NCBI RefSeq assembly: GCF_014859355.1
Contig: NZ_JACUUJ010000003.1
Location: 1 to 64,000, forward strand
Direction of reading: 5' to 3'
Source of the DNA: Yoonia sp.
Lineage (GTDB): Bacteria > Pseudomonadota > Alphaproteobacteria > Rhodobacterales > Rhodobacteraceae
DNA: 64,000 bases
In this document: positions 1 through 64,000 of the stretch, in pieces
Layout: each line of letters begins with the position of its first letter
Numbering within the stretch: the stretch's first letter is position 1
The notes under the pieces: model-generated
Told to the model about the DNA's origin: nothing
The model's database searches: none
Seen by the model: the letters and a program-made list of their open reading frames with translations, nothing else
Translations under genes and position numbers: made by a program

Positions 1-797
1 GCGATGTGGCTGAGCACGGCCAGACCCGCAAAGATGTGATTGAACGGTAAGACCAGCAGGATGATCGGCAGGACAAAGGCCAGCCCCAGCGCGATGATCC
101 GCAATTGCTGTGCGTGCTTGCGCCCGACCACATGGATGAATTCGCGCATCAGGTAATTGGTGCCGGTGTGTGGCGGTTCAAAGGCGCGGACCTTGCCGAT
201 ATGGCCCAGCCCCGTGGCGCTGGCCATATCCGTGCCGGAGCGTGCCAGCCGCGTGTCACCAGAAACCCATGCATAGATTTGCAGGATGCCGACAATGGCC
301 AGTAGGGGCAGTGCGATGGCGACTTGCCCCGCCAGCAAAGCCCCACCGCCCAGCGACAGTGACATGAACAGCGCGGGCGTGGTCCAGTGTTTCCAGCGTG
401 GCACGGTTTTCAACTGTGCATAGATCATCGAGGTTGTGAAAACCGTCGCCAGCGCCCCCACCGCGCCGATCCAGCCCAAAACCACAATCTGTGTTTGCGC
501 AAAAACCAGCCCGGCGCCGTAAACCGCCATGGTGATCAGGGTCACAACGGCGGCAACCGCTTCGCGGCTGAGCCAGCTGGTTTTCCATTGGCTGAACGCC
601 TTGTGCGCGCGTTCGGGATGCCCAAGGTGAAACGTCGAGGCCAGCAAGCCACCGACAGCTGCGATATAAGCGATGGCAAACCAGATAAAGGCCGACAGCC
701 CCGTTGGCACGATCGCGCCCATGCCAAGCCAGAACAGCAGGCCAAAACCTAGGCCCGAGAAGGTCGTAAAGATGATGACAGAAGGTGCCGGATGCAT
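1..797 (-). CDS. soeC: SoeC, membrane anchor of sulfite dehydrogenase (partial)
   Basis: The frame starts at ATG 797 (MHPAPSVIIFTTFSG) and stays open to the left edge of the window, so the C-terminus is missing; the ORF track omits it for that reason. About 265 residues are visible, made of successive hydrophobic segments typical of the DmsC/NrfD-type quinone-interacting anchors. It is the third subunit of the SoeABC complex, passing electrons from the cytoplasmic SoeAB unit to the quinone pool during sulfite oxidation. It lies 37 bases downstream of soeB on the same strand, completing the soeA-soeB-soeC order. Family assignment rests on the hydrophobic pattern and on context; the small-ORF calls inside it on either strand are shadows. 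Confidence 0.85.
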   Translation of the reverse strand, partial: MHPAPSVIIFTTFSGLGFGLLFWLGMGAIVPTGLSAFIWFAIAYIAAVGGLLASTFHLGHPERAHKAFSQWKTSWLSREAVAAVVTLITMAVYGAGLVFAQTQIVVLGWIGAVGALATVFTTSMIYAQLKTVPRWKHWTTPALFMSLSLGGGALLAGQVAIALPLLAIVGILQIYAWVSGDTRLARSGTDMASATGLGHIGKVRAFEPPHTGTNYLMREFIHVVGRKHAQQLRIIALGLAFVLPIILLVLPFNHIFAGLAVLSHI

Positions 798-834
798 CAG
801 ATCAGTCCTTGGTGTTCGTGTGTTGCAGGATGCA

Positions 835-1596
835 TTATTTTGTGCCTCCGGGCAGGGCCGAAAGGGTTTTGTCCAGCCAGGCCGCAAAACCTTTGCCATC
901 CTGTGCGATGGGTTCAAGGTAGGGCGCAAGAATGTCGTATTCGGGCTCCACATCCTTGGGCCGGGGCGGCAGGTATTTATTGACCGGCTTGGTGCCTTGT
1001 TCCGGCATCAGGTCAAACCCGCCGCGGTCTGCCACCAGTTTGGACACAGCGCTGTTTTCATCCCCCAGATCACCGAAATGCCGCGCACCGGCAGGGCAGG
1101 TGCGCACGCAAGCGGGCTGGCGGTCTTCTTCGGGCAGGTTTTCGTTATAGATGCGGTCCACGCACAGCGTGCATTTCTTCATCACGCCTGCGGCTGCGTC
1201 CAGTTCGCGCGCGCCATAGGGGCAGGCCCATGCGCAAAGCCCGCAACCGATGCAGTCGCTTTCGTTGACCAGCACGATCCCGTCCTCGACCCGTTTATAG
1301 CTGGCGCCAGTGGGGCAGACGGTAACGCAGGGCGCGTCTTCGCAATGCAGGCAGGATTTGGGGAAGTGGATCAGCTGGGCGGCACCCTGTTCCGGCTGCA
1401 CCTCATAGCTGTGGACGCGGTTCAGGAATGTGCCTGACGGGTCAGCACCATAGGGGTTTTGATCCGACAGCGGCACGCCATAGTTTTCGGTGTTCCAGCC
1501 TTTGCAGGACACCACGCAGGCGTGGCAGCCGACACAGGTATCAAGGTCGATGACCAGCCCCAGTTTCTTGGCGGAAGGTGGTGGTAATTGGGTCAT
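835..1596 (-). CDS. soeB: SoeB, four-cluster iron-sulfur subunit of sulfite dehydrogenase
   Basis: This 253-residue protein has a ferredoxin-like arrangement with four cysteine groups: CVGCHACVVSC near residue 21, CLHCEDAPCVTVCP near 80-95, CIGCGLCAWACP near 120, and CTLC plus CVRTCPAGA further on. That is the DmsB/PsrB-type electron-transfer subunit, which wires the molybdenum subunit SoeA to the membrane anchor SoeC. No Tat signal is seen, in keeping with the cytoplasmic location known for SoeABC. Its ATG overlaps the stop of the small ORF upstream (ATGA), so it is translationally coupled. Neighbours and the taurine context decide for sulfite rather than dimethyl sulfoxide as substrate. Confidence 0.9.
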   Translation of the reverse strand: MTQLPPPSAKKLGLVIDLDTCVGCHACVVSCKGWNTENYGVPLSDQNPYGADPSGTFLNRVHSYEVQPEQGAAQLIHFPKSCLHCEDAPCVTVCPTGASYKRVEDGIVLVNESDCIGCGLCAWACPYGARELDAAAGVMKKCTLCVDRIYNENLPEEDRQPACVRTCPAGARHFGDLGDENSAVSKLVADRGGFDLMPEQGTKPVNKYLPPRPKDVEPEYDILAPYLEPIAQDGKGFAAWLDKTLSALPGGTK

Positions 1597-1742
1597 GCAA
1601 GTGCCTTTTCAATCGTCATTGGTGCGCGTTGGCTGATTGACTGTTCCGCGTCCGCATCCCATGTCGCGATAAACCAGATGAAACTGCCGAATGTGAGAAA
1701 AACAAAACCCGCAATCAGCATAAGAACCTGTTGGTTGGTCAT
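1593..1742 (-). CDS. 49-aa single-pass membrane protein between soeA and soeB
   Basis: A short frame beginning MTNQQVLMLIAGFVFLTFG fills exactly the gap between soeA and soeB. Its ATG at 1742 overlaps the soeA stop in ATGA, and its own stop overlaps the soeB start in a second ATGA, so translation is coupled on both sides. The product has one hydrophobic segment (about residues 6-27), then an acidic stretch and a polar tail of about 20 residues. The track shows it only inside a longer 90-aa frame that begins within soeA. I do not know a named family. It could be an assembly or stabilising subunit of the SoeABC complex; that function is inferred from position only. Confidence 0.75.
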   Translation of the reverse strand: MTNQQVLMLIAGFVFLTFGSFIWFIATWDADAEQSISQRAPMTIEKALA

Positions 1743-4564
1743 TTGCCCACCTTCCATGTCATGCTGTCGGGGCCTTTGGCCACGGGCGATTTGATCGCAG
1801 GCATCACGGGCTGCGCCTCGTTCGGGGTGGCGGATTTTTCGATTTTCACGCGCAGGTCGAACCACGCGGCTTGCCCTGTTACGGGATCCGAATTGGCCCA
1901 GCGCAGCCCGTCGCCCCTGGGCGGCAGCAATTCGTGGATCAGGTGGTTCAGCAGGAATCCCTTGGTTGCCTCTGGCGCCTTTTCATCCAGTGCCCACGCG
2001 CCCTTGCGTTTGCCGATGGCGTTCCATGTCCAGACGGTGCTTTCGTTCAGTGACGCCTGATGCGCGACCGGCACGGTGATCGACCCATGTGCGGATGTCA
2101 CGCGCGCCCAGTCACCATCCTTAAAGCCGTTCGCCGCCCATATCTTTGTAGGCAAATAGAGCGGGTTATGCCCGTGGATCTGCCGCAGCCATGCATTTTG
2201 CGTGCCCCATGAATGATACATTGCCATGGGCCGCTGTGTCAGGGCGTGGATCGGGTATTCCTCTGGGTCTACGTGCCCGTCTTCGAATGGCGGATACCAG
2301 ATGGGAAGCGGATCCATCGTTTTTTTGATCTGCCCGCGCAGGTGGTCGGGGGGCTGGCGCGTGCCGATGCCTTCAGCGGCGGCCTGAAACTTGCGTAACG
2401 GTTCGACATAAAGCTGGAAGATATAGGGCTGTTCTACATCGTAGAACCCCATTTTGACCGCCCAAGCCTGATATTCGTTGCTGAATGGTTTGTAATAGGC
2501 TGCGTTTTCCGGCACGTGTTCGATCCAGAAACCGCCGTTGTCGATATAGTTTTGCAATTGGTCGGGGTTCACATCGCCACGGCCCTTGCCTGACCCGTCG
2601 GCGTTGCGGAAACCCGCCAGTGGGCCAACGCCGGGACGGCGGATGTGGTTGGTGATGTAATCGGCATAGTCGCGATATTTCTGGCTGCCATCCGCGTTCA
2701 CGAAACCGGGCAGGCCCAGCCGCGCGCCCAGTTCGCACAGCACCGACTGAAACCCGCGCACGTCGCGGTCGGGTTCCACCACCGGCCAGCGGATCGCGTC
2801 GGCCACGCCGTCCGCCTCGCAGATCGGACGGTCAAGCAGCGAAATACAATCGTGCCGTTCCAGATAGGTCGTGTCGGGCAGGATCAGATCGGCATAGGCG
2901 ACCATTTCGGATGAATAGGCATCGGAATAGATGATGCGGGGGATGACATAATCGCCGTTTTCATCGGTATCGGTCAGCATCTTGTGGACGCCGCCCACGT
3001 TCATCGACGAATTCCACGACATGTTCGCCATATACATGAACAGCGTGTCGATCTTGTAAGGCACGCCCGCGTGGGCATTGGAAATCACCATATGCATCAG
3101 CCCGTGCGCCGACATGGGGTTTTCCCAGCTAAAGGCCTTGTCGATCCGGGTGGGGTTGCCGTCGGGATCCAGCAACAAATCCTCTGGCCCGTGGGGATAG
3201 CCCAGATGCGGGCCATCAAGCGCCGCCCCCGGTGTGACCTTGCCATGCGGTTTGGGGTGGGCAGTGGCCGGTTTTGGGTAGGGCGGTTTGAACCGCATGC
3301 CGCCCGGGGTTTCGACAGCGCCAAGGATGATTTGCAGCGTGTGCAGCGCGCGGCACGTCTGGAACCCGTTGGAATGCGCCGAAATCCCGCGCATGGCGTG
3401 GAAAGACACGGGGCGACCGACCATTTTATCATGTCTGATACCGCGGAAATCGGTCCATGCGCGGTCCAGTTCAATGGCTTCGTCAAAGGCCACACGCGCC
3501 AGATCGGCGGCGATGGCGCGAATGCGTTTCGCGGGGATACCACAGCGTTCGGCGACCGCCTCGGGGGCGTATGTATCGGAAAGGTAACGATCTGCCATCA
3601 GGTGAAACACGGGCCGGTGCGTGATGCCCTTGACCATATGGGTGGCCGCCAGATCGGGTTCGACACCTTGGCCGTTCCATGGCGCCAGTTTGCCGGTGCG
3701 CCGGTCAATGACTTGCGGCTGGCCGTCTGCATCGCGCAGGAACAGCCCGAATTGATCAGAGCTTGCATCTTGGTTCACCAGCACGGCGGCATTGGTGAAC
3801 CGCGCCAGATAGTCCAGATCGACCTTTCCTGCCTTCATCAGGCAATGCACCATCGCAAGGATGAACAGCCCGTCGGTGCCCGGTGTGATCCCCACCCAAT
3901 CGTCTGCCACGGCGTTATAGCCGGTGCGGATCGGGTTTACCCCGATCATCCGCGCGCCGCGTGCCTTGATCTTGCCGATGCCGATCTTGATGGGGTTGCT
4001 GTCGTGGTCTTCGGCCACGCCAAACAGCATGAACAGTTTGGTATGGTCCCAGTCGGGCTGGCCGAATTCCCAGAATGCCCCGCCCATGGTGTAGATGCCC
4101 GCAGCGGCCATGTTGACCGAACAGAACCCGCCGTGTGCTGCATAGTTCGGCGTGCCAAACCCCTGCGCCCAAAAGCTGGTAAAGGATTGTGACTGGTCAC
4201 GCCCAGTGAAAAACGCCAGCTTTTCAGGGTGCTTTTCGCGAATCGGTTTCAACCAGTCTGTCGCCAGCGTCAGCGCCTCTTCCCAGCTGATTTCTTTAAA
4301 TTCTCCCGACCCGCGCGGGCCGACGCGCCGCAATGGCGCGCGCAGCCGCGACGGCGCGTTGTGCTGCATGATGCCCGCCGACCCTTTGGCGCACAGTACA
4401 CCCTGATTGACCGGGTGATCCTTGTTGCCTTCGATATAGGCAACTTTTCCGCCCTTCATATGCACATTGATCCCGCAGCGGCAGGCGCACATGTAACAGG
4501 TCGTTTTGCGGACCTCGTCGGACACAAAAGGCGATGTGTCGAGTTGTGGCTGATCAAGAGACAT
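1739..4564 (-). CDS. soeA: SoeA, molybdopterin subunit of sulfite dehydrogenase
   Basis: A 941-residue member of the DMSO reductase superfamily. An N-terminal [4Fe-4S] motif is present (CYMCACRC at residues 23-30 with the fourth Cys in GVLCAKG), followed by the large bis-MGD-binding body and a C-terminal molydopterin dinucleotide-binding domain. No twin-arginine signal precedes the cluster motif, which fits the cytoplasmic SoeA rather than periplasmic SorA or DmsA-type enzymes. It oxidises sulfite released by Xsc to sulfate. I prefer ATG 4564 (MSLDQPQL) over the track start at 4603, because AAAGGTCGCC lies just before it. It follows ackA at 52 bases on the same strand and is coupled to the small ORF by ATGA. 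Confidence 0.92.
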   Translation of the reverse strand: MSLDQPQLDTSPFVSDEVRKTTCYMCACRCGINVHMKGGKVAYIEGNKDHPVNQGVLCAKGSAGIMQHNAPSRLRAPLRRVGPRGSGEFKEISWEEALTLATDWLKPIREKHPEKLAFFTGRDQSQSFTSFWAQGFGTPNYAAHGGFCSVNMAAAGIYTMGGAFWEFGQPDWDHTKLFMLFGVAEDHDSNPIKIGIGKIKARGARMIGVNPIRTGYNAVADDWVGITPGTDGLFILAMVHCLMKAGKVDLDYLARFTNAAVLVNQDASSDQFGLFLRDADGQPQVIDRRTGKLAPWNGQGVEPDLAATHMVKGITHRPVFHLMADRYLSDTYAPEAVAERCGIPAKRIRAIAADLARVAFDEAIELDRAWTDFRGIRHDKMVGRPVSFHAMRGISAHSNGFQTCRALHTLQIILGAVETPGGMRFKPPYPKPATAHPKPHGKVTPGAALDGPHLGYPHGPEDLLLDPDGNPTRIDKAFSWENPMSAHGLMHMVISNAHAGVPYKIDTLFMYMANMSWNSSMNVGGVHKMLTDTDENGDYVIPRIIYSDAYSSEMVAYADLILPDTTYLERHDCISLLDRPICEADGVADAIRWPVVEPDRDVRGFQSVLCELGARLGLPGFVNADGSQKYRDYADYITNHIRRPGVGPLAGFRNADGSGKGRGDVNPDQLQNYIDNGGFWIEHVPENAAYYKPFSNEYQAWAVKMGFYDVEQPYIFQLYVEPLRKFQAAAEGIGTRQPPDHLRGQIKKTMDPLPIWYPPFEDGHVDPEEYPIHALTQRPMAMYHSWGTQNAWLRQIHGHNPLYLPTKIWAANGFKDGDWARVTSAHGSITVPVAHQASLNESTVWTWNAIGKRKGAWALDEKAPEATKGFLLNHLIHELLPPRGDGLRWANSDPVTGQAAWFDLRVKIEKSATPNEAQPVMPAIKSPVAKGPDSMTWKVGK

Positions 4565-4616
4565 ATGGCGACCTTTCAAGACTTTTCTTGCGGATATGGG
4601 CACGGACAGGGTGCAT

Positions 4617-5681
4617 TTACTGGCCCGCCGCGATCAGAGCCAGCGCATCGCGGGCGATTTGTTTTTCTTCGGTGGTGGGAACGACATGTACGGGAATTTC
4701 ACCAAGAAAGGCCAGATGCCCCATGATGGCATCGCGTATCGGCGCGGCATTTTCACCGATGCCGCCAGTAAAGGCGACGGCATCAACCCCGCCCATGGCA
4801 ACAATCGCAGACCCAGCATGCCGTGCCGCCCAATAGCAGAAATGCGCGATTGCGAATTGTGCCTCGGGATCGTCGCGCGCCAGCAGGTTCTGCATGTCGC
4901 TGTCACCTGCCAGCGCCTTGAGTCCGCTTTCGTTGTTCAGCATCTCGTCGGTTTCAGCGACCCCCAGTTCGCGGGCGATGTGCAGCACGGCGGCCCCGTC
5001 GATATCGCCAGCACGGGTGCCCATCGTCAGCCCCGACAGCGGCGAATACCCCATCGACGTGGCGATGGATTTGCCATGGTGAATGGCGCAAAGGCTGGCG
5101 CCGTTGCCCAGATGCAGCGCCAGCAGGCGGGCCGGCAGTGCATCACCAAAGGACGCGACCAGACTGGCGTAAGATATGCCGTGAAACCCATAGCGCCGGA
5201 TGCCTGCGTCATGTTCTGCCTGTGGAATCGCATAGCGCACGGCAATGGCCGGGTTGGTGGCGTGAAAGGCGGTGCCGATGCTGCAATATTGCGGCAGCGC
5301 GGGCGCGGCGGCCAGTAGCGCGGTGATGCCCACAAGGTTATTGGGGTTGTGCAGCGGGGCCAAGGGCACCACGCTTTCAATCGCGGCAATGACCTGTGGT
5401 GTGACGCGGGCAGGCTTGGTCAGAATGGCGCCGCCATGCACGATCCTGTGGGCGGCGGCGGTAAAGGATGACAAAGGATACCCCGCATCTGCCAGCGCGG
5501 CGAACATCTGCGCAAGGGCATCTGCGTGATCCAATGCCGTGATCTGGCGGCAGGTGTCGCCCAGTTTCATTTCGCCATCGCTGCCGATTCGTGTCACTGC
5601 GCCACGGATCACCGACGACAGGTTACGGTCGAACACCGCGACCTTGATCGACGACGAACCGGCGTTCAAAACAAGGATCAT
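4617..5681 (-). CDS. ackA: Acetate kinase
   Basis: Starting at ATG 5681 (MILVLNAGSSSIKVAV) the protein has 354 residues, rather shorter than the usual 390-400. Signature parts are visible: the phosphate-1 motif LNAGSSS, HRIVHGG, MGTRAGDIDGA, and FTGGIGENA near the C-terminus. The enzyme interconverts acetyl phosphate plus ADP with acetate plus ATP. Lying directly after pta and with xsc upstream, it probably draws ATP from the acetyl phosphate made by Xsc, as an overflow alternative to Pta. The 20 extra residues at the front of the track ORF precede the conserved N-terminus and overlap the pta end, so I excluded them. Confidence 0.92.
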   Translation of the reverse strand: MILVLNAGSSSIKVAVFDRNLSSVIRGAVTRIGSDGEMKLGDTCRQITALDHADALAQMFAALADAGYPLSSFTAAAHRIVHGGAILTKPARVTPQVIAAIESVVPLAPLHNPNNLVGITALLAAAPALPQYCSIGTAFHATNPAIAVRYAIPQAEHDAGIRRYGFHGISYASLVASFGDALPARLLALHLGNGASLCAIHHGKSIATSMGYSPLSGLTMGTRAGDIDGAAVLHIARELGVAETDEMLNNESGLKALAGDSDMQNLLARDDPEAQFAIAHFCYWAARHAGSAIVAMGGVDAVAFTGGIGENAAPIRDAIMGHLAFLGEIPVHVVPTTEEKQIARDALALIAAGQ

Positions 5682-5694
5682 GGGCAACCCACCT

Positions 5695-6630
5695 TCATTT
5701 CGGCAGCCCGCAACTGATGGCAGCCAACGCCGCCGATGCAATGCGCGCCGCAGGCGGGTCCGCGCGCGATGTCAGCAGGATCGGCACCTTGCCGCCGGTC
5801 ACAATCCCGGCCGCACAGCCGCCCTTGAGGTAAACAAACGCCTTGAACAGGGCGTTGCCCGATACGATGTCCGGCACGATGATTGCATCGGCATGGCCTG
5901 CCACGGGATCATCTGTCAGGTTCTTGGTGGCCGCGGCATTCGGCGACATGATCAGATCAAAGGCCAGCGGCCCCGATACATGCACATCTGTCAGTTCAGC
6001 CTGCGCCCAAGCTGCCAGCGCGGCCCCTTCCATGGAACTTGGCACAGCGGGCAGCGCGCTTTCTGTGGCGGAAAGAATGGCGATTTTGGGGTGGTCGTTG
6101 CCCAGTTGGTTCAACAGTGTCTTGACCGAAACGATGGCGGCCTTCCGTGTCGCGATATCGGGGGACACATTCACCGCCGCATCGGAAATCAGAATGGGGC
6201 GGCCACCGTCGGGATGCGTGATATGAAAAATATGCACAAAGCGTTGGCCGGTGCGCAGACCCGCAGCGCGGCTGACGGCGGCGCGCATGAAAACGTCAGT
6301 GTGCAAATGGCCCTTCATCAGCACATCTGCCGCGCCCGCGCCACAAAGCGCGGCGGCGGTTTGGCCGGCCTCTTGTTCGCCGCTGGTTTGGTGGATGGGA
6401 TAGGCGGCGATGTCCCAGCCCAGATTTGCGGCCTCGGCCTGGATCTGGTCGGCCTCGCCCACGAAAATCGGTTGCATGATCCCTGCCTGCGTCGCCTCTT
6501 GTGCGGCTTGCATCGGCAGTGCCGCACCCGCGCGGGCAATCGCAACGCGTGGCGGGGCAAAGCGCTGGGCGCGCGCCAGCAGGTCCTGTGGAATTTCGGC
6601 GTGACGGGTAGACAGAAAAGGTGATGTCAT
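5695..6630 (-). CDS. pta: Phosphate acetyltransferase
   Basis: A 311-residue single-domain protein of the phosphate acetyl/butyryltransferase family, without the DRTGG or P-loop N-terminal extension of the long enteric Pta. Visible family features include the FVGEADQI segment and the C-terminal DIIVSGNALFKAF-like region followed by GGCAAGIVTGGKVPILLTSR. It converts acetyl phosphate, the carbon product of Xsc, to acetyl-CoA. The ATG follows the tauE stop by one base, and ackA starts 13 bases beyond its stop, so it sits inside the xsc-tauE-pta-ackA operon. A butyryl-specific enzyme is unlikely given the taurine context. Confidence 0.9.
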   Translation of the reverse strand: MTSPFLSTRHAEIPQDLLARAQRFAPPRVAIARAGAALPMQAAQEATQAGIMQPIFVGEADQIQAEAANLGWDIAAYPIHQTSGEQEAGQTAAALCGAGAADVLMKGHLHTDVFMRAAVSRAAGLRTGQRFVHIFHITHPDGGRPILISDAAVNVSPDIATRKAAIVSVKTLLNQLGNDHPKIAILSATESALPAVPSSMEGAALAAWAQAELTDVHVSGPLAFDLIMSPNAAATKNLTDDPVAGHADAIIVPDIVSGNALFKAFVYLKGGCAAGIVTGGKVPILLTSRADPPAARIASAALAAISCGLPK

Positions 6631-6631
6631 A

Positions 6632-7378
6632 TCAAAACCCTACAAATGTGCGCAACAGCCCGATGATGGACAGTGTCAGAAGCAGCATCACAGCAAATTG
6701 CCGGAATGTCGAAGGGGAGGCAGACAAAAACTGTCGCCCGCCCAACATGACCCCGACCCAGAGAATCGGAAAGGCCAACAGCAACCCGATGAACGTGTCG
6801 CCGGTCACCAAACCGCCGCGCCACAGGATTGGAAAGCTCATGATGTCGATGCCGGTCAGAAACACGATCATCGTGGCGCGGAACACGTTTGTTGGAATGG
6901 GTTGTGCCGCCATGGATACTGCAACCGGCAACCCGCCAACGCCCGCGCCATTGGCCAGCCCTGCCACCACGCCAACCGCAAGATTGCCGCGTGTTGCGAT
7001 GCGCTGTTTCAGCGTCCAGCCTGACAACAGCACCAGCGCCATGATCCCCACCATGGCCGAAATCGCCAGACGCGCATTGTCTACCCCGATCGACATCATC
7101 ACCGTCAACGACACCGGCAACGCCACCGCCGCCCCTGCCAGTAAGGCCAGCGCGCGCGGCCAGTCCACATGGGCGCGGATGCCGCGGGCCTGAAACGCTG
7201 TCATCATGATTTCGCATGCAAAGATCACCGGTATCAGTGGCAACGGGTTCGTCAGCAAGGCCGCAAAGGCGATGAAAATTGCAGAAAACCCGAAACCCGA
7301 ATAGCCCCGCACAAAGGCGGCCCCCAGCAACGCGATTGCAAGGGCCGCCGCTGTGCCGGCGCCAAGATCGAATGGCAA
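6632..7378 (-). CDS. tauE: Sulfite exporter TauE/SafE family permease
   Basis: A 248-residue polytopic membrane protein with about eight hydrophobic segments and the glycine-rich halves typical of the TSUP (TauE/SafE) family, for example VRGYSGFGFSAIFIAFAALL and the second-half GLANGAGVGGLPVAV. It begins at TTG 7378, two bases after the xsc stop, so it is probably translated by coupling. TauE-type proteins export the sulfite released by sulfoacetaldehyde acetyltransferase. Here it occurs together with the sulfite-oxidising SoeABC, giving the cell two ways to clear sulfite. A longer frame on the same strand (6627-7412) is a different reading frame and a shadow. Substrate assignment is from context. 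Confidence 0.85.
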   Translation of the reverse strand: MPFDLGAGTAAALAIALLGAAFVRGYSGFGFSAIFIAFAALLTNPLPLIPVIFACEIMMTAFQARGIRAHVDWPRALALLAGAAVALPVSLTVMMSIGVDNARLAISAMVGIMALVLLSGWTLKQRIATRGNLAVGVVAGLANGAGVGGLPVAVSMAAQPIPTNVFRATMIVFLTGIDIMSFPILWRGGLVTGDTFIGLLLAFPILWVGVMLGGRQFLSASPSTFRQFAVMLLLTLSIIGLLRTFVGF

Positions 7379-7380
7379 AC

Positions 7381-9153
7381 CTATTCTGCCGCCATGTCAG
7401 AGGCCGAAACACCGGCCACGCGCACGGGTTTCTTCATCGCGTCGCGGCGGAAGGGTTCGCCCAGTTCCTGATTCAGGATCACTTCGATCAGGGTGGTCTT
7501 GTTGTTTTCCATCTGGTCCTTGATCGCCTGATTCAGCAGCGCGGTCAGTTCTTCCATCGTGCGCGCCTGCACGCCGATCAGCCCACAGGCATTGGCGATG
7601 CCCGCATAGGATACTTTCATATCCAGTTCTGTGCCGACAAAGTTGTCATCGAACCATAGGGTCGAATTCCGCTTTTCCGCGCCCCACTGGTAGTTGCGAA
7701 ACACGATCTGGGTGATCGCAGGCCATTCTTCGCGGCCAATCGCCGTCAGTTCATTCACCGCGATGCCGAATGCGCCGTCACCGGCAAAGCCGATCACCGG
7801 CACGTCAGGCTGGCCGATCTTGGCACCGACGATGGATGGCAGGCCGTAACCGCAGGGGCCGAACAGGCCGGGGGCCAGATATTTGCGCCCCGTCGGAAAA
7901 GACGGATAGGCGTTCCCGATGGCGCAATTGTTGCCGATGTCAGAGGAAATGATCGCGTTTTCGGGCATGGCCGCCTGGATCGCGCGCCATGCCTGCCGGG
8001 GTGACAGCCAGTCGGGGCGGGCCGCACGCGCGCGTTCGTTCCATGTGGTGCCGGGATCATCCTGTTCGTGATCCAGCGAAGACAGTTCCTGCGCCCATGC
8101 CGATTTTGTTTGTGCAATCAGCGCCTTGCGGTCATCGCGGCCGGTATCGCCTGCTGTGTCGGCCAGTTGTGCGGTGATCCCTTTGGCCACCTTGGCCGCG
8201 TCACCGACAATGCCGACGGTCACTTTCTTGGTCAGGCCAATTCGGTCGGGGTTGATATCGACCTGAATCACCTTTGCATTGGTGGGCCAATAGTCGATGC
8301 CATAGCCCGGCAAGGTTGAAAACGGGTTCAGACGGGTGCCAAGCGCCAGCACGACATCGGCCTTGCTGATCAGCTCCATCCCGGCCTTGGACCCGTTGTA
8401 ACCCAGCGGTCCGGCAAACAGCGGGTGGCTGCCTGGAAAGGCATCGTTGTGCTGGTAGCCCACGCAAACCGGCGCATCCAGCCGTTCGGCCAGTGCTTTT
8501 GATGCAGCAATTCCGCCTTCGGCCAGAACAACGCCAGCACCGTTCAGGATGACGGGGAATTTTGCCTCTGACAGCAGTTCAGCAGCCTTGGCGATGGATG
8601 CCTCGCCGCCGGGGCTGACCTCGAATTCGATGGGCTCGGGGATTTCGATGTCGATGACCTGCGTCCAGAAATCGCGGGGAACGTTGATCTGGGCGGGGCC
8701 TGACAGGCGTTTTGCCTTGGCGATGACACGGGTCAGCACCTCGGCCATGCGGGACGGGTCGCGGACCTCTTCCTGATAGGCAACCATGTCTTCGAACAGT
8801 TTCATCTGTTCGACTTCCTGAAAACCACCCTGGCCAATGGTCTTGTTGGCGGCCTGCGGTGTGACCAGAAGTAACGGCGTATGGTTCCAATAGGCGGTTT
8901 TGACAGCAGTCACAAAGTTGGTGATGCCGGGGCCGTTCTGGGCGATCATCATCGCCATTTCGCCGGTGGCGCGGGTGTAACCATCGGCCATCATGCCGGC
9001 GCTGCCTTCGTGGGCGCAGTCCCAGAAGGTGATACCAGCAGTTGGAAAGATGTCGGAAATCGGCATCATGGCAGACCCGATGATCCCGAATGCATGTTTG
9101 ATTCCATGCACTTGGAGCGTTTTGACAAAAGCTTCTTCGGTGGTCATTTTCAT
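7381..9153 (-). CDS. xsc: Sulfoacetaldehyde acetyltransferase
   Basis: A 590-residue thiamine-diphosphate enzyme beginning MKMTTEEAFVKTL, the characteristic Xsc N-terminus; ATG 9153 is preceded by AGGGGACCCC. The TPP-binding motif is seen as GDGAFGIAVNELTAIG with the N-rich continuation FRNYQWGAEKRN. Xsc converts sulfoacetaldehyde and phosphate to acetyl phosphate and sulfite, the desulfonation step of taurine breakdown. It lies 87 bases after tauR and starts the tightly spaced xsc-tauE-pta-ackA-soe series. I trimmed eight residues from the track ORF because they precede the ribosome-binding site. An acetolactate synthase reading is excluded by the Xsc-like ends and by the neighbours. Confidence 0.96.
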   Translation of the reverse strand: MKMTTEEAFVKTLQVHGIKHAFGIIGSAMMPISDIFPTAGITFWDCAHEGSAGMMADGYTRATGEMAMMIAQNGPGITNFVTAVKTAYWNHTPLLLVTPQAANKTIGQGGFQEVEQMKLFEDMVAYQEEVRDPSRMAEVLTRVIAKAKRLSGPAQINVPRDFWTQVIDIEIPEPIEFEVSPGGEASIAKAAELLSEAKFPVILNGAGVVLAEGGIAASKALAERLDAPVCVGYQHNDAFPGSHPLFAGPLGYNGSKAGMELISKADVVLALGTRLNPFSTLPGYGIDYWPTNAKVIQVDINPDRIGLTKKVTVGIVGDAAKVAKGITAQLADTAGDTGRDDRKALIAQTKSAWAQELSSLDHEQDDPGTTWNERARAARPDWLSPRQAWRAIQAAMPENAIISSDIGNNCAIGNAYPSFPTGRKYLAPGLFGPCGYGLPSIVGAKIGQPDVPVIGFAGDGAFGIAVNELTAIGREEWPAITQIVFRNYQWGAEKRNSTLWFDDNFVGTELDMKVSYAGIANACGLIGVQARTMEELTALLNQAIKDQMENNKTTLIEVILNQELGEPFRRDAMKKPVRVAGVSASDMAAE

Positions 9154-9240
9154 GATTGGGGTCCCCTGTTGGATCAATTCGCTGCACGGCCAAAGGCCCT
9201 GTCCTCACGCTGTGACCCTAGATTTTGTAAGGGCTTTCGG

Positions 9241-10740
9241 TTAGGGCCAGTTGCCCCTCTGCATTAGCGCCAGATTGCTGTGGTAATTGGTCAACCCTGC
9301 GGCGATCAGCGCAACGCCGGGGCCAATCCGTTCTGGCGGCAGCGATGAATAGGCAAGGCGAAAATATTCGGTTGGCGGCGTTGGCCCTGAAAAGAACGGC
9401 ACCCCGGGTTCGATCAGCACGCCGTCCTTGCGCAACTGGCCGGCCAGCACGGTTGTGTCGATCCCGTCAGGGGCGCGCAACCAAACCGATGACCCGCCAT
9501 ATGTCCCTTGTCCAGCAAGGGTTAGCCGGTGTTTGGCCAAAGCTGCCAGCATGATCTGGCGCCGTTCGTGATAGGCCTTACTTGTCCGGCGGACCAGCGC
9601 ATCATAATGGCCCATCGACAGGTAATAACTTGCCGTTCGCTGGATATGCCCGGGCGGGTGCCGCAGCACCGTGGCGCGCAGCGCGCGGGCTTCGCGGATG
9701 AAGGGTGCAGGGCCGACAAGATACCCCAGCCGCAGCCCCGGAAACAATGATTTGGAAAATGATCCCACATAGACGACCCGCCCGTTCCGATCCAGAGACT
9801 TGAGCGATGGTGTGGGCGACTTCAGGAAAGACATCTCGAATTCGTAATCATCTTCGACGATGACAAAATCCTTTTCCTGGGCTTTGGCCAGCAGGGCCTT
9901 GCGGCGGCTCATGGGCATCGTCGTCGTTGTGGGGCATTGATGGCTGGGTGTGCAAAAAACCACATCAGTATCATCGGGCAACTGGTCGGGCGGCAGGCCG
10001 TCGGCATCTACGGCAACAGCAGTGAAATGGCAGCGCGATTGCGTCAGGATGGTGCGCAGGGCGGGATAGCAGGGGTCTTCGATCGTCGCGTGGCGGCGGC
10101 TGTTCAGCAGGACTTGCGCAGACAGCCAAAGCGCATTTTGCGCACCCATGGTGACAAGGATTTCATCTGCGCTGGCCAAAATACCCCTGCGCGGCAGGGC
10201 TTGGCGGGCGATGAAATCAACCAGCATCGGGTCATCCCCGTCGAAATAATCCGACGTCAGCGCGGTAAAATCCCGCATACCCAAGGCTTGCAAGGCGCAA
10301 AGCCGCCAATTGGCACTGTCAAACAATGTTTTGTCGGCCTGCCCATAGATAAAAGGATAGCGATAGCTTGCCCAGTCGGCGGGTTTGTCAAGACTGAGGC
10401 CGGGGGTGAAACGCTGTGCGATGGCGCGGGTCCAGTCCACCGTGCCATGGTCAGACCGTCTTGCCGGAAAGGCAGGGGGTTCGGGCGCGTTTTCGGATAC
10501 GAAATACCCTGACCGCCCCCGCGCCGTCAGGTAATCATCGGCCACCAGTTCGGTATAGGCCAGCGTTACGGTGATCCGGCTGACGCTAAGGTGCTGCGCC
10601 ATCTTCCGCGAGGATGGCAGCCGTTCACCGGGCCGGAACCGACCCGCCAGAATGCCTTGCGCCACCATTTGCTGGATACGCGATTGCAGCGTGCCTTCGC
10701 CTGCGGGATCAAGAAAGAAGGTTTCGACAGAAATTGACAT
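9241..10740 (-). CDS. tauR: TauR, MocR/GntR-type regulator of taurine genes
   Basis: A 499-residue regulator with a GntR-type winged helix-turn-helix (about residues 15-80, with PGERLPSSRKMAQHLSVSR) fused to a fold-type I aminotransferase domain. The pyridoxal-phosphate lysine lies in GSFSKSLFPGLRLGY. This architecture defines MocR regulators; TauR of Rhodobacter capsulatus is the known activator of the taurine genes. It sits between corA and xsc on the same strand. Two direct repeats of ACTGGCCT lie immediately upstream of its start codon, suggesting that it also controls itself. The effector is probably taurine or its PLP aldimine, by analogy. Confidence 0.93.
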   Translation of the reverse strand: MSISVETFFLDPAGEGTLQSRIQQMVAQGILAGRFRPGERLPSSRKMAQHLSVSRITVTLAYTELVADDYLTARGRSGYFVSENAPEPPAFPARRSDHGTVDWTRAIAQRFTPGLSLDKPADWASYRYPFIYGQADKTLFDSANWRLCALQALGMRDFTALTSDYFDGDDPMLVDFIARQALPRRGILASADEILVTMGAQNALWLSAQVLLNSRRHATIEDPCYPALRTILTQSRCHFTAVAVDADGLPPDQLPDDTDVVFCTPSHQCPTTTTMPMSRRKALLAKAQEKDFVIVEDDYEFEMSFLKSPTPSLKSLDRNGRVVYVGSFSKSLFPGLRLGYLVGPAPFIREARALRATVLRHPPGHIQRTASYYLSMGHYDALVRRTSKAYHERRQIMLAALAKHRLTLAGQGTYGGSSVWLRAPDGIDTTVLAGQLRKDGVLIEPGVPFFSGPTPPTEYFRLAYSSLPPERIGPGVALIAAGLTNYHSNLALMQRGNWP

Positions 10741-10741
10741 A

Positions 10742-10776
10742 ACTGGCCTGATATTTGGGCTGCACTGGCCTTATAA
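10742..10776 (+). promoter_or_regulatory. Likely TauR operator before tauR (two direct repeats)
   Basis: ACTGGCCTGATAT (from 10742) and ACTGGCCTTATAA (from 10764) are direct repeats with 22-base start-to-start spacing, ending two bases from the tauR ATG. They share ACTGGC..TAT with the pair before tpa. Here they point away from the gene and cover the ribosome-binding region, which would suit autorepression. Confidence 0.55.
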
Positions 10777-10825
10777 GAGCAGCTTTACACCCCGCGTTGC
10801 AAGCGGCTGATTGACCGGCCAGTGC

Positions 10826-11797
10826 CTAAAGCCAGCCGCGATACTTGAAAAACAGATAGGGCAGGATGGCCGACAGCAGCATGATGCCCAGTGCAAAGGG
10901 ATACCCCAAAGGCCACTGCAATTCCGGCATATGCGCAAAGTTCATTCCATAGATGGATGCAATCAGCGTCGGTGGCAAAAATACGACCGCCGCAACCGAG
11001 AAGATCTTGATGATCGCGTTCTGTTCTATGTTGATCATGCCCAGCGTGGCATCCAGCAAAAAGGTGATCTTTTGCGATAGAAACCCAGCATGATCCTCTA
11101 GCGAACGGACGTCGCGCGACAGGGTCTTGATCCGTTCGGGCGTATCCTTGGCGCGTTTCCTTTGCTGTGTCACCTGCGTCAGAAACCCCGCCAGACGCTC
11201 CATCGTGACAAGGCTGTCACGGATATTCGAGGTCAGATCACCCTTGCGGCCTATCGCCTCGATCGTGTTCTGAAGGTCGGCGCTTTTCGCGGATTTGCCG
11301 CTGTTCTTGCGAAAGATACTGCGGGAAATGGCATCTATGTCGCGTCCGGCCCGTTCGAGGATGTCGGCAAGGCGGTCTACCACGGCTTCCAGCAAGGCAA
11401 TCAGCACGCCTTCGGCGGTTTCGCAGCCCATCGCAATTTTTTGCGCGCGGATCGGAAAGGTGCGAAATGCGCGCGGTTCGTGGTAGCGCACGGTGATCAG
11501 ATGCGTCGGGGTCAGCACGAATGTGACGGGATACATTTCGAAATCGTCACCGTCGGCATTGGCTGGCAAGATCGCCGTCATATAGGCCGACCCGTCTTCG
11601 GTAAAAAGCCGCGAAGAGATTTCGATCTCTTCCATCTCTTCCTTGGTGGGGATGTTGACGGCCAGTGTCCGTTCCAGTTCCGCTTCTTCTGCGGGGGTCG
11701 GGGTCATCAGGTCAACCCAGACGGCCTGCGCCACGGCGCCAGTGCCATCCTCAAACGGTTGCAATCGTCCGGCATTGGCCGCAAATGATCTTATCAT
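10826..11797 (-). CDS. corA: CorA-family divalent cation transporter
   Basis: A 323-residue protein with the CorA layout: a large acidic cytoplasmic N-terminal domain, a long helical stalk, then two C-terminal membrane segments. The pore signature GMN is present in SIYGMNFAHMPELQ between them, and the protein ends in the usual basic FFKYRGWL. It would move magnesium (possibly cobalt or nickel) across the inner membrane. It lies between tpa and tauR on the same strand, with about 134 bases to tpa and 85 to tauR. That insertion in the taurine cluster is odd; magnesium is a cofactor of Xsc-type thiamine enzymes, but a functional link is only a guess. Confidence 0.93.
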   Translation of the reverse strand: MIRSFAANAGRLQPFEDGTGAVAQAVWVDLMTPTPAEEAELERTLAVNIPTKEEMEEIEISSRLFTEDGSAYMTAILPANADGDDFEMYPVTFVLTPTHLITVRYHEPRAFRTFPIRAQKIAMGCETAEGVLIALLEAVVDRLADILERAGRDIDAISRSIFRKNSGKSAKSADLQNTIEAIGRKGDLTSNIRDSLVTMERLAGFLTQVTQQRKRAKDTPERIKTLSRDVRSLEDHAGFLSQKITFLLDATLGMINIEQNAIIKIFSVAAVVFLPPTLIASIYGMNFAHMPELQWPLGYPFALGIMLLSAILPYLFFKYRGWL

Positions 11798-11901
11798 GAT
11801 CGTTCTTTCGGGTTTTGCGGTGTGCGCAGGCGCATCGCATCTGGGTTTTGATTAACCCGGATTTGGCCGATGATCCAACAGGAACGATGTGCAGCTTGGC
11901 C

Positions 11902-11923
11902 GACCGGACCAAACAGCCCGGTC
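11902..11923 (-). terminator. Weak hairpin after tpa
   Basis: GACCGG (11902-11907) and CCGGTC (11918-11923) can form a short stem downstream of the tpa stop. There is no T-run after it in the tpa direction, so it may be a 3-prime end stabiliser rather than an intrinsic terminator. Confidence 0.3.
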
Positions 11924-11931
11924 CTTGTCTT

Positions 11932-13314
11932 TTATCCCAAAACGCGGGTGATCGCCTGATCCACAGCATCGGTGATCTGGTTCAGATCATCCTTGGTTGC
12001 GATCAGGGGCGGCGCGAACAGCAGTGTGTTGTTATAGCCGGGCAGCGACCGGTTCGTTGCGCCGATGATCACACCCTGCGCCATGCAGTCCGCCACGATC
12101 GCGGCCACCTGTTTTTCCGGCACCGGTTCCTTTGTCTCGCGGTCAAGCACCAGTTCGGCGCCGGCGAACAGGCCCATGCCGCGCACGTCGCCTATCCAGC
12201 GGTGTTTGTCCATCAGGTCGTGCAGATTGTCCTTCAGATGCACACCCATGTTGGTGGAATTGGCCAGCAGGTTTTCCTCTTCCAGAATGCGCATGTTTTC
12301 GATGGCGGCCGCCGGCCCGGCGGTGCAGCCGCCAAAGGTGGAAATATCGCGGAAATAGCTCAGGTGATCGGAGTCGTCCTTGAACATTTCGAACACGGCA
12401 TTAGTGGTCACACAGCACGAAATCGCGGCATAGCCGGACGCCACGCCCTTGGCCATTGTCACGATGTCGGGCTGCACGCCGAATTGCTGATACCCAAACC
12501 ATGTGCCGGTGCGGCCAAGACCGCAAACAACCTCGTCTATATGCAGCAAAATCTCGTATTTGCGGCAAAGCTCTTGAACGCGGTCCCAATACCCTTTGGG
12601 CGGCACGATGATGCCACCACCGGCGGTGATCGGTTCCAGACACAGCGACCCGATGGTGTCGGGGCCTTCGCGCAGGATCACATCCTCGATCGCCTGTGCG
12701 GCCTTGGCGGCATATTCTTCGCCCACGGTGCCATCTTGCGAGCGGTATTCAAGGCAATGCGGCACCTGCACGAAACCGGGCGTAAAGGGGCCGTATTGCG
12801 CGGCGCGTTCTTCCTGACCGCTGGCGGACAAGGCAGAAATGGTGGTGCCATGATAATCGCGTTCGCGGAACAGGATCTTGCTTTTCTTGCCGCCATGATG
12901 CTTGTGGCTGATCTGGCGGACCATTTTAAAGCCCTTCTCGTTCGCCTCTGACCCCGAGTTGGCGTAATAGACCCGGTCAAGCCCCGGCATCTTGTCGGTC
13001 AGCATTTCGGAAAACTGCGCACCGGGGATCGTGCCCGCCATGCCGCCAAAGAAACACATCTTGGTCAGCTGGTCAGCGACGGCTTTGCTGATCCGTTCGC
13101 GGCCATAGCCGACGTTCACCGTCCAGACACCGCCGGACACGCCGTCGATATGTTCCTTGCCCTTGATGTCCCAGACCCGCAGGCCGCGCCCTTCGACGAT
13201 GATGCGCGGGTCAATGGTTTCATAAGGTTTGTGCTGCGACAGGTGATGCCACACATGGGCGCGGTCCGCCTCGACAACCTGATCGGGATCGTTGGTATAA
13301 GAATGCAGGTCCAT
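11932..13314 (-). CDS. tpa: Taurine:pyruvate aminotransferase
   Basis: A 460-residue class III aminotransferase. The PLP lysine lies in TMAKGVASGYAAISC, with DEVVCGLGRTGTWFG before it as the usual PLP-ring aspartate region. Tpa transfers the amino group of taurine to pyruvate, giving sulfoacetaldehyde and alanine. The location between divergent tauABC and the tauR-xsc genes identifies the substrate; the sequence alone would also allow other omega-amino acids. The long upstream region carries two TauR-like repeats about 100-130 bases before the start. No alanine dehydrogenase is in the window, so alanine recycling must occur elsewhere. Confidence 0.94.
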   Translation of the reverse strand: MDLHSYTNDPDQVVEADRAHVWHHLSQHKPYETIDPRIIVEGRGLRVWDIKGKEHIDGVSGGVWTVNVGYGRERISKAVADQLTKMCFFGGMAGTIPGAQFSEMLTDKMPGLDRVYYANSGSEANEKGFKMVRQISHKHHGGKKSKILFRERDYHGTTISALSASGQEERAAQYGPFTPGFVQVPHCLEYRSQDGTVGEEYAAKAAQAIEDVILREGPDTIGSLCLEPITAGGGIIVPPKGYWDRVQELCRKYEILLHIDEVVCGLGRTGTWFGYQQFGVQPDIVTMAKGVASGYAAISCCVTTNAVFEMFKDDSDHLSYFRDISTFGGCTAGPAAAIENMRILEEENLLANSTNMGVHLKDNLHDLMDKHRWIGDVRGMGLFAGAELVLDRETKEPVPEKQVAAIVADCMAQGVIIGATNRSLPGYNNTLLFAPPLIATKDDLNQITDAVDQAITRVLG

Positions 13315-13792
13315 GTCCGCTACTCCATCGTGCCAAGGAAAAGTGTCAGGGCGAATCCAGTTCGCAACCTGCCAAGTTATTCAACACAGTGCCTACAGGA
13401 TATGCCCGTCGAATAGGGCCAGTGTTGTCGCATGAATAGTGCCAGTTTTTGAGAAAGGGCAAGGAATCAACGCTACTTTAAGGCTACTAAAGCATTAATA
13501 AATATCAAAAAAATATAAATTTTTGTGCCGGGTGCCGCAAAATTCAGCGGTTGGCGCTATAACCGTTATCATTGACGCAACGGCGGTAATTCATTTCGCT
13601 TTGAATCAGCTGTTCTTGCGGTGGCGGGTGCCCTGCAAGAAAGCAACGGTGAAACGTTCACCACCTGTATCGCGTTGCACTTGATTGAGGTATCATCCTG
13701 CCGGAAATCATGGTCAGCTGAAAAAATCGAAGCGGTGCAAACACCGTTCGCAATTTCGCCCCGAAAAGGGGCATAAAACGGGAGTTAATTGA
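13315..13792. other. 478-bp divergent control region between tpa and tauA
   Basis: No credible gene is present; the minus-strand 88-aa frame here runs into tauA and is a shadow. The region holds a TauR-like repeat pair on the tpa side, an A/T-rich block around 13470-13530 (AAAGCATTAATAAATATC and following), a GGTGAA-ACG-TTCACC dyad at 13648-13662, and a GCCCC-GAAAA-GGGGC hairpin at 13758-13772 in the tauA leader. I could not pick convincing -35/-10 pairs; activator-dependent promoters often lack a good -35. Confidence 0.7.
13411..13446 (-). promoter_or_regulatory. Likely TauR operator before tpa (two direct repeats)
   Basis: GAATAGGGCCAGT (13411-13423) and GAATAGTGCCAGT (13434-13446) are 13-base direct repeats differing at one base, 23 bases apart start to start. 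Read in the tpa direction they are ACTGGCnCTATTC. This resembles the CTGGACTTAA direct repeats I recall as TauR sites before tpa in R. capsulatus. A spacing of about two helical turns puts both copies on one face of the DNA. Confidence 0.7.
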
Positions 13793-14800
13793 ATGCATAT
13801 GAAAAAAACACTGCTGAGCGCCGTTGCTGGCGTTGCGCTGATGACCGGCGCGACCCAGACCTTTGCCGGTGGGCATGGTGAAATCACGGTGGCTTATTTC
13901 CTCGAATGGCCGATGCCGTTCCAATATGCCAAGGAAAACGGCACCTATGACGAAGAACTGGGCGTCACCGTCAACTGGGTCAGCTTTGACACCGGCACCG
14001 CGATGTCGGCGGCGATGGCCTCGGGCGATGTGCAGATCGCGGTCAGCCAGGGTGTGCCGCCTTTCGTGATCGCGGCAAGCGCGGGACAGGATTTGCAGGT
14101 GCTTGATGTTGCCGTCAGCTATGCCGAAAATGACAACTGCGTTGTGGCCAGCATCCTTGAGGTCGACAAGGATTCAGCAGATGAACTGGCCGGCAAAAAG
14201 GCCGCTGTGCCGCTTGGCACCGCCGCGCACTATGGTTTCCTCAAGCAGATGGAACACTTTGGCGTCGACATTGCCAGCATAGAAGTCGTTGACATGGCGC
14301 CGCCCGAAGGGGCCGCAGCATTGGCGCAAGGGTCTGTTGATATGATGTGCGGTTTCGGGGGGTCTCTGCGCACGGCGATGGAATATGGCAACGTCCTGCT
14401 GACCGGCGCTGAAAAAACGGAACTGGGCATTCTGGTGTTCGACGTAACATCGGCACCGGCGTCTTTTGTGGCCGAAAACCCTGATCTGGTGGCCAAGTTT
14501 CTGGCTGTCACAGCCAAAGCGAACGCCGGTTGGAACGATGGTTCGATGGTCGAAGAAATGATCCCCGTGATCGCGCAGGACAGCGGCATGGACGAACAGG
14601 CCGTGCGTGACTTCATGGCTACCTTCACCTTCCCCAGCATCGAAGAACAGCTGAGCCAAGGCTGGCTGGGCGGCAATGCGGCGACATTCATGCAGGGTGT
14701 GGCACAGGTCTTTGTTGACTCGGGGTCGATCCCGAGCGTGCTTGGCAGCTATGAAGGTGCCGTGAACACGGGGCCGTTGCAAGCAGCCGCCGATATGTAA
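13793..14800 (+). CDS. tauA: Taurine ABC transporter, periplasmic binding protein
   Basis: A 335-residue protein with an N-terminal signal peptide (MHMKKTLLSAVAGVALMTG, cleavage about residue 25 after QTFA) followed by a type II periplasmic binding fold of the NMT1/SsuA/TauA kind (ITVAYFLEWPMPFQYAKENG). It captures taurine in the periplasm for TauBC. ATG 13793 has GGGAG nine bases upstream; a second ATG at 13799 is possible. It is divergent from tpa and is followed, after two strong hairpins, by tauB. A different sulfonate or sulfonate ester cannot be ruled out, but adjacency to tpa and xsc argues for taurine. Confidence 0.93.
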   Translation: MHMKKTLLSAVAGVALMTGATQTFAGGHGEITVAYFLEWPMPFQYAKENGTYDEELGVTVNWVSFDTGTAMSAAMASGDVQIAVSQGVPPFVIAASAGQDLQVLDVAVSYAENDNCVVASILEVDKDSADELAGKKAAVPLGTAAHYGFLKQMEHFGVDIASIEVVDMAPPEGAAALAQGSVDMMCGFGGSLRTAMEYGNVLLTGAEKTELGILVFDVTSAPASFVAENPDLVAKFLAVTAKANAGWNDGSMVEEMIPVIAQDSGMDEQAVRDFMATFTFPSIEEQLSQGWLGGNAATFMQGVAQVFVDSGSIPSVLGSYEGAVNTGPLQAAADM

Positions 14801-14810
14801 GCCCCATGAT

Positions 14811-14889
14811 GGGCTGGTGCGCGCGCGCACCGGCCCAATCATTTTCAGATCGGCGCGGCGTTGGCCTCGCCGCTGTGAAAATGATTGGG
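14811..14889 (+). other. Two adjoining hairpins between tauA and tauB
   Basis: The first is GGGCTGGTGCGC / GCGCACCGGCCC (14811-14822 with 14825-14836, one G-U pair). The second has perfect 14-base arms CCCAATCATTTTCA (14834-14847) and TGAAAATGATTGGG (14876-14889) with an inner CGGCG/CGCCG stem. The two share 14834-14836. The right arm contains the GGGG that lies before the tauB start. No T-run follows, so stabilisation of tauA mRNA or masking of the tauB ribosome site is more likely than termination. Confidence 0.75.
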
Positions 14890-14897
14890 GGCAGAAC

Positions 14898-15701
14898 ATG
14901 TCAGGACTTCAAATAGACAAACTCTCCATGCGGTTCGATTTGCCCAACGGGTCATCGGTGCAGGCCTTGCAGGATGTGTCGCTTGACCTGAAAGCGGGGG
15001 AATTGCTGTCTGTGCTGGGGCCGTCGGGCTGTGGCAAGACGACGTTGCTGAATATCGTGGCGGGGTTTCTGGCCCCCACCGCAGGGCGCATCGTTCTGAA
15101 CGGCAAACCCGTCTATGGCCCCGGCCCGGAACGCGGCATGGTATTCCAGCAAGGCGCGCTGTTCGAGTGGATGAGCGTGCGCGAGAATGTGGGCTTTGGC
15201 CCGTCGATGAAAGGCATGCCCAAGGCTGAAAAGGCCAGGATTGTCGATCATCTGCTGGATGTCGTCGGTTTGCAGGATTTCAAGGAAAAGGCGGTTTATG
15301 AATTGTCGGGCGGCATGCAGCAGCGCGTGGCACTGGCGCGTTGTCTGGCCAATGAACCCGATGTGATCCTGATGGATGAACCGCTGGGTGCGCTGGATGC
15401 GCTGACGCGCGAAAAGATGCAGGGACTGGTCCTGAAACTGTGGAAGGAAACCGGCAAGACGATCATCCTGATCACCCATTCCGTGGAAGAGGCGTTGTTG
15501 CTGGGCGAACGCCTGATCGTCATGGCCCCGCGCCCCGGTCGCATCCACAAGGAATATCGCCTGCCATTCGCAGAAATGGGCGTGGGGCAAGACCTGCGCG
15601 AGGTCAAGAAACACCCTGATTTTGGCACCACCCGCGAGGAGATATTAAGCATGATCTGGGACATGGAAGAGGAAATCATGGGCCGGACAGAGGACGCGTA
15701 A
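14898..15701 (+). CDS. tauB: Taurine ABC transporter, ATP-binding protein
   Basis: A 267-residue nucleotide-binding subunit. Walker A is GPSGCGKTT, the signature is LSGGMQQRVALARCL, and Walker B is VILMDEPLGALD, followed by the switch histidine in LITHSVEEALLLG. It powers taurine import with TauC. The start at ATG 14898 (MSGLQIDKLSM) agrees with the family; the 27 extra residues of the track ORF are translated from the intergenic hairpins. Its stop overlaps the tauC start by one base (TAATG), so the two subunits are coupled. A nitrate or sulfonate ester specificity would look the same in this subunit. Confidence 0.94.
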   Translation: MSGLQIDKLSMRFDLPNGSSVQALQDVSLDLKAGELLSVLGPSGCGKTTLLNIVAGFLAPTAGRIVLNGKPVYGPGPERGMVFQQGALFEWMSVRENVGFGPSMKGMPKAEKARIVDHLLDVVGLQDFKEKAVYELSGGMQQRVALARCLANEPDVILMDEPLGALDALTREKMQGLVLKLWKETGKTIILITHSVEEALLLGERLIVMAPRPGRIHKEYRLPFAEMGVGQDLREVKKHPDFGTTREEILSMIWDMEEEIMGRTEDA

Positions 15702-17035
15702 TGGGACTGCTGGGCGATCTTTGGGGCGAACTTTGGGCGGTATTGATGACGCTGGTGTCAGCGGCCCCCTATATCATTGGTTATGTGCTGCTGATCCTGC
15801 TGACGATGGTGATCTGGAGCGGGATCAAGCGGCTGCTCACGCCGAAACATGACTATAGTTCATTGAAAACCGTAACGTTCGGGGATGAAAGCGCGGTCAG
15901 TTCGAACACGGTGGCATCGGTCGTTTCGGTCGTGCTGATCTTTCTGCTTTGGGCGGCGTTTACCGGATCAAAACTGCTGCCCGGCTTCCTGCACGCACCG
16001 GGGCCATTTATTGGTGAAGGTTCTTTTACATATACAATCACCACGCCGGACGGGCAGTCAGATGACGCGACCGTCAGCGTTGTCGTGCATCCCACAGGCC
16101 AGCCGGCCGATGCGCCAGAGGTTGAACCGGGTCCGGGGATTGCCAAAAACGATTCCACCGCCATTGCGGTATACCGCAGCCAGCTTTTGCGGGTGGACCA
16201 AAATGATGAAATGGGCCGTGATGATGATACCTTCATCACCGCCATCAACAGCCAGCCCATCGCACCGGGCCAAAGTGTAGCGATTGAATTCGGGCGCGTC
16301 GCCATGTCTGACAAGGGCACGCTGAACATCATTCCCGACACAGGCATGCAGATGGAACCGATCTGGCTGCCCGCCCCCGAGGCCGTCTGGACCCGGCTGG
16401 GCGAAATCGCGACGACGGGGTATCGCAATTCGACGCTGGCCGAACATCTGGGCTATTCGCTGTTTCGGGTGATCGTTGGCTTTGCGCTGGGCGCGCTGGT
16501 GGGGATCCCGCTGGGCTATGCTATGGGCCTGTCGAACTGGTTTCGCGGCTGGTTCGACCCGATTGTCGAATTCATGCGCCCCGTGCCGCCGCTGGCGCTG
16601 ATCCCGCTGGTGATCATCTGGGCGGGGATCGGTGAAACCGGCAAGATCATTCTGTTGTTCCTTGCTGCGTTGTGGATCATGGCGATTGCCGCGCGGTCGG
16701 GCGTGTCGGGTGTGCGCATATCCAAGGTGCATGCGGCCTATAGCCTTGGGGCGTCGAAATGGCAGATCATGCGCCATGTGATCATGCCCAATTCCCTGCC
16801 CGAAATCTTCACCGGTGCGCGTGTCGCCATGGGTGTGTGCTGGGGCACCGTAGTGGCCGCCGAACTGGTCGCGGCGGAAAAAGGGGCCGGTATGATGATC
16901 ATGGTTGCGTCGAAATTCCAAAGCACGGACATCGTGCTGATGGGGATCATTCTGATCGGGATCATCGGCTTTTCCATCGACATGCTGATGCGCTGGGCAG
17001 AACGGATTCTTGTGCCTTGGAAAGGCAAGGGCTGA
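15701..17035 (+). CDS. tauC: Taurine ABC transporter permease with periplasmic insertion
   Basis: The C-terminal half (about residues 235-440) is a standard BPD permease domain with the EAA-loop region AAYSLGASKWQIMRHVIMPNSLP. At 444 residues the protein is much longer than the usual 250-300. The extra N-terminal part has two hydrophobic segments (about 20-45 and 68-88) and then roughly 110 soluble residues containing FTYTITTPDGQSDDATVSVV, a pattern like cadherin/VCBS-type beta-sandwich repeats. Topology would place this insertion in the periplasm, near the TauA docking face. It begins on the last base of tauB. I see no frameshift, so the long form is genuine; its role is unknown. Confidence 0.9.
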   Translation: MGLLGDLWGELWAVLMTLVSAAPYIIGYVLLILLTMVIWSGIKRLLTPKHDYSSLKTVTFGDESAVSSNTVASVVSVVLIFLLWAAFTGSKLLPGFLHAPGPFIGEGSFTYTITTPDGQSDDATVSVVVHPTGQPADAPEVEPGPGIAKNDSTAIAVYRSQLLRVDQNDEMGRDDDTFITAINSQPIAPGQSVAIEFGRVAMSDKGTLNIIPDTGMQMEPIWLPAPEAVWTRLGEIATTGYRNSTLAEHLGYSLFRVIVGFALGALVGIPLGYAMGLSNWFRGWFDPIVEFMRPVPPLALIPLVIIWAGIGETGKIILLFLAALWIMAIAARSGVSGVRISKVHAAYSLGASKWQIMRHVIMPNSLPEIFTGARVAMGVCWGTVVAAELVAAEKGAGMMIMVASKFQSTDIVLMGIILIGIIGFSIDMLMRWAERILVPWKGKG

Positions 17036-17060
17036 TTTGCGGAAAAACTGAAAACATAAC

Positions 17061-17091
17061 TTGACCTTCCCATGACTGGAACCCTTATGTG
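17061..17091 (+). promoter_or_regulatory. CueR-type promoter of copA (19-bp spacer)
   Basis: TTGACC (17061-17066) and TATGTG (17086-17091) are separated by exactly 19 bases, the over-long spacing typical of MerR-family promoters. The spacer contains ACCTTCC-N7-GGAA, close to the CueR consensus with a degenerate right half. An inverted copy of ACCTTCCCATG (17064-17074) recurs as CATGGGAAGGT at 17103-17113, where it supplies the copA ribosome-binding site. Confidence 0.8.
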
Positions 17092-17119
17092 AGGTGCCAA
17101 AGCATGGGAAGGTTTTGTT

Positions 17120-19546
17120 ATGTCTACGGCAGAAATCAGGTTTGGTATCGATGGCATGTCCTGCGCGGGCTGCGTCAGCCGGGCTGAAAAGGCGATCAGA
17201 TCGGTGTCGGGCGTGGAAAATGCGCAGGTCAATCTGGCCGATGCGTCGGCCCGAGTGCAGGTGGATAACGCCAAGGCGGCACAGGCGGTTGCCGGCGCAC
17301 TAAAGGCGGCGGGATACCCTGCGTTGCCGCGCAAGCTGCGTTTGGCGATTGACGGGATGACCTGCGCCTCTTGTGTGGGCAGGGTCGAATCCGCGCTGCG
17401 GGACGTTCCGGGGGTGCTGTCTGCGACGGTGAACCTTGCCGAAGGCACAGCAACGGTCACGACGCTGACGGATGTGGATGTTTTGCAAAAGGCGACGTCT
17501 GCCGTCGGCTATGATGCCACGCCGATCGATGCCGAAGACCGGACCGACGACCGCCGCGCCGCAGAGGCGCAGACATATTTCAGGCATTTCCTGTTGGCCG
17601 CAGTGCTGACCCTGCCGGTCTTTGTTTTGGAAATGGGCGGGCATGTCTTCCCCGCTGCGCATCATTTCATTGCTAACACAATCGGCATGACCACCAGCTG
17701 GATGATCCAGTTCGTTCTGACCACTATCGTGCTGGCGGTGCCGGGCCGTGGATTTTTTACCAAGGGTGGCCCGGCGCTGTTGCGTATGGCGCCTGATATG
17801 AATTCACTTGTGCTGCTGGGCACAGGGGCCGCCTGGACGTTTTCGACCGTCGCACTGTTCGCACCGGCGCTGTTGCCCGAAGGCACCCGTGTTGTGTATT
17901 TCGAGGCGGCAGCGGTGATTGTGACGCTTATCCTGCTGGGTCGCTGGCTCGAGGCGCGAGCCAAGGGCCAGACGGGGGCGGCGATCAAGCGGCTGATCGG
18001 GCTGCGCCCCGCCACGGCGACCGTCTTGCGCGATGGGACGCAAGTGGAAACCCCGATATCCGAGGTCAAGCGCGGCGATATCCTGCTGGTGCGCCCGGGT
18101 GAACGCGTTGCTACCGACGGGGTGATCCGGGACGGCACATCGTTCGTTGATGAAAGCATGATCACCGGCGAACCCGTGCCGGTGGAAAAGACCAAGGGTG
18201 ATACGCTGACCGGCGGCACGGTCAACGGCAATGGCGCGTTGCAGATGCGCGCCACGGCGGTGGGGGCCGACACCATGCTGGCGCGGATCATCGCCATGGT
18301 CGAAGACGCCCAAGGCGCACGCCTGCCGGTGCAGGAACTGGTGAACCGGATCACTGCGTGGTTCGTGCCTGCCGTTATGGTGATTGCCACGCTGACGGTG
18401 CTGGTCTGGCTGGTGTTCGGCCCATCGCCGGTGCTGTCTTATGCGCTGGTCGCTGGCGTGTCTGTGCTGATCATCGCCTGCCCCTGTGCGATGGGGCTGG
18501 CGACGCCCACATCCATCATGGTTGGCACCGGGCGTGCCGCCGATCTGGGGGTGCTGTTCCGGCAGGGGGATGCGTTGCAGGCGTTGCAGGGCGTTGATGT
18601 GGTGGCCTTTGACAAGACCGGCACACTGACGCGGGGCAGGCCGGTGCTGACCGATGTCATCGCGCTGGATGGCGGCCGCGATGCGCTGCTGCGCAATGTC
18701 GCCGCGGTCGAATCGTTGTCGGAACACCCGCTGGCGCATGCGATCGTGTCGGCTGCAGAACGACCCCTGCCGCAGGTATCCGGCTTTGCCGCTGTCACAG
18801 GGCACGGCCTGACGGGCGATGTGGATGGTCGCCGCGTGCTGGTGGGCGCGGCGCGTTTGCTGGAAAAGGAAGGGGTTGATCCCGCACCGCTGGTTGATCA
18901 GGCCGCGACCTTGGCGCAAGCGGGCAAGACCGCCATCATGGTCGCGATCGATGGCAAACCGGCCGGTGTTATCGCCGTGGCCGATCAGGCCCGCCCCACC
19001 GCCAAGGCGACGGTTGCCGCGCTGACGGCGCGTGGATTGCGGGTGGTGATGATTACCGGCGACGCCGCGCGCACAGGGGCGGCTATTGGTGCGGAACTGG
19101 GCGTGTCGGATGTAATTGCCGATGTTCTGCCCAAGGGCAAGGTCGATGCGATCCGGGCCTTGCAGGCGGATGGCTCCAGGGTCGCCTTTGTCGGTGACGG
19201 GATCAATGATGCGCCTGCGCTGGCGGCGGCTGATGTGGGGGTTGCGATTGGCACCGGCACCGATGTTGCGGTCGAAAGCGCCGATGTGGTGCTGATGTCG
19301 GGCGATCCTGTGGGTGTGCTGAACGGCATCACGGTCAGCCGCGCGACCATGCGGAATATCCGTGAAAATCTTGTTTGGGCTTTCGGGTATAACGTGTTGC
19401 TGGTGCCGGTGGCGGCGGGGGTGCTTTTCCCGGTCTGGGGTGTTCTGTTGTCACCTGCGCTGGCGGCAGGCGCGATGGCGTTGTCCAGTGTGCTGGTGGT
19501 TTCGAACGCGCTGCGCCTGCGTTGGGTGAAAGGAACATTATCATGA
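17120..19546 (+). CDS. copA: Copper-translocating P1B-type ATPase
   Basis: An 808-residue heavy-metal ATPase. Two N-terminal metal-binding domains carry GMSCAGC (near residue 15) and GMTCASC (near residue 80). Then come eight membrane segments with the CPC motif ([15 protein letters not shown]), the phosphatase loop ITGEPVP, the phosphorylated aspartate in [17 protein letters not shown], and the hinge GDGINDAP. The CPC plus two CxxC domains indicate export of monovalent copper from the cytoplasm. The gene is preceded by a CueR-type promoter and overlaps cueR at its stop (ATGA), so regulator and pump are co-transcribed. Silver is also a likely substrate. Confidence 0.95.
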
Positions 19547-19929
19547 ACATCGGGGAAGTTGCCGCGCAGACAGGGCTGCCCGCCAAGACGATCCGTTATT
19601 ACGAAGATATCGGTCTGATTACGCCGAAACGCGAGGCGAACGGTTACCGCGTGTTTGCCCGGACAGACGCGCATAAACTGGCGTTTCTGGCGCGGGCGCG
19701 GGCGCTGGGTTTTTCGATCGAGGATTGCCGCAACCTGCTGGCCCTATGGGAGGATCGCAGCCGCGCCAGCGCTGATGTGCGTGCGATTGCCAATGAACAT
19801 TTATCCGAGATCGAAGAAAAAATCACCGGACTGACAGCGATGCGTGATACACTGTCGGAACTGGTGCGCGACTGCGCCGGTGACAACCGCCCCGATTGTC
19901 CGATCCTGAAAGGATTAGAGGGTGCGTAG
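19543..19929 (+). CDS. cueR: CueR, copper-responsive MerR-family activator
   Basis: A 128-residue MerR-family protein starting at ATG 19543, inside the copA stop. The N-terminal helix-turn-helix is [21 protein letters not shown], followed by the dimerisation helix. The metal-binding loop near the C-terminus holds two cysteines in [12 protein letters not shown], the C-x7-C spacing of monovalent-metal sensors such as CueR. It would sense excess copper and activate the copA promoter, which has the matching 19-bp spacer. Being the second gene of that operon, it is positively autoregulated. The seven preceding residues of the track ORF lie inside copA and were dropped. Confidence 0.92.
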
Positions 19930-20027
19930 AACGCGCTGTGCTGTCTTTGCTTGTTGTTCCGGTAAAAGATGACGCGGTGTTTCAGGCTATCATGTTGGGC
20001 GACAAAGATCCTTGAAAGGATATTAAA

Positions 20028-20282
20028 ATGGGTATCGAAAGTCTTTTGGTCATCTTGATTATCGGTGCGATTGCCGGCTGGCTGGCAGGGCAGATCATGA
20101 AGGGCTTTGGCTTTGGTCTTTTGGGAAACATCGTGCTGGGAATCGTGGGCGCCTTTGTGGCTGGCCTGATTTTTCCGGTGATCGGATTGGGATTTGGCGG
20201 CGGGATTCTGGCGTCTATCGTTCATGCCACTTTGGGCGCGGTGATTGTGCTGTTCCTGATCCGCCTTGCCAAACGGGCATGA
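20028..20282 (+). CDS. GlsB/YeaQ/YmgE-family small membrane protein
   Basis: An 84-residue, glycine-rich hydrophobic protein with about three membrane segments and the family opening GIESLLVILIIGAIAGWLAGQ. These were once called transglycosylase-associated proteins and are usually stress-induced inner-membrane proteins of unknown activity. The ribosome site AAAGGA sits in a small ATCCTT-GA-AAGGAT hairpin just before the start. It stands alone between cueR and the polysaccharide locus. A small hairpin at 20365-20388 (AGGGCC/GGCCCT) lies downstream and may end its transcript. Confidence 0.85.
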   Translation: MGIESLLVILIIGAIAGWLAGQIMKGFGFGLLGNIVLGIVGAFVAGLIFPVIGLGFGGGILASIVHATLGAVIVLFLIRLAKRA

Positions 20283-20409
20283 CGCTATTTGACGACTTCT
20301 GTTCGGTGCAGAAATATCTGTCGCGGCAATAATTTCTTAACTGTGATCGCGTCTTTTATCTTTCAGGGCCTCTGTTTTGGGCGGCCCTCGGATAAGGGAA
20401 GGTGTGGTC

Positions 20410-20703
20410 ATGCGATCATTTTTGTTGGGCTGTCTATTTTTGTTGGGTGCTCTGACCAATGCCGTGTTGGCACAAACTGTGCCGGACCCTGTGGCCGTGG
20501 CAGAAGAAAACGGCATTTGCGCGCCCTTTGGGGTCGCCTCTGCATCGCTGGCTGCTGATGGCACGGTCCAAGCCGTGTGCAATACGGATGCAACCGCCTT
20601 TGTGCCATTGCTGGGTGCGCTTGGCCCGGCCTTGACCGCAGGGGCGGCGGTGGCGGTGGCTGCGGCGGTGTCAGGCGGTAATGCCACGCCGGACACACAA
20701 TAA
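20410..20703 (+). CDS. Small secreted protein, possibly YjbE/GfcA-like
   Basis: From ATG 20410 (GGGAAGG upstream) the product has 97 residues: a clear signal peptide (MRSFLLGCLFLLGALTNAVLA), a middle with two cysteines, and a C-terminal ALTAGAAVAVAAAVSGGNAT segment. That last stretch resembles the VGVALAATGGGDGSN-like tail of YjbE/GfcA, small periplasmic proteins encoded at the start of yjbEFGH-type polysaccharide loci. Since yjbF- and yjbH-like genes occur a few kilobases downstream, a YjbE-like role is attractive, but the similarity is limited to a low-complexity segment. The 11 residues added by the track precede the ribosome-binding site. Confidence 0.55.
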   Translation: MRSFLLGCLFLLGALTNAVLAQTVPDPVAVAEENGICAPFGVASASLAADGTVQAVCNTDATAFVPLLGALGPALTAGAAVAVAAAVSGGNATPDTQ

Positions 20704-20709
20704 TGCCGG

Positions 20710-21171
20710 TCAACAGGCCGGATAGCCCAAGGCGATCAACTTTGCGCCGCTGATCCGATGGATGCCTTTGATCTGGTAGCGTGCGTCGCGCAGGAACCAG
20801 TCGCGCAGCGGTGCCGCGTAATGCTGCGCCATTGTTTGTGACCAATGTTCGAATTGCGCACGATCCAATGCGGCCCCATGGCGGCTGGGGCCATGAAAAC
20901 CAAAGATCGTATCAGGGCTGATGCACAGGTTTTCGACACCCAGATACAAGGTGCAGGACGAGTAACAAAACCGCCCGCGCAGTTCGACCCGGCGGTGCTG
21001 TGCATTCAGTTGCGCAACTTCGATCACGCGCGCCCCGATCAATCCTCCGCGGTCATTGGCAACCACAAAGGGCATGGTCTGCCCCTGGGCCAGTCCTGCC
21101 ATCATCCAGAGGATCAAGCCAACAACGCCCCTGCGCAACCACGGCTGCGCGCCCCAGCATAATGGTGCCAT
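20710..21171 (-). CDS. Exported hypothetical protein with ClpP-like core motif
   Basis: I start this at ATG 21171, which has GGGGAAAGAT just upstream, giving 153 residues; the track starts nine residues earlier without a visible ribosome site. An N-terminal hydrophobic segment (VVGLILWMMAGLAQG) looks like a signal peptide or anchor. The body contains GRFCYSSCTLYLG and IFGFHGPSR, resembling the (S/C)xxCT and GFH motifs of small periplasmic ClpP/crotonase-fold proteins common in alphaproteobacteria, with serine-flanked cysteines. It is convergent with the 97-aa secreted protein and divergent from the sugar transferase. No function can be assigned; catalytic activity is uncertain. Confidence 0.6.
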   Translation of the reverse strand: MAPLCWGAQPWLRRGVVGLILWMMAGLAQGQTMPFVVANDRGGLIGARVIEVAQLNAQHRRVELRGRFCYSSCTLYLGVENLCISPDTIFGFHGPSRHGAALDRAQFEHWSQTMAQHYAAPLRDWFLRDARYQIKGIHRISGAKLIALGYPAC

Positions 21172-21386
21172 ATCTTTCCCCAGCATATCCCACCACACAT
21201 CAGGTGTGATTCCACGCGGTGAAATGACGACAGCGCATTTAAGAATCGGTTGACCTTAAGATTTGCGCCGAAAACGTCTAAATTTGTCATTTCCCTGAAA
21301 AATGAGGCCCGTAGGCGAAAGTGTTAACAAAAATCTTCTTAATACACTGAAAATAAATGTTAATTATGCTTTTCACGCCTCCATCA

Positions 21387-21402
21387 TTAATAGCTCATTA
21401 AC
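21387..21402 (+). promoter_or_regulatory. Perfect CtrA-type site before the polysaccharide/spike block
   Basis: TTAATAGCTCATTAAC matches TTAA-N7-TTAAC exactly. It lies in an A/T-rich 220-base divergent intergenic region, 76 bases before the preferred start of the sugar transferase. CtrA controls motility and gene transfer agent genes in Rhodobacterales. Confidence 0.65.
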
Positions 21403-21477
21403 CCTGATCTAACAGATTCAGTGATGCAAGCTGCGGCAAAACGCGCGCGGTTTTTCGCCATCACAAGGGTCCTGGCT

Positions 21478-22140
21478 ATGTTTGACTTCCAGAATGACGT
21501 CGTTGAGTTGTCCAAAGCGGATCGTGCCCACCCTTCGCTTCCGCGGGTCCAAAAGCCTCGGCTGGCGCTTTCAAAGCGGCTGTTTGACGTGGCGGGGGCG
21601 ATTATGCTTTTGCTGCCTTTGGGGGTTTCTGCGCTGCTTCTTTGCTTATTGAACCCGTTATTTAACCGTGGACCATTGTTTTTTGTGCAGGAACGGATGG
21701 GGTTTCGATGCGTTCCTTTTGCAGCCTTCAAATTCCGCACGATGACGGCGCCCAATGGTCATGCCCGTGGGGCGTTCGATGCGCTTGAAACAGACCGGAT
21801 CACCGTCCTGGGCCGGATCATGCGCAAGATGCGTATTGATGAATTGCCGCAAATCATCAACGTGCTGCGCGGCCAGATGAGCCTGATTGGGCCAAGGCCG
21901 GATCATTTCGAGCATGCCTGCGTTTACCTGCGCACGGTGCCTGGCTATTGCGCGCGCCATGACGTTTTGCCGGGCATCAGCGGGTTTGCCCAGACAGAGG
22001 TTGGCTATGTCGATGGGCTGGACGGGGTGCATCGCAAAGTGGCGGCAGATCTTTATTACATCGCCCATGCGACACTGGCGTTTGATCTGTGGATCGCGTG
22101 GCGCACGCTGGTTGTGATCGCCACCCATCGGGGAAGTTAG
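21478..22140 (+). CDS. Initiating sugar-phosphate transferase (ExoY/WbaP type)
   Basis: A bacterial sugar transferase that links the first sugar phosphate to undecaprenyl phosphate at the inner membrane. One hydrophobic segment (VAGAIMLLLPLGVSALLLCLL) is followed by the cytoplasmic catalytic part with FKFRTM and the signature DELPQIINVLRGQMSLIGPRP. I favour ATG 21478 (AAGGG upstream; 220 residues) over the GTG at 21421 used by the track, which has no ribosome site. It opens the plus-strand block that continues into ghsA-ghsB-yjbH-yjbF, and a CtrA-type site lies upstream. The sugar cannot be named; the transferase lacks the extra N-terminal membrane domain of full-length WbaP. Confidence 0.9.
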   Translation: MFDFQNDVVELSKADRAHPSLPRVQKPRLALSKRLFDVAGAIMLLLPLGVSALLLCLLNPLFNRGPLFFVQERMGFRCVPFAAFKFRTMTAPNGHARGAFDALETDRITVLGRIMRKMRIDELPQIINVLRGQMSLIGPRPDHFEHACVYLRTVPGYCARHDVLPGISGFAQTEVGYVDGLDGVHRKVAADLYYIAHATLAFDLWIAWRTLVVIATHRGS

Positions 22141-22220
22141 GGGCCACCGAACGCTGGCCCAAGCGGTTGGAAAGGATAATTGGTGTATCCCTGCACTTTA
22201 ACCAAAGTGAGGTGAACACA

Positions 22221-22478
22221 ATGTCTGACCCGTTTGAATCCGATTACGTCAACCTGACGTCGCCCGCCGTGTCGCATTATGCGGTTGTGCCTTCGGACGT
22301 GACTGACTTGCCGGTGCGTCCGCGCGCACTTTTTGTCAGTATAGGTGGCACTGCGGCGTTACAGGACAAACACGGCACGATCATCAATTATGATCTGGCT
22401 GCAGGTGCAATCCTGAGTATCCGGCCCTTGCGGGTCATGGCAACTGGCACCACTGCCCAGCTTGTTGCGTGGTTCTAG
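22221..22478 (+). CDS. ghsA: GTA-type head spike base protein
   Basis: From ATG 22221 (GAGGTGA upstream) the product has 85 residues. It has the compact pattern of the spike-base family named after R. capsulatus Rcc01079: a short variable N-terminus, LPVRPRALFVSIGGTAALQD, a turn, AGAILSIRPLRVMATGTTAQ, and an aromatic end VAWF. In R. capsulatus this protein (GhsA) with GhsB forms the spikes on the gene transfer agent head that bind the capsule. The stop is one base before the ghsB start. Similar small proteins occur in phages, but no other phage or GTA structural gene is in this window. Start was shortened by 44 residues from the track. Confidence 0.75.
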   Translation: MSDPFESDYVNLTSPAVSHYAVVPSDVTDLPVRPRALFVSIGGTAALQDKHGTIINYDLAAGAILSIRPLRVMATGTTAQLVAWF

Positions 22479-22479
22479 G

Positions 22480-24072
22480 ATGATCGGGCTGGAATTGACT
22501 CCGAGCCAGCTACAGCGTGGAAACCCCGCGCCGCTGGCAGAATATTTTTCCCGCAGCGGCGGGCAGGCAGTCGCCATTGGCGCGGCACCGGGGGGCGGGC
22601 TGTCGGTCTGGACAGAAATCGCGCCGCATGTTGCAGCCTGCCTGCGGCTTGACAATACCGTATCCGGCACGCGTCTGTCATGGCGTGAAACGCTGATCGC
22701 CACGTTGCGCAACATATATCCGGCAGGTGATCTGACGTTGACGGGCAGTTGGGTGCAAATGCAATCTTCTGGTTCTGGTCTTGCGGGCAGTTACACAGGC
22801 AATCGGGCGGTCAGCACCACATCGGCCCAAGCGCAGGCCAGTGTTTTGGTGGGACGCGACGCACCCTATGATCTGTGGGTGCATTACACCGGGCGCGTGG
22901 CGGGTGCCTATTGCCGGGTCGCGATTGACGGCACGCAGACCCTGGTGAATGAAATCGACGATCCCGCTGGCTTGGGTTTCAAGGCGTTTTCGACCCATAG
23001 CGCGATTGACCTGCACCGCCGTCGTTCTGTCAAGGTGGCCAGCGGTCTGACCGGCCAACACACTGTGACGTTGCAGCATGGCGGCGCCGCCCACCCTGGT
23101 GGCAGCACACTGATGATCGAAGCGGTGGCGATCAGTGGCAGCTTGTCAGACCCGCGCATTCTGCCGCCTGTTTGGCAAGCTGGTCATACCTACACGATCG
23201 GGGACGAGGTGCAGTATGGCGGGGTTTATTACGCGGCCCGTGCCACGGGGATTAGCGGCGCTCATCCACCCGCGCATACTGCCGGGGTCGGGTCGGACGG
23301 GGCGCTTGACTGGCGGGCCGATACGCGCAGCACCTACCCCCGTTTTGTGTGCATCGACTATCCGTCAGAACGTGAATATGCGATCCGCTGCGCTGTGGAT
23401 GGTGTGACCACTGAAATTGGGGGCCAGACCCATGGCAACGAGGCGCTGCAAAATCGCAGCGTCATGCTGGATGGCGCGCCCTTTCTGGCCAGGACGACCG
23501 GCAACGGGTTGCGTGTCGGGGCGCATGTGACGATCACGGAAACGACCATTTGGCAAACCAGCAGCGGGCCGCTGGCGGATTGCACCCTGATCCGGCAGAT
23601 AACCCCCGGCACCGTTGCACATGATGTGACAGTCACGGCAACAGGGCCGGTCGCCAGTGTAGATTGGCTCTATATCGGGATGGTCCCGATGGTGCGTTGG
23701 GATGGCAAAAGCGGCACGACGGTGTTTGATACTGTGGCAGTCGGTGATGCACCTGCGGTGATCTTGGCAGATTTTGCAGGGCAGACCCCGCCCAATATCA
23801 TGCACCCCGCAGCCCGCAGTGTCGGGATGTCCGCCAGTTTGGACGACATTGTTCTGCGCTATGGTCTAAGCGCGGGTGCTTTGCCGATAACCGATAATTT
23901 AGTTAATCGAATCGACACCTTTTTACGCCCTAATCTGGAGGCCACGACAGAAGGTGGCAGCCTCGATTGGAAGGCCAAAGCCTATGTTACAGGTGGCGCG
24001 CCGGGGGGGCTGACATTTGGTGCGGGTGATGTGTTGGGTTTTTTCAGCCGGCATGTTTTCGGAACCATTTGA
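22480..24072 (+). CDS. ghsB: GTA-type head spike fibre / capsule-binding protein
   Basis: A 530-residue protein directly after ghsA (TAG-G-ATG). It has no signal peptide. Residues about 90-215 look like a beta-rich jelly-roll, then a segment PPVWQAGHTYTIGDEVQYGG VYYAA resembles small carbohydrate-binding modules (aromatic, G-x-Y, GD.V.Y.G..Y), and the last 270 residues are again beta-rich. This order of base protein then fibre matches ghsA-ghsB (rcc01079-rcc01080) of R. capsulatus, whose product binds the polysaccharide receptor of recipient cells. Here it is embedded in a polysaccharide locus. A capsule-tailoring surface protein unrelated to GTA is the main alternative. Confidence 0.68.
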   Translation: MIGLELTPSQLQRGNPAPLAEYFSRSGGQAVAIGAAPGGGLSVWTEIAPHVAACLRLDNTVSGTRLSWRETLIATLRNIYPAGDLTLTGSWVQMQSSGSGLAGSYTGNRAVSTTSAQAQASVLVGRDAPYDLWVHYTGRVAGAYCRVAIDGTQTLVNEIDDPAGLGFKAFSTHSAIDLHRRRSVKVASGLTGQHTVTLQHGGAAHPGGSTLMIEAVAISGSLSDPRILPPVWQAGHTYTIGDEVQYGGVYYAARATGISGAHPPAHTAGVGSDGALDWRADTRSTYPRFVCIDYPSEREYAIRCAVDGVTTEIGGQTHGNEALQNRSVMLDGAPFLARTTGNGLRVGAHVTITETTIWQTSSGPLADCTLIRQITPGTVAHDVTVTATGPVASVDWLYIGMVPMVRWDGKSGTTVFDTVAVGDAPAVILADFAGQTPPNIMHPAARSVGMSASLDDIVLRYGLSAGALPITDNLVNRIDTFLRPNLEATTEGGSLDWKAKAYVTGGAPGGLTFGAGDVLGFFSRHVFGTI

Positions 24073-24132
24073 CTGCCTGCCATTCTGTCCCGGCACCCGT
24101 TGGTGCTGGGGGCCCAAAACGGGATCAGGCAG
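24073..24132 (+). other. Nested hairpin between ghsB and yjbH
   Basis: Outer arms CTGCCTG (24073-24079) and CAGGCAG (24126-24132) pair perfectly and enclose CCCGGCACC (24089-24097) with GGTGCTGGG (24102-24110, one G-U). The structure begins right after the ghsB stop and ends 14 bases before yjbH. No T-run follows, so it may be a processing or stability element. Confidence 0.55.
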
Positions 24133-24146
24133 CAGATGGGGCGTGA

Positions 24147-26171
24147 ATGACGGCAAGGGTGTTGATTTGGCTGGTCGCATGCATTTTACCATGTGGTTTA
24201 GCCGCGCAAGGGGTGGCTTTGCGCTATAACACGTTCGGGGCATCGGGTTTGATCGACATGCCTGTCGCCAGTTCTGCCCCTGATGCAGAACTGGCGTTCA
24301 CCCTGTCCAGCTTTGCCCGGCAAACCCGTAACACCTTGACTTTTCAAGCCAGCCCGCGGCTTTCGGCCAGTTTTCGCTATGCCGCGCTGCGCAAGATCAT
24401 GGGGCAACACGGCGTGATCTATGATCGTATTCTGGATCGCAGCCTTGCGCTTCACTACCGGATTCTGGATGAAACGCGGCGCCGGCCGGCGGTGGCGGTT
24501 GGTGTGGCCGATTTCATTGGCACCGGAATCTATGGCGGGGAATATCTGGTTGCCACAAAAGCTTTGCGCCCCGATCTGGCGGTGACGCTGGGGGTTGGAT
24601 GGGGGCGGTATGCGGGGGTGGGTGGCTTTGCCAACCCGTTGGGGCCTGCGTTTGCCGACCGGCCTGATCGCGTATTTGCACAGGGTGGCACCATCACACG
24701 TAATGCGTTTTTTCGCGGTGATGTCGCCTTTTTTGGCGGGGTTCAGTGGCAACCGACACCCAAGCTGGGGGTAACGCTGGAATATTCCTCTGATCGCTAT
24801 CCCTACGAAGATCCGGCCGCATTTGTCAGGCGCACGCCGTTTAATTTCGGGTTGAATTATACCCTCCGGCCGGGGGTGCAGGTGGCGGCGCAGTATCTTT
24901 ATGGTGCTGAATTCGGGGCACAGCTGACCTTTGCGCTGAACCCCACACGCCCGCCCCACGGCAGTGGATACGCGCGGGGGCCGGCCACGGTGCGCGCGGG
25001 CACACCGCTTGCCCGCGCTTTGGCGGCCGAAGGTCTGGTGCTGACGGGGGCGCAGGTGGTGGATGGGCGGATGGATATTGCCGTTCAAAACACCCGCTTT
25101 CCCGACAGTGCGCAGGCCATCGGGCGGGCGGCGCGGGTTCTGGCACAGATCGCGCCGAAAGGCATAGATGCCTTTGCCATCACGCTTGATGCGCCCGGGC
25201 TTCGGGGGCCGGCTGTCGTTTTGCAACGCAGTGATCTGGCCACGCTGGAGTTTGCGCCAAACGGAACGGCACAGATCGGGCAGCAGGCTGAATTTGCCAC
25301 CGCCGCTGCCGGTTTTGATAACCGCTATCCGGTTTTCGACTGGAGCCTGCGGCCCTATATCACGCCCAATCTGTTTGACCCGGATGACCCGCTGCGCGCT
25401 GATGTCGGCATTGCACTGGATGCCCAATGGCAACTGGCCGCTGGTGTCATTGGCCGCGCAACGGTGCAGCAGCGGCTGGCAGGCAACCTTGACCAGACCG
25501 TGCGAAAGTCTGATTCTGCCTTGCCCCACGTGCGCAGCGATTTCGCGCTTTACGAGCGTGAAGGTAACGGCGACATCGCGCAACTGGCGCTGCATTGGTA
25601 TGCGCAACCGCTTCGCGATGTTGCCACGCGGGTCTCGATCGGCCTTTTTGAGACGATGTATGGCGGCATGTCGAGCGAGGTTCTGTGGTATCCTGGCGGT
25701 CGCGATCTGGCATTTGGGATCGAATTGAACGCCCTGCGCCAGCGCGACTATGACGGTGGATTGGGCTTTCGTGATGATGCGATGACCAGCGGCCACGCCT
25801 CGATTTATTGGCAGGGCAAGGGGGGCTATTCGGCCCAGCTTGATGCGGGGCGTTACCTTGCCGGCGACTGGGGGGGCACGTTGACACTGGCGCGCCAGTT
25901 TCGCAACGGTTGGTCCTTGGGGGCCTTTGCCACGCTGACGGATGTGCCTTTTGAAACCTTTGGTGAAGGATCATTCGACAAGGGGATCGTGCTGACGGTG
26001 CCGCTTTCTTGGGTCAGCGGCCGGCCACGGCGGGATGCGCTGGCCACAACATTGCGCCCGGTCACCCGGGACGGCGGCGCGCGGGTGCAGGTTGATGGAC
26101 GGCTATACCCGCTGACAGCGCCGTTGCGCGCCCGTGCAATCAACGACAGTTGGGGGATGTTCTGGCGATGA
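24147..26171 (+). CDS. yjbH: YjbH-family outer-membrane polysaccharide export protein
   Basis: A 674-residue exported protein: signal peptide (MTARVLIWLVACILPCGLAAQG) followed by a YjbH-type body opening YNTFGASGLIDMPVASSAPD, the characteristic first strand block of that family, and many alternating beta strands up to the C-terminal NDSWGMFWR. YjbH/GfcD proteins are predicted outer-membrane barrels needed for secretion of Yjb-type or group 4 capsule polysaccharide. No Wza-like outer-membrane channel gene is in the locus, so this could be the exit route. It overlaps the next gene, a YjbF-type lipoprotein, by four bases, as in yjb operons. Confidence 0.85.
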   Translation: MTARVLIWLVACILPCGLAAQGVALRYNTFGASGLIDMPVASSAPDAELAFTLSSFARQTRNTLTFQASPRLSASFRYAALRKIMGQHGVIYDRILDRSLALHYRILDETRRRPAVAVGVADFIGTGIYGGEYLVATKALRPDLAVTLGVGWGRYAGVGGFANPLGPAFADRPDRVFAQGGTITRNAFFRGDVAFFGGVQWQPTPKLGVTLEYSSDRYPYEDPAAFVRRTPFNFGLNYTLRPGVQVAAQYLYGAEFGAQLTFALNPTRPPHGSGYARGPATVRAGTPLARALAAEGLVLTGAQVVDGRMDIAVQNTRFPDSAQAIGRAARVLAQIAPKGIDAFAITLDAPGLRGPAVVLQRSDLATLEFAPNGTAQIGQQAEFATAAAGFDNRYPVFDWSLRPYITPNLFDPDDPLRADVGIALDAQWQLAAGVIGRATVQQRLAGNLDQTVRKSDSALPHVRSDFALYEREGNGDIAQLALHWYAQPLRDVATRVSIGLFETMYGGMSSEVLWYPGGRDLAFGIELNALRQRDYDGGLGFRDDAMTSGHASIYWQGKGGYSAQLDAGRYLAGDWGGTLTLARQFRNGWSLGAFATLTDVPFETFGEGSFDKGIVLTVPLSWVSGRPRRDALATTLRPVTRDGGARVQVDGRLYPLTAPLRARAINDSWGMFWR

Positions 26172-26740
26172 GGTGGCTTTTATTCTGTCTGCTTTTTGCG
26201 GCCTGCACCGCCCCGATCCCACCGGCAGCATTGCGTGCCCAATTGACGACAGACCAAATTGCCAGGTTGCAAGTGCCGATGCTGTTTGTCAGTGCGCCAC
26301 AGATAAAGACGGCTGCCACGCTGATCCCTGTTCGGCAAAACGGGCCGGTGCGCATCTGGCAAACGCGCGATGGCGCGCAGATTGCCACGCGCGACGGGCT
26401 TGTCGTGGCCACCCATGGTCTGGGGTTTGATCTGGCAGCCTCTGATCTTGATGGGATTGCGGCTGCCATTGCGGGAGGGCCGGGGGAATACAAACGCACG
26501 CTCAGCCATATCATGGGGGATTTGCGCACATCGGTTCAGCCATATCGCTGCGTGCTTGCGCCTGACCGGTCAAAGCCGCAGAACCCCGCGATCACGGTTT
26601 TGCGCGAAGATTGCCGAGGCCCTGATCCCTTTCGCAACCTGTATCACATTGACGCAAAAGGCAGGCTATTTTGGTCGCAGCAATGGGTGTCGCCCAAGGT
26701 CGGTCACCTGGAAATCGAGGTGATCCGGCCCGATAAATAA
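26168..26740 (+). CDS. yjbF: YjbF/GfcB-family outer-membrane lipoprotein
   Basis: From ATG 26168 the product has 190 residues, with a lipoprotein signal ending in the lipobox LFAAC (cysteine near residue 13). The body contains ITVLREDCRGPDPFRNLYHID and QQWVSPKVGHLEIEVI, matching the YjbF/GfcB group of group 4 capsule lipoproteins. It overlaps the yjbH stop (ATGA), so the pair is co-translated. The role would be in periplasmic or outer-membrane steps of polysaccharide secretion. It is convergent with wzc, whose stop lies 43 bases away, with only a small GCAGG/CCTGC hairpin between them. Confidence 0.82.
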   Translation: MRWLLFCLLFAACTAPIPPAALRAQLTTDQIARLQVPMLFVSAPQIKTAATLIPVRQNGPVRIWQTRDGAQIATRDGLVVATHGLGFDLAASDLDGIAAAIAGGPGEYKRTLSHIMGDLRTSVQPYRCVLAPDRSKPQNPAITVLREDCRGPDPFRNLYHIDAKGRLFWSQQWVSPKVGHLEIEVIRPDK

Positions 26741-26783
26741 GCAGGCCCTGCGTTCCAACGGATGAGACGCCACATGCATGGTG

Positions 26784-28766
26784 CTACGCCTGCCCTGCCA
26801 CCTGTGCCAGAATGAGCCCCGTCATCGGTGCCCGCGCCGCGCGCAGAGCATCACACCCCATCAGCACCAGATGCGCCGGTGTCTTGTTCCACTGGACAGT
26901 ATAAATCACGGCATCGGTTTGTTGCACCAAAAGCGCGACATCGGCAAAGGGCAGGACGGGCGGTGCATCCAGAATGATATGATCATATGTCTGGCGCAGG
27001 CCCGTCAACAGCGCAGCAAAGGCGGGTTTGGCCAAAAGATCTGCAGGGTTTTGCGCCGTTGGACGGGCTGCCAGCATATCAAACCCGTTGTGTGTATCGG
27101 GAAAAATCGCTTCTGCGACAGGGGTGTCACCTTGCAAGACGGCGGCCAGCCCCATCTGTGGTACCTGTTGAAAATACTGGTAAAAGCTGCTGTGACGCAT
27201 GTCCGCCTCGATCAACAGAACCGATTTATCAAGCTTTGCCAGTGTATTGGCAAGAGCGATGGCATTTGTCGTCTTGCCTTCGCCATGCAGGGTTGACGTG
27301 AACATGATGACCTGTGGCACCTTGCCGTGATCCGCCAGAAAAAGCGCTGTGCGCAGGCTGCGGGATGCATCTGCCGCCGCGCTGTTGGGATTTTGTTGTA
27401 GCCAGTCCAGCACCTGCTTGCTGGTCCGGCCTGCGATCCGCGGGGTTTGGGCCATCACGGGCAGACCTGTGGCATGGTGCAGGGCTGCGGCGGTGCCAAA
27501 ACCGCTGCGCAAAGCCCCCGCCAAAACCACAAGGCCGCCCCCCCCCAGCGCCCCCAGCAATCCCGCCGCAGCCAGTATCAACACCTTGCGCGGTGCCACA
27601 TAGGTGCCGGGGCTGGCCGTGGCCAGAACGCGGCTGCCCGCTGTTTGCAACCCGCGCCGGGTGCTGGCCTGCTGGAGCCGCGCGAGAAAGGTTTCATAGG
27701 TGACGCGGGTTGCGTCGACCTCGCGGCGCAACTGGTCCAACTGGATCATCCCGGCAGAGCTTTCCGCCAGTTGCCGTTGCAGATTGGTTTGAAACTGTGA
27801 CAGCGCGGCCACCTGACGGGTGTAGCGCGCAACGTCGGCTGACAAACTGTCATAGTATATCGTGCCAGTCTGCGCTGCGATCGGTTTCGCCCGTGTTGTG
27901 CGGTCAAGGGCTGTTTGTGCCCTGTCCAGTTCTGCCTGAGCAGCCGCTAGGCGCCGCGCGGCGTCAGTCGCCTGGCGGTCCAGCGCATCGAAAGTGGTTT
28001 GGTCCTTGACATGGGTTTGCGTGCGCAAATCATTTATCGCGGCTTCGCGCATTTCGAGCTGCCCGCGCAGTTCTGACACTTTGTCGGACAGCCACCGCAG
28101 TGTCATTTCGGTTTCAGCGCGTTTTCCGGCGACCTGATCAGCCAGATAAACATCAGCCAACGTATTGGCGATCTGCGCGGATTTTTCTGGCGTGCTGGTG
28201 ATCGCAGTGATCTGGAAAACATAGGTGTCGCGCAGCGCTGTGGCGGTGACGGCTGCGCGCAGATTCTGCACGGTTTTTTCCTGCACCGCATGGCTGTCGG
28301 GGGTCACGTCAGATTGCCCGGTCAAAAAATTGCGCAACAGATTGCGCACCCCGATCAGCGACAGCGGTGGAATTGGTGTCAGGTAGCGGTTGAATTCAGG
28401 ATCCGCCATCAAGTCGCGTGCGGCCACGACCTGCGTCAGCAGATGCTTCGACTGCAGAATAGCGACTTGCGTGTTGATGTGGGCAGGGTCTGTCCCCTGG
28501 TCTGAAAATATTTGCCCGATCTCTGTGTAGGGAACGCTCGATCTGTTGATTTCCAGCGTTGTCGTCGCGGCATAACGAGGCTGCGCCACCCTGAATGCAT
28601 AAAAGCCCGCCGCCAGAACCGCCAAAAGCGTGCAGATCATGATGACATATTTGCCCAGCCATATGCGACGCAAAAGCCCGCTTATGTCCAATGGGGCTAT
28701 TGGCTGGATATCGGCCACCCCAAACTGCTGAAATGCCGGATGCCCATTCTTGACTTGGTGAAACAT
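26784..28766 (-). CDS. Wzc-like polysaccharide co-polymerase with ATPase domain
   Basis: A 660-residue inner-membrane protein: a Wzz domain with a first membrane segment near residues 40-57, a long periplasmic coiled-coil region (about 200-340), a second membrane segment (VLILAAAGLLGALGGGGLVVL), and a cytoplasmic BY-kinase domain with Walker A LHGEGKTT, A-prime LLIEADMRHS and Walker B IILDAPPVLPF. It controls chain length and export of the polysaccharide. The C-terminus ends MTGLILAQVAGQA with no tyrosine cluster, and I see no adjacent tyrosine phosphatase, so autophosphorylation cycling may not apply. It is divergent from the flippase gene, with a CtrA-type site between. Confidence 0.9.
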   Translation of the reverse strand: MFHQVKNGHPAFQQFGVADIQPIAPLDISGLLRRIWLGKYVIMICTLLAVLAAGFYAFRVAQPRYAATTTLEINRSSVPYTEIGQIFSDQGTDPAHINTQVAILQSKHLLTQVVAARDLMADPEFNRYLTPIPPLSLIGVRNLLRNFLTGQSDVTPDSHAVQEKTVQNLRAAVTATALRDTYVFQITAITSTPEKSAQIANTLADVYLADQVAGKRAETEMTLRWLSDKVSELRGQLEMREAAINDLRTQTHVKDQTTFDALDRQATDAARRLAAAQAELDRAQTALDRTTRAKPIAAQTGTIYYDSLSADVARYTRQVAALSQFQTNLQRQLAESSAGMIQLDQLRREVDATRVTYETFLARLQQASTRRGLQTAGSRVLATASPGTYVAPRKVLILAAAGLLGALGGGGLVVLAGALRSGFGTAAALHHATGLPVMAQTPRIAGRTSKQVLDWLQQNPNSAAADASRSLRTALFLADHGKVPQVIMFTSTLHGEGKTTNAIALANTLAKLDKSVLLIEADMRHSSFYQYFQQVPQMGLAAVLQGDTPVAEAIFPDTHNGFDMLAARPTAQNPADLLAKPAFAALLTGLRQTYDHIILDAPPVLPFADVALLVQQTDAVIYTVQWNKTPAHLVLMGCDALRAARAPMTGLILAQVAGQA

Positions 28767-28809
28767 TTTGCCTGCCTTCGCCGTTTAGCAAGCACTCAAC
28801 CATAGGAAA

Positions 28810-28825
28810 GTTAACCTGAAATTAA
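28810..28825 (-). promoter_or_regulatory. Perfect CtrA-type site between wzc and wzx
   Basis: On the minus strand the sequence is TTAATTTCAGGTTAAC, an exact TTAA-N7-TTAAC. It is 44-59 bases upstream of the wzc-like start and 60-75 bases upstream of the flippase start, so it could serve either gene. Confidence 0.65.
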
Positions 28826-28884
28826 TTTTCATGAAGGACCAATGAACCAAGATTTAATTTGGTTAATCCTGCCCGGAGGTTGAA

Positions 28885-30138
28885 GTGAGCTTTATGCGCA
28901 GATGGCACGTGTCAGGGCTGGTCAAAGGGTTCGCGTGGTCGGCCTTCGTGTGGCGTCTTGGAATCGTGGGCGGGAACTTTGGCATCATGGTGGGGTTGGT
29001 CTGGTGGCTGGGATTGGCCGAATTTGGCAATCTGATGGTGCTTTGGGGGATGGCACTTGTTGCGGGCACGGTCATGTCTGTGGGTGCGCCGGTTCTTATC
29101 TTGCGGGTCATGACCGATGGCACGGGCCTTCGGGCCAGCGGCCTGATCCGGCTGATGTGCCTGTATCCGGTGGCACTGGCGGCGCTGGCGGGGGGGGTGT
29201 TGCATATGATCCTGCCAGGGCCCGCATGGGGGGCAATCCTGTTGACGGGACTGGCTTTCAATGCGTTGCAGTGCCTTGCCAGCGTTTTGCGCGCGCTGGG
29301 CAGTGTGCAAATGTCCATGGCACTGCGTGACGGCGTTCCGCAACTGGCGCTTGGGGCGGCGGCTTGTTTGACGGGCAAGGCCGTTGGCATCTTGATTGTG
29401 GCGGCCTGCGCCATGGGCGGGGTGGGCTTGCTTGTGCTGCTGGTGTGCCTTTTACACCCGGGCCTGCGCACCCGTTTGCGTGCCAGCGGCGACCGGGGCG
29501 CTGTGCGCGGCGGGCTGTGGGCCAATGCGGTGCTGGGGATGGCCACGGCCCAAATCGACATCGTGCTTGCTGGTGGCGTGCTGTCGGCCGACCAGATCGG
29601 GATCTATGCGCTGGTGCGCCGGATTGCCAATCTGGTGGCCCTACCGGTCAGCGTGGCGACGTGGGTCAGTGCCCCGCCGATCGCTGCGGCCTTCGGCGCC
29701 GGCGACCACGTGGCATTGCGCAGGGCAAGTGCTGTGGGAAGTCGCATTGCATTGTTGCCGGGGGGCGCGTTTTTTGCGGTGGCCCTGTTGGCCATGCCGC
29801 TGTGGCCCGGTCTGGCGGATGCGCGCCCGTTGGCGGTGATCCTGCTGAGCGGGGCACTTGTGCAGGTGGGGCTGGCATCCGGTTTCACGGTGGCAACGCT
29901 CTGTGGGTTGGAAAAAAGCGCGGTTCTTGCACGACTCGCGAGCCTTGGCGTGTATCTGGCCATCGCTTTTGGTGCGGGGGGGGCTGCGACAACCACGGGC
30001 AACGCGCTGGCCTATCTGGCGGGCATCATCGCGGGCGGCGCTTTGCTGTGGTGGCTGTTGTGGCTGCGGCTACAAATTGACACGTCTGCCTTCGCAGTGT
30101 GTGCGGGTCCAAGGGGGCAACGATGGAAAATGCCCTGA
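28885..30138 (+). CDS. Wzx-type polysaccharide flippase
   Basis: A 417-residue membrane protein with about twelve hydrophobic segments, from LGIVGGNFGIMVGLVWWLG onward, in the pattern of the oligosaccharide flippase (MOP/MATE-like) superfamily. It would turn the undecaprenyl-linked repeat unit to the periplasmic side. Start is GTG 28885, well placed after GGAGG. The gene overlaps the next one, a Wzy-like polymerase, by 16 bases. Identification rests on membrane topology and neighbours; short conserved motifs are weak in this family. Confidence 0.82.
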   Translation: MSFMRRWHVSGLVKGFAWSAFVWRLGIVGGNFGIMVGLVWWLGLAEFGNLMVLWGMALVAGTVMSVGAPVLILRVMTDGTGLRASGLIRLMCLYPVALAALAGGVLHMILPGPAWGAILLTGLAFNALQCLASVLRALGSVQMSMALRDGVPQLALGAAACLTGKAVGILIVAACAMGGVGLLVLLVCLLHPGLRTRLRASGDRGAVRGGLWANAVLGMATAQIDIVLAGGVLSADQIGIYALVRRIANLVALPVSVATWVSAPPIAAAFGAGDHVALRRASAVGSRIALLPGGAFFAVALLAMPLWPGLADARPLAVILLSGALVQVGLASGFTVATLCGLEKSAVLARLASLGVYLAIAFGAGGAATTTGNALAYLAGIIAGGALLWWLLWLRLQIDTSAFAVCAGPRGQRWKMP

Positions 30139-31472
30139 TCATCGCGCTGGGCCTTGTCTGTGCGGCTGTGCCCTTTGCCCTGGGGCAGCGATACGGGCTG
30201 GTCCGGCTGGTGTCCCCGATGCATCTGCTGGGCTGGTTTTGCCTGTTCGGTTTCACAACAAAGGCCGTGGTCTATGCCATGGCGCCGCAGTTCGCGTTTT
30301 ACCGTCGCTTTGTCGATAACCCCTGGGGTGATTTGCTGGGCGCGCTGTATCTGGCGCTGTTTATTCTGGCGATTTGTCTGGGGTATCGGCTGGCTTGTGC
30401 GCCGGTGCGCCAGCCCGACAATATACAAGCCGCGCGGATAATTGCCACGGGTATCGCGCGGCGCGGGTGGCTGTTCGGGCTGGCGTTCGGGGTTGCAGCG
30501 GCCACGGCGCTGATGATCCTGCGGGCACGCGGCGCGACACTCGATCTTGATTTGCTGGCGGGCGTCAACAGCGCGAAGCAGATCAACGTGGGTGCGAATG
30601 GCGTGGGCAGCACGCTGGCCGGGCTGAAAACCCTGTTTATTGTGCCCAAATGCGCCTTTGTTCTGCTGCTTGCGCATGGCGTCGCGGCGCGGGCGCGGCT
30701 GGCGCTGGTGCAAGCGGCGGCGCTGGCGGTGCTGCTGTTGGGGATCGCGCTGATCTCGGGCGACCGGTTTGAACTGGTGGAAATGCTGATCTATGCGCTG
30801 GCCACTTCTCTCATGCTGGGCGGGCGGATCAGCGGGCGCGCAGCGGTCTGGCTGGTGGGCGTAGGGGCAGTGATTGTCGCCCTGTCGGTCTATATGACCG
30901 AACTGCGGCTGGGGCAGGGGGGCGGTTTTGGCCTGTTGGCGTCACAGTTGGTTGGTTCGACCTATTTTCTGGATCTGAACGCGGCCATCATGATCACCGA
31001 CCGGATGGAACCGGACCAGATGATGCTGGGGCAAAGCTATTTCTGGTGGCTTTTCGGCTGGGTGCCGCGCGCCATCTGGGTCGATAAACCCGCCGTTGAT
31101 CTGGGCGTGTTTTTCAAGCGTGACCTGATGGGGGTTTACACCGGGGGCGGCTATAATGTCACCGGCCCGGGCGAGGCGTTCATCAATTTCGGATGGGGCG
31201 GGGTTGGCGTAGGCCTTGTGCTGGGCTGGCTTTACCGCAAGGGCGAGGCCGCGGTGCTGGCGGCGCGCGCCACGCTGCGCCATGGCGCGTTTCTGTTATA
31301 TCCGCTGCTGTTTTACCCCTTTGTGCAGGCGACGCTGCAATCATCATTCAGTGCCTTCATTGTTCTGGCGGTTGCGCAGTTTGTCATGATTGCCGCGATG
31401 ATCGCGATTTTTGTGCCGCGTTATGCGGTGAAGGCGCGGCTTTATCACAGGGGGGCGGCCGATGCTGCTTAA
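30123..31472 (+). CDS. Wzy-like polysaccharide polymerase
   Basis: A 449-residue polytopic membrane protein with ten or more hydrophobic segments and a longer periplasmic loop around [20 protein letters not shown], followed by [18 protein letters not shown] and [13 protein letters not shown], features seen in oligosaccharide repeat-unit polymerases (OrfW/Wzy-like). It would join flipped repeat units in the periplasm. Start at ATG 30123 is preceded by AAGGGGGCAACG and lies inside the flippase gene. It overlaps the following acyltransferase gene by 11 bases. Confidence 0.8.
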
Positions 31473-32031
31473 ATCAATCGACGGTGCGGTGCGGATCGGG
31501 GGCGCTGTCTGGCGCAGGGTTGGCCTGTGGGCCGCAACGGTGCTGCACCGCGCCGTGCTGGCGCGTGTCGGGCCAGGGTGCCGGTTTCAGGCCGGTGTGC
31601 ATTTTGCCGCCCCCAACGCGGTGCAGATCGGCGCAAACGGCTATTTCTGGCGCGGTTGCACGGCCCTGTCGGAACTGCCGGGGGGCCGTCTGTTGATTGG
31701 TGACGGGGTGCAGATCAACCGTGATGTGCATCTGGATATCACGGGCGGTTTGCAGATCGGTGACAGGGCGCTGATTTCCGAAGACGTCGTGATCTATACC
31801 CATGATCACGGGTTGGACCCGCGCAGCGCGCCCCTGCCAATTCCTAAGGTGATCGGCCCCGATGTCTGGATCGGGATGCGCGCGGTAATTCTGCCGCAGT
31901 GCCGCCGGATCGGGCAGGGTGCTGTGATCGCCGCCGGTGCCATCGTCACGCGCGATGTGCCCGCGGGGGCTATCGTTGCGGGCAACCCTGCGCGGGTCAT
32001 CGGCCAGACCAACCGGCAGGAGGCCGCATGA
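31462..32031 (+). CDS. Left-handed beta-helix acyltransferase (first copy)
   Basis: A 189-residue protein with hexapeptide repeats through its middle and end (for example [76 protein letters not shown]). The HDH region and the closing NPARVIG are typical of sugar O-acetyltransferases of the WcaF/Maa/NodL kind. It would decorate a sugar of the repeat unit, probably with acetyl. It overlaps the polymerase gene upstream and the GT4 gene downstream (ATGA), so it is part of one translationally coupled run. Confidence 0.85.
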
Positions 32032-33158
32032 ACATCCTGCATGTCAGCCCCAGTTTTTACCCTGCGACTGCTTGGGGTGGGCCGATATTTTCAACCAAGA
32101 CGATTTGCGACGGGATCGCCGCACGCCCCGATATGGCGTTGCGCGTGCTGACAACAGATGCCGCCAGCCCGACAGGGCCGGGCCGCGTGACCCCAGTGCC
32201 TTTGCCCTATCCGGTGCATTTTGCGCGCCGTGTCGCGGGGGGCAGTATCGCGCCGGGGCTGTTCGCGCGATTGCCGCAGGCCATCGCATGGGCCGATGTG
32301 GTGCATCTGACGGCAACCTACAGTTTCCCGACCTTGCCTGTGCTGGCGCTGGCGCGGATCATCGGGCGGCCTTTGGTGTGGTCGCCGCGCGGGGCGTTGC
32401 AGGCCACCCAGACATGGGATGCGGCCCCGCGCAAAGCCATGAAACGCAGGTTCGAAACGCTGGCGCAAATAATCCGACCCGATGCAACTGTTTTGCATGT
32501 CACAGCCCCGTCCGAGGCGCGTGACAGCGTGGCCCGCCTGACCGGCATTCAAACCGCCTGCATTCCCAACTGTGTGACGATCCCGGCGCTTATGCCACAG
32601 GTCAAAACGGGGGCTGCGCGGCTGATGTATATCGGGCGGCTGCACCCCAAAAAGGGGTTAGAGCGTTTGTTCGACGCGATGGCGGCCCTGCCCGACCGTG
32701 TGTGCCTTGATGTTTACGGCACCGGCGATGCGGCCTATCTGGCCGGTTTGCAGGCCCACGCTGTCGCATCCGCCGGTCGCATCCGTCTGCACGGCCATGT
32801 CGATGGTTTTGCGAAAACAGCAGCTTTTGCGCGCGCGGACCTTTGCGTTTTTCCCAGCTATTCGGAAAATTTCGGGATTGTCGTGGCCGAGGCGCTGGCC
32901 CATGGCGTGCCCGTCGTGACGACCACCGCAACCCCGTGGGCGGCGCTTGACAGCATGGGTTGCGGGCGCTGTGTCGATCTGGACCGCGTGTCACTGGCGC
33001 AAGCGATCACGGTAATGTTGCAAGACGATCTGACCGCGATGGGTGCGGCAGGGCGGGCATGGATGGCGCGTGATTTTTCCCCTGATGCGATGACCGATGC
33101 CTTTGCGGCGCTTTATCACAGGCTGGCGCAGGGACGCGCGGCGATGGTGCCCGCATGA
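32028..33158 (+). CDS. Glycosyltransferase family 4 protein
   Basis: A 376-residue GT-B enzyme. The N-terminal half begins [19 protein letters not shown]; the C-terminal half has the nucleotide-sugar region with [38 protein letters not shown] and the E-x7-E motif in [21 protein letters not shown]. It adds one sugar, with retention, to the lipid-linked repeat unit at the cytoplasmic face. ATG 32028 overlaps the preceding stop; the 43 residues before it in the track ORF are an out-of-gene extension. The sugar donor cannot be read from the sequence. Confidence 0.9.
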
Positions 33159-33706
33159 CGATGCAGCTGGATGTCAGCGCCAACCGCGCCGCCCGCAAAT
33201 ACAGCCGCCGCACGCAGGTCGCGCGCGTGCTTTGGGCGTTGTGCCTGCCGCTGTTCCGGTTCAGCCCGCGCCCGATGTGGGGCTGGCGCGCGTGGCTGTT
33301 GCGCCGGTTCGGGGCGCAGGTGGGGCGTGGGGCGCATCTGCATCCGACGGTGCGCATCCTGATGCCGTGGAACCTGTCAATCGGTGATCAGGTGACGGTC
33401 GGGGACAGCGCGATCCTTTATGCGTTGGGGGCGATCACGATCTGCGACAGGGCCACGGTGTCGCAATACGTGCACTTGTGCGCGGGCACCCATGACATCC
33501 GTGATCCGGCGCGGACCTTGTGCAAACCGCCCATCACCATCGGGCCGGATGCCTGGGTTTGTGCCGATGCCTTTGTCGGGCCGGGCGTGCGGATCGGCGC
33601 GGGGGCGATCCTGGGTGCGCGAGCGGTGGCGATGCGTGATCTGCCGCCGCGCAGTACCGGCGTTGGCAACCCGATGCAGATTATCATCGGAAAGGAAAAG
33701 CGATGA
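33155..33706 (+). CDS. WcaF-like acetyltransferase (second beta-helix copy)
   Basis: A 183-residue acyltransferase with the WcaF-type N-terminal region (WALCLPLFRFSPRPMWGWRAWLLRRFGA) followed by hexapeptide-repeat strands (LSIGDQVTVGDSAILY, ITICDRATVSQYVHLCAGTHD, ITIGPDAWVCADAFVGPGVRIG). The HLCAGTHD segment corresponds to the active-site histidine region of putative colanic acid acetyltransferases. It starts inside the GT4 stop (ATGA) and overlaps the next glycosyltransferase by four bases. With the first copy this predicts a doubly acylated repeat unit. Confidence 0.88.
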   Translation: MTMQLDVSANRAARKYSRRTQVARVLWALCLPLFRFSPRPMWGWRAWLLRRFGAQVGRGAHLHPTVRILMPWNLSIGDQVTVGDSAILYALGAITICDRATVSQYVHLCAGTHDIRDPARTLCKPPITIGPDAWVCADAFVGPGVRIGAGAILGARAVAMRDLPPRSTGVGNPMQIIIGKEKR

Positions 33707-34467
33707 AAATTTCCGTGGTCACGGCTGTTTACAATGGTGGCGATACGCTGCCCCGCGCGGTGGACAGCCTGCGCCGCCAGACCCATGCGCATGTCGAACA
33801 TGTGGTGCAGGATGGCGGGTCTACCGATGGCACGCTGGCTTGGCTGGCAGCAAACGGACACCACGGCATGGCGCTGGTGTCGGCCCCCGATGCAGGGATC
33901 TATGATGCGATCAACGCGGGCATTGCGCGGGCTTCGGGCGATGTCATCGGCCTGCTGCATGCTGATGACTTTCTGGCGGATAACGCCGTGCTGGCCCGTG
34001 TCGCTGCCGCACTGGCGGATCCAGCCATCGACGGGGTTTACGGTGATCTGCAATATGTCGCGCGCGATGACGATACCCGCGTGATCCGCCATTGGTCGGC
34101 GGGGGTTTACACGCCGCAGCGGCTGCGCCGTGGCTGGATGCCGCCGCACCCCACGCTTTACTTGCGCCGCAAGGTGTTTGAGCGCTGGGGGCTTTATGAT
34201 ACCAGCTATCGGATTGCGGGCGATTATGACGGGATGCTGCGCTGGCTGACCAAAGGGCAAGTGCGGCTGGCCTATATCCCGCATGTGATGGTGCGGATGC
34301 GGCTGGGGGGCGCCAGCAACCGGTCGCTGGCCCAGATGCTGCACAAAAGCCGCGAGGATTACCGCGCGATCCGCACCCATGGAGTTGGCGGTGTCGGCAC
34401 GCTGGTGACCAAGAACCTGTCGAAATTGCCGCAGTTTATCGCGCGGGGTGCGGGGCTCAGGTTTTGA
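33703..34467 (+). CDS. Glycosyltransferase family 2 protein
   Basis: A 254-residue GT-A enzyme. The start KISVVTAVYNGGDTLPRAVDSL and EHVVQDGGSTDGTLAWL are the classic GT2 nucleotide-binding strands, and LLHADDFLADNAVL supplies the DxD-like metal site (ADD). The family resembles WcaA/WcaE-type enzymes of colanic acid-like loci. It is the last gene of the plus-strand polysaccharide run and overlaps the convergent enolase-superfamily gene by 11 bases, so the two transcripts end into each other with no terminator visible between them. Confidence 0.9.
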   Translation: MKISVVTAVYNGGDTLPRAVDSLRRQTHAHVEHVVQDGGSTDGTLAWLAANGHHGMALVSAPDAGIYDAINAGIARASGDVIGLLHADDFLADNAVLARVAAALADPAIDGVYGDLQYVARDDDTRVIRHWSAGVYTPQRLRRGWMPPHPTLYLRRKVFERWGLYDTSYRIAGDYDGMLRWLTKGQVRLAYIPHVMVRMRLGGASNRSLAQMLHKSREDYRAIRTHGVGGVGTLVTKNLSKLPQFIARGAGLRF

Positions 34468-35686
34468 CCGGGGCGCCGCCCGCAAATGTATTCACACCGT
34501 GATAGCCGATCGGGTCTTCCTGCATTTGCAGGTGAAGCCCGTCGTCTGTGTATGGGTGCGCGCGGGCCAGATCTTCGTCAACGTCGATCCCCAAACCGGG
34601 GCCTTGCGGCACGGACACATAGCCGTTTTCAACGGTGATGCTGTTTTTGATCAGTGCAAAATGATACGGGGTCTCAATTGTTTCGGCCATCAGGATGTTG
34701 GGGATTGACGCGGCAAGCTGGATATTCGCCGCCCATTCGATCGGGCCGGCGTAAAGATGCGGGGCGATCTGGGCGTTATATATTTCGGCAATGGCGGCGA
34801 TCTTCTTGGTTTCCCAGATACCGCCTGATCGGCCCAGTGCCGGTTGCAGGATCGTCGCGGCACCTGATTGCAGGATGGGTGCAAATTCCGCCTTGGTTGT
34901 TATCCGTTCGCCCGTTGCCACGGGGATGCCCACAGCGTGGGCGACCTTGGCCATTTCGGTAAAGTTATCCGGCGGGATAGGTTCCTCATACCACAGCGGA
35001 TCATAGGGCGCGATGGCGCGCCCCAGCCGGATCGCACCCCCCGTGCTGAATTGCCCGTGCGTGCCAAACAGCAGATCGGCCCGGTCGCCGATCGCATCGC
35101 GGATCGCCGCACAAAACGCGACCGACAGCGCGATATCAGGCCGTGACGGCATATGCCCACCGCGTATCGTGTAGGGTCCGGCGGGGTCGAATTTGACAGC
35201 CGTATATCCTTTTTCCACCATATCCACCGCCACCTCGGCGGCCATGTCGGGGCTGGACCAGAAGGCGGGCAGCGGATGGCTGGGGCGGGGATAAAGATAG
35301 GTATAGGCGCGGATGCGGTCGTTCATCCGCCCGCCGATCAGGGCATGCACGGGGCGGTCGCGGTCCTTGCCCAGAATATCCCAACAGGCGATTTCAAGAC
35401 CCGACCATGCGCCCATCACGGTCAAATCGGGACGCTGAGTGAACCCCGATGAATAGACGCGGCGGAACATCAGTTCGATGTTTTCGGGGTTTTCACCCGC
35501 CATGTGCCGTTCGAACACATCCGTGATCACGGCTTTCATCGCCGCTGGCCCGACGGATGTGGCATAGCATTCGCCGTAACCCACCACGCCTGTGTCGGTC
35601 GTGACCTTGGAAATGATCCAATAGCGCCCACCCCAGCCGGGGGCAGGCGGGGCGGTGACGATGATATCTAGTTCAGCGAGCTTCAT
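34457..35686 (-). CDS. Mandelate racemase/muconate lactonizing family enzyme
   Basis: A 409-residue enolase-superfamily protein: capping domain at residues 1-130, then a TIM barrel with GYTAVKFDPAGPYT, WYEEPIPPDN (second metal glutamate), VATGERITTKAEF (third) and ILQPALGRSGGIWE, ending with PHLYAGPIEWAANIQLA. Such enzymes abstract a proton alpha to a carboxylate, usually in sugar-acid dehydration, racemisation or cycloisomerisation. At the first metal position the sequence reads LLFGTHGQFS, with Gly where many MR-group members have Asp. The next gene upstream is a Zn alcohol dehydrogenase. The substrate cannot be named. Confidence 0.85.
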   Translation of the reverse strand: MKLAELDIIVTAPPAPGWGGRYWIISKVTTDTGVVGYGECYATSVGPAAMKAVITDVFERHMAGENPENIELMFRRVYSSGFTQRPDLTVMGAWSGLEIACWDILGKDRDRPVHALIGGRMNDRIRAYTYLYPRPSHPLPAFWSSPDMAAEVAVDMVEKGYTAVKFDPAGPYTIRGGHMPSRPDIALSVAFCAAIRDAIGDRADLLFGTHGQFSTGGAIRLGRAIAPYDPLWYEEPIPPDNFTEMAKVAHAVGIPVATGERITTKAEFAPILQSGAATILQPALGRSGGIWETKKIAAIAEIYNAQIAPHLYAGPIEWAANIQLAASIPNILMAETIETPYHFALIKNSITVENGYVSVPQGPGLGIDVDEDLARAHPYTDDGLHLQMQEDPIGYHGVNTFAGGAPVKT

Positions 35687-35721
35687 TGTCTGCCTTTCCG
35701 GGGGATGTCGCGGGCTGATCG

Positions 35722-35737
35722 GTAGGGTGCACCCTAC
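35722..35737. repeat. Palindrome GTAGGGTGCACCCTAC
   Basis: A perfect 16-base palindrome sits between the enolase-superfamily gene and the alcohol dehydrogenase gene. The GTAGGGTG core recurs after miaB (GGGTAGGGTGGGTGC near 49356) and in the hairpin after metK, suggesting a dispersed short repeat in this genome. Confidence 0.6.
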
Positions 35738-35746
35738 GGCGCGGTT

Positions 35747-36826
35747 CTAATCAAACACGATGACATTGCGTTTTGCGCTGCCGGTCTTTGTATCGGCGAT
35801 TGCTTCGTTGATCTGTTCCAGCGTCCAGCGGCCCGAGATCAGCTCGTCCAGTTTCAGCCGCCCTTGTTTATACAGATCAACCATCCACGGAATATCGCGT
35901 GCGATCACGACATCGCCCATCTTGGACCCGACCATGCCTTGCCCCGTCGCGGCCAGCATCACAGGTTCATAGGTGGACATCGCACCGGAATGGGGCATGC
36001 CGACCATGATCACCCGGCCACCGTTGGCCAGATATTGCGGTGCCTGATCATAGGCAGGGATCGCGCCAACGGTGACAAAGACCGCATCCGCCCCGCGCCC
36101 CATGGCCTGTTTGGCGGCGCGCCAAGGTTTTTCGGCGGTTGCCAGCACCCCGTCGGTTGCCCCGAATTCGCGCGCAATGGCCAGCTTTTCCTGCGACATG
36201 TCCACGGCCACGATCCGGCGCGCACCCGCGATCCGCGCGCCCTGAATGGCGTTCAGGCCAACGCCACCCGCACCAATCACAACCACATCCTGCCCCGCCC
36301 GCAAGCCAGCGGCATTCACCACTGCGCCAACGCCGGTGATCACGCCGCAGGCCAGCAGCGATGCGGCCTCCATCCCGATGCCTTCGGGCAGTTTGACGAC
36401 CTGGCTTTGGTCGACGACGACCCGTTCGGCAAAGCCGCCGGTGTTCATCGCCTGATGCAATGCACCGCCATTTGCGGTGCGCAGCGGCCCGCTGGCCATA
36501 TCGGTTTCGCAAGCAACGGGTTTGCCACTCGCACAAGACGGGCAAGTGCCGCAAGCGCGGATCAGGGTGACAACGACAGAATCACCAACCGCCACACCGC
36601 GCACGCCTTCGCCCACGGCGCTGACATGGCCTGCGGCCTCGTGGCCATAAACGGCTGGCAGCGTGCCGCCCCAGCCGCCGTCGATATAGGATATATCCGA
36701 ATGACAGATCGCGCAGGCGCGCAAGCTTACCTCGACCTCGCCCATCCGGGGGGCGGCAAGGGTGATGGTTTCAATCTGCAAGGGCTGCCCGAAGGCGTGG
36801 CAAACGGCGGCTTTGATTTGTGGCAT
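35747..36826 (-). CDS. Zinc-dependent alcohol dehydrogenase
   Basis: A 359-residue medium-chain dehydrogenase starting at ATG 36826 (MPQIKAAVCHAFG). Catalytic zinc ligands are visible in RACAICHSD and GHEAAGH; the structural-zinc lobe is RACGTCPSCASGKPVACE with four cysteines; the nucleotide-binding Rossmann motif is VVIGAGGVGLNAIQGA, followed by VAVD. It oxidises an alcohol or reduces an aldehyde with NAD(P). The track start at 36940 runs through the intergenic region and was rejected. Class III (formaldehyde) specificity is possible, but the exact substrate is open. Confidence 0.9.
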   Translation of the reverse strand: MPQIKAAVCHAFGQPLQIETITLAAPRMGEVEVSLRACAICHSDISYIDGGWGGTLPAVYGHEAAGHVSAVGEGVRGVAVGDSVVVTLIRACGTCPSCASGKPVACETDMASGPLRTANGGALHQAMNTGGFAERVVVDQSQVVKLPEGIGMEAASLLACGVITGVGAVVNAAGLRAGQDVVVIGAGGVGLNAIQGARIAGARRIVAVDMSQEKLAIAREFGATDGVLATAEKPWRAAKQAMGRGADAVFVTVGAIPAYDQAPQYLANGGRVIMVGMPHSGAMSTYEPVMLAATGQGMVGSKMGDVVIARDIPWMVDLYKQGRLKLDELISGRWTLEQINEAIADTKTGSAKRNVIVFD

Positions 36827-36899
36827 GGGCGGGCCTTTGGTCTGGTGTTGCTTTGCGCCACCGTGTGAAATTGGCCGGCGATGCGCAAGGGCGTTTTCG

Positions 36900-38117
36900 T
36901 CACGCAACGCGCGATTTTGTGCGCCGTGGGGTCTGCACAAAGACCAAGATGCAGCAGACGGTCAGGATCGCCGACAAAAGAAACGGCGCGCCGGGCATGT
37001 AGAACACCGTGCCGGGCGCGGTGAAATACCAGAACGTCTGGGTCACGATCAGTGGGGCCACAATGGTTGCCACCGCGTTGATGGATGTGACGGTGCCTTG
37101 CAATTCGCCCTGTTGGTCGTCCGCAGCGGTGCGCGACATGATCCCTTGCAAGGCAGGCCCGGCGATGGACCCAAGGGCGGTCAGCGGCGTCAGCGCCAGC
37201 GCGACCCAGCCATTGGTGACAAAGGCCAGCAGCACAAAGGCCACAACATCAATGCCCAGCCCCAGCACCACCGCACGACGTTCCCCGATCCTGTTCAGAA
37301 TGGGCCGGATCAACAGCCCCTGCACAATCGCGATACCAATGCCGAACAGGCCCAGCGACAGCCCGATCATCCCCGGCCCCCAGCCAAAGCGTTCGGCCCC
37401 GAAATAGGCCCAGACGCCGGGATAGACAAAGAATGCAACGGTATAGACAAATGTGATCAGCATCAGGCGTTTCAGCCCCGGCAGCGCGCCGATATTGGCG
37501 AATGCCCCCAGCGGGTTGGCGCGGCGCCATTGAAACGGGCGGCGGATGCGGTCGGTCACGGTTTCGGGCAGGATGTAATAGCCGAACACCGCATTGGCCG
37601 CCGCCAGCGCCGCCGCCGCCCAGAACGGCGCCCGCGTGCCAGATTCTGCCAACGCCCCGCCGATCAGCGGCCCCAGCACAAAGCCCACGCCAAAGGCCGC
37701 ACCGATCAGGCCGAAATTCGCGGCTTTTTCTGCGGGTTTGGAAATATCGGCCATATAGGCGGCGGATGTGGATTGCGTCGCCGCCGTGATCCCGCCGATG
37801 ATACGCCCGATGATCAGCAGCCAGATCGTGTGGGCCAGCGCCATCAGCACGTAATCCAGCGCCATGATCACCAGCGACACGATCAGCACCGGGCGGCGGC
37901 CGTATCTGTCTGACAGGCTGCCAAGGGTCGGGCCGCACAAAAACTGCATTGCCGCAAAGATCGTGGCCAGTATCCCGCCCCAAACGGCGGCACGGGCCAG
38001 CCCCGCGCCTTCGACCTCTTGGATCAGGGCGGGCATCACGGGCATGATCAGACCAATGCCCATGGCATCAATCACAACGGTGATCAGGATGAACAGAACG
38101 GGCAGGCGGCTTTTCAT
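36900..38117 (-). CDS. TCR/Tet-type MFS transporter
   Basis: A 405-residue, twelve-segment major facilitator. The motif A loop GSLSDRYGRRPVLIVSL and the opening LFILITVVIDAMGIGLIMPVMP are typical of the TetA/TCR proton-drug antiporter group. Chromosomal members like this are common in roseobacters and need not confer tetracycline resistance; the operon context suggests export or uptake of a catabolic substrate or product. Start at ATG 38117 (MKSRLPVLF) was chosen over the track start, whose 12 extra residues lack membrane character. Its start lies 48 bases after the alpha/beta hydrolase gene. Confidence 0.87.
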   Translation of the reverse strand: MKSRLPVLFILITVVIDAMGIGLIMPVMPALIQEVEGAGLARAAVWGGILATIFAAMQFLCGPTLGSLSDRYGRRPVLIVSLVIMALDYVLMALAHTIWLLIIGRIIGGITAATQSTSAAYMADISKPAEKAANFGLIGAAFGVGFVLGPLIGGALAESGTRAPFWAAAALAAANAVFGYYILPETVTDRIRRPFQWRRANPLGAFANIGALPGLKRLMLITFVYTVAFFVYPGVWAYFGAERFGWGPGMIGLSLGLFGIGIAIVQGLLIRPILNRIGERRAVVLGLGIDVVAFVLLAFVTNGWVALALTPLTALGSIAGPALQGIMSRTAADDQQGELQGTVTSINAVATIVAPLIVTQTFWYFTAPGTVFYMPGAPFLLSAILTVCCILVFVQTPRRTKSRVA

Positions 38118-38165
38118 GCGGTGCAGCGTTAAACCGTTCGGTTCACTTTGCAAACCCCGAGATGA

Positions 38166-38864
38166 TCACCCTGCAATACGGATCAGATGCGCGGCCAGCC
38201 CGGCAGGGTCGGCCAGAAACGGCGAATGCGACGTGGGCATTTCGGTCACGGTTGCGGCGGGCCAGTCGGCGGTCATTGTCACCTGAAATTCCGGTGGAAT
38301 GGTCCTGTCATCCAGACAGCGGATGTAGTGGCGCGGCAGGTCATGGGCGGGTGTCAGCGGCGTTTCCTGCGGCAGGATCGGCTGGGGGCACAGCTGTGCG
38401 ACCGCCCAATCCGCGCGGTCGCGGGGCACATCGTGATAAAACTTTTCCGCTGCCCGTGACGGATCGACCGTGAATGTCACACGGTCCGCATCGACCACAA
38501 TCGCATCCAGCAGGGGCTGTCTGGGGGCCATCCGGCGCATATCGGCCAGCGATTTGCCCGCCATCGGCACATAGGCGCACAGATAGATCAGTTTGCTGAT
38601 CTTTTCGTGCGCAAGGTTGGCCGCCGCCGTAATCGGATAACCGGCCATGGAATGACCAACCAACACCACTGGCGTGTCAATCGCATCGACAATGGCGCGG
38701 GCGTAAAGGTCCAGCGTCACGTCACCGGGCGGGGTCGTGTCTGCGCCATGCGACGGCAGATCAATCGCGCGGGCCGTGTGACCCGCTGCCTGCAGATGTG
38801 GGATCACGTCATCCCAGCACCACGCCCCGTGGCATGATCCGTGGATAAGCAGGAAATCAGACAT
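38166..38864 (-). CDS. Alpha/beta hydrolase (first)
   Basis: A 232-residue alpha/beta-fold hydrolase opening with LLIHGSCHGAWCWDDVIPHL, the oxyanion-hole region. The nucleophile elbow is VLVGHSMAGYP (serine near residue 78), and MPTSHSPFLADP carries the likely catalytic histidine near residue 215. The short N-terminus and SHSPF end resemble the hydroxynitrile lyase/methylesterase group. Its start overlaps the stop of the PcaD-like gene by eight bases, placing it in the minus-strand operon. Substrate unknown. Confidence 0.87.
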   Translation of the reverse strand: MSDFLLIHGSCHGAWCWDDVIPHLQAAGHTARAIDLPSHGADTTPPGDVTLDLYARAIVDAIDTPVVLVGHSMAGYPITAAANLAHEKISKLIYLCAYVPMAGKSLADMRRMAPRQPLLDAIVVDADRVTFTVDPSRAAEKFYHDVPRDRADWAVAQLCPQPILPQETPLTPAHDLPRHYIRCLDDRTIPPEFQVTMTADWPAATVTEMPTSHSPFLADPAGLAAHLIRIAG

Positions 38865-39648
38865 GGCCGGTATCTTTCAGAAACTGGTTCAGGATCGTGG
38901 CATAACCTGCGGGGTCTTCCGCACAGGGCAGGTGGCCTACGCGCGGGATCAGCCGAAACTGTGACCCGGGGATCAGATCGACGGTTTCGCGCACCAGATC
39001 AGGCGGGGTGGCGCCATCATCTGCCCCGGCTATGCCCAGCGTCGGCAGGCGCAACCCGCTGGTGGGGGTATAGAAATCGGTTCCAGCAATCGCCGCACAG
39101 GTGCCCGCATAGCCCTGCGCGGGGGTGGCAACCAACATATCCTGCCAAGGCGCCATCGCTGGCGTCCCATAGAAATCGCGGCCGAACCAGCGTTGCATGA
39201 CGCCATCGGCCATCGCGGCCAGCCCTTTGGAGTTCACAGTGTCGATCCGGTCCTGCCACATCTGCGGGCTGCCGATCTTGGCGGCGGTGTTTGACAGCAC
39301 CAACGCACGGATGATGTCGGGCCGTTTGATCGCCAGCCCCTGCGCCACCATCCCGCCCACCGACAGGCCCACAAACAACGCATCGCGCACATCCAGCGCA
39401 TCGCAGATCGCCGCGGCGTCGCTGATCAGCTGGCCCATCGTATAGGGCGCATCCGGCACATCCGATTGCCCGTGCCCGCGCATGTCATAGCGCACGATGC
39501 GCAGGCCAGCGGGCAACAAGGGCACAACCCCATCCCACAAATGCAGGGTGGTCCCCAGCGAATTGGCGAACATGATGGTTGGCGCGGCGGGGTCGTCCAC
39601 CCCATCGACACGCGCGTGCAACGCCACACCATCGCGGTTGATTTTCAT
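38857..39648 (-). CDS. pcaD: 3-oxoadipate enol-lactonase-like hydrolase
   Basis: A 263-residue alpha/beta hydrolase from ATG 39648 (GGAG upstream). It has the PcaD-like pattern: IMFANSLGTTLHLWDGVVPLL (oxyanion hole NSLG), IVRYDMRGHGQSD, the nucleophile elbow LFVGLSVGGMVAQGLA, IAGADDGATPPD for the acid, and RVGHLPCAEDP for the histidine. PcaD opens 3-oxoadipate enol-lactone in the protocatechuate branch. No other pca gene is in the window, so either an orphan PcaD or a related lactonase is possible. The 35 leading residues of the track ORF overlap the endonuclease-like gene and were dropped. Confidence 0.78.
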   Translation of the reverse strand: MKINRDGVALHARVDGVDDPAAPTIMFANSLGTTLHLWDGVVPLLPAGLRIVRYDMRGHGQSDVPDAPYTMGQLISDAAAICDALDVRDALFVGLSVGGMVAQGLAIKRPDIIRALVLSNTAAKIGSPQMWQDRIDTVNSKGLAAMADGVMQRWFGRDFYGTPAMAPWQDMLVATPAQGYAGTCAAIAGTDFYTPTSGLRLPTLGIAGADDGATPPDLVRETVDLIPGSQFRLIPRVGHLPCAEDPAGYATILNQFLKDTGHV

Positions 39649-39661
39649 CTGTGTTGCTCCT

Positions 39662-40861
39662 TCAGGCATTGGGGTCTCCCAGCACCATATGCGCCATGAT
39701 CTGCCCGTGATCTGACGCCAGCTTGTTATAGGGCGCTTCGGGGTGAGAGGCATCGGTCAGGTGATCGTTGAAAACATTGAAATATTCCATCTCGCCGATC
39801 TTGCCGACGAAATCGGGATGAAAATGCCGCGACATCAGGATCTGGTCGATGCTTTCGAACACGCCGCCAAAGGTCGATGTATAAACCGCATCGCGCAAGG
39901 ATTTGCGCACAAACAGCTTTTCTGCGGAATAGAGCCTGACCGCGCCGATTTTTTCCTGAATGGTCGCGTCTTCCTGATCGGAATAACGGTCGCGGTGGGT
40001 TTCGGCGTCATGCCGGCGCATCCATGCGTAATTCTTGAACGGGGCTTCGCCGGTAATGATTTCGGTTGAAACGGCGTTTTCGCTGTCGTTGAAATCGCCC
40101 AGCACCATCACCGGATGCCCTGACGCCAGTTCTTGCAGGATGGCGCGGCGCAGCACCCAGGCTTCGGCCATCCGGCGAAGACCGGCGCGCAGCGCCCCCA
40201 GCGCGCGCGTTTCTGCGTCATAGTTCACCAGATCGGCAGCCGGCGGATAGGCGGCGCCTTCGGGCTTGGGCAGTTCCCCCAGTTTCGATTTCAGGTGGCA
40301 GTTGAATACCGTCACGACGGCATCACCGACAGGCACGCGCGCTTTCAGAATGGGCCGGCTCAGCCGTTTGACGCGGTAATGCCCTCCGTCGCTGCCATCA
40401 ATATCGCTAAACGGAATGATCAGCGGTTTGGCCAGATCCTGAATAACCTCGGGCGTTCCCTTGAAACCATAGCGCGACAGGATCGCGACACCGGGCCGCC
40501 GCTGCCCCGGTTCCCCGTCAAAGCTGTTGGGCGCAAAGGCCAACGCGGCCTCGGTATAAGGTTCATAGGCCAGTTTGCGGAAAATCGCCCTGCGGGCATA
40601 TTCTTTGGATCGGTGCGGGATATTCGCAGCATTTGCAGCCATCCCCATTTCGTCGGTTTCGATCACCACGTCGCGCAGCGCCGCCTCAGAGAAAATTTCC
40701 TGAAAACCCACGATGTCGGCGTTCATCGTCAGTAACTGGTCTGCCAGCCACGCGCGTTTCCATGCGTATTCTTCGGGGGTGTATGCCTCGAACCGGTAAT
40801 ATTCCTGATCGGCCTCGATCAGGTTTTTCATGTTGAAACTGGCAATGGTGAATCGGGTCAT
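39662..40861 (-). CDS. Endonuclease/exonuclease/phosphatase family protein
   Basis: A 399-residue EEP-fold protein beginning MTRFTIASFNMKNLIEADQ, the usual first strand with the metal asparagine, then DIVGFQEIFS (metal-binding glutamate), VTVFNCHLKSK, VMVLGDFNDSENA (catalytic D-x-N) and, near the end, SDHGQIMAHMVL (catalytic D-H). Members are DNases, phosphodiesterases or phosphatases. No signal peptide is present. It overlaps the dehydratase gene by four bases, so it belongs to the operon, although a nuclease-like protein in a catabolic run is unexpected and its substrate may be a small phosphate ester. Confidence 0.87.
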   Translation of the reverse strand: MTRFTIASFNMKNLIEADQEYYRFEAYTPEEYAWKRAWLADQLLTMNADIVGFQEIFSEAALRDVVIETDEMGMAANAANIPHRSKEYARRAIFRKLAYEPYTEAALAFAPNSFDGEPGQRRPGVAILSRYGFKGTPEVIQDLAKPLIIPFSDIDGSDGGHYRVKRLSRPILKARVPVGDAVVTVFNCHLKSKLGELPKPEGAAYPPAADLVNYDAETRALGALRAGLRRMAEAWVLRRAILQELASGHPVMVLGDFNDSENAVSTEIITGEAPFKNYAWMRRHDAETHRDRYSDQEDATIQEKIGAVRLYSAEKLFVRKSLRDAVYTSTFGGVFESIDQILMSRHFHPDFVGKIGEMEYFNVFNDHLTDASHPEAPYNKLASDHGQIMAHMVLGDPNA

Positions 40862-41829
40862 GGCAAAGTGTCCAATGCTTGCTTGAAAACGTCAGGGTCC
40901 ACATTCCCGCCCGTGGCAACCGCCACAACTGCATCGCCGCTGAAGGCATCTGCATGAAACAGGGCCGCCGCCAGCGCCACAGCACCGCCCGGTTCCAGCA
41001 CGATTTTCAGACGGTCAAAGGCCAGCCCGACCGCGCGCAGGGCCTCGTTTTCTGTGACGACCACGCCGGGGCCGCAATGGGCCTGCATGATTGGAAAGGT
41101 CAGATCACCGGGTTGTGGTGTGATGATCGCATCGCACAGCGACCCTGATAGCCGGTCGTTGCGCAGGATTCGGCCCGCGGCCAGCGATCGCGTCACATCG
41201 TCGAACCCTTCGGGTTCAGCCGGACGCACGCGCATCCCCGGCGCATCCGCGGCCAGCGCCAACGCGATGCCCGATGTCAGCCCGCCACCCCCGCAGCATA
41301 CGGTCACTTCCGCATCCGTGACGCCAAGTGCAGTCATGTCTTGGGCAATCTCCAGCCCGCAGGTGCCTTGGCCTGCGATCACCTGCGGTTCGTCAAAGGG
41401 TTTGATCAAGGTCAGCCCGCGTGCTTGTGACAGGCGGGCGCCAATCGCGTCGCGGTCCTCGGTGGCGCGATCATAAAGCACAACCTCGGCCCCCAAGGCG
41501 CGGGTATTGGCGATTTTCACAGCGGGCGCATCGGCGGGCATGATGATGACCGCAGGCGCGCCGTGGGTGCGTGCGGCCAATGCAACCCCCTGCGCATGGT
41601 TGCCGCTGGAAAAAGCAATCACGCCCGCCTTGCGCGCGGCATCAGACAGGCCCGACACAGCAGACCAGCCGCCGCGAAACTTGAACGACCCGGTGTGTTG
41701 CAGGCATTCGGCTTTGACGAAAACGCGCCGGCCCGCGATGTCGTCCAGAAACGGCGAGGTCAGGATCGGGGTGTGCCGCGCGTGGCCTGCCAACCGCTGC
41801 GCTGCGGCACGGATCATGTCGATGTTCAT
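40858..41829 (-). CDS. PLP-dependent threonine/serine dehydratase-like enzyme
   Basis: A 323-residue fold-type II PLP enzyme. The lysine lies in QHTGSFKFRGGWSAVSGL, followed by FSSGNHAQGVALAA and the glycine-rich phosphate loop CCGGGGLTSGIALAL. There is no C-terminal ACT regulatory domain, so it is like catabolic threonine dehydratase, serine racemase or hydroxyaspartate dehydratase rather than biosynthetic IlvA. ATG 41829 overlaps the stop of the upstream hydrolase (ATGA), and its stop overlaps the EEP gene start. The true amino acid substrate is not readable from sequence. Confidence 0.87.
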   Translation of the reverse strand: MNIDMIRAAAQRLAGHARHTPILTSPFLDDIAGRRVFVKAECLQHTGSFKFRGGWSAVSGLSDAARKAGVIAFSSGNHAQGVALAARTHGAPAVIIMPADAPAVKIANTRALGAEVVLYDRATEDRDAIGARLSQARGLTLIKPFDEPQVIAGQGTCGLEIAQDMTALGVTDAEVTVCCGGGGLTSGIALALAADAPGMRVRPAEPEGFDDVTRSLAAGRILRNDRLSGSLCDAIITPQPGDLTFPIMQAHCGPGVVVTENEALRAVGLAFDRLKIVLEPGGAVALAAALFHADAFSGDAVVAVATGGNVDPDVFKQALDTLP

Positions 41830-42644
41830 TGCATCTTCTCCAGCCATGCGTGCAGCGCGGCCAGTGCCTGTGGTTCATCCAGAAACGGGACATGCCCGCG
41901 CCCGGGCACATCCACCCGGATCATATCGGGGCGGCGGCGGGCCATTTCATCGGCGGTTTGCGTTGTCAGCAGGTCGGAATTCGCCCCGCGTATCAGCGCC
42001 ACCGGCAGCCCGTCGAGCGCATCGAAAAGTGGCCACAGGTCTGGCGCGGGTTTATCCTGATTGGCCAGCATCGCATCGCGCAGTTGCGGATCATAGCGGA
42101 TGCGCAGGCCATCGGGGGTTTGTGCGTAATGCGCACGCACCTCGGCCAGCCAGCGGTCCATTGGGACATCATCGAACCTTGTCCAATAGGTGTCGCGAAA
42201 CGCAGCCGCGTCAGCATAGGTTTTCTGGGCCGGATTGCGCCCGACATAATCCATGATGATGTCCAGCCCCTGTTGCGAAATTTCCGGCCCGATGTCGTTC
42301 AGCGCGACGCCCAGCAGCCTGTCCTTGGCCGTTGCGGCCAGCATCATCGCAATCAGCCCGCCGCGTGATGTGCCAAGGATCGCGGCGCGCGTCAGTCCCA
42401 GATGATCCATCAGCGCCAGCACATCCGCCGCCTCTTGTGGGACGGTATAGGTCGCGGGATCGGCCCAGTCGGATTGCCCGCGCCCGCGATAATCGGGCCG
42501 GATCAGGCGCACCGGCAAATGCGGTGCCACATGGTCAAAATCCGCGCCGTTGCGCGTCAACCCGGCCAGCGCGATGACTGGCAGGCCGGTGCCTTGGTCG
42601 GTGTAATGCAGTGCAAGGCCGTCATGGCTTTGGTAGGTGGGCAT
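41826..42644 (-). CDS. Alpha/beta hydrolase (third in operon)
   Basis: A 272-residue alpha/beta hydrolase: GTGLPVIALAGLTRNGADFDHV (oxyanion hole), RPDYRGRGQSDWAD, the elbow ILGTSRGGLIAMML with nucleophile serine in GTSRGG, IRGANSDLLT and VPGRGHVPFLDEP for the histidine. GTSRGG-type elbows are found in many roseobacter hydrolases of unknown substrate. It overlaps the dehydratase gene downstream by four bases and the dehalogenase gene upstream by one base (TGATG), showing translational coupling. Confidence 0.87.
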   Translation of the reverse strand: MPTYQSHDGLALHYTDQGTGLPVIALAGLTRNGADFDHVAPHLPVRLIRPDYRGRGQSDWADPATYTVPQEAADVLALMDHLGLTRAAILGTSRGGLIAMMLAATAKDRLLGVALNDIGPEISQQGLDIIMDYVGRNPAQKTYADAAAFRDTYWTRFDDVPMDRWLAEVRAHYAQTPDGLRIRYDPQLRDAMLANQDKPAPDLWPLFDALDGLPVALIRGANSDLLTTQTADEMARRRPDMIRVDVPGRGHVPFLDEPQALAALHAWLEKMQ

Positions 42645-43321
42645 CAGGCAAGCTCCGGTATTTTGGTCAGGTCGGGCAAGACGTGTTGCGGCGCGGCATA
42701 AAGCCTGTCCAAAGGTTCGCCCGCGCGGTTCACCCAGACGGTGTGAAACCCGTAACCGGCAGCCCCCGCTGCATCCCAGCCGTTGGACGATACGAACAGC
42801 ACCTCGTTCCTGGCGCAGCCGAAATGCTGGCCGACCAGATCATAGACACGGGTGTGGGGCTTGAAAACGCCCACATCTTCAACCGACAAGACCTTATCCA
42901 GCAAATCGCCAATGCCTGCCGATTGCACAGCCGCATCCAGCATCGCGGGGCTGCCGTTGGACAAGATCGCCGTGTGCAACCCCCGGTCTTTCAGCGCGGC
43001 CAGCATCGCCGGCACCTCGGGGTAGGCGGCAAGTTCCCAGTAAAGTTCCAAAAGGCGGGTGCGGGTCGCGGGGGCGGTGACTTTGTTCGCCTCCAATGCC
43101 CAATCCAACCCGTCTTGCGTGACCTGCCAGAAATCACAATGCCGCCCGGCCACGGCGCGCAGCCACGTGTATTGCAGCTGTTTCAGCCGCCAGTCGCGCG
43201 CAATCGCGGGCCAGACAGTGGCGAGCGCAGGATGCTCTGGTTCCTTTGCTGCCTGGGCGGCGGCTGCACCCACATCGAACAGGGTGCCATAGGCATCGAA
43301 AACGCAGGTGGTGATTGGCAT
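42644..43321 (-). CDS. Type II haloacid dehalogenase
   Basis: A 225-residue HAD-superfamily protein from ATG 43321. Motif I is TCVFDAYGTLFDVG (nucleophile aspartate), motif II ILSNGSPAML, then VGVFKPHTRVYD (motif III lysine), and FVSSNGWDAAGAAGYGF, which is the SSNxWD signature of L-2-haloacid dehalogenases. It would hydrolyse 2-haloalkanoates to hydroxy acids. It is the first gene of the minus-strand catabolic run; a 24-base near-palindrome lies 60-85 bases upstream. The 35-residue extension of the track ORF covers that intergenic region and was excluded. Confidence 0.9.
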   Translation of the reverse strand: MPITTCVFDAYGTLFDVGAAAAQAAKEPEHPALATVWPAIARDWRLKQLQYTWLRAVAGRHCDFWQVTQDGLDWALEANKVTAPATRTRLLELYWELAAYPEVPAMLAALKDRGLHTAILSNGSPAMLDAAVQSAGIGDLLDKVLSVEDVGVFKPHTRVYDLVGQHFGCARNEVLFVSSNGWDAAGAAGYGFHTVWVNRAGEPLDRLYAAPQHVLPDLTKIPELA

Positions 43322-43381
43322 GATCTGGCCTTTTTTTGATTTTGGGGGCAGCTTGTCACGCCCAGCTTGCGGCGAAAAGGG

Positions 43382-43405
43382 GAAACCTGTTTGCAAACCG
43401 GTTTC
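43382..43405. promoter_or_regulatory. 24-bp near-palindrome, probable operator
   Basis: GAAACCTGTTTGCAAACCGGTTTC is symmetric at 22 of 24 positions, the single mismatched pair being T88/C99. It lies between the divergent haloacid dehalogenase operon and the FKBP gene. The centre TTTGCAAA and AACC/GGTT ends resemble operators of LacI-type repressors; no such regulator is encoded in the window. Confidence 0.6.
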
Positions 43406-43455
43406 ACCTTCCCTAGCTTGCGCCATTCAATTGAAGCAAACGAAAGGCCAGACCA

Positions 43456-43890
43456 ATGAGCGAGGCAAAATCAGGCGACACAGTTCGCATCAACTACACC
43501 GGCACCCTGAAAACCGGCGAGACATTCGACAGTTCTGACGGGCGCGACCCGCTGGAATTCGTTGTCGGTTCCGGCCAGATCATTCCCGGTCTTGACGCCG
43601 CGATCCCCGGCATGGCCGTGGGCGATACCAAAACCGTCGAAGTGCCCTGTGCGCTGGCTTATGGTGAAACCAACCCCGATGCGTGCCAGGCCGTGCCGCG
43701 CGCGGAAATCCCCGATCATATCCCGCTGGACCCCGGCACGCAGCTGCAAATGCAGACGCCCCAAGGGCAGGTGGTGCAGGTCGTCGTGGCTGAAGTGACG
43801 GATGAAGTGGTCACGCTTGATGCCAATCACCCGCTGGCGGGCAAGGATCTGGTGTTCGACATCGAAATTGTGGATATCAAGGCGGCATAA
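43456..43890 (+). CDS. FKBP-type peptidyl-prolyl isomerase (SlyD-like)
   Basis: A 144-residue cytoplasmic protein with the FKBP fold interrupted by an insert-in-flap domain as in SlyD: VRINYTGTLKTGETFDSSDGRDPLEFVVGSGQIIPGLDAAIPGM, then ALAYGETNPD and a beta-rich insert, ending NHPLAGKDLVFDIEIVDI. The closing NHPLAGK motif is diagnostic of SlyD-type isomerases. The histidine/cysteine-rich metal tail of enteric SlyD is absent. It would act as a prolyl isomerase and chaperone. The gene stands alone, convergent with fabI. Confidence 0.92.
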   Translation: MSEAKSGDTVRINYTGTLKTGETFDSSDGRDPLEFVVGSGQIIPGLDAAIPGMAVGDTKTVEVPCALAYGETNPDACQAVPRAEIPDHIPLDPGTQLQMQTPQGQVVQVVVAEVTDEVVTLDANHPLAGKDLVFDIEIVDIKAA

Positions 43891-43899
43891 GATTGGTCG

Positions 43900-43919
43900 G
43901 GTGCGTGCTTGCACGCACC
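43900..43919. terminator. Hairpin between FKBP gene and fabI
   Basis: GGTGCGTGC (43900-43908) and GCACGCACC (43911-43919) form a perfect nine-base inverted repeat between two convergent stops. It lacks a T-run on either side, so it may act as a bidirectional 3-prime end structure rather than a strict intrinsic terminator. Confidence 0.5.
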
Positions 43920-43936
43920 TGCCAAGCCTCGTGTCT

Positions 43937-44728
43937 TTACCCCAGATGTTCCGGTTGCGGCATGCCCAGAATGTGAAAACCGCCATCAACGCGAATAATT
44001 TCGCCCGTGGTGCAGGCCCCCGCATCCGAAGCAAGGTAAACCGCCGTGCCGCCCACCGCCTCTAACGTGGCATTCGACCCCAGTGGCGCGTTTGTGTCGG
44101 TGTGTTTATAGGTCTTGCGCGCGCCACCGATGGCCGCACCGGCCAATGTTTTCATCGGTCCGGGGCTGATGGCATTCACGCGAATCCCCTGTGGCCCTAA
44201 ATCATTGGCCAGATAGCGCGTGGCACTTTCCAACGCGGCCTTGGCCACACCCATGACATTGTAAAACGGCGTGACGCGGTTTGACCCCTGATAGGTCAAC
44301 GTCAGCAGCGTTCCACCATCTGGCATCATTTCAGACGCGCGCCGCGCCACGTCGATGAAGGAATAGCACGAAATCGTCAGCGAGTTCTGAAAATTGGCCC
44401 GGCTGGTCTTGATAAACCGCCCCGTCAGTTCGTTTTTGTCAGAAAATGCAATGGCGTGAACCACGAAATCAAGACTGCCCCAGCGTTCCCTAAGCAAGGC
44501 AAAGGCCGCATCCATGCTGGTATCGTCTGTCACATCGACATCAACCATAATGTCGGACCCGACAGATTGTGCCAGCGGTTCAAGCCGCTTGCCGAAAGCC
44601 TCGCCCTGATAGGTAAAGGCCAGCTCTGCGCCCGCGTCGGCCATGGCCTTGGCGATGCCCCAAGCGATGGACCGTTCGTTCGCCACGCCCATGACCAGAC
44701 CGCGTTTGCCTTGCATTGAAAGTGTCAT
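43937..44728 (-). CDS. fabI: Enoyl-[acyl-carrier-protein] reductase (NADH)
   Basis: A 263-residue SDR-like enzyme starting at ATG 44728. The nucleotide site GLVMGVANERSIAWGIAK is the FabI pattern, and the catalytic Y-x6-K is in FYNVMGVAKAALES. It reduces trans-2-enoyl-ACP, the last step of each fatty acid elongation round, and is the triclosan target class. It follows fabB by one base (TGA-A-ATG) in the fabA-fabB-fabI order common in alphaproteobacteria. The 17 extra residues of the track ORF lie in fabB and were removed. Confidence 0.95.
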   Translation of the reverse strand: MTLSMQGKRGLVMGVANERSIAWGIAKAMADAGAELAFTYQGEAFGKRLEPLAQSVGSDIMVDVDVTDDTSMDAAFALLRERWGSLDFVVHAIAFSDKNELTGRFIKTSRANFQNSLTISCYSFIDVARRASEMMPDGGTLLTLTYQGSNRVTPFYNVMGVAKAALESATRYLANDLGPQGIRVNAISPGPMKTLAGAAIGGARKTYKHTDTNAPLGSNATLEAVGGTAVYLASDAGACTTGEIIRVDGGFHILGMPQPEHLG

Positions 44729-44729
44729 T

Positions 44730-45962
44730 TCATGAACCTTGAAACCGAGAAAGCAGCATGGACCCATTGGTCCCGCCAAAACCGAAAGAGTTTGTCATCA
44801 CCGTATCAAGCCCGGCATTGTCCACGCGCACTGTCGCAATCTCGGACGGATCCAGCGCCGGGTCGAGCGTTTCGACATTGATGGATGGCGCGATGAAATC
44901 GTCACGCAACATCAACAGGCAATAAATCGCCTCTTGCGCGCCGGTAGCGCCTTGGCTGTGGCCGGTCATGGATTTGGTGGAACTGATCGGCGGCGTGCTG
45001 CCTTGGCCAAAGACGCGGCGCACGGCCTGCACTTCACCCACGTCACCCACGGGCGTCGATGTGCCGTGCGCGTTGATATAGCTGACCTTGCGACCCGCGG
45101 GCAGGGTTGCCAGCGCCAGCCGCATCGCGCGTTCGCCGCCTTCGCCGGAAGGGGCGACCATATCGTGCCCGTCGGATGTGGCGGCATAGCCTGTCACCTC
45201 GGCATAGATTTTCGCGCCTCGCGCCTGCGCATGTTCAAGGCTTTCCAGCACGATGATCCCGCCGCCGCCCGCGATGACAAACCCATCACGCCCCGAATCA
45301 AAGGCGCGTGATGCTTTTTCCGGCGTGTCGTTGTATTTGCTGGACATCGCACCCATCGCATCGAACAGGCACGACAGGGTCCAGTCCAGTTCTTCGCCAC
45401 CGCCGGCGAACATCACGTCTTGCTTGCCCATCATGATCTGTTCGGCGGCATTGCCGATGCAATGCAGGCTGGTTGAACAGGCAGATGTGATGGAATAGTT
45501 GATGCCCTTGATCTTGTAGGCCGTGGACAAGTTGGCCGACACGGTGGACGACATGCATTTCGGCACCGCAAACGGCCCGATCCGCTTGGTCGCGCCGGTA
45601 TCCTTGACCACATTATGCGCGGCGAACATGGCCGATGTTGACGGCCCGCCAGAGCCAGCGACCAACCCCGTGCGCGGGTGTGACACCACGCTTTCGTCCA
45701 GCCCGGCATCGGCAATCGCCTGCCCCATCGCGATATGGGCATAGGCCGCGCCGGGCCCCATAAAGCGCAGCGTGCGTTTGTCCACGTGATCGGCCACGTC
45801 GATTTTCAACGTGCCCGCAATCTGGCTGCGAAAGCCGTGTTCGGCCATTTCAGGGCTGGCAACAATGCCGGATTTCCCGGCTTTCAGGGCCTCTGTCACC
45901 TCGTCTGCATTGTTGCCAATGGGCGAGACGATCCCAAGACCGGTAACGACGACACGGCGCAT
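44730..45962 (-). CDS. fabB: 3-oxoacyl-[acyl-carrier-protein] synthase I
   Basis: A 410-residue condensing enzyme. The thiolase-fold catalytic triad is clear: cysteine in [13 protein letters not shown], histidines in [11 protein letters not shown] and [15 protein letters not shown]. The end [15 protein letters not shown] is the usual C-terminal glycine motif. Together with FabA it makes unsaturated fatty acids by elongating cis-3-decenoyl-ACP. The adjacency to fabA and the [10 protein letters not shown] form favour FabB over FabF. It starts 24 bases after the fabA stop. Confidence 0.95.
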
Positions 45963-45986
45963 TGGCGCTCTCCTTGTAGGTTTGGT

Positions 45987-46496
45987 TCAGCTTTCCGACA
46001 ACGCAACCTTCATGTCGGTCACTTGGTAAATCACATCGCCGTCGGCCTCTACAATCCCGTTGGCGACGCCCATGGTCAAGCGGCGCGTTTGCACTGCCTT
46101 GGTGAAATCGACCCGATAGGTCAGCATTTTACGATCAGGCCGCACCATGCCGGTCAGCTTGACCTCGCCCACGCCCAAGGCATACCCGCGCCCCTTCCAG
46201 CCGCGCCAGCCAAGGTTGAAGCCGGTCAACTGCCACAACCCATCCAGGCCCAGACAACCGGGCATGATCGGGTTGCCGGGGAAATGGCAATCGAAAAACC
46301 ACAGATCGGGGGTGATATCAAATTCTGCGACAACATGCCCTTTTCCATGCGCGCCACCATCGCCCGAAATATCGGTAATTCGGTCCATCATCAGCATGGG
46401 CGGCGCGGGCAGTTGCGCATTTCCGGGGCCAAACAGCTCTCCTTGGGCGCATTTCAGCAAGGCGTCTTTATCAAAACTGGTAGGTAATTGCGCCAT
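45987..46496 (-). CDS. fabA: 3-hydroxydecanoyl-ACP dehydratase/isomerase
   Basis: A 169-residue hot-dog-fold enzyme. The active-site histidine is in [15 protein letters not shown] and the aspartate in [13 protein letters not shown], both in the FabA spacing. It dehydrates 3-hydroxydecanoyl-ACP and isomerises the product to the cis-3 form, the branch point to unsaturated fatty acids. It is divergent from irr over 148 bases. Iron-linked control through Irr is conceivable because of that arrangement, but I see no recognisable Irr-type operator in the gap. Confidence 0.95.
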
Positions 46497-46589
46497 AAAG
46501 GGGTCTCATTTCTTGCCTGATGCTTTATATGACGTCTAGCACCACGGGCTTTGCAAGGGCAAGTCTATGCTGGTTTTCCATGTTTTCAT

Positions 46590-46618
46590 TTGATCCCGGG
46601 CGTTTCCTGCCATATTAA
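46590..46618 (+). promoter_or_regulatory. Sigma-70-like promoter for irr
   Basis: TTGATC (46590-46595) and TATTAA (46613-46618) are separated by 17 bases, 27 bases before the irr ATG. Confidence 0.5.
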
Positions 46619-46644
46619 GTCTTGGATTGAGTAAAAGAGATCCG

Positions 46645-47061
46645 ATGACCGAACATGCAACAGAACGGAGTGCAAGCTGGCTGGCCGGTGCCGGGCTTCG
46701 CCCGACCCGGCAGCGCCTGACGCTTGCCAGCCTTCTTGTGGGCGACGGGCAAAACCGCCATGTCACCGCCGAAAGCCTGTTCGACGCTGCGTCCAACGCG
46801 GGTGAAAAAGTGTCGCTGGCGACGGTCTATAACACGCTGCGCGCTTTTTGTGATGCCGGGTTGATGCGGGAAATCACTGTTGATGGCTCAAAAAGCTATT
46901 TTGATACCAATATCACAGATCACCCGCATTTTTATTGGGAAGATACCGCCCGCCTGACCGATGCGCCCGCCGAGGAACTGGAAATTCGCCGCTTGCCTCA
47001 TGTGCCTGATGGCGCTGAAATCACATCGGTTGATGTGGTGATCCGGTTGCGCCGGACCTGA
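46645..47061 (+). CDS. irr: Irr, Fur-family iron response regulator
   Basis: A 138-residue Fur-superfamily regulator: winged-helix part with GLRPTRQRLTLASLL and SLATVYNTLRAFCDAGLMREI, then a short metal/heme-binding dimer domain with TDHPHFYWED. The missing C-terminal CxxC pairs and the HPHFYW segment distinguish Irr from Fur and Zur. Irr responds to heme status in alphaproteobacteria and represses or activates iron genes. I chose ATG 46645 (AAGAGA upstream) rather than the TTG at 46627. The heme-regulatory CP motif known from Bradyrhizobium is absent, as in many Rhodobacterales. Confidence 0.9.
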   Translation: MTEHATERSASWLAGAGLRPTRQRLTLASLLVGDGQNRHVTAESLFDAASNAGEKVSLATVYNTLRAFCDAGLMREITVDGSKSYFDTNITDHPHFYWEDTARLTDAPAEELEIRRLPHVPDGAEITSVDVVIRLRRT

Positions 47062-47071
47062 TCCTGCGGCA

Positions 47072-47932
47072 TCAAAACCACTGCCCCGGTTCCATCATCC
47101 CCAGATCCAGCAGTTGGGATGAATGCCATGTAAAGGGGGCGCTGCCCGGCCAGACAAAGCTATCGATTGCATCCCGACTGCCGGGGTTGTGCCGCAATGC
47201 CTTTGCCGTGCGGAACGAACAGACCGCTGCGGTGGGGCTATGGTGCCATGGGCAGGCGTAGGTATTGTATTCAGGATCGTTGAATAAACGGTCCGTCCCC
47301 ATTTCCAGGCCCGGATATGCGCGAAACAAAGCCGGTCGGTCGATCCTGCGCCGATCCCAAGGCACATGTTCTTCGAACCGCCAGCGAAGGCCGCCATAAA
47401 CATCGACCTGACGCTCTGGTCGGGCGCCTGTCGCATCATGACGTGCCAATGCATAATAGCCTGCCTGATCAAGCCATGCAGCATCGCGCGCAACGCCATT
47501 GGGCGCCTCGTTCAGATTAGATGCATATAGATCAATTACATAGCATAAAATACTGTTGCGCCGCTCTTCCATGGCGAAATTTGTCAGATCGGCGATACTG
47601 CGGTCTTCGCAAAACGGAAAATACAGGTATTCCGCGTTAAAGCTGAAATATATCCACGCGCCCGGCGCGGCCTTGATGACGGCATTCACGATCCGTTCGG
47701 GTGCGTCCGCACCGATGACGTCATAATCGACGCGATGCACGGTATCGTCAAGCGCGGGCAGGGTCATGTCGGCGGGACAAAATGCGATGATCTGTGCGAA
47801 GCCGAGGGTCTTGTGATGCGCAATGGTGCTTGCGACCTCGATCGCGTCCTCGATCAGGATCAGCGCGATTGGCCCCTTGGCAAGGTGTTGGCGGCGATCA
47901 GCGAACAGGGCGGGCAGGTCTGGGTAATGCAT
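47072..47932 (-). CDS. Hypothetical protein, glycosyltransferase-2-like
   Basis: A 286-residue protein if begun at ATG 47932 ([10 protein letters not shown]); the track start at 48061 would overlap divergent miaB. The opening [13 protein letters not shown]-type strand, a HHKTLGF segment, then [36 protein letters not shown] resemble the core of GT92/GT2_4-like proteins of alphaproteobacteria, where a helper segment precedes an ID.D.Y stretch. The expected DxD motif is not obvious. The C-terminal third contains many aromatic residues. It is convergent with irr, stops 11 bases apart. Function unassigned. Confidence 0.7.
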
Positions 47933-48047
47933 CGGTGTCCATGGGCCTGAAGATGCGCTGCAAAATCGGCCAAATTGCCCCGCATTGCAAGCCCGCGCGC
48001 ATCCCGTTAGAAAGGCGCGATCCGTCACATCCGCAAAGAGTCCGCCC

Positions 48048-49358
48048 ATGTCCGCGCCCAAAAAGCTTTATATCAAGACCTACGGCTGCCAGATGAACGT
48101 CTATGACAGCGAACGCATGGCCGAGGCGCTGGGCGGCAAGGGCTATGTCCAGACCGATACGCCCGATGACGCCGATATGATCCTGCTGAATACCTGCCAC
48201 ATCCGCGAAAAGGCGGCGGAAAAGGTTTATTCAGAACTGGGCCGGTTCAAAGGGCTGAAGGCGGACAACCCCGACCTGAAAATTGGCGTGGCAGGCTGTG
48301 TTGCACAGGCCGAAGGGGCGGAAATCATGCGCCGCCAGCCACTGGTTGATCTGGTCGTCGGCCCGCAAAGCTATCACCGCCTGCCCGCGATGGATGATGT
48401 GGTGCAGACGGGGGCCAAGGCGCTGGACACCGATTTCCCCGAGGATGACAAATTCGACACGCTGAAAACGCGGTCAAAGGCCAAGCGCGGGCCAACAGCG
48501 TTTCTGACCGTGCAGGAAGGTTGTGACAAGTTCTGCGCCTTCTGCGTGGTGCCGTATACCCGCGGGGCAGAGGTATCGCGCCCCGCTGACCGGATCATCC
48601 GCGAGGCGCATGAATTGGTCGATGCAGGGGTGCGCGAAATTACCCTGCTGGGCCAGAACGTGAACGCTTATCACGGGCATGAACAGGGGCTTGCGGGCCT
48701 GATCTGGGAACTGGACAAGATCGACGGGCTGGCCCGCATCCGTTTCACCACCAGCCATCCCAATGACATGGATCAGGCGTTGATCGACGCCCATGGCACC
48801 TGCGAAAAACTGATGCCATATCTGCATTTGCCGGTGCAGTCGGGGTCTGACCGGATTCTGAAGGCGATGAACCGCAAACACACGGCCGCAGGTTATCTGC
48901 GCCTGATCGAACGAATTCGTGCCGCGCGCCCCGATCTTTTGCTGTCGGGGGATTTCATCGTGGGTTTCCCCGGCGAGACCGAACAGGATTTCGAAGACAC
49001 GCTGCAACTGGTCCGCGATGTGCATTACGGGCAGGCCTATTCGTTCAAATATTCCACCCGCCCCGGCACCCCGGCAGCAGAAAAGCCGCAACTGCCCGAG
49101 GATGTGATGAACGACCGCTTGCAACGCTTGCAGACGCTTTTGCGCGAACAGCAACATGCAACGCAGGCCAGTATGGTGGGGCGCGAAGTCAAGGTCTTGT
49201 TTGAAAAGGCGGGCCGCGAGGCGGGCCAGATGATCGGCAAATCCGAATATCTGCATGCTGTCTATGCCGATGCCCCGCCAGAGGTGCTGGGGCAGGTGCG
49301 GCGCGTGAAAATTCTGCAAGACAGCCCCAATTCGCTGAAGGGCGAACTGATCGGGTAG
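48048..49358 (+). CDS. miaB: tRNA-2-methylthio-N6-isopentenyladenosine synthase
   Basis: A 436-residue methylthiotransferase. The N-terminal UPF0004 domain supplies three cysteines ([34 protein letters not shown]); the radical-SAM cluster is [15 protein letters not shown]; a C-terminal TRAM-like segment follows. It adds the 2-methylthio group to i6A37 of tRNAs reading codons that start with U. ATG 48048 is used; the 21 residues before it lack a ribosome site and overlap the divergent gene region. It leads the conserved miaB-phoH-ybeY-hlyC-lnt run. Confidence 0.96.
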
Positions 49359-49412
49359 GGTGGGTGCAAATCGACCTTATGTGACACTTCGTGCCGCATC
49401 GCGGGCTTTGTG

Positions 49413-49430
49413 ATGTCAAATACGTGACAT
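49413..49430. promoter_or_regulatory. Inverted repeat ATGTCA-N6-TGACAT before phoH
   Basis: Perfect six-base arms at 49413-49418 and 49425-49430 lie in the 144-base gap between miaB and phoH, 73 bases before the phoH start. Related ATGTGACA occurs about 35 bases upstream. This looks like a dimeric regulator site of unknown identity. Confidence 0.4.
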
Positions 49431-49502
49431 TTGCTCCGCAGTCCTTGCGCCGCTTGCCGTGACTTGCCACCTTAAGACATCTGCGACTCAAAGGAGAGCC
49501 AT

Positions 49503-50507
49503 GTGGCCACCGGTGCCCTGACCCCATCCGCCAAGGATGTAACAGAATCCCTGTTGGAATTTCCCGATAATTTCTTGCTGATCGACCTGTGCGGCGAATA
49601 TGACCGTAATCTGACTACGATTGAAAACAGCCTTGGCGTGCAAATTTTACGCCGTGGCAACCAATTGGCTATTATCGGCGAAGACGGGCCGCGCCACGAT
49701 ACACTGGACGTGTTGCGCGCGCTTTATAGCCGGCTCGAGGCGGGGCGGTCGCTTGATCCCGGTGATATCGACCGTGAACTGCGGATGGGCCACGCGGCAG
49801 ATGCCAGCCCCGCTGACCAGATCGAACTGTTCAAGGGTGACACCGCGCGTGTTGAAATCAAGACCCGCAAGAAACTGGTCGAACCGCGCACCGATGCGCA
49901 AAAGGCTTATGTCAATGCGCTGTTCGATCATGAACTGGCCTTTGGGATCGGCCCGGCAGGCACGGGCAAGACCTATCTGGCGGTCGCCGTGGGCGTAAAC
50001 ATGCTGATTTCGGGTCATGTGGACAAGATTATCCTGTCGCGCCCTGCGGTCGAGGCAGGCGAAAAACTGGGCTATCTGCCCGGCGACATGAAGGAAAAAG
50101 TCGATCCCTACATGCAGCCGCTCTATGATGCGCTGAACGATTTTCTGCCCGGCAAACAAGCGGCCAAGATGATGGAAGAAAAAGTCATCGAAATCGCGCC
50201 TTTGGCCTTTATGCGTGGGCGCACGCTGTCCAACGCTTTTGTCGTGCTGGACGAGGCGCAGAACGCGACCACGATGCAGATGAAGATGTTCCTGACCCGT
50301 CTGGGCGAAGGGTCGCGCATGGTCATCACCGGCGACCGCACCCAGATTGATTTGCCGCGCGGGGTAAATTCCGGCCTGTGGGATGCGGAACGGTTGCTGA
50401 AAAACATTCCAAAGATCAGCTTTAACTATTTCACCTCCAAGGATGTGGTGCGGCACCCGCTGGTGGCTGCCATCATCGAAGCCTACGAGGCGGATGAGCC
50501 CCGGTGA
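49503..50507 (+). CDS. phoH: PhoH family P-loop ATPase
   Basis: A 334-residue protein of the PhoH (PhoL) family: N-terminal KH-like segment (about residues 20-110, LGVQILRRGNQLAIIGEDG), then Walker A FGIGPAGTGKTYLAVAVG and Walker B AFVVLDEAQNAT, followed by RMVITGDRTQIDLPRG. It is a predicted RNA-associated ATPase acting with YbeY. The start is GTG 49503, with AAAGGAGAGCC upstream; ATG at 49501 is out of frame. Its stop overlaps the ybeY start (GTGA). Confidence 0.93.
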   Translation: MATGALTPSAKDVTESLLEFPDNFLLIDLCGEYDRNLTTIENSLGVQILRRGNQLAIIGEDGPRHDTLDVLRALYSRLEAGRSLDPGDIDRELRMGHAADASPADQIELFKGDTARVEIKTRKKLVEPRTDAQKAYVNALFDHELAFGIGPAGTGKTYLAVAVGVNMLISGHVDKIILSRPAVEAGEKLGYLPGDMKEKVDPYMQPLYDALNDFLPGKQAAKMMEEKVIEIAPLAFMRGRTLSNAFVVLDEAQNATTMQMKMFLTRLGEGSRMVITGDRTQIDLPRGVNSGLWDAERLLKNIPKISFNYFTSKDVVRHPLVAAIIEAYEADEPR

Positions 50508-50992
50508 CTGTTGATTGCCTGATCGAAGATCCCCGTTGGGGTGATATCGAAAGCCTTGCACAGACCGCGACAGATGCGGTGCTGGAACGTCTTGGGATGG
50601 AATCGTCTGTTTTTGAAATCAGTGTGTTAGCCTGTGGTGATACGCGTATCGCTTTGCTGAATGCTGATTTTCGCGGCAAGCCGCAGCCGACAAACGTGCT
50701 GAGTTGGCCATCGCAAGAGCGCGGAGCCGTGGCGGACGGCGAAATGCCTTTGCCCCCTGTGCCGGGGCCGGAAAGTGAACTGGGCGATATCGCCATCGCC
50801 TTTGAAACCTGCGCGCGCGAAGCGGCGGAAGCAGGCAAATCCATGGCTGATCACACGATCCATTTACTTGTTCATGGCACGCTTCATTTGTTGGGTTTCG
50901 ATCACGAGCGTGACCGCGATGCCACCCTTATGGAAGGGCTGGAAACAGAGATACTTGGCAAACTGGGTCTTGCTGACCCATATAGGATTTGA
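50504..50992 (+). CDS. ybeY: Endoribonuclease YbeY, rRNA maturation factor
   Basis: A 162-residue zinc-dependent RNase. The metal motif H-G-x-L-H-L-x-G-x-D-H is complete in LLVHGTLHLLGFDHERDRD, and ADFRGKPQPTNVLSWPS is the usual upstream region. It takes part in 16S rRNA 3-prime processing and ribosome quality control. The start is GTG 50504, overlapping the phoH stop. The hlyC-like gene follows after 34 bases. Length is normal for the family. Confidence 0.95.
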   Translation: MTVDCLIEDPRWGDIESLAQTATDAVLERLGMESSVFEISVLACGDTRIALLNADFRGKPQPTNVLSWPSQERGAVADGEMPLPPVPGPESELGDIAIAFETCAREAAEAGKSMADHTIHLLVHGTLHLLGFDHERDRDATLMEGLETEILGKLGLADPYRI

Positions 50993-51026
50993 GCGGGCCA
51001 CGGGGCCCAATTTTGGTAAGGATGAA

Positions 51027-51917
51027 ATGGGCGATACTGACGGCGGTCCGTCTATGGCTGCGCAAAGCGCGCAAGACGATGAAATAGGCACACAGGAAGA
51101 CGGGTTTTTCGCCCGGATCCGCAATGTGTTTCAGCCAAACACCGCGACTGACGCGGCAGAGGAAACACCCCGCGAAACGGCAAGACCGGCAAATGCCATG
51201 CTTGGTCTTTTGAACCTGCGCCGCAAGCGGGTCGAGGATGTATCGGTACCAAAGGCCGACATCGTGGCGGTGCCTGTCACGGTTGCCAAGGATGAACTGG
51301 TCAAGGTGTTCCGCGACAGCGGCCTGACCCGTCTGCCGGTTTACGATGGCACGCTTGATACGCCGATCGGGATTGCGAATCTTAAGGATTTCGCGCTGCG
51401 CCACGGGTTCAACGGCGACAGCCCGGATTTTGACCTGCGCGACATGTTGCGCCCGTTGCTTTTCGTGCCGCCGTCGATGCCATTGGGGGTTTTGTTGCAG
51501 AAAATGCAGGCAGAACGCATCCACATGGCCCTGGTCATTGATGAATATGGCGGCACCGATGGTCTGGTCACAATCGAAGATCTGATCGAACAGGTTGTTG
51601 GCGATATCGAAGACGAACACGACATCGAAGAAGCCCAAAGCTGGGTGCTGGAACAGCCCGGTATCTATATGGTGCAGGCCCGCACCGATCTTGAGGATTT
51701 TCAGGCGGAAATCGGGCTTGACCTGACTGCCCATGAAGAAATCGACGAAGAAGAGATCGAAACCTTGGGGGGGCTGGTTACAATGCTGGCCGGGCATCTG
51801 CCCGCAAGGGGCGAGGTGATCGTGCATCCGATCGGCGTTGAGTTCGAGGTGGTCGATGCCGACCCGCGCCGGATCAAGCGGTTGCGTGTCTGTCTGCCAA
51901 GCGCTGCGCATGCCTGA
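51027..51917 (+). CDS. HlyC/CorC-family CBS-domain protein
   Basis: A 296-residue cytoplasmic protein starting at ATG 51027. After a polar N-terminus come two CBS repeats (VSVPKADIVAVPVTV..., LLFVPPSMPLGVLLQKMQAERIHMALVIDEYGGTDGLVTIEDLIEQVVGDI) and a C-terminal CorC_HlyC domain (EFEVVDADPRRIKRLRV). The membrane DUF21 domain of long homologues is lacking. In this conserved operon it is annotated as CorC/HlyC-like or YbeX; YbeX is linked to ribosome maturation and magnesium efflux. The long track ORF (from 50775) starts within ybeY and was trimmed. Confidence 0.9.
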   Translation: MGDTDGGPSMAAQSAQDDEIGTQEDGFFARIRNVFQPNTATDAAEETPRETARPANAMLGLLNLRRKRVEDVSVPKADIVAVPVTVAKDELVKVFRDSGLTRLPVYDGTLDTPIGIANLKDFALRHGFNGDSPDFDLRDMLRPLLFVPPSMPLGVLLQKMQAERIHMALVIDEYGGTDGLVTIEDLIEQVVGDIEDEHDIEEAQSWVLEQPGIYMVQARTDLEDFQAEIGLDLTAHEEIDEEEIETLGGLVTMLAGHLPARGEVIVHPIGVEFEVVDADPRRIKRLRVCLPSAAHA

Positions 51918-53409
51918 CATCTTTGCGCGCCTCGCGGCATTGCCGGTGTGGCAGCGGTTTGCGCTGCTGAGTTTGCTGGGCGTTGTGGGCGGGCTGGGGC
52001 AGGCCCCCTTTGATCTGTGGCCCGCGACCATCATTGCCCTGGCCATACTTTTGCAGGTGCATACCGTCGCGCCGACTGCGCGGCGGGCAACGCTTGATGT
52101 CTGGTGCTTTGGGCTGGGATATTTCGGTTTTACCCTGCATTGGATCGTGGAACCCTTTCTTGTTGATATTGCCCGGCATGGCTGGATGGCCCCTTTTGCG
52201 CTGGTCTTGATGGCGGGGGGCGCGGCGCTGTTCTGGGCGCTGGCGGGTTGGCTGGCGCGGCGGGTCGCGCCGGGCGGGGCGATGTTCTTTGGGCTGATGC
52301 TGGTCTGGGCCGAACTGACGCGCGCGCTGATCCTGACGGGGTTTCCATGGGCGTTGTTGGGGCACATCTGGGTGCCGACCCCGCTGGCGCAACTGGCGGC
52401 TTTTGGCGGGCCGCATCTGCTGAGTTTGATCACCATTCTGGCGGCTTGGGCGCTGACAACGCTGTGGCACCGCAGGTTGGTGCCAGGGCCGATTGTGATT
52501 GTCGTTTTGGGTGGTGTTGCTGGGGTTTTGGGTAGCGGACCTACACCAGAGCTACGGTCAGATGGCCCCCTTGTGCGCATCGTGCAACCGAATGCGCCGC
52601 AGCACCTCAAATGGGATCCGGCCTATCGCGATGTGTTTCTGAATCGTCTGCTTGATCTGACCGGGCAGGGGGCTGTCCCTGATCTGGTGGTCTGGCCCGA
52701 AACAGCCGTGCCGTCGTTGCTCAACTACGTCCAATCCGACCTGAGCCTGCTGGAGGGTGCCGCCCGTGGCGCGCCGCTGGTCTTTGGTATCCAGCGTCTG
52801 GATGCGGCAGGGGCATTTTATAACAGTATGGTCGTCATGGGGCCGGGTGGTGTGATTCGCGACATATATGACAAACGCCATCTGGTCCCGTTCGGAGAAT
52901 ATATTCCGGGTGCGCGCCAGATCGAAAAACTGGGATTACCCGGCCTTGCCGGGTTGGTCGGCACAGGGTTTACCCCCGGCACACAGGGCGATCCGTTGAT
53001 GATACCCGGCATTGGGCTTGCTGTGCCGCTGATCTGCTACGAAGGTATTTTTGCCGAAGAAATCGTCACCGGGCCGACGCGCCCGCGATTGATGGTGCTG
53101 ATCACCAATGATGCGTGGTTTGGACAGGCGGCAGGCCCGCATCAGCATCTGGCGCAGGCCCGTTTGCGGGCTATCGAACAAGGTCTGCCGATGGTGCGCG
53201 CGGCCAATACCGGGATCAGCGCGATGATTGATGCCAAAGGGCGCATTGTGGACCAGGTATCCTTGGGCGTCGCAGGGGCGATTGATGTGCCCTTGCCGCT
53301 CGCCCTGCCCGCGACACCCTATGCCCGACGGGGGGAATGGCCATTTGTAGGCGTATTGATTTTGTTAACCTTTGGGTTCTATGCCGGCGGTCGTCGGTTT
53401 GGCAATTGA
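51910..53409 (+). CDS. lnt: Apolipoprotein N-acyltransferase
   Basis: A 499-residue inner-membrane enzyme: six to seven N-terminal membrane segments (starting FALLSLLGVVGGLGQAPFDLW), then a nitrilase-like periplasmic domain with the catalytic glutamate in LVVWPETAVPSLL, lysine in IYDKRHLVPFGEYIP and cysteine in PLICYEGIFAEE, ending with a last membrane segment. It adds the third acyl chain to lipoproteins, such as the YjbF-like lipoprotein above. ATG 51910 overlaps the hlyC-like gene by eight bases. The SAM/SAH riboswitch starts 37 bases after its stop. Confidence 0.95.
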   Translation: MPDIFARLAALPVWQRFALLSLLGVVGGLGQAPFDLWPATIIALAILLQVHTVAPTARRATLDVWCFGLGYFGFTLHWIVEPFLVDIARHGWMAPFALVLMAGGAALFWALAGWLARRVAPGGAMFFGLMLVWAELTRALILTGFPWALLGHIWVPTPLAQLAAFGGPHLLSLITILAAWALTTLWHRRLVPGPIVIVVLGGVAGVLGSGPTPELRSDGPLVRIVQPNAPQHLKWDPAYRDVFLNRLLDLTGQGAVPDLVVWPETAVPSLLNYVQSDLSLLEGAARGAPLVFGIQRLDAAGAFYNSMVVMGPGGVIRDIYDKRHLVPFGEYIPGARQIEKLGLPGLAGLVGTGFTPGTQGDPLMIPGIGLAVPLICYEGIFAEEIVTGPTRPRLMVLITNDAWFGQAAGPHQHLAQARLRAIEQGLPMVRAANTGISAMIDAKGRIVDQVSLGVAGAIDVPLPLALPATPYARRGEWPFVGVLILLTFGFYAGGRRFGN

Positions 53410-53445
53410 CGCCATTCGGTCCAAGGCATAAACGCGAATTTGGTT

Positions 53446-53490
53446 CTGTCACAACGGCTTCCTGACGTGGCAGTTTTTTTTATCGGAGCA
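53446..53490 (+). ncRNA. SAM/SAH riboswitch before metK
   Basis: The core ACAACGGCTTCCTGACGTGG matches the SAM/SAH riboswitch consensus I know from Rhodobacterales metK leaders. P1 pairs CTGTCAC (53446-53452) with GTGGCAG (53467-53473). GGCTTCC in the loop can pair with GGAGC at 53485-53489, a pseudoknot that hides the Shine-Dalgarno of metK (ATG 53498). Ligand binding would therefore block translation. Confidence 0.88.
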
Positions 53491-53497
53491 CTTCCCC

Positions 53498-54679
53498 ATG
53501 GCAAGACAAGACTACACTTTCACCTCGGAATCGGTATCCGAGGGACACCCGGATAAAGTGTGCGACCGCATTTCAGATGCGGTTCTGGATACTTTCCTTG
53601 CCGAGGAACCGGAAGCGCGCGTCGCTTGTGAAACCTTTGCCACAACAAACCGCGTCGTCATCGGCGGGGAAGTCGGGCTATCTGACCAGGAAAAACTGAC
53701 AGAGCTAAAAGATAACCTTGCCCATATCGTGCGGCGCTGCGTGCGCGAAATCGGGTATGAACAGGATGAATTCCATTGGCGCACATTGGAAATCACCAAC
53801 CTGTTGCACGAACAATCCGCCCATATCGCCCAAGGCGTGAACGGCGGTGAAGGTAAGGAAGAGGGCGCCGGCGATCAGGGGATCATGTTCGGCTATGCCA
53901 CCACTGAAACCGCCGCATTGATGCCCGCGCCGATCCAATATGCCCATGCGATCCTGCGCCGTCTGGCCGAGGTGCGCAAATCTGGCGAACAGCCGACCCT
54001 GCGCCCGGATGCCAAAAGCCAGATTTCGTTGCGTTACGCGGGCGGCAAGCCGGTCGAGGTGACGTCGATCGTGCTGTCCACGCAGCACTGCGACGAAAGC
54101 CAGACCAGTGCCGATATCCGTGCGATCGTCGAACCCTACATCCGCGAGGTTCTGCCAGACGGGTTCATCACGCCGAAAACCGAATGGTGGGTCAACCCGA
54201 CCGGCACATTCGTGATTGGCGGCCCTGATGGCGATGCGGGCCTGACCGGGCGCAAGATCATTGTGGATACCTATGGCGGTGCTGCCCCGCACGGTGGCGG
54301 TGCATTTTCCGGCAAAGATCCGACCAAGGTGGACCGCTCTGCCGCCTACGCCGCGCGCTATCTGGCCAAAAATGTCGTGGCGGCGGGCATGGCGGAACGT
54401 TGCACGATCCAGCTAAGCTATGCCATCGGGGTGGCGCGCCCGCTGTCGATTTACGCAGACACGCATGGCACCGGCGAGGTTGATCCGGCAGCGATCGAAC
54501 GTGCCATTGCGCATGCAATGGACCTGACGCCGCGCGGCATTCGCAAGCATTTGAAACTGAACCAGCCGATCTTTGAACGCACGGCGGCCTATGGCCATTT
54601 TGGCCGCGAACCTGACGCAGATGGTGGGTTCAGCTGGGAAAATACAGATCTGGCTGCGGCATTGGCGCGCGGTGTTTGA
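53498..54679 (+). CDS. metK: S-adenosylmethionine synthase
   Basis: A 393-residue Met[25 protein letters not shown] at the N-terminus holds the ATP/methionine-binding histidine and aspartate; the signature hexapeptide loop region appears as [31 protein letters not shown] is the second signature with P-loop-like character. It makes S-adenosylmethionine from methionine and ATP. The SAM/SAH riboswitch directly upstream gives feedback control at translation. A 9-base hairpin follows the gene. Confidence 0.97.
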
Positions 54680-54684
54680 AAACC

Positions 54685-54706
54685 AGGGTGGGTTTCGACC
54701 CACCCT
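54685..54706 (+). repeat. Hairpin repeat after metK
   Basis: AGGGTGGGT-TTCG-ACCCACCCT is a perfect nine-base stem with a TTCG loop just after the metK stop. It lacks a T-run. The GGGTGGGT core is shared with the sequence after miaB, which suggests a dispersed repeat also serving as a transcript-end structure. Confidence 0.6.
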
Positions 54707-54750
54707 ACACACGATTGCACCCGCACACAGCCCTTGCTACATCCCGCGCC

Positions 54751-55464
54751 ATGACAAAGACCAAACACCCCTCGGGCGCGCCGTGGCGCAATTTCTATGG
54801 CCGCTTTCGCGGTAAAACGATTCGTGCCAGCCAGCATGACTATCTGGAAAACGATCTGGCCCCGTTGTCGCCCGGCCCTGTCAGTTGGGAAGACAACCCC
54901 GACCGCACGCCGCTGGATCTGGCGGGTCTGTTCGGGGACAGGGATATCTGGCTTGAAATCGGCTTTGGCGGCGGCGAACATCTGGTGCATATGGCGCAGC
55001 GTTATCCAGACATTGGCCTGATCGGCTGCGAACCTTTCATCAACGGTGTTGCCATGCTCTTGGGTAAGATCCGCAAGGCAAAGGTTCAAAACCTTGCGGT
55101 GCATCCGGGTGATGTGCGCGATCTGTTCGATGTGCTGCCGGATGCGACGCTGTCGCGCGTCTTTCTGAACTATCCCGACCCGTGGCCCAAGAAACGCCAC
55201 CACCGCCGCCGGTTCGTAACCCCCGAACATCTGGTGCCGCTGCACCGCGTGATGAAACCCGGTGCGATCCTGCGGGTTGCGACGGATATTCCCGATTACG
55301 TGCGGCAAACATTGGAAGAAGTGCCGCGTCACGGTTTTGACTGGCTGGCAGAGGGGCCGGATGATTGGCGCAATCCATGGGATGACTGGCTGTCGACCCG
55401 TTATGAACAAAAGGCCCTGCGCGAAGGTCGCACGCCCCATTATCTGACTTTTCGCAAGCGATAA
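54751..55464 (+). CDS. trmB: tRNA (guanine-N7-)-methyltransferase
   Basis: A 237-residue SAM-dependent methyltransferase: WLEIGFGGGEHLVHMAQ is the SAM-binding glycine loop, IGCEPFINGV follows, and FLNYPDPWPKKRHHRRRFV is the TrmB catalytic signature. It makes m7G46 in tRNA. ATG 54751 is the only start placing the domain normally; the 25 residues before it in the track ORF translate the metK hairpin region. Co-location with metK, the maker of its methyl donor, is probably coincidental to function. Confidence 0.95.
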   Translation: MTKTKHPSGAPWRNFYGRFRGKTIRASQHDYLENDLAPLSPGPVSWEDNPDRTPLDLAGLFGDRDIWLEIGFGGGEHLVHMAQRYPDIGLIGCEPFINGVAMLLGKIRKAKVQNLAVHPGDVRDLFDVLPDATLSRVFLNYPDPWPKKRHHRRRFVTPEHLVPLHRVMKPGAILRVATDIPDYVRQTLEEVPRHGFDWLAEGPDDWRNPWDDWLSTRYEQKALREGRTPHYLTFRKR

Positions 55465-55571
55465 GCGTCGAAGCCCCGGCGGGGATATTTATCCGCGGCA
55501 GAAGCGGGGCGTGATGGACCATGACGCAGCGCTGCGCTATCACGCGGCTGAGATAAAACAAGGACATGATC

Positions 55572-56924
55572 ATGGCTGGCCACGGCACCCCCATTCCGAT
55601 GACATCGCGCCCCTGTGGCCCCTTGATCGGCACGGCCAATGTGCCGGGGGACAAGTCGATTTCGCATCGGTCCCTGATCCTTGGGGCGCTGTGTGTGGGT
55701 GAAACACGCATCACCGGCTTGTTGGAGGGCGAAGACGTGCTGGACACCGCCCGCGCGATGCGGGCCTTTGGCGCGACTGTCACGGATCATGGCGGCGCCG
55801 AATGGTCGGTGCAGGGTGTGGGTGTGGGCGGGTTTGCCGAACCCGATCAGGTTATTGACTGTGGCAATTCCGGCACTGGTGTGCGCCTGATCATGGGGGC
55901 GATGGCCACATCGCCGATCACGGCGACTTTTACCGGTGATGCGTCATTGAATGGCCGCCCGATGGGGCGCGTGACTGATCCGCTGACGCTGTTTGGTGCG
56001 CAGGCGGTGGGGCGTGCCGGTGGGCGTTTGCCCATGACGATTGTCGGCGCTGCTGATCCGGTGCCCGTGCGCTATACCGTGCCAGTGCCCTCGGCGCAGG
56101 TGAAATCGGCGGTGTTGTTGGCGGGGTTGAATGCGCCGGGCCAGACTGTCGTGATTGAAAAAGAAGCAACCCGCGATCACACCGAACGGATGTTGCAGGG
56201 TTTTGGCGCAACCCTGACGGTGGAAGAAACGGACGAAGGCCGGGTCATCACCCTGACCGGCCAGCCCGATCTGCAACCGCAGACAATCATCGTGCCACGT
56301 GATCCTTCATCGGCGGCGTTTCCGGTTTGTGCAGCGCTGATCGTGCCCGGATCGGACGTGCTGGTGCCCAATATCGGGTTGAACCCGACCCGTGCAGGCC
56401 TGTTCACCACCCTGCAGGAAATGGGGGCCGATCTGACCTATGAAAACCTGCGCGAGGAAGGTGGCGAGCCTGTGGCGGATCTGCGTGCGCGTTATTCGCC
56501 TGATCTGAACGGCATCGCCGTGCCGCCTGCGCGTGCGGCCAGCATGATTGATGAATATCCGGTGCTGTCGGTTGTGGCGGCCTTTGCGACTGGCGTGACC
56601 GACATGCAGGGCGTCAAGGAACTGCGCGTCAAGGAAAGCGACAGGATTGATGCGATGGCCAAGGGCCTGCGCGCCGCCGGTGTCACCGTGGACGAAGGCC
56701 CGGACTGGTGGCGCGTGACGGGGCTTGGCCATGGCAATGTACCGGGGGGTGTGACGGTCGCCAGCCAGTTGGATCACCGGATCGCGATGGCCTTTTTGGT
56801 CATGGGCATGGCCGCGCAAAAACCGATGCGCGTGGATGACGGCGGGCCGATTGCCACGTCTTTCCCGGTGTTTGAACCGCTGATGGCGGGGCTTGGCGCG
56901 CAGATCGAGCGAGAAGAAACATGA
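55572..56924 (+). CDS. aroA: 3-phosphoshikimate 1-carboxyvinyltransferase
   Basis: A 450-residue EPSP synthase. The start is probably ATG 55572 ([14 protein letters not shown]), seven bases after AAGGA; the ATG two codons earlier is too close to it. [17 protein letters not shown] is the phosphoenolpyruvate/shikimate phosphate site, [17 protein letters not shown] follows, and [16 protein letters not shown] is the second signature. It makes EPSP in the shikimate pathway. The first signature resembles class II (glyphosate-tolerant type) alphaproteobacterial enzymes, judged only from general pattern. It overlaps cmk by four bases. Confidence 0.95.
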
Positions 56925-57538
56925 GCTTTATCGTCGCTATCGACGGCCCTGCGGCGGCGGGCAAGGGGACCATTTCGCGCGCTGTGGCAGAACATTTCGG
57001 GCTGGCGCATCTGGATACCGGGCTGCTTTACCGTGCGGTAGGGGCCAGGGTGCTGGCGGGGGGGGATCCGGTCGCGGTGGCCCGTGCGCTGGACCCTGTC
57101 GATCTGGAAAACGATAATCTGCGCACACCCGCTGTCGCGCAAGCCGCAAGCGAGGTGGCCGTCATTTCTGATGTGCGCAGCGCTTTGGTGGATTTCCAGC
57201 GTGGCTTTGCCCGCCGCGCCGGTGGTGCCGTGTTGGATGGGCGTGATATTGGCACGGTGATCTGCCCTGACGCCGATGCCAAATTGTTCATCACCGCCAG
57301 CCCTGAATGCCGCGCCGCGCGCCGTCATAAGGAACTCGCCGAGAAGGGGATCGAGGCGACATTTGAAACCGTTCTGGCCGATGTCATGGCGCGCGACACC
57401 CGTGACAGTGACCGCGCCACTGCCCCGTTGGTCGCTGCCGCAGATGCGGTGCAGATCGACACATCTGATCTGTCGGTTGATGCCGCCATCGCACGCGCCG
57501 TGGCGGTGGTTGAAGCGGCACACCGACGAAAGCGATAG
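56921..57538 (+). CDS. cmk: Cytidylate kinase
   Basis: A 205-residue nucleoside monophosphate kinase. The P-loop is [17 protein letters not shown], the CMP-binding region [15 protein letters not shown], and [21 protein letters not shown] is the family core. The NMP-binding insert of enteric Cmk is shorter here. It phosphorylates CMP and dCMP. The ATG overlaps the aroA stop, as in the conserved aroA-cmk-rpsA order; rpsA follows after a 340-base gap carrying its own promoter. Confidence 0.95.
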
Positions 57539-57878
57539 CCGGCCTGTGGCGTTGCGGATCGGCAGGTCAATCTGTTGCGCTGATCTGGCCCTTATGGACC
57601 ACGTAAAACGCCGGCCCGCAAATAGCACCGTTCCGATCCTGACCGCCCACAGCAGGCGCGGGGCGGGGCAACCCCCTTGCAAACAAGCCTCATCCGGCGT
57701 ATACGCCCCCTGTCGAAGCGCCGGGACAGGCGCGGGCTTGAGACTTGGGCGGGGTCGGTGTCAACCGGCCCTGTTGTTTTATGGCCCGCCTTGGCGCCCA
57801 AACCAAATGAAATCCCAAAGACCGGCGGAGACAACCGCACGGCCCGTATAAAACCAAACGTTAGGAAAACGACGCCAC
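57539..57878 (+). other. 340-bp rpsA leader region
   Basis: No gene is seen. A good sigma-70-like promoter, TTGCAA (57677-57682), 17 bases, TATACG (57700-57705), would give a leader of about 165 bases before rpsA. Leaders of this kind can hold S1 autoregulatory structure, but I cannot define one here. The 57540-57670 part has no visible element beyond GC-rich sequence. Confidence 0.6.
57677..57705 (+). promoter_or_regulatory. Probable rpsA promoter
   Basis: TTGCAA and TATACG are separated by 17 bases, the best hexamer pair in the cmk-rpsA gap. The transcript would start near 57712. Confidence 0.5.
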
Positions 57879-59552
57879 ATGGCAAACACAATGGAAGAGT
57901 TTGAAGCACTCTTGAACGAAAGCTTCGAAATGGACACACCGGCCGAAGGGTCTGTTGTCAAAGGCAAGGTTATCGCGATCGAAGCGGGCCAAGCCATTAT
58001 CGACGTGGGCTACAAGATGGAAGGCCGCGTTGATCTGAAAGAATTCGCAAATCCCGGCGAAGAGCCTGAAATCAAAGTGGGTGACACCGTTGAAGTGTTC
58101 CTGCGTCAGGTCGAAAACGCCCGTGGCGAAGCCGTCATTTCCCGTGAAATGGCCCGTCGCGAAGAAGCCTGGGATCGTCTGGAAAAAGCCTATGCTGACG
58201 AAGAACGTGTCGATGGCGCGATCTTTGGCCGCGTCAAAGGCGGGTTCACTGTGGACCTTGGCGGCGCTGTCGCCTTCCTGCCCGGATCACAGGTTGATGT
58301 GCGCCCCGTGCGCGATGCTGGCCCGTTGATGGGTCTTAAGCAGCCGTTCCAGATTTTGAAAATGGACCGTCGCCGGGGCAATATCGTTGTGTCGCGTCGT
58401 GCGATCCTTGAAGAATCACGTGCCGAACAGCGTGCCGAAGTCATTGGCAATCTGACCGAAGGTCAGGAAGTTGACGGCGTGGTCAAGAATATCACCGAAT
58501 ACGGTGCCTTCGTTGATCTGGGCGGCGTTGACGGCCTGCTGCACGTCACCGACATGGCATGGCGCCGGGTCAACCACCCGTCCGAGATCCTGTCGATTGG
58601 TGAAACGATCAAGGTGCAGGTTATCAAGATCAACAAGGAAACCCACCGTATTTCCTTGGGCATGAAGCAGCTGCAAGACGATCCATGGGATGCGGTCGAG
58701 CAGAAGTTCGCGCTGGGTTCCGTGCATCAGGGTCGCGTGACCAACATCACCGATTACGGCGCGTTTGTAGAGCTGGAGGCCGGTGTCGAAGGTCTGGTTC
58801 ACGTGTCCGAGATGTCCTGGACCAAGAAAAACGTTCACCCCGGCAAGATCGTCTCGACCAGCCAGGAAGTCGAAGTCATGGTTCTGGAAATTGATTCAGC
58901 CAAGCGTCGCGTTTCCCTTGGCCTGAAACAGACCCAGCGCAACCCATGGGAAGTGTTTGCAGAAACCCACCCTGAGGGCACCGAGGTTGAAGGCGAAGTC
59001 AAGAACATCACCGAATTCGGTCTGTTCATCGGCCTTGAAGGCGACATTGACGGCATGGTTCACCTGTCAGACCTGACATGGGAAGGCCGTGGCGAAGACG
59101 TCATCGGTGATTTCCGCAAGGGCGACATCGTGAAAGCCAAGGTTGCCGAAGTTGACGTTGAAAAAGAACGCATCAGCCTGTCGATCAAGGCGCTGGACGG
59201 CGACCCATTCGCAGAAGCTGTTGGCGGCGTGAAGCGCGGTTCGATCATCACTGTTGAAGTGACCAAGATCGAAGACGGCGGCATCGAGGTCGAGTATGAA
59301 GGCATGAAATCCTTCATTCGTCGTTCCGACCTGTCGCGTGACCGTGCCGAACAGCGCCCAGAGCGTTTTGGCGTTGGCGATAAGGTCGACGTGCGCGTCA
59401 CCAACATCGACAGCAAGACCCGCAAGCTGGGTCTGTCGATCAAGGCACGTGAAATCGCGGAAGAAAAAGAAGCGGTCGAACAGTTCGGTTCTTCTGATTC
59501 CGGTGCATCCTTGGGCGATATCCTGGGTGCAGCACTGAAGCGTGACGGATAA
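57879..59552 (+). CDS. rpsA: 30S ribosomal protein S1
   Basis: A 557-residue protein made of six S1 (OB-fold) repeats; the repeat core is seen as KNITEYGAFVDLGGVDGLLHVTD, TNITDYGAFVELEAGVEGLVHVSE and KNITEFGLFIGLEGDIDGMVHLSD. It binds mRNA at the ribosome and is needed to initiate translation on structured leaders. It is the third member of the aroA-cmk-rpsA set but has a separate promoter and ends in a strong terminator. Length is normal for alphaproteobacterial S1. Confidence 0.97.
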   Translation: MANTMEEFEALLNESFEMDTPAEGSVVKGKVIAIEAGQAIIDVGYKMEGRVDLKEFANPGEEPEIKVGDTVEVFLRQVENARGEAVISREMARREEAWDRLEKAYADEERVDGAIFGRVKGGFTVDLGGAVAFLPGSQVDVRPVRDAGPLMGLKQPFQILKMDRRRGNIVVSRRAILEESRAEQRAEVIGNLTEGQEVDGVVKNITEYGAFVDLGGVDGLLHVTDMAWRRVNHPSEILSIGETIKVQVIKINKETHRISLGMKQLQDDPWDAVEQKFALGSVHQGRVTNITDYGAFVELEAGVEGLVHVSEMSWTKKNVHPGKIVSTSQEVEVMVLEIDSAKRRVSLGLKQTQRNPWEVFAETHPEGTEVEGEVKNITEFGLFIGLEGDIDGMVHLSDLTWEGRGEDVIGDFRKGDIVKAKVAEVDVEKERISLSIKALDGDPFAEAVGGVKRGSIITVEVTKIEDGGIEVEYEGMKSFIRRSDLSRDRAEQRPERFGVGDKVDVRVTNIDSKTRKLGLSIKAREIAEEKEAVEQFGSSDSGASLGDILGAALKRDG

Positions 59553-59577
59553 TTCGGTTTCTCAACTGAAATGAATG

Positions 59578-59610
59578 ACCCCGTTGCAGGCAACTGCGGC
59601 GGGGTTTTTT
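59578..59610 (+). terminator. Rho-independent terminator of rpsA
   Basis: ACCCCGTTGCAG (59578-59589) pairs with CTGCGGCGGGGT (59594-59605) around a GCAA tetraloop, with two G-U pairs, and is followed by a run of six T. It is the clearest intrinsic terminator in the window. Confidence 0.92.
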
Positions 59611-59713
59611 GTTGTCGGTGCGCGATACAGATAAAACGTTCGCCGCTGGCTGGCCGATTGCGGCGGCGGTTCCGGTGATTTATCACGGCAAATATATCGA
59701 AAAGGGACCGATC

Positions 59714-61231
59714 ATGTATGATGTAAACCCGCTGGCCTATGCCCTGCGTGTAGGGTCGCTGGGCACTGAAAACGCGCCTTTTGTCACCGACCGAGTGACC
59801 GGAATGATGACAACCTATGCCCAAGTCTGGCAGCAGGCGGAACAGGTGGCAGGTGTTCTAGTGTCCCTTGGCGTGGCCCCCGGTGATCGGGTGGCGGTGC
59901 AGGTGCCGAAATCTGTTGCGGCGATCCCGCTATATCTGGGCACGGTTCTGTGCGGTGCGGTGCATTTGCCGCTGAACACCGGCTATACCGCGACCGAGAT
60001 CGATTATTTCCTGACCGACGCGCGCCCGCGTGTCTTTGTTTGCTGTCCGGCCAATCTGGCGGCGCTTGGTCCGGTTGCGGCCAAGGCCGGTGTGGACACG
60101 GTCCTGACGCTGGATGCGGATGGCGGGGGCACATTGGCCGATGCGTTGCAACAGGCCACCCCCATCGCACAGGCAGTGCCGCGCGCGGCGGATGATCTGG
60201 CGGCGATCCTTTATACATCGGGCACCACGGGCCGGTCCAAAGGCGCGATGCTGACCCATGATAACCTTGCATCGAATGCGGCCAGCTTGCGCGATCTGTG
60301 GCGATTCACGGCGGATGATGTGCTGATCCATGCACTGCCGCTGTTTCATACACACGGGCTGTTCGTGGCGATCAATGTCACGCTGATGGCGGGTGGGGCG
60401 CTGTTGCTGCACCGCGCATTCGATGCGGGCGCGGTGCTGGATGATTTCGCCCATGCGACGGCGCTGATGGGGGTGCCGACATTCTACACCCGCCTGCTGG
60501 ACCTGCCCGGCCTGAACCGCGATGCCGCGCGCCATATGCGCCTGTTCATTTCCGGGTCCGCCCCGATGTTGACCGAAACCCACCACCTTTGGCACGACCG
60601 CACCGGGCATTGGGTGCTGGAACGCTATGGCATGACCGAAACCTCGATGAGCACGTCAAACCCTTATGCCGGCCTGCGCAAACCCGGCACCGTGGGGCTG
60701 CCGCTGCCGGGTGTGGATCTGCGCGTGGTGGATGACGCGGCTGCGCCGGTGCCGCTAGGTGCTGTCGGCGGGGTCGAAGTGCGCGGGCCGAACCTGTTTG
60801 CGGGCTATTGGCAGATGCCTGACAAAACAGCCGAAGATATGCGCCCCGATGGTTGGTTCAAGACCGGCGATCTGGGGCAGTTGGATCGTGACGGTTATCT
60901 GACGATCGTGGGCCGGTCCAAAGATCTGATCATTTCAGGCGGATATAACATTTACCCCAAAGAGGTGGAAACCCTGATCGATGCGCTGGCTGGCGTGGCG
61001 GAAAGCGCGGCCTTTGGCCTGCCCGATCCAGATCTGGGCGAGGTGGTGGCCGTTGCCGTTGTGCTGGCCCCCGGTGCCGATCTGGATGCTGATGCGATCA
61101 GGGCAGGGGTTGCCGATGATCTGGCGCGGTTCAAATTGCCGCGCCACGTTTATTTTTTGCCTGCCTTGCCGCGCAACACGATGGGCAAGGTGCAAAAGGC
61201 GCAGCTGCGGGCGCAGTTTGCGCCGTCTTAG
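59714..61231 (+). CDS. matB: Malonyl-CoA synthetase-like AMP-forming ligase
   Basis: A 505-residue ANL-superfamily enzyme from ATG 59714 (AAAAGGGACC upstream). The ATP loop is ILYTSGTTGRSKGAMLTHDN, then ERYGMTETSMSTSNPYAG, the hinge GWFKTGDLGQLDRDGYL and the lysine in LPRNTMGKVQKAQL. The RYGMTETSMSTSNPY segment closely follows the MatB family, which activates malonate (or methylmalonate) to the CoA ester. Substrate is inferred from that motif. The track start adds 35 residues from the terminator region. It is convergent with the stress protein gene, the stops overlapping by four bases. Confidence 0.85.
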   Translation: MYDVNPLAYALRVGSLGTENAPFVTDRVTGMMTTYAQVWQQAEQVAGVLVSLGVAPGDRVAVQVPKSVAAIPLYLGTVLCGAVHLPLNTGYTATEIDYFLTDARPRVFVCCPANLAALGPVAAKAGVDTVLTLDADGGGTLADALQQATPIAQAVPRAADDLAAILYTSGTTGRSKGAMLTHDNLASNAASLRDLWRFTADDVLIHALPLFHTHGLFVAINVTLMAGGALLLHRAFDAGAVLDDFAHATALMGVPTFYTRLLDLPGLNRDAARHMRLFISGSAPMLTETHHLWHDRTGHWVLERYGMTETSMSTSNPYAGLRKPGTVGLPLPGVDLRVVDDAAAPVPLGAVGGVEVRGPNLFAGYWQMPDKTAEDMRPDGWFKTGDLGQLDRDGYLTIVGRSKDLIISGGYNIYPKEVETLIDALAGVAESAAFGLPDPDLGEVVAVAVVLAPGADLDADAIRAGVADDLARFKLPRHVYFLPALPRNTMGKVQKAQLRAQFAPS

Positions 61232-62061
61232 TGGCTCATCAATACGGGGATATTCGCGCGCATTCCGATGTCGCGCGTGACCCCGCCGAACAGGCCTTCG
61301 CGCAGGGGTGAATGTTCATAGGCACCCATGACCAGCAGATCGGCGTTGGTTTGCTGGCAATGATCCACCAGCGTATCCGCAATAGACCGCCTGTCGCGCG
61401 GCAGTTCGGTCAGCGTGACGTTCAGGTCATGGCGTTGCAGGATCTGACCTGCGTCAATGCCCGGCAATGACCCTGAAAATGGCGACCGCCCGACCGACAC
61501 GATTTCAACCGGATCATCCTTTTCCAGAAATCGGGTGGCATCGGCCAACGCGCGCGACGCGGCCCGCCCGCCATCCCAGGCGACCACGGTTTTCTTGCCA
61601 AAATGCGGCTTTCTATAGGAGGAAGGAAAGATGATGACCGGGCGCCCGCTATCATAGGTGATGCGATCGGGGTAAATCTCGATATGCGACTGGCCATAGG
61701 CTGTTGCGGTCTCATGCATGCCAAGGATCGTAATATCGTAAAGCCGGGCATAAGCGGTGATTGTTGGCTGCACGGGGCCGCCACTGTCAACCCAGTGCCG
61801 TTTTTGATCGGGAACTGCGGCGCAAATCTGATCAAATTTCCCCCGCAGCTCTGTATGTGCCTCGTCTGCGACCTGCATGATCGCATCCTGCACCTTTTGC
61901 GGCATCCAAGGTTTGAATTGGGATGATAACTTTGAACCGCCATGCGCGAACAGGCCGGTCAGATGTGTGCCATAATGCCGTTGCATCGCAACCGCACCAT
62001 GCAGTGCCGCATCTGATCCGGGCAGGCCGTTATAGGCGACAAGGATGTTCTTGATGGCCAT
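61228..62061 (-). CDS. Universal stress protein, tandem UspA domains
   Basis: A 277-residue protein of two UspA domains. The first opens IKNILVAYNGLPGSDAALHGAVAM; the second has TVVAWDGGRAASRALADATRF and ends with the ATP-binding signature LLVMGAYEHSPLREGLFGGVTRDIG. Only the second domain has a full G-2x-G-9x-G(S/T)-like nucleotide loop, so one ATP per chain is likely. Such proteins are soluble stress factors. It lies 11 bases after the PanE-like gene's stop on the same strand, so they may be co-transcribed. Confidence 0.9.
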   Translation of the reverse strand: MAIKNILVAYNGLPGSDAALHGAVAMQRHYGTHLTGLFAHGGSKLSSQFKPWMPQKVQDAIMQVADEAHTELRGKFDQICAAVPDQKRHWVDSGGPVQPTITAYARLYDITILGMHETATAYGQSHIEIYPDRITYDSGRPVIIFPSSYRKPHFGKKTVVAWDGGRAASRALADATRFLEKDDPVEIVSVGRSPFSGSLPGIDAGQILQRHDLNVTLTELPRDRRSIADTLVDHCQQTNADLLVMGAYEHSPLREGLFGGVTRDIGMRANIPVLMSH

Positions 62062-62072
62062 GATATGCCCCT

Positions 62073-63056
62073 TCAGCCGGTGTAAAGCCCTGCGGTGCGG
62101 CCCCGCAGTTTGATCAGCGCCAGCACCGTGTCGATGGTGGGGGTCGGGGTGCCCGTCACGCGGCCCAGTTCCTGCACCGACCCCACCAGTGCGTCGATCT
62201 CCATCGGGCGGCCTGCGTCAAGATCCTGCAACATGGATGTGCGGTGCGCACCCACGGCGGCCCCGCCATCAATCCGGCGGTCCACGTCGATGGGGAATTT
62301 CACGCCCAGTTTTTCCGCGATTTCCTGCGCTTCGATCATCATTCCCCGCGCCACGGCGCGTGTGCCGGGGTCGGTGCAAAGCACATCCAGCGTTGCGTGC
62401 GTCAGCGCGGAAATCGGGTTGAACGACAGGTTCCCCCACAGTTTCACCCAGATTTCATCGCGCAGGCGCGGGCGCACAGGCGCCTTGAGCCCCGCCGCTG
62501 ATAACGCCCGCGATAGGGCCACGGCCCGTTCCGATTTGCTGCCATCGGGTTCGCCCAGCGAAAAGCGGTTGCCTTCGATATGTTTGATCACGCCGGGTTC
62601 GATGACCTCGGCTGCGGGATACACCACGCAGCCCAGCACCCGGTCGGGGCCAAAACCATCCCATTGCGCATTGCCGGGGTCCACGGATTCCAGCCGCGTG
62701 CCTTCCAGATCGGTGCCGATCTTGTGGAAATACCACCACGGCACGCCGTTCACGCCGCTGACGATGGTTGTATGGTCCCCGATCAGCGGTTGCATCTTGT
62801 CCACCACTGGCGGCACCGAATGCGCCTTGAGCGTGACAATCACGTAGTCCTGCGGCCCCAGATCGGCGGGATTATCGCTGGCCGTAACGGGCACCGTGAC
62901 CGGTTCACCGCTTTCTTCGATCAGGGTCAGGCCCTTGTCCTGCATCGCGGCCAGATGCGGCCCGCGCGCCACCAGGCTGACATCAGCCCCCGCCTGCGCC
63001 AGCTTCACGCCCATATAGCCGCCGATGGCGCCAGCCCCAAAAATACAGATTTTCAT
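62073..63056 (-). CDS. panE: 2-dehydropantoate 2-reductase-like protein
   Basis: A 327-residue ApbA/PanE family protein with an N-terminal Rossmann fold (KICIFGAGAIGGYMGVKLAQAG) and a helical C-terminal domain; the catalytic lysine is probably in RDEIWVKLWGNLSFNPISALTH. The conserved KLWGN.. region and GRPMEIDALVG match ketopantoate reductases. It would reduce 2-dehydropantoate with NADPH in pantothenate synthesis. Proteins of this family next to oxalate or acyl-CoA ligases may act on other 2-oxo acids, so the exact substrate is open. Its start is five bases after the ligase stop. Confidence 0.8.
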   Translation of the reverse strand: MKICIFGAGAIGGYMGVKLAQAGADVSLVARGPHLAAMQDKGLTLIEESGEPVTVPVTASDNPADLGPQDYVIVTLKAHSVPPVVDKMQPLIGDHTTIVSGVNGVPWWYFHKIGTDLEGTRLESVDPGNAQWDGFGPDRVLGCVVYPAAEVIEPGVIKHIEGNRFSLGEPDGSKSERAVALSRALSAAGLKAPVRPRLRDEIWVKLWGNLSFNPISALTHATLDVLCTDPGTRAVARGMMIEAQEIAEKLGVKFPIDVDRRIDGGAAVGAHRTSMLQDLDAGRPMEIDALVGSVQELGRVTGTPTPTIDTVLALIKLRGRTAGLYTG

Positions 63057-63061
63057 GAGCG

Positions 63062-64000
63062 TCAGGCCTTTTCCACCAGACCCAGCTTTTCAGCCAGACC
63101 AATGCGTTGCATCTTACCGGTGGCGCCCTTGGGAATTTCATCCATGATGATCACCTTGCGCGGCACCTTGAAATCGGCCATGTGATCGGCGGCAAAGGCG
63201 CGAATGTCCTTTTCCGTCGCGGTTGCCCCGTCTTTCAGCACGATAGCGGCGGCGACCTCTTCGCCCAGTTTGGGATGGGGCAGTGCAAAGGTGACGACCT
63301 GCGCAACATCGGGGTGATCCAGCAGCACGCCGTCCACCTCTAGCGGGCTGATCTTTTCGCCGCCGCGGTTGATGATTTCCTTCAAGCGGCCCGTCAGGTG
63401 CAGATAACCTTCGTCGTCAAACGCGCCCTGATCACCGGTGCGGAACCAGCGCGCACCTTCGGATTCGAAAAAGCTTTTTGCGTTCGCGTCTGCGTTGCCT
63501 TCATACCCCGGTGTCACGTTGGGGCCGGAAATCACGACCTCGCCGGTGCCGTCGATCAGGCGGTTTTCGGTTTCATGCGCGATGCGCATTTCTGGCCCTG
63601 CCGGCATACCCACCGCACCGGGTTTCTGGCGACCAGAGGTCAACGGGTTGCAGGCCATCTGGTGCGCGGCCTCGGTCATGCCGTAAGCTTCGACCACAGG
63701 GGCGCCAAAGGTTTCGTTCAGCGCGACCATGACCTGCGCAGGCAAGGAGGCGGACGACGACCGTAGGAACCGCAGCGGGGTTTCGGCGATGACATCGGCA
63801 TTGCGGCCCGCGCGCGACAGGATCGCCTGATGCATCGTCGGCACGGCGGTGTACCATGTGGGTTGGCTTTCTTTCATCATGGCAAAGAAGTTCATCGCGT
63901 TGAAACCGCCTGTGCAGAAAATTGACCCCCCTGCGGCCAGCGAAGCCGTTACAGCGGCAATCAGCCCGTGAATATGGAACAGCGGCATGACGTTCAGACA
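63062..64000 (-). CDS. Oxalate--CoA ligase-like AMP-forming ligase (partial)
   Basis: The C-terminal two-thirds of an ANL-superfamily ligase that continues past the right edge; the track M at 63988 is internal. Visible parts are [44 protein letters not shown], the hinge [39 protein letters not shown] and the lysine region [12 protein letters not shown]. These agree closely with the AAE3/Pcs60 oxalyl-CoA synthetase group, so oxalate or a related short acid is the probable substrate. It is upstream of the PanE-like gene on the same strand. Confidence 0.8.

Follow-up and report, generated by a model that had tools for sequence, protein, structure and literature searches.

How the GTA output of a few cells is matched to the receptivity of their neighbours is an open question. 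The locus described here raises it at the level of promoters, since the initial annotation had suggested that the spike genes of the particle and the genes for its receptor may be switched together by CtrA. The receptor of RcGTA is the capsule, and the capsule genes of R. capsulatus are co-regulated with the spikes (PMC10218006). We analysed a stretch of 64,000 nucleotides from Yoonia sp., hereafter the window, together with related loci and genomes.

Two CtrA-type boxes and the genes that they face

TTAA-N7-TTAA is the full motif of CtrA (PMC4287350). A motif search of both strands of the window gave exactly two perfect matches to TTAA-N7-TTAAC, at the positions reported in the initial annotation (Table 1). 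Dinucleotide shuffles gave 0.03 expected matches compared to the 2 found, and two matches arose in 0 of 100 shuffles. The box pair in the window is not due to chance, and the earlier estimate of about 0.1 expected matches was slightly generous. A third half-site, CTAAC at 21409-21413, followed box 1 at an 11-bp phase.

Both boxes had been placed at promoters of one locus, which was retained, with a refinement for box 2. The boxes pointed inward. Box 1 faced the sugar transferase-ghsA-ghsB-yjbH-yjbF genes on the plus strand, and box 2 faced wzc on the minus strand and not wzx. An action of box 2 on wzx-wzy as well is possible.

Capsule-type genes (Bac_transf, YjbH/F, Wzc and Wzy) adjoined the spike genes, and the order of the downstream capsule genes was kept in most orthologous loci. 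A domain match was obtained for the first of the two hexapeptide transferase-like genes. The proposed gene identities agreed with the match of GhsA to the RcGTA spike base and with the domains of the sugar transferase, Wzc, Wzy and YjbH/YjbF. The name wzx was kept by position only, and no Pfam or NCBIfam match was found for this product. For the sugar transferase, ATG 21478 is a more probable start than GTG 21421, because ATGTTTGA(C/T)TT recurs at the start of many orthologs.

Table 1. Features of the spike-capsule locus, in window coordinates.
Feature	Position	Strand	Evidence or remark
CtrA box 1 (putative)	21387..21402	+	TTAATAGCTCATTAAC; ahead of the sugar transferase/spike operon
-10-like element CAGATT	21413..21418	+	implies a start near 21425 and the box 1 5' end near -38
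Initiating sugar transferase (Bac_transf)	21478..22140	+	PF02397, E=2.5e-48
ghsA, GTA head-spike base protein, 85 aa	22221..22478	+	PDB 6tb9 (Rcc01079) match, E=2.7e-23
ghsB, head-spike fibre candidate, clade-specific	22480..24072	+	starts MIGLEL; structure model, Foldseek
yjbH/gfcD-like exopolysaccharide protein	24147..26171	+	PF06082, E=1.2e-186
yjbF/gfcB-like capsule lipoprotein	26150..26740	+	PF11102, E=2.8e-22
wzc, polysaccharide co-polymerase / tyrosine kinase	26784..28766	-	Wzz, GNVR and AAA_31 domains
Extended -10-like element TG-g-TTGAGT, wzc promoter	28794..28802	-	implied start near 28787
CtrA box 2 (putative)	28810..28825	-	TTAATTTCAGGTTAAC; wzc-wzx gap, reads toward wzc
Degenerate secondary half-site pair TTCA-N7-TTCA	28832..28846	-	helically phased, on the upstream side of box 2
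wzx-like flippase, divergent from wzc	28885..30138	+	position kept in orthologous loci
wzy-like repeat-unit polymerase	30126..31472	+	TIGR04370, E=3.6e-16; co-inherited with ghsB
Rest of capsule operon: two hexapeptide transferase-like and two glycosyltransferase-like genes	31462..34467	+	

We followed the conservation of the boxes in 39 loci, each from a different species of the genus. Box 1, ahead of sugar transferase-ghsA-ghsB, was present in 37 of the 39 loci, and the remaining two had one-mismatch versions. The box in the wzc-wzx gap was present in all 39. Only one other N7 match was found in the remaining 357,653 bases of these loci. The C of the motif pointed to the sugar transferase nearly always and to wzc always, box 2 reading GTTAA on the plus strand in 39/39. 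A second set of 22 named loci from Yoonia, Loktanella, Roseobacter CCS2, Harenicola and other Rhodobacteraceae, which overlaps with the 39, gave a similar result. All 22 loci had TTAA-N7-TTAA ahead of the sugar transferase, and 21 of the 22 had it in the wzc-wzx gap. In the case of Harenicola (L036), the spike box was present and the wzc site had one mismatch.

The eight TTAA positions of box 1 were fixed, and the next C was kept in 35 of 40 sites. The 7-bp spacer showed 32 variants among these 40 sites, with five of its seven columns at 0.3 bits or less, and the flanks carried about 0.25 bits per column. Because the spacer and the half-sites share one history, the drift of the former against the fixation of the latter served as an internal control for selection. 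The drifted spacers and flanks also indicated ample divergence among the sampled species, although the 39 loci come from related species and are not 39 independent events. These results suggested that the sites were held by selection, as it appears, across about forty species. Absence from relatives had been named as a finding that would speak against CtrA control; the sites were conserved in the orthologous promoters, 37/39 and 39/39.

We therefore favour, with considerable though not full confidence, the reading that the boxes are CtrA sites, that CtrA~P activates both units, and that spike and capsule form a co-inherited lock-and-key module. It is inferred that the boxes are bound by CtrA, that their effect is to activate and not to repress, and that this spike grips this capsule. 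From box 1, CtrA~P would activate sugar transferase-ghsA-ghsB(-yjbH-yjbF), and this unit would give the GTA head spike and the enzyme for the first step of the capsule repeat. From box 2, it would activate wzc, which governs capsule chain length and export. Receptive capsule-making cells and spike-bearing particles would then arise in one CtrA-on population. The conservation of both boxes thus supported the proposed joint switching of spike and receptor genes at the level of sequence.

Inheritance of the spike with the capsule

The occurrence of ghsB and wzy was compared in 57 genomes of the genus. Both genes were present in 41 genomes and neither in 14; wzy alone was found in none and ghsB alone in two, which were fragmented assemblies. 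The co-occurrence gave p=1.6e-11 in the Fisher test, a statistic that ignores ancestry. The fibre and capsule polymerase genes are gained or lost jointly in the genus.

This result bears on the possibility that the boxes serve the capsule alone, in which case CtrA would time the capsule with the cell cycle and ghsAB would be passengers, located downstream of a sugar transferase that comes first in the operon. This possibility is consistent with the capsule-type sugar transferase directly behind box 1, with box 2 facing wzc, and with the cell-cycle control of capsulation in Caulobacter (PMC4241560). The ghsA loci elsewhere, which are usually without boxes, point the same way. However, a passenger should go independently, and the spike genes were always within the boxed operon and were lost with the capsule, never alone. 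There were also zero genomes in the genus with the capsule and without the spike. A purely capsular role of the boxes is a reading that we take seriously and consider less probable than joint control of spike and capsule.

Promoter geometry, the regulator and the particle

A T at +31 from the box 1 start was found in 22 of 23 orthologous promoters, and an A at +27 together with this T in 17 of 23; other offsets gave at most 4 of 23. At the wzc promoter, TG-N-T at +23 to +26 from the box 2 start was kept in 22/22 orthologs and T at +31 in 20/22, and the proposed -10 had no A at the second position. If these conserved bases are -10 elements, the 5' ends of both boxes would lie at about -38. In Caulobacter, the full CtrA motif activates at -39 and represses at -14 (PMC4287350). 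By this measure, a position near -38 fits activation.

Degenerate half-sites were also observed upstream of box 2. Of the 39 loci, 38 had one at -10 and 35 had one at -21, compared to an average of about 3/39 loci for each offset. TTAA was located at -41 or -42 from box 2 in 25/39 genus loci. Tentatively, the phased half-sites by box 2 might form an extended CtrA array. The conserved block at 28829-28843, which reads ATG-AAn-GAn-nAn-TRA in the majority of 33 unique loci, could possibly be a mini-ORF, but its helical phasing better fits a secondary half-site pair.

A scan of the whole 2.98-Mb genome, which had been proposed in the initial annotation, showed that the N7 spacing was strongly over-represented. 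Since promoters are AT-rich, the control consisted of the two half-site words at other spacings, and TTAA-N(k)-TTAAC was tallied by hand from k=2 to 14. There were 16 matches (14 distinct sites) at k=7 and 8 at k=6, with 1-3 at each other spacing. A backward-pattern control showed no excess at k=7 (16 forward versus 19 backward). It was given little weight because AATT/CAATT words are commoner in this genome, the backward pattern giving 224 matches over all spacings against 45 forward. Genes facing or adjoining the other perfect boxes encoded LuxI, a HAMP/Cache chemotaxis receptor, a GGDEF-EAL protein, a Tad-like protein, RadC and an MshEN glycosyltransferase. Several of these resemble the kind of genes typical of CtrA regulons. 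A few genomic boxes look non-functional, such as L004 and L006 at gene 3' ends. With a CtrA sequence from Rhodobacterales as the query for the regulator itself, the genome was seen to carry a CtrA ortholog with 79% identity over 225 aa, the next match having 40-41%.

The same search gave 19 CtrA-like matches in the genome, that is, many OmpR-type regulators. Another response regulator of the OmpR family might thus use the boxes, and some other factor could account for the additional conserved elements beside box 2; alternatively, CtrA might act there as a repressor. Against this stand the identity of the motif with the full CtrA motif (PMC4287350), the likeness of the other boxed genes to the CtrA regulon, and the predicted position near -38, which would fit activation. 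We regard a different regulator, or repression, as unlikely.

GhsA is homologous to Rcc01079, the head spike base of RcGTA (PDB 6tb9). For GhsB, the predicted structure had a pLDDT of 79, and Foldseek matched the model to a phage tail fibre with E=4.8e-27 and also to CBM35 carbohydrate-binding modules. No homology to R. capsulatus Rcc01080 was detectable by hhalign (probability 0.2%), and a sequence search for GhsB found nothing in the PDB. The sole feature common to the two fibres, seen by eye, was an N-terminal I-x-L-x-L pattern, the start MIGLEL recalling the MIALGLGLGL of the R. capsulatus fibre. In the latter, the alternating (iso)leucines of the N-terminus dock in the base pentamer (PMC7296036). 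Because the fibre lacks detectable homology to Rcc01080, the proposed capsule binding by GhsB is based on fold and synteny.

The spike genes could instead decorate a phage or another particle. Consistent with this, GhsB has a fold like that of phage tail fibres, some genomes carry several ghsA-like copies, and ghsAB and the GTA capsid gene are located on different contigs (C62 and C41). However, the spike genes of R. capsulatus likewise lie apart from the structural cluster, and GhsA is a structural part of RcGTA (PMC7296036). Moreover, the sole HK97-type capsid gene in the Yoonia genome is of the RcGTA type (Rcc01687 match, E=2.3e-143). Another particle is thus quite improbable. As for chance or AT-rich promoter composition, promoters are indeed AT-richer (about 49-50% GC), so that the naive expectation is too low, but conservation in 39 species, the spacing control and the drifted spacers refuted this explanation and leave it a negligible probability.

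Comparison with known systems

The R. capsulatus genome was recognised by a 100% GhsA match. Its rcc01079-rcc01086 locus is similar to that of Yoonia in the homologous spike base and in spike genes that adjoin capsule genes. It differs in that Yoonia has TTAA-N7-TTAA boxes and a fibre without detectable homology, and the two capsule gene sets showed no homology except for one weak glycosyltransferase match. No perfect or one-mismatch box was found at the R. capsulatus ghsA promoter and capsule genes, while this genome as a whole showed an N7 excess as in Yoonia sp. The effect of CtrA on the GTA genes of R. capsulatus is mediated by GafA, the spike genes there follow GTA overproduction (PMC6363796), and the capsule genes belong to an expression module linked to quorum sensing, outside the three CtrA modules (PMC4158056). 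Since R. capsulatus uses GafA and a boxless spike/capsule locus, the Yoonia wiring cannot be equated with the GTA circuit already described. A nearby upstream box was found at only 2 of 60 ghsA loci of other genera. Given these loci and R. capsulatus, the box wiring was rejected as a general rule for GTA spikes.

As in the CtrA control of gafA, a box is located at a promoter of the GTA system, and the box and its distance are conserved among species (PMC6363796). The gafA site reads TTAAC-N6-GTAAC and belongs to a regulator gene, whereas the perfect boxes of Yoonia lie directly at the spike and receptor genes. A second similarity was found with CtrA-boxed alphaproteobacterial phages that depend on pili or flagella, in which particle genes are under host CtrA with lytic deferment (PMC9437464). 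In these phages, particle production is matched to the presence of receptive cells and lysis is timed (PMC9437464). Their boxes lie at phage genes only and their receptor is an appendage; in Yoonia, receptor-binding and receptor-synthesis genes are both boxed in one host locus. In Dinoroseobacter shibae, luxI2 has predicted CtrA sites and both luxI2 and luxI3 are CtrA-dependent (PMC4046655). The luxI of Yoonia sp. is boxed too, but the D. shibae genes are quorum-sensing genes, and the boxes of the Yoonia locus are at spike and capsule. We found no description of direct double CtrA wiring in the literature consulted; a published effect of CtrA on the R. capsulatus spike genes is possible. What is new here is thus a predicted clade-specific, direct CtrA wiring of an already known spike-capsule pairing.

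On balance, we lean towards the view that in Yoonia/Loktanella the spike and capsule receptor are co-inherited and CtrA-wired at both promoters in replacement of the R. capsulatus wiring, with a phased half-site array at wzc. Because the enzyme that initiates the capsule is encoded in one operon with ghsAB, spikes would also be made by recipients unless ghsAB have a GTA-specific internal promoter that restricts spikes to the producing cells. The cells that produce the GTA may not be those that receive it. The spike-capsule pairing would persist while the regulatory wiring and the fibre type change, in parallel to the phages whose genes are under CtrA. One regulator appears to control both the grip of the particle and a gene that makes its receptor, and this coupling is directly testable by mutating two short promoter sequences.

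The wzc-wzx gap and the Harenicola locus

A short block adjoins the CtrA box in the wzc-wzx gap, and it was kept in most unique loci when the gaps of the genus (L136-L173) were compared. Two readings apply to the block: it is a mini-ORF of four codons, or its sequence (TGAA-N7-TRAA) is a degenerate pair of CtrA-like half-sites. The perfect box was absent from the wzc-wzx gap of the Harenicola locus (L036). A perfect box was located elsewhere in that capsule locus, and the CtrA site was possibly relocated within it.

Coordinates of the features
Feature	Position	Strand or context
Block ATG-AAn-GAn-nAn-TRA	window 28829-28846	wzx-facing strand
Perfect CtrA box, Harenicola	L036:16591	directly 5' of the capsule operon's first hexapeptide transferase gene
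Perfect CtrA box, window's genome (G000)	G000:C94:50720-50735	upstream of a luxI-type autoinducer synthase gene

Spike base and fibre

The spike base was found in 132 of the 397 genomes, about one-third of the family, whereas the fibre type of the window's GhsB was rare. Therefore, the fibres seem to be exchangeable. Several genomes carried two to three GhsA-like genes, including G343 and G454 (R. capsulatus). In two genus members, L158 (genome G397) and L166 (G417), the boxes and capsule genes were still present beside ghsB. Since ghsB was split into two frames there, the sequences suggest that the fibre was recently lost while its surroundings were retained.

CtrA and quorum sensing

Predicted CtrA sites also precede a luxI-type gene in D. 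shibae. Because a perfect box was found at the same place in the window's genome, this analogy suggests that CtrA feeds quorum sensing there too.

Follow-up and report, generated by a model that had tools for sequence, protein, structure and literature searches.

Gene transfer agent head-spike genes are conserved within a Wzx/Wzy-type exopolysaccharide locus of Yoonia, and the predicted fibre co-varies with the polymerase

The window analysed here, a 64,000-nucleotide stretch of DNA (contig C62), comes from a Yoonia genome of 2.98 Mb that is 99.74% complete. It contains one Wzx/Wzy-type exopolysaccharide locus, in which the spike genes ghsA and ghsB lie on the plus strand, separated by one base. 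An earlier note on this DNA had placed one ghsA-like gene (85 aa) and one ghsB-like gene (530 aa) on the same strand between the initiating sugar-phosphate transferase gene and yjbH, and the coordinates confirm this arrangement:

21424–22140, plus strand: initiating sugar-phosphate transferase (Bac_transf; PF02397, 164 bits), adjoining ghsA upstream in most Yoonia loci
22148–22174, plus strand: conserved non-coding element, possible promoter or operator; consensus CGNACGNTGGNCNAAGNGGTTGGTAAG, from 37 aligned upstream regions
22221–22478, plus strand: ghsA, gene transfer agent (GTA) head-spike base protein, 85 aa (NF048002; 6tb9)
22480–24072, plus strand: ghsB, predicted head-spike fibre, 530 aa, with plug-like N-terminus and predicted fold
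22480–22497, plus strand: MIGLEL codons, predicted plug docking in the GhsA pentamer (hydrophobic-x-hydrophobic pattern)
22678–23154, plus strand: GhsB residues ~67–225, beta domain, probably CBM35/36-like (Foldseek; putative boundaries)
23173–23256, plus strand: GhsB residues 232–259, CBM5/12-like module (PF02839, 22.2 bits, under the 26.2 cut-off; 7eea)
24147–26171, plus strand: yjbH, exopolysaccharide outer-membrane protein (PF06082, 623 bits), absent from many congeners
26168–26740, plus strand: yjbF/gfcB lipoprotein (PF11102, 80 bits)
26784–28766, minus strand: wzc-type chain-length/tyrosine kinase (PF02706, PF13614; best NCBIfam match eps_transp_fam)
28909–30138, plus strand: putative wzx-type flippase, labelled by position and hydrophobicity; no family match in Pfam or NCBIfam
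30123–31472, plus strand: wzy, oligosaccharide repeat unit polymerase (TIGR04370, 59 bits against a cut-off of 40)
31462–32031, plus strand: hexapeptide acyltransferase (PF00132)
32028–33158, plus strand: glycosyltransferase group 1, GT4-like (PF13692, 81 bits)
33155–33706, plus strand: second hexapeptide acyltransferase (PF00132)
33703–34467, plus strand: glycosyltransferase family 2 (PF00535, 76 bits)

The conserved element sits between the transferase gene and ghsA. When 14 genomes were searched with its pattern, it was found upstream of ghsA in six, and elsewhere there was one match with three mismatches; at the stringency used, the element was rejected as a shared GTA promoter motif. The CtrA half-site TTAA is present in 14 of the 37 ghsA upstream regions, against about 8 expected, which is a modest enrichment. 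In several Yoonia species, one calcineurin-like metallophosphoesterase gene is located between the transferase gene and ghsA (L071:9136–9849, L080:10338–11072, L090:9120–9776, L092:4113–4847, L094:9078–9812, L097:10363–11076 and others); similar phosphoesterases are annotated in plasmid polysaccharide loci that carry spike genes.

By sequence, the 85-residue protein is the GTA head-spike base protein GhsA. It matches NF048002, the Rcc01079 spike-base family, over profile positions 1–84 of 85 with 89 bits (E 1.9e-25; curated cut-off 28 bits), its residues 3–84 match 6tb9, the base protein of RcGTA of solved structure (E 2.7e-23), and it is the sole copy in the genome above the family cut-off. 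The base protein thus belongs to a GTA spike family, as the earlier note had proposed. The second protein behaved differently: no family match spans the whole length of GhsB, none was obtained in NCBIfam, and alone against the PDB it gave chance matches only. The pair does not consist of chance open reading frames, given the GhsA matches and GhsB relatives that are intact in 32 congeners (53–62% identity).

Position and N-terminus point to GhsB as the fibre. Its gene lies directly 3′ of ghsA on the same strand, with gaps of 1–3 bases in the listed Yoonia block loci. In RcGhsB, the peptide IALGLGLGL fits the base pentamer (PMC7296036); the GhsB start MIGLEL has the same hydrophobic-x-hydrophobic pattern and is predicted to dock as a plug. 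The plug motif occurs in 74 of 101 open reading frames after ghsA versus 144 of 1334 control proteins, and several plug-bearing fibres share little except the N-terminal start. The AlphaFold model of GhsB, built from 30 aligned sequences, has a mean pLDDT of 88.5, with residues 1–16 disordered. With Foldseek, the model matched CBM35 2w1w (TM 0.73 by target length, ~150 columns), and residues 232–259 gave one profile match to the receptor-binding domain of cyanophage tailspike 7eea (E 9e-5).

Some loci carry other proteins at the GhsB position. Those of L248, L249, L254, L138 and L173 have SASA or GDSL carbohydrate-esterase domains, and they possibly remove acyl groups from the bound coat. The ghsB frames are shortened or split in three Yoonia loci (L073, L088 and L100), and one ghsA contains a stop (G428 C2:1575801–1576051). 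In two of the genomes with broken ghsB, G397 and G429, the megatron is also incomplete.

In Rhodobacter capsulatus, the capsule to which the head fibre binds is made by the neighbouring genes (PMC10218006); GhsA and GhsB were found in purified RcGTA particles (PMC6854486). They are encoded by rcc01079 and rcc01080, next to the capsule genes rcc01081–01086 (PMC10218006, PMC7296036). Like the R. capsulatus spikes, the Yoonia pair has the same base family, a plug-type fibre N-terminus, tandem genes outside the main GTA cluster and polysaccharide biosynthesis genes adjoining the spike genes. Different from R. capsulatus, where GhsB is 325 aa, GhsB here is 530 aa and contains CBM-like modules, and the locus is of the Wzx/Wzy type with YjbH/YjbF. 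In the PDB and NCBIfam searches, the GhsB of the window has no detectable similarity to RcGhsB.

The earlier note had the remainder of the GTA cluster lying outside the window, and we located it on contig C41 (L083) of the same genome. This near-complete RcGTA-type cluster, on another contig than the spikes, encodes the portal, capsid, tail protein, tape measure, distal tail protein, hub, peptidase and full megatron (1867 bits); C41 ends inside the presumed terminase, which is predicted by position. The genome therefore does contain a GTA capsid cluster. Megatrons vary in the genus. In G443, G441, G427, G418 and G419, the match starts at about profile position 640–667 despite open frames of 636–839 aa, the N-terminal half being diverged or missing. 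G449 and G416 have extra full-length megatrons with ~47% identity to that of the window genome, which suggests further GTA-like or phage clusters.

Conservation of the locus was analyzed in a genus sample of 57 genomes, with named members of Yoonia and Loktanella, from which 39 congener loci were fetched. In 36 of the 39, one block is kept in the same order: transferase, ghsA, ghsB, Wzc, usually Wzx, Wzy and glycosyltransferases, with yjbH/yjbF variably present. The other three (L064–L066) have a different ghsA-ghsB pair, which in L064 and L065 adjoins the transferase and Wzc-like genes of another polysaccharide locus. Among the 57 genomes, 41 have both Wzy and ghsA, five have ghsA only, none has Wzy only and 11 have neither (Fisher P 2e-8, relatedness ignored); the five ghsA-only genomes comprise three with the different pair and two in which ghsA is on a small contig. 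A full megatron was found in 7 of the 11 genomes that lack both ghsA and Wzy, although these 11 may represent few independent losses. Taken together with the co-occurrence of Wzy and ghsA, this indicates that the presence of the spikes is tied more closely to the polysaccharide locus than to the particle cluster.

In addition to presence and absence, we compared protein distances across up to 36 Yoonia loci by Mantel permutations, which treat species as exchangeable, so that shared ancestry can inflate the correlations (rho) given here. The distances of GhsB correlate best with those of Wzy (0.76, the highest in the locus), followed by Wzc (0.62), Wzx (0.55) and GT4 (0.55); the values are 0.29–0.33 for GhsA and 0.26–0.32 for the adjacent transferase, and those for flanking genes (0.16–0.27) are not significant. 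GhsB is also the best-correlated partner of Wzy. When Wzc is controlled for, the partial correlation between GhsB and Wzy is 0.61, and it is 0.46 when Wzx is added; controlling for GhsA plus the adjacent transferase gives 0.70, and controlling for a flanking gene gives 0.79. The sounder part of this evidence is how the genes rank against one another within the same species: in shared species sets, Wzy ranks above every other gene in 93–100% of subsamples, and the CBM35-like region of GhsB has the highest value (0.67). GhsA is short and its distances are therefore noisy. This reduces the contrast without abolishing it, because Wzy sampled at 150 columns still reaches 0.61 versus 0.30 for the transferase. 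Co-variation of spike and glycan alleles, a check that the earlier note had called for, is therefore present.

These correlations bear on the strongest alternative, in which the pair are true GTA spikes, and both linkage and co-variation come from co-transfer of one accessory block without any matching between spike and receptor. Block transfer clearly occurs, as the surroundings of the locus vary and it is also present on plasmids. With megatron identity to the window used in place of a core-gene species tree, the identity of GhsB to the window copy tracks that of Wzy (0.60) but not that of the megatron (0.16), and Wzy does not track the megatron either (-0.07). However, pure block transfer predicts that correlation decays with distance, whereas GhsB tracks Wzy, ~6 kb away, over its neighbours GhsA and the transferase, and the top rank of Wzy holds in 93–100% of the subsamples. 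Spikes also recur across genera in polysaccharide loci of differing content. We therefore regard block transfer alone as an unlikely, though still serious, explanation.

The recurrence was surveyed in 397 genomes of the family, with nearly every genus represented by a single genome. The megatron is present in 360 of them and ghsA in 139; five of these 139 have no detected megatron, and in Yoonia the same holds for G411 and G435, so ghsA is not strictly tied to the GTA. With the expectation calculated from each genome's own gene number and genome size, PF02397 lies within 10 kb of ghsA in 14 of 70 other ghsA-positive genera versus 0.99 expected, and within 20 kb in 24 of 70 versus 1.97 expected (Poisson P 3e-18). 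The linkage predicted for relatives by the earlier note thus holds in the congeners and recurs near PF02397 in other genera. Within 10 kb, at least two recognised core polysaccharide genes are present in 54 of 100 family loci and none in 31, recognition being restricted to families that could be labelled; the polysaccharide gene content differs between ghsA loci of different genera.

A protein search also placed GhsA on 18 plasmids, and all the records that were opened are from Rhodobacterales. Polysaccharide genes are beside ghsA on 14 of 16 inspected Rhodobacterales plasmids; on the other two, ghsA is either close to where the record begins or in a region with no polysaccharide genes. The ghsA-ghsB pair often directly follows the plasmid partition genes. 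On Marinovum algicola pMaD9 and Tritonibacter mobilis p4, for example, it is beside YjbH/YjbF, Wzc, flippase and glycosyltransferase genes. Different from the window locus, these loci are extrachromosomal and have other GhsB types, annotated as hypothetical proteins or esterases. Near-complete GTA capsid matches were found on five plasmid records, all large Paracoccus replicons and none with ghsA.

Carriage of ghsA without the megatron in some genomes would also suit a second alternative, that the pair is a prophage or prophage remnant and decorates a phage rather than the GTA. GhsA-like base proteins are encoded within the genomes of Rhodobacter phages RcapNL (52% identity), RcapMu and RcWaterboi (~35%), and in RcapNL the open reading frame after the ghsA-like gene has a plug-like start, forming a ghsA-ghsB-like pair. 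The GhsB body resembles the tail fibre of Pseudoalteromonas phage J2-1, the closest viral fold (TM 0.67), which aligns with residues 57–473 at 27% identity (E 2e-15). But the RcapNL fibre frame (~144 aa) is unrelated to GhsB in length or content, and the J2-1 fibre is encoded in a 120-kb phage genome and not beside ghsA. Neither the window nor the Yoonia loci have phage genes beside the pair, one peptide-pattern search of 2.9 million viral contigs found no GhsB relatives, and across the genus the pair occurs as a single copy at one conserved place, which makes a prophage origin very improbable. Still less probable is a role unrelated to particles, in which GhsB would serve the exopolysaccharide machinery as an exported adhesin or structural protein, with GhsA as its partner; the constant company of polysaccharide genes and the CBM-like modules would fit this, but GhsA shares its family with a virion protein of solved structure, and GhsB starts with the plug motif and has no obvious signal peptide.

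The explanation that we favour, and consider probable, is that the GTA head spikes are inherited together with the Wzx/Wzy locus that probably produces their receptor, which keeps particle and receptor matched. In this model, ghsA and ghsB would encode the head spikes of the host's own RcGTA-type GTA: each capsid vertex would carry five GhsA subunits that grip a single GhsB at its N-terminal plug, and the CBM-like body of GhsB would bind polysaccharide on recipient cells. The Wzx/Wzy locus that carries the spike genes would probably make the bound polysaccharide, and co-inheritance of the two would keep particle and receptor matched, presumably under selection for matching, so that gene transfer would go mainly to cells wearing the same coat. 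The earlier note had linked the particle adhesin to the synthesis of its probable receptor. The linkage is strengthened by its conservation and by the co-variation; the receptor role we still infer.

The linkage between spike and capsule genes in R. capsulatus is already published (PMC10218006), and the genus-wide conservation and the co-variation with Wzy go beyond that case. New here are the recurrence in different loci and genera, the presence on plasmids and the link to the polymerase Wzy; in the literature searched, with Hynes 2016 and Brimacombe 2013 outside its scope, we found no report of these three and no survey of spike linkage in other genera. A wider reading, which we offer tentatively and lean slightly against as a whole, is that the Rhodobacterales GTA spike is inherited with the polysaccharide locus, on chromosome or plasmid, rather than with the particle, that it co-evolves with the polymerase, and that the two form a greenbeard-like linkage group of signal and recogniser. 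If true, such linkage would direct DNA from producers that lyse to cells with the same locus. How GTAs are maintained despite lysis of the producers is an open question (PMC6209664). Were spike and receptor passed on together, cells with the same locus would gain most of the benefit of transfer, and a swap of the locus would redirect gene flow. The plasmid-borne spike genes, which are now listed as hypothetical proteins or esterases, may determine the partners of DNA exchange in Rhodobacterales biofilms, and one spike that changes in step with the coat polymerase could limit DNA sharing to cells with matching coats.
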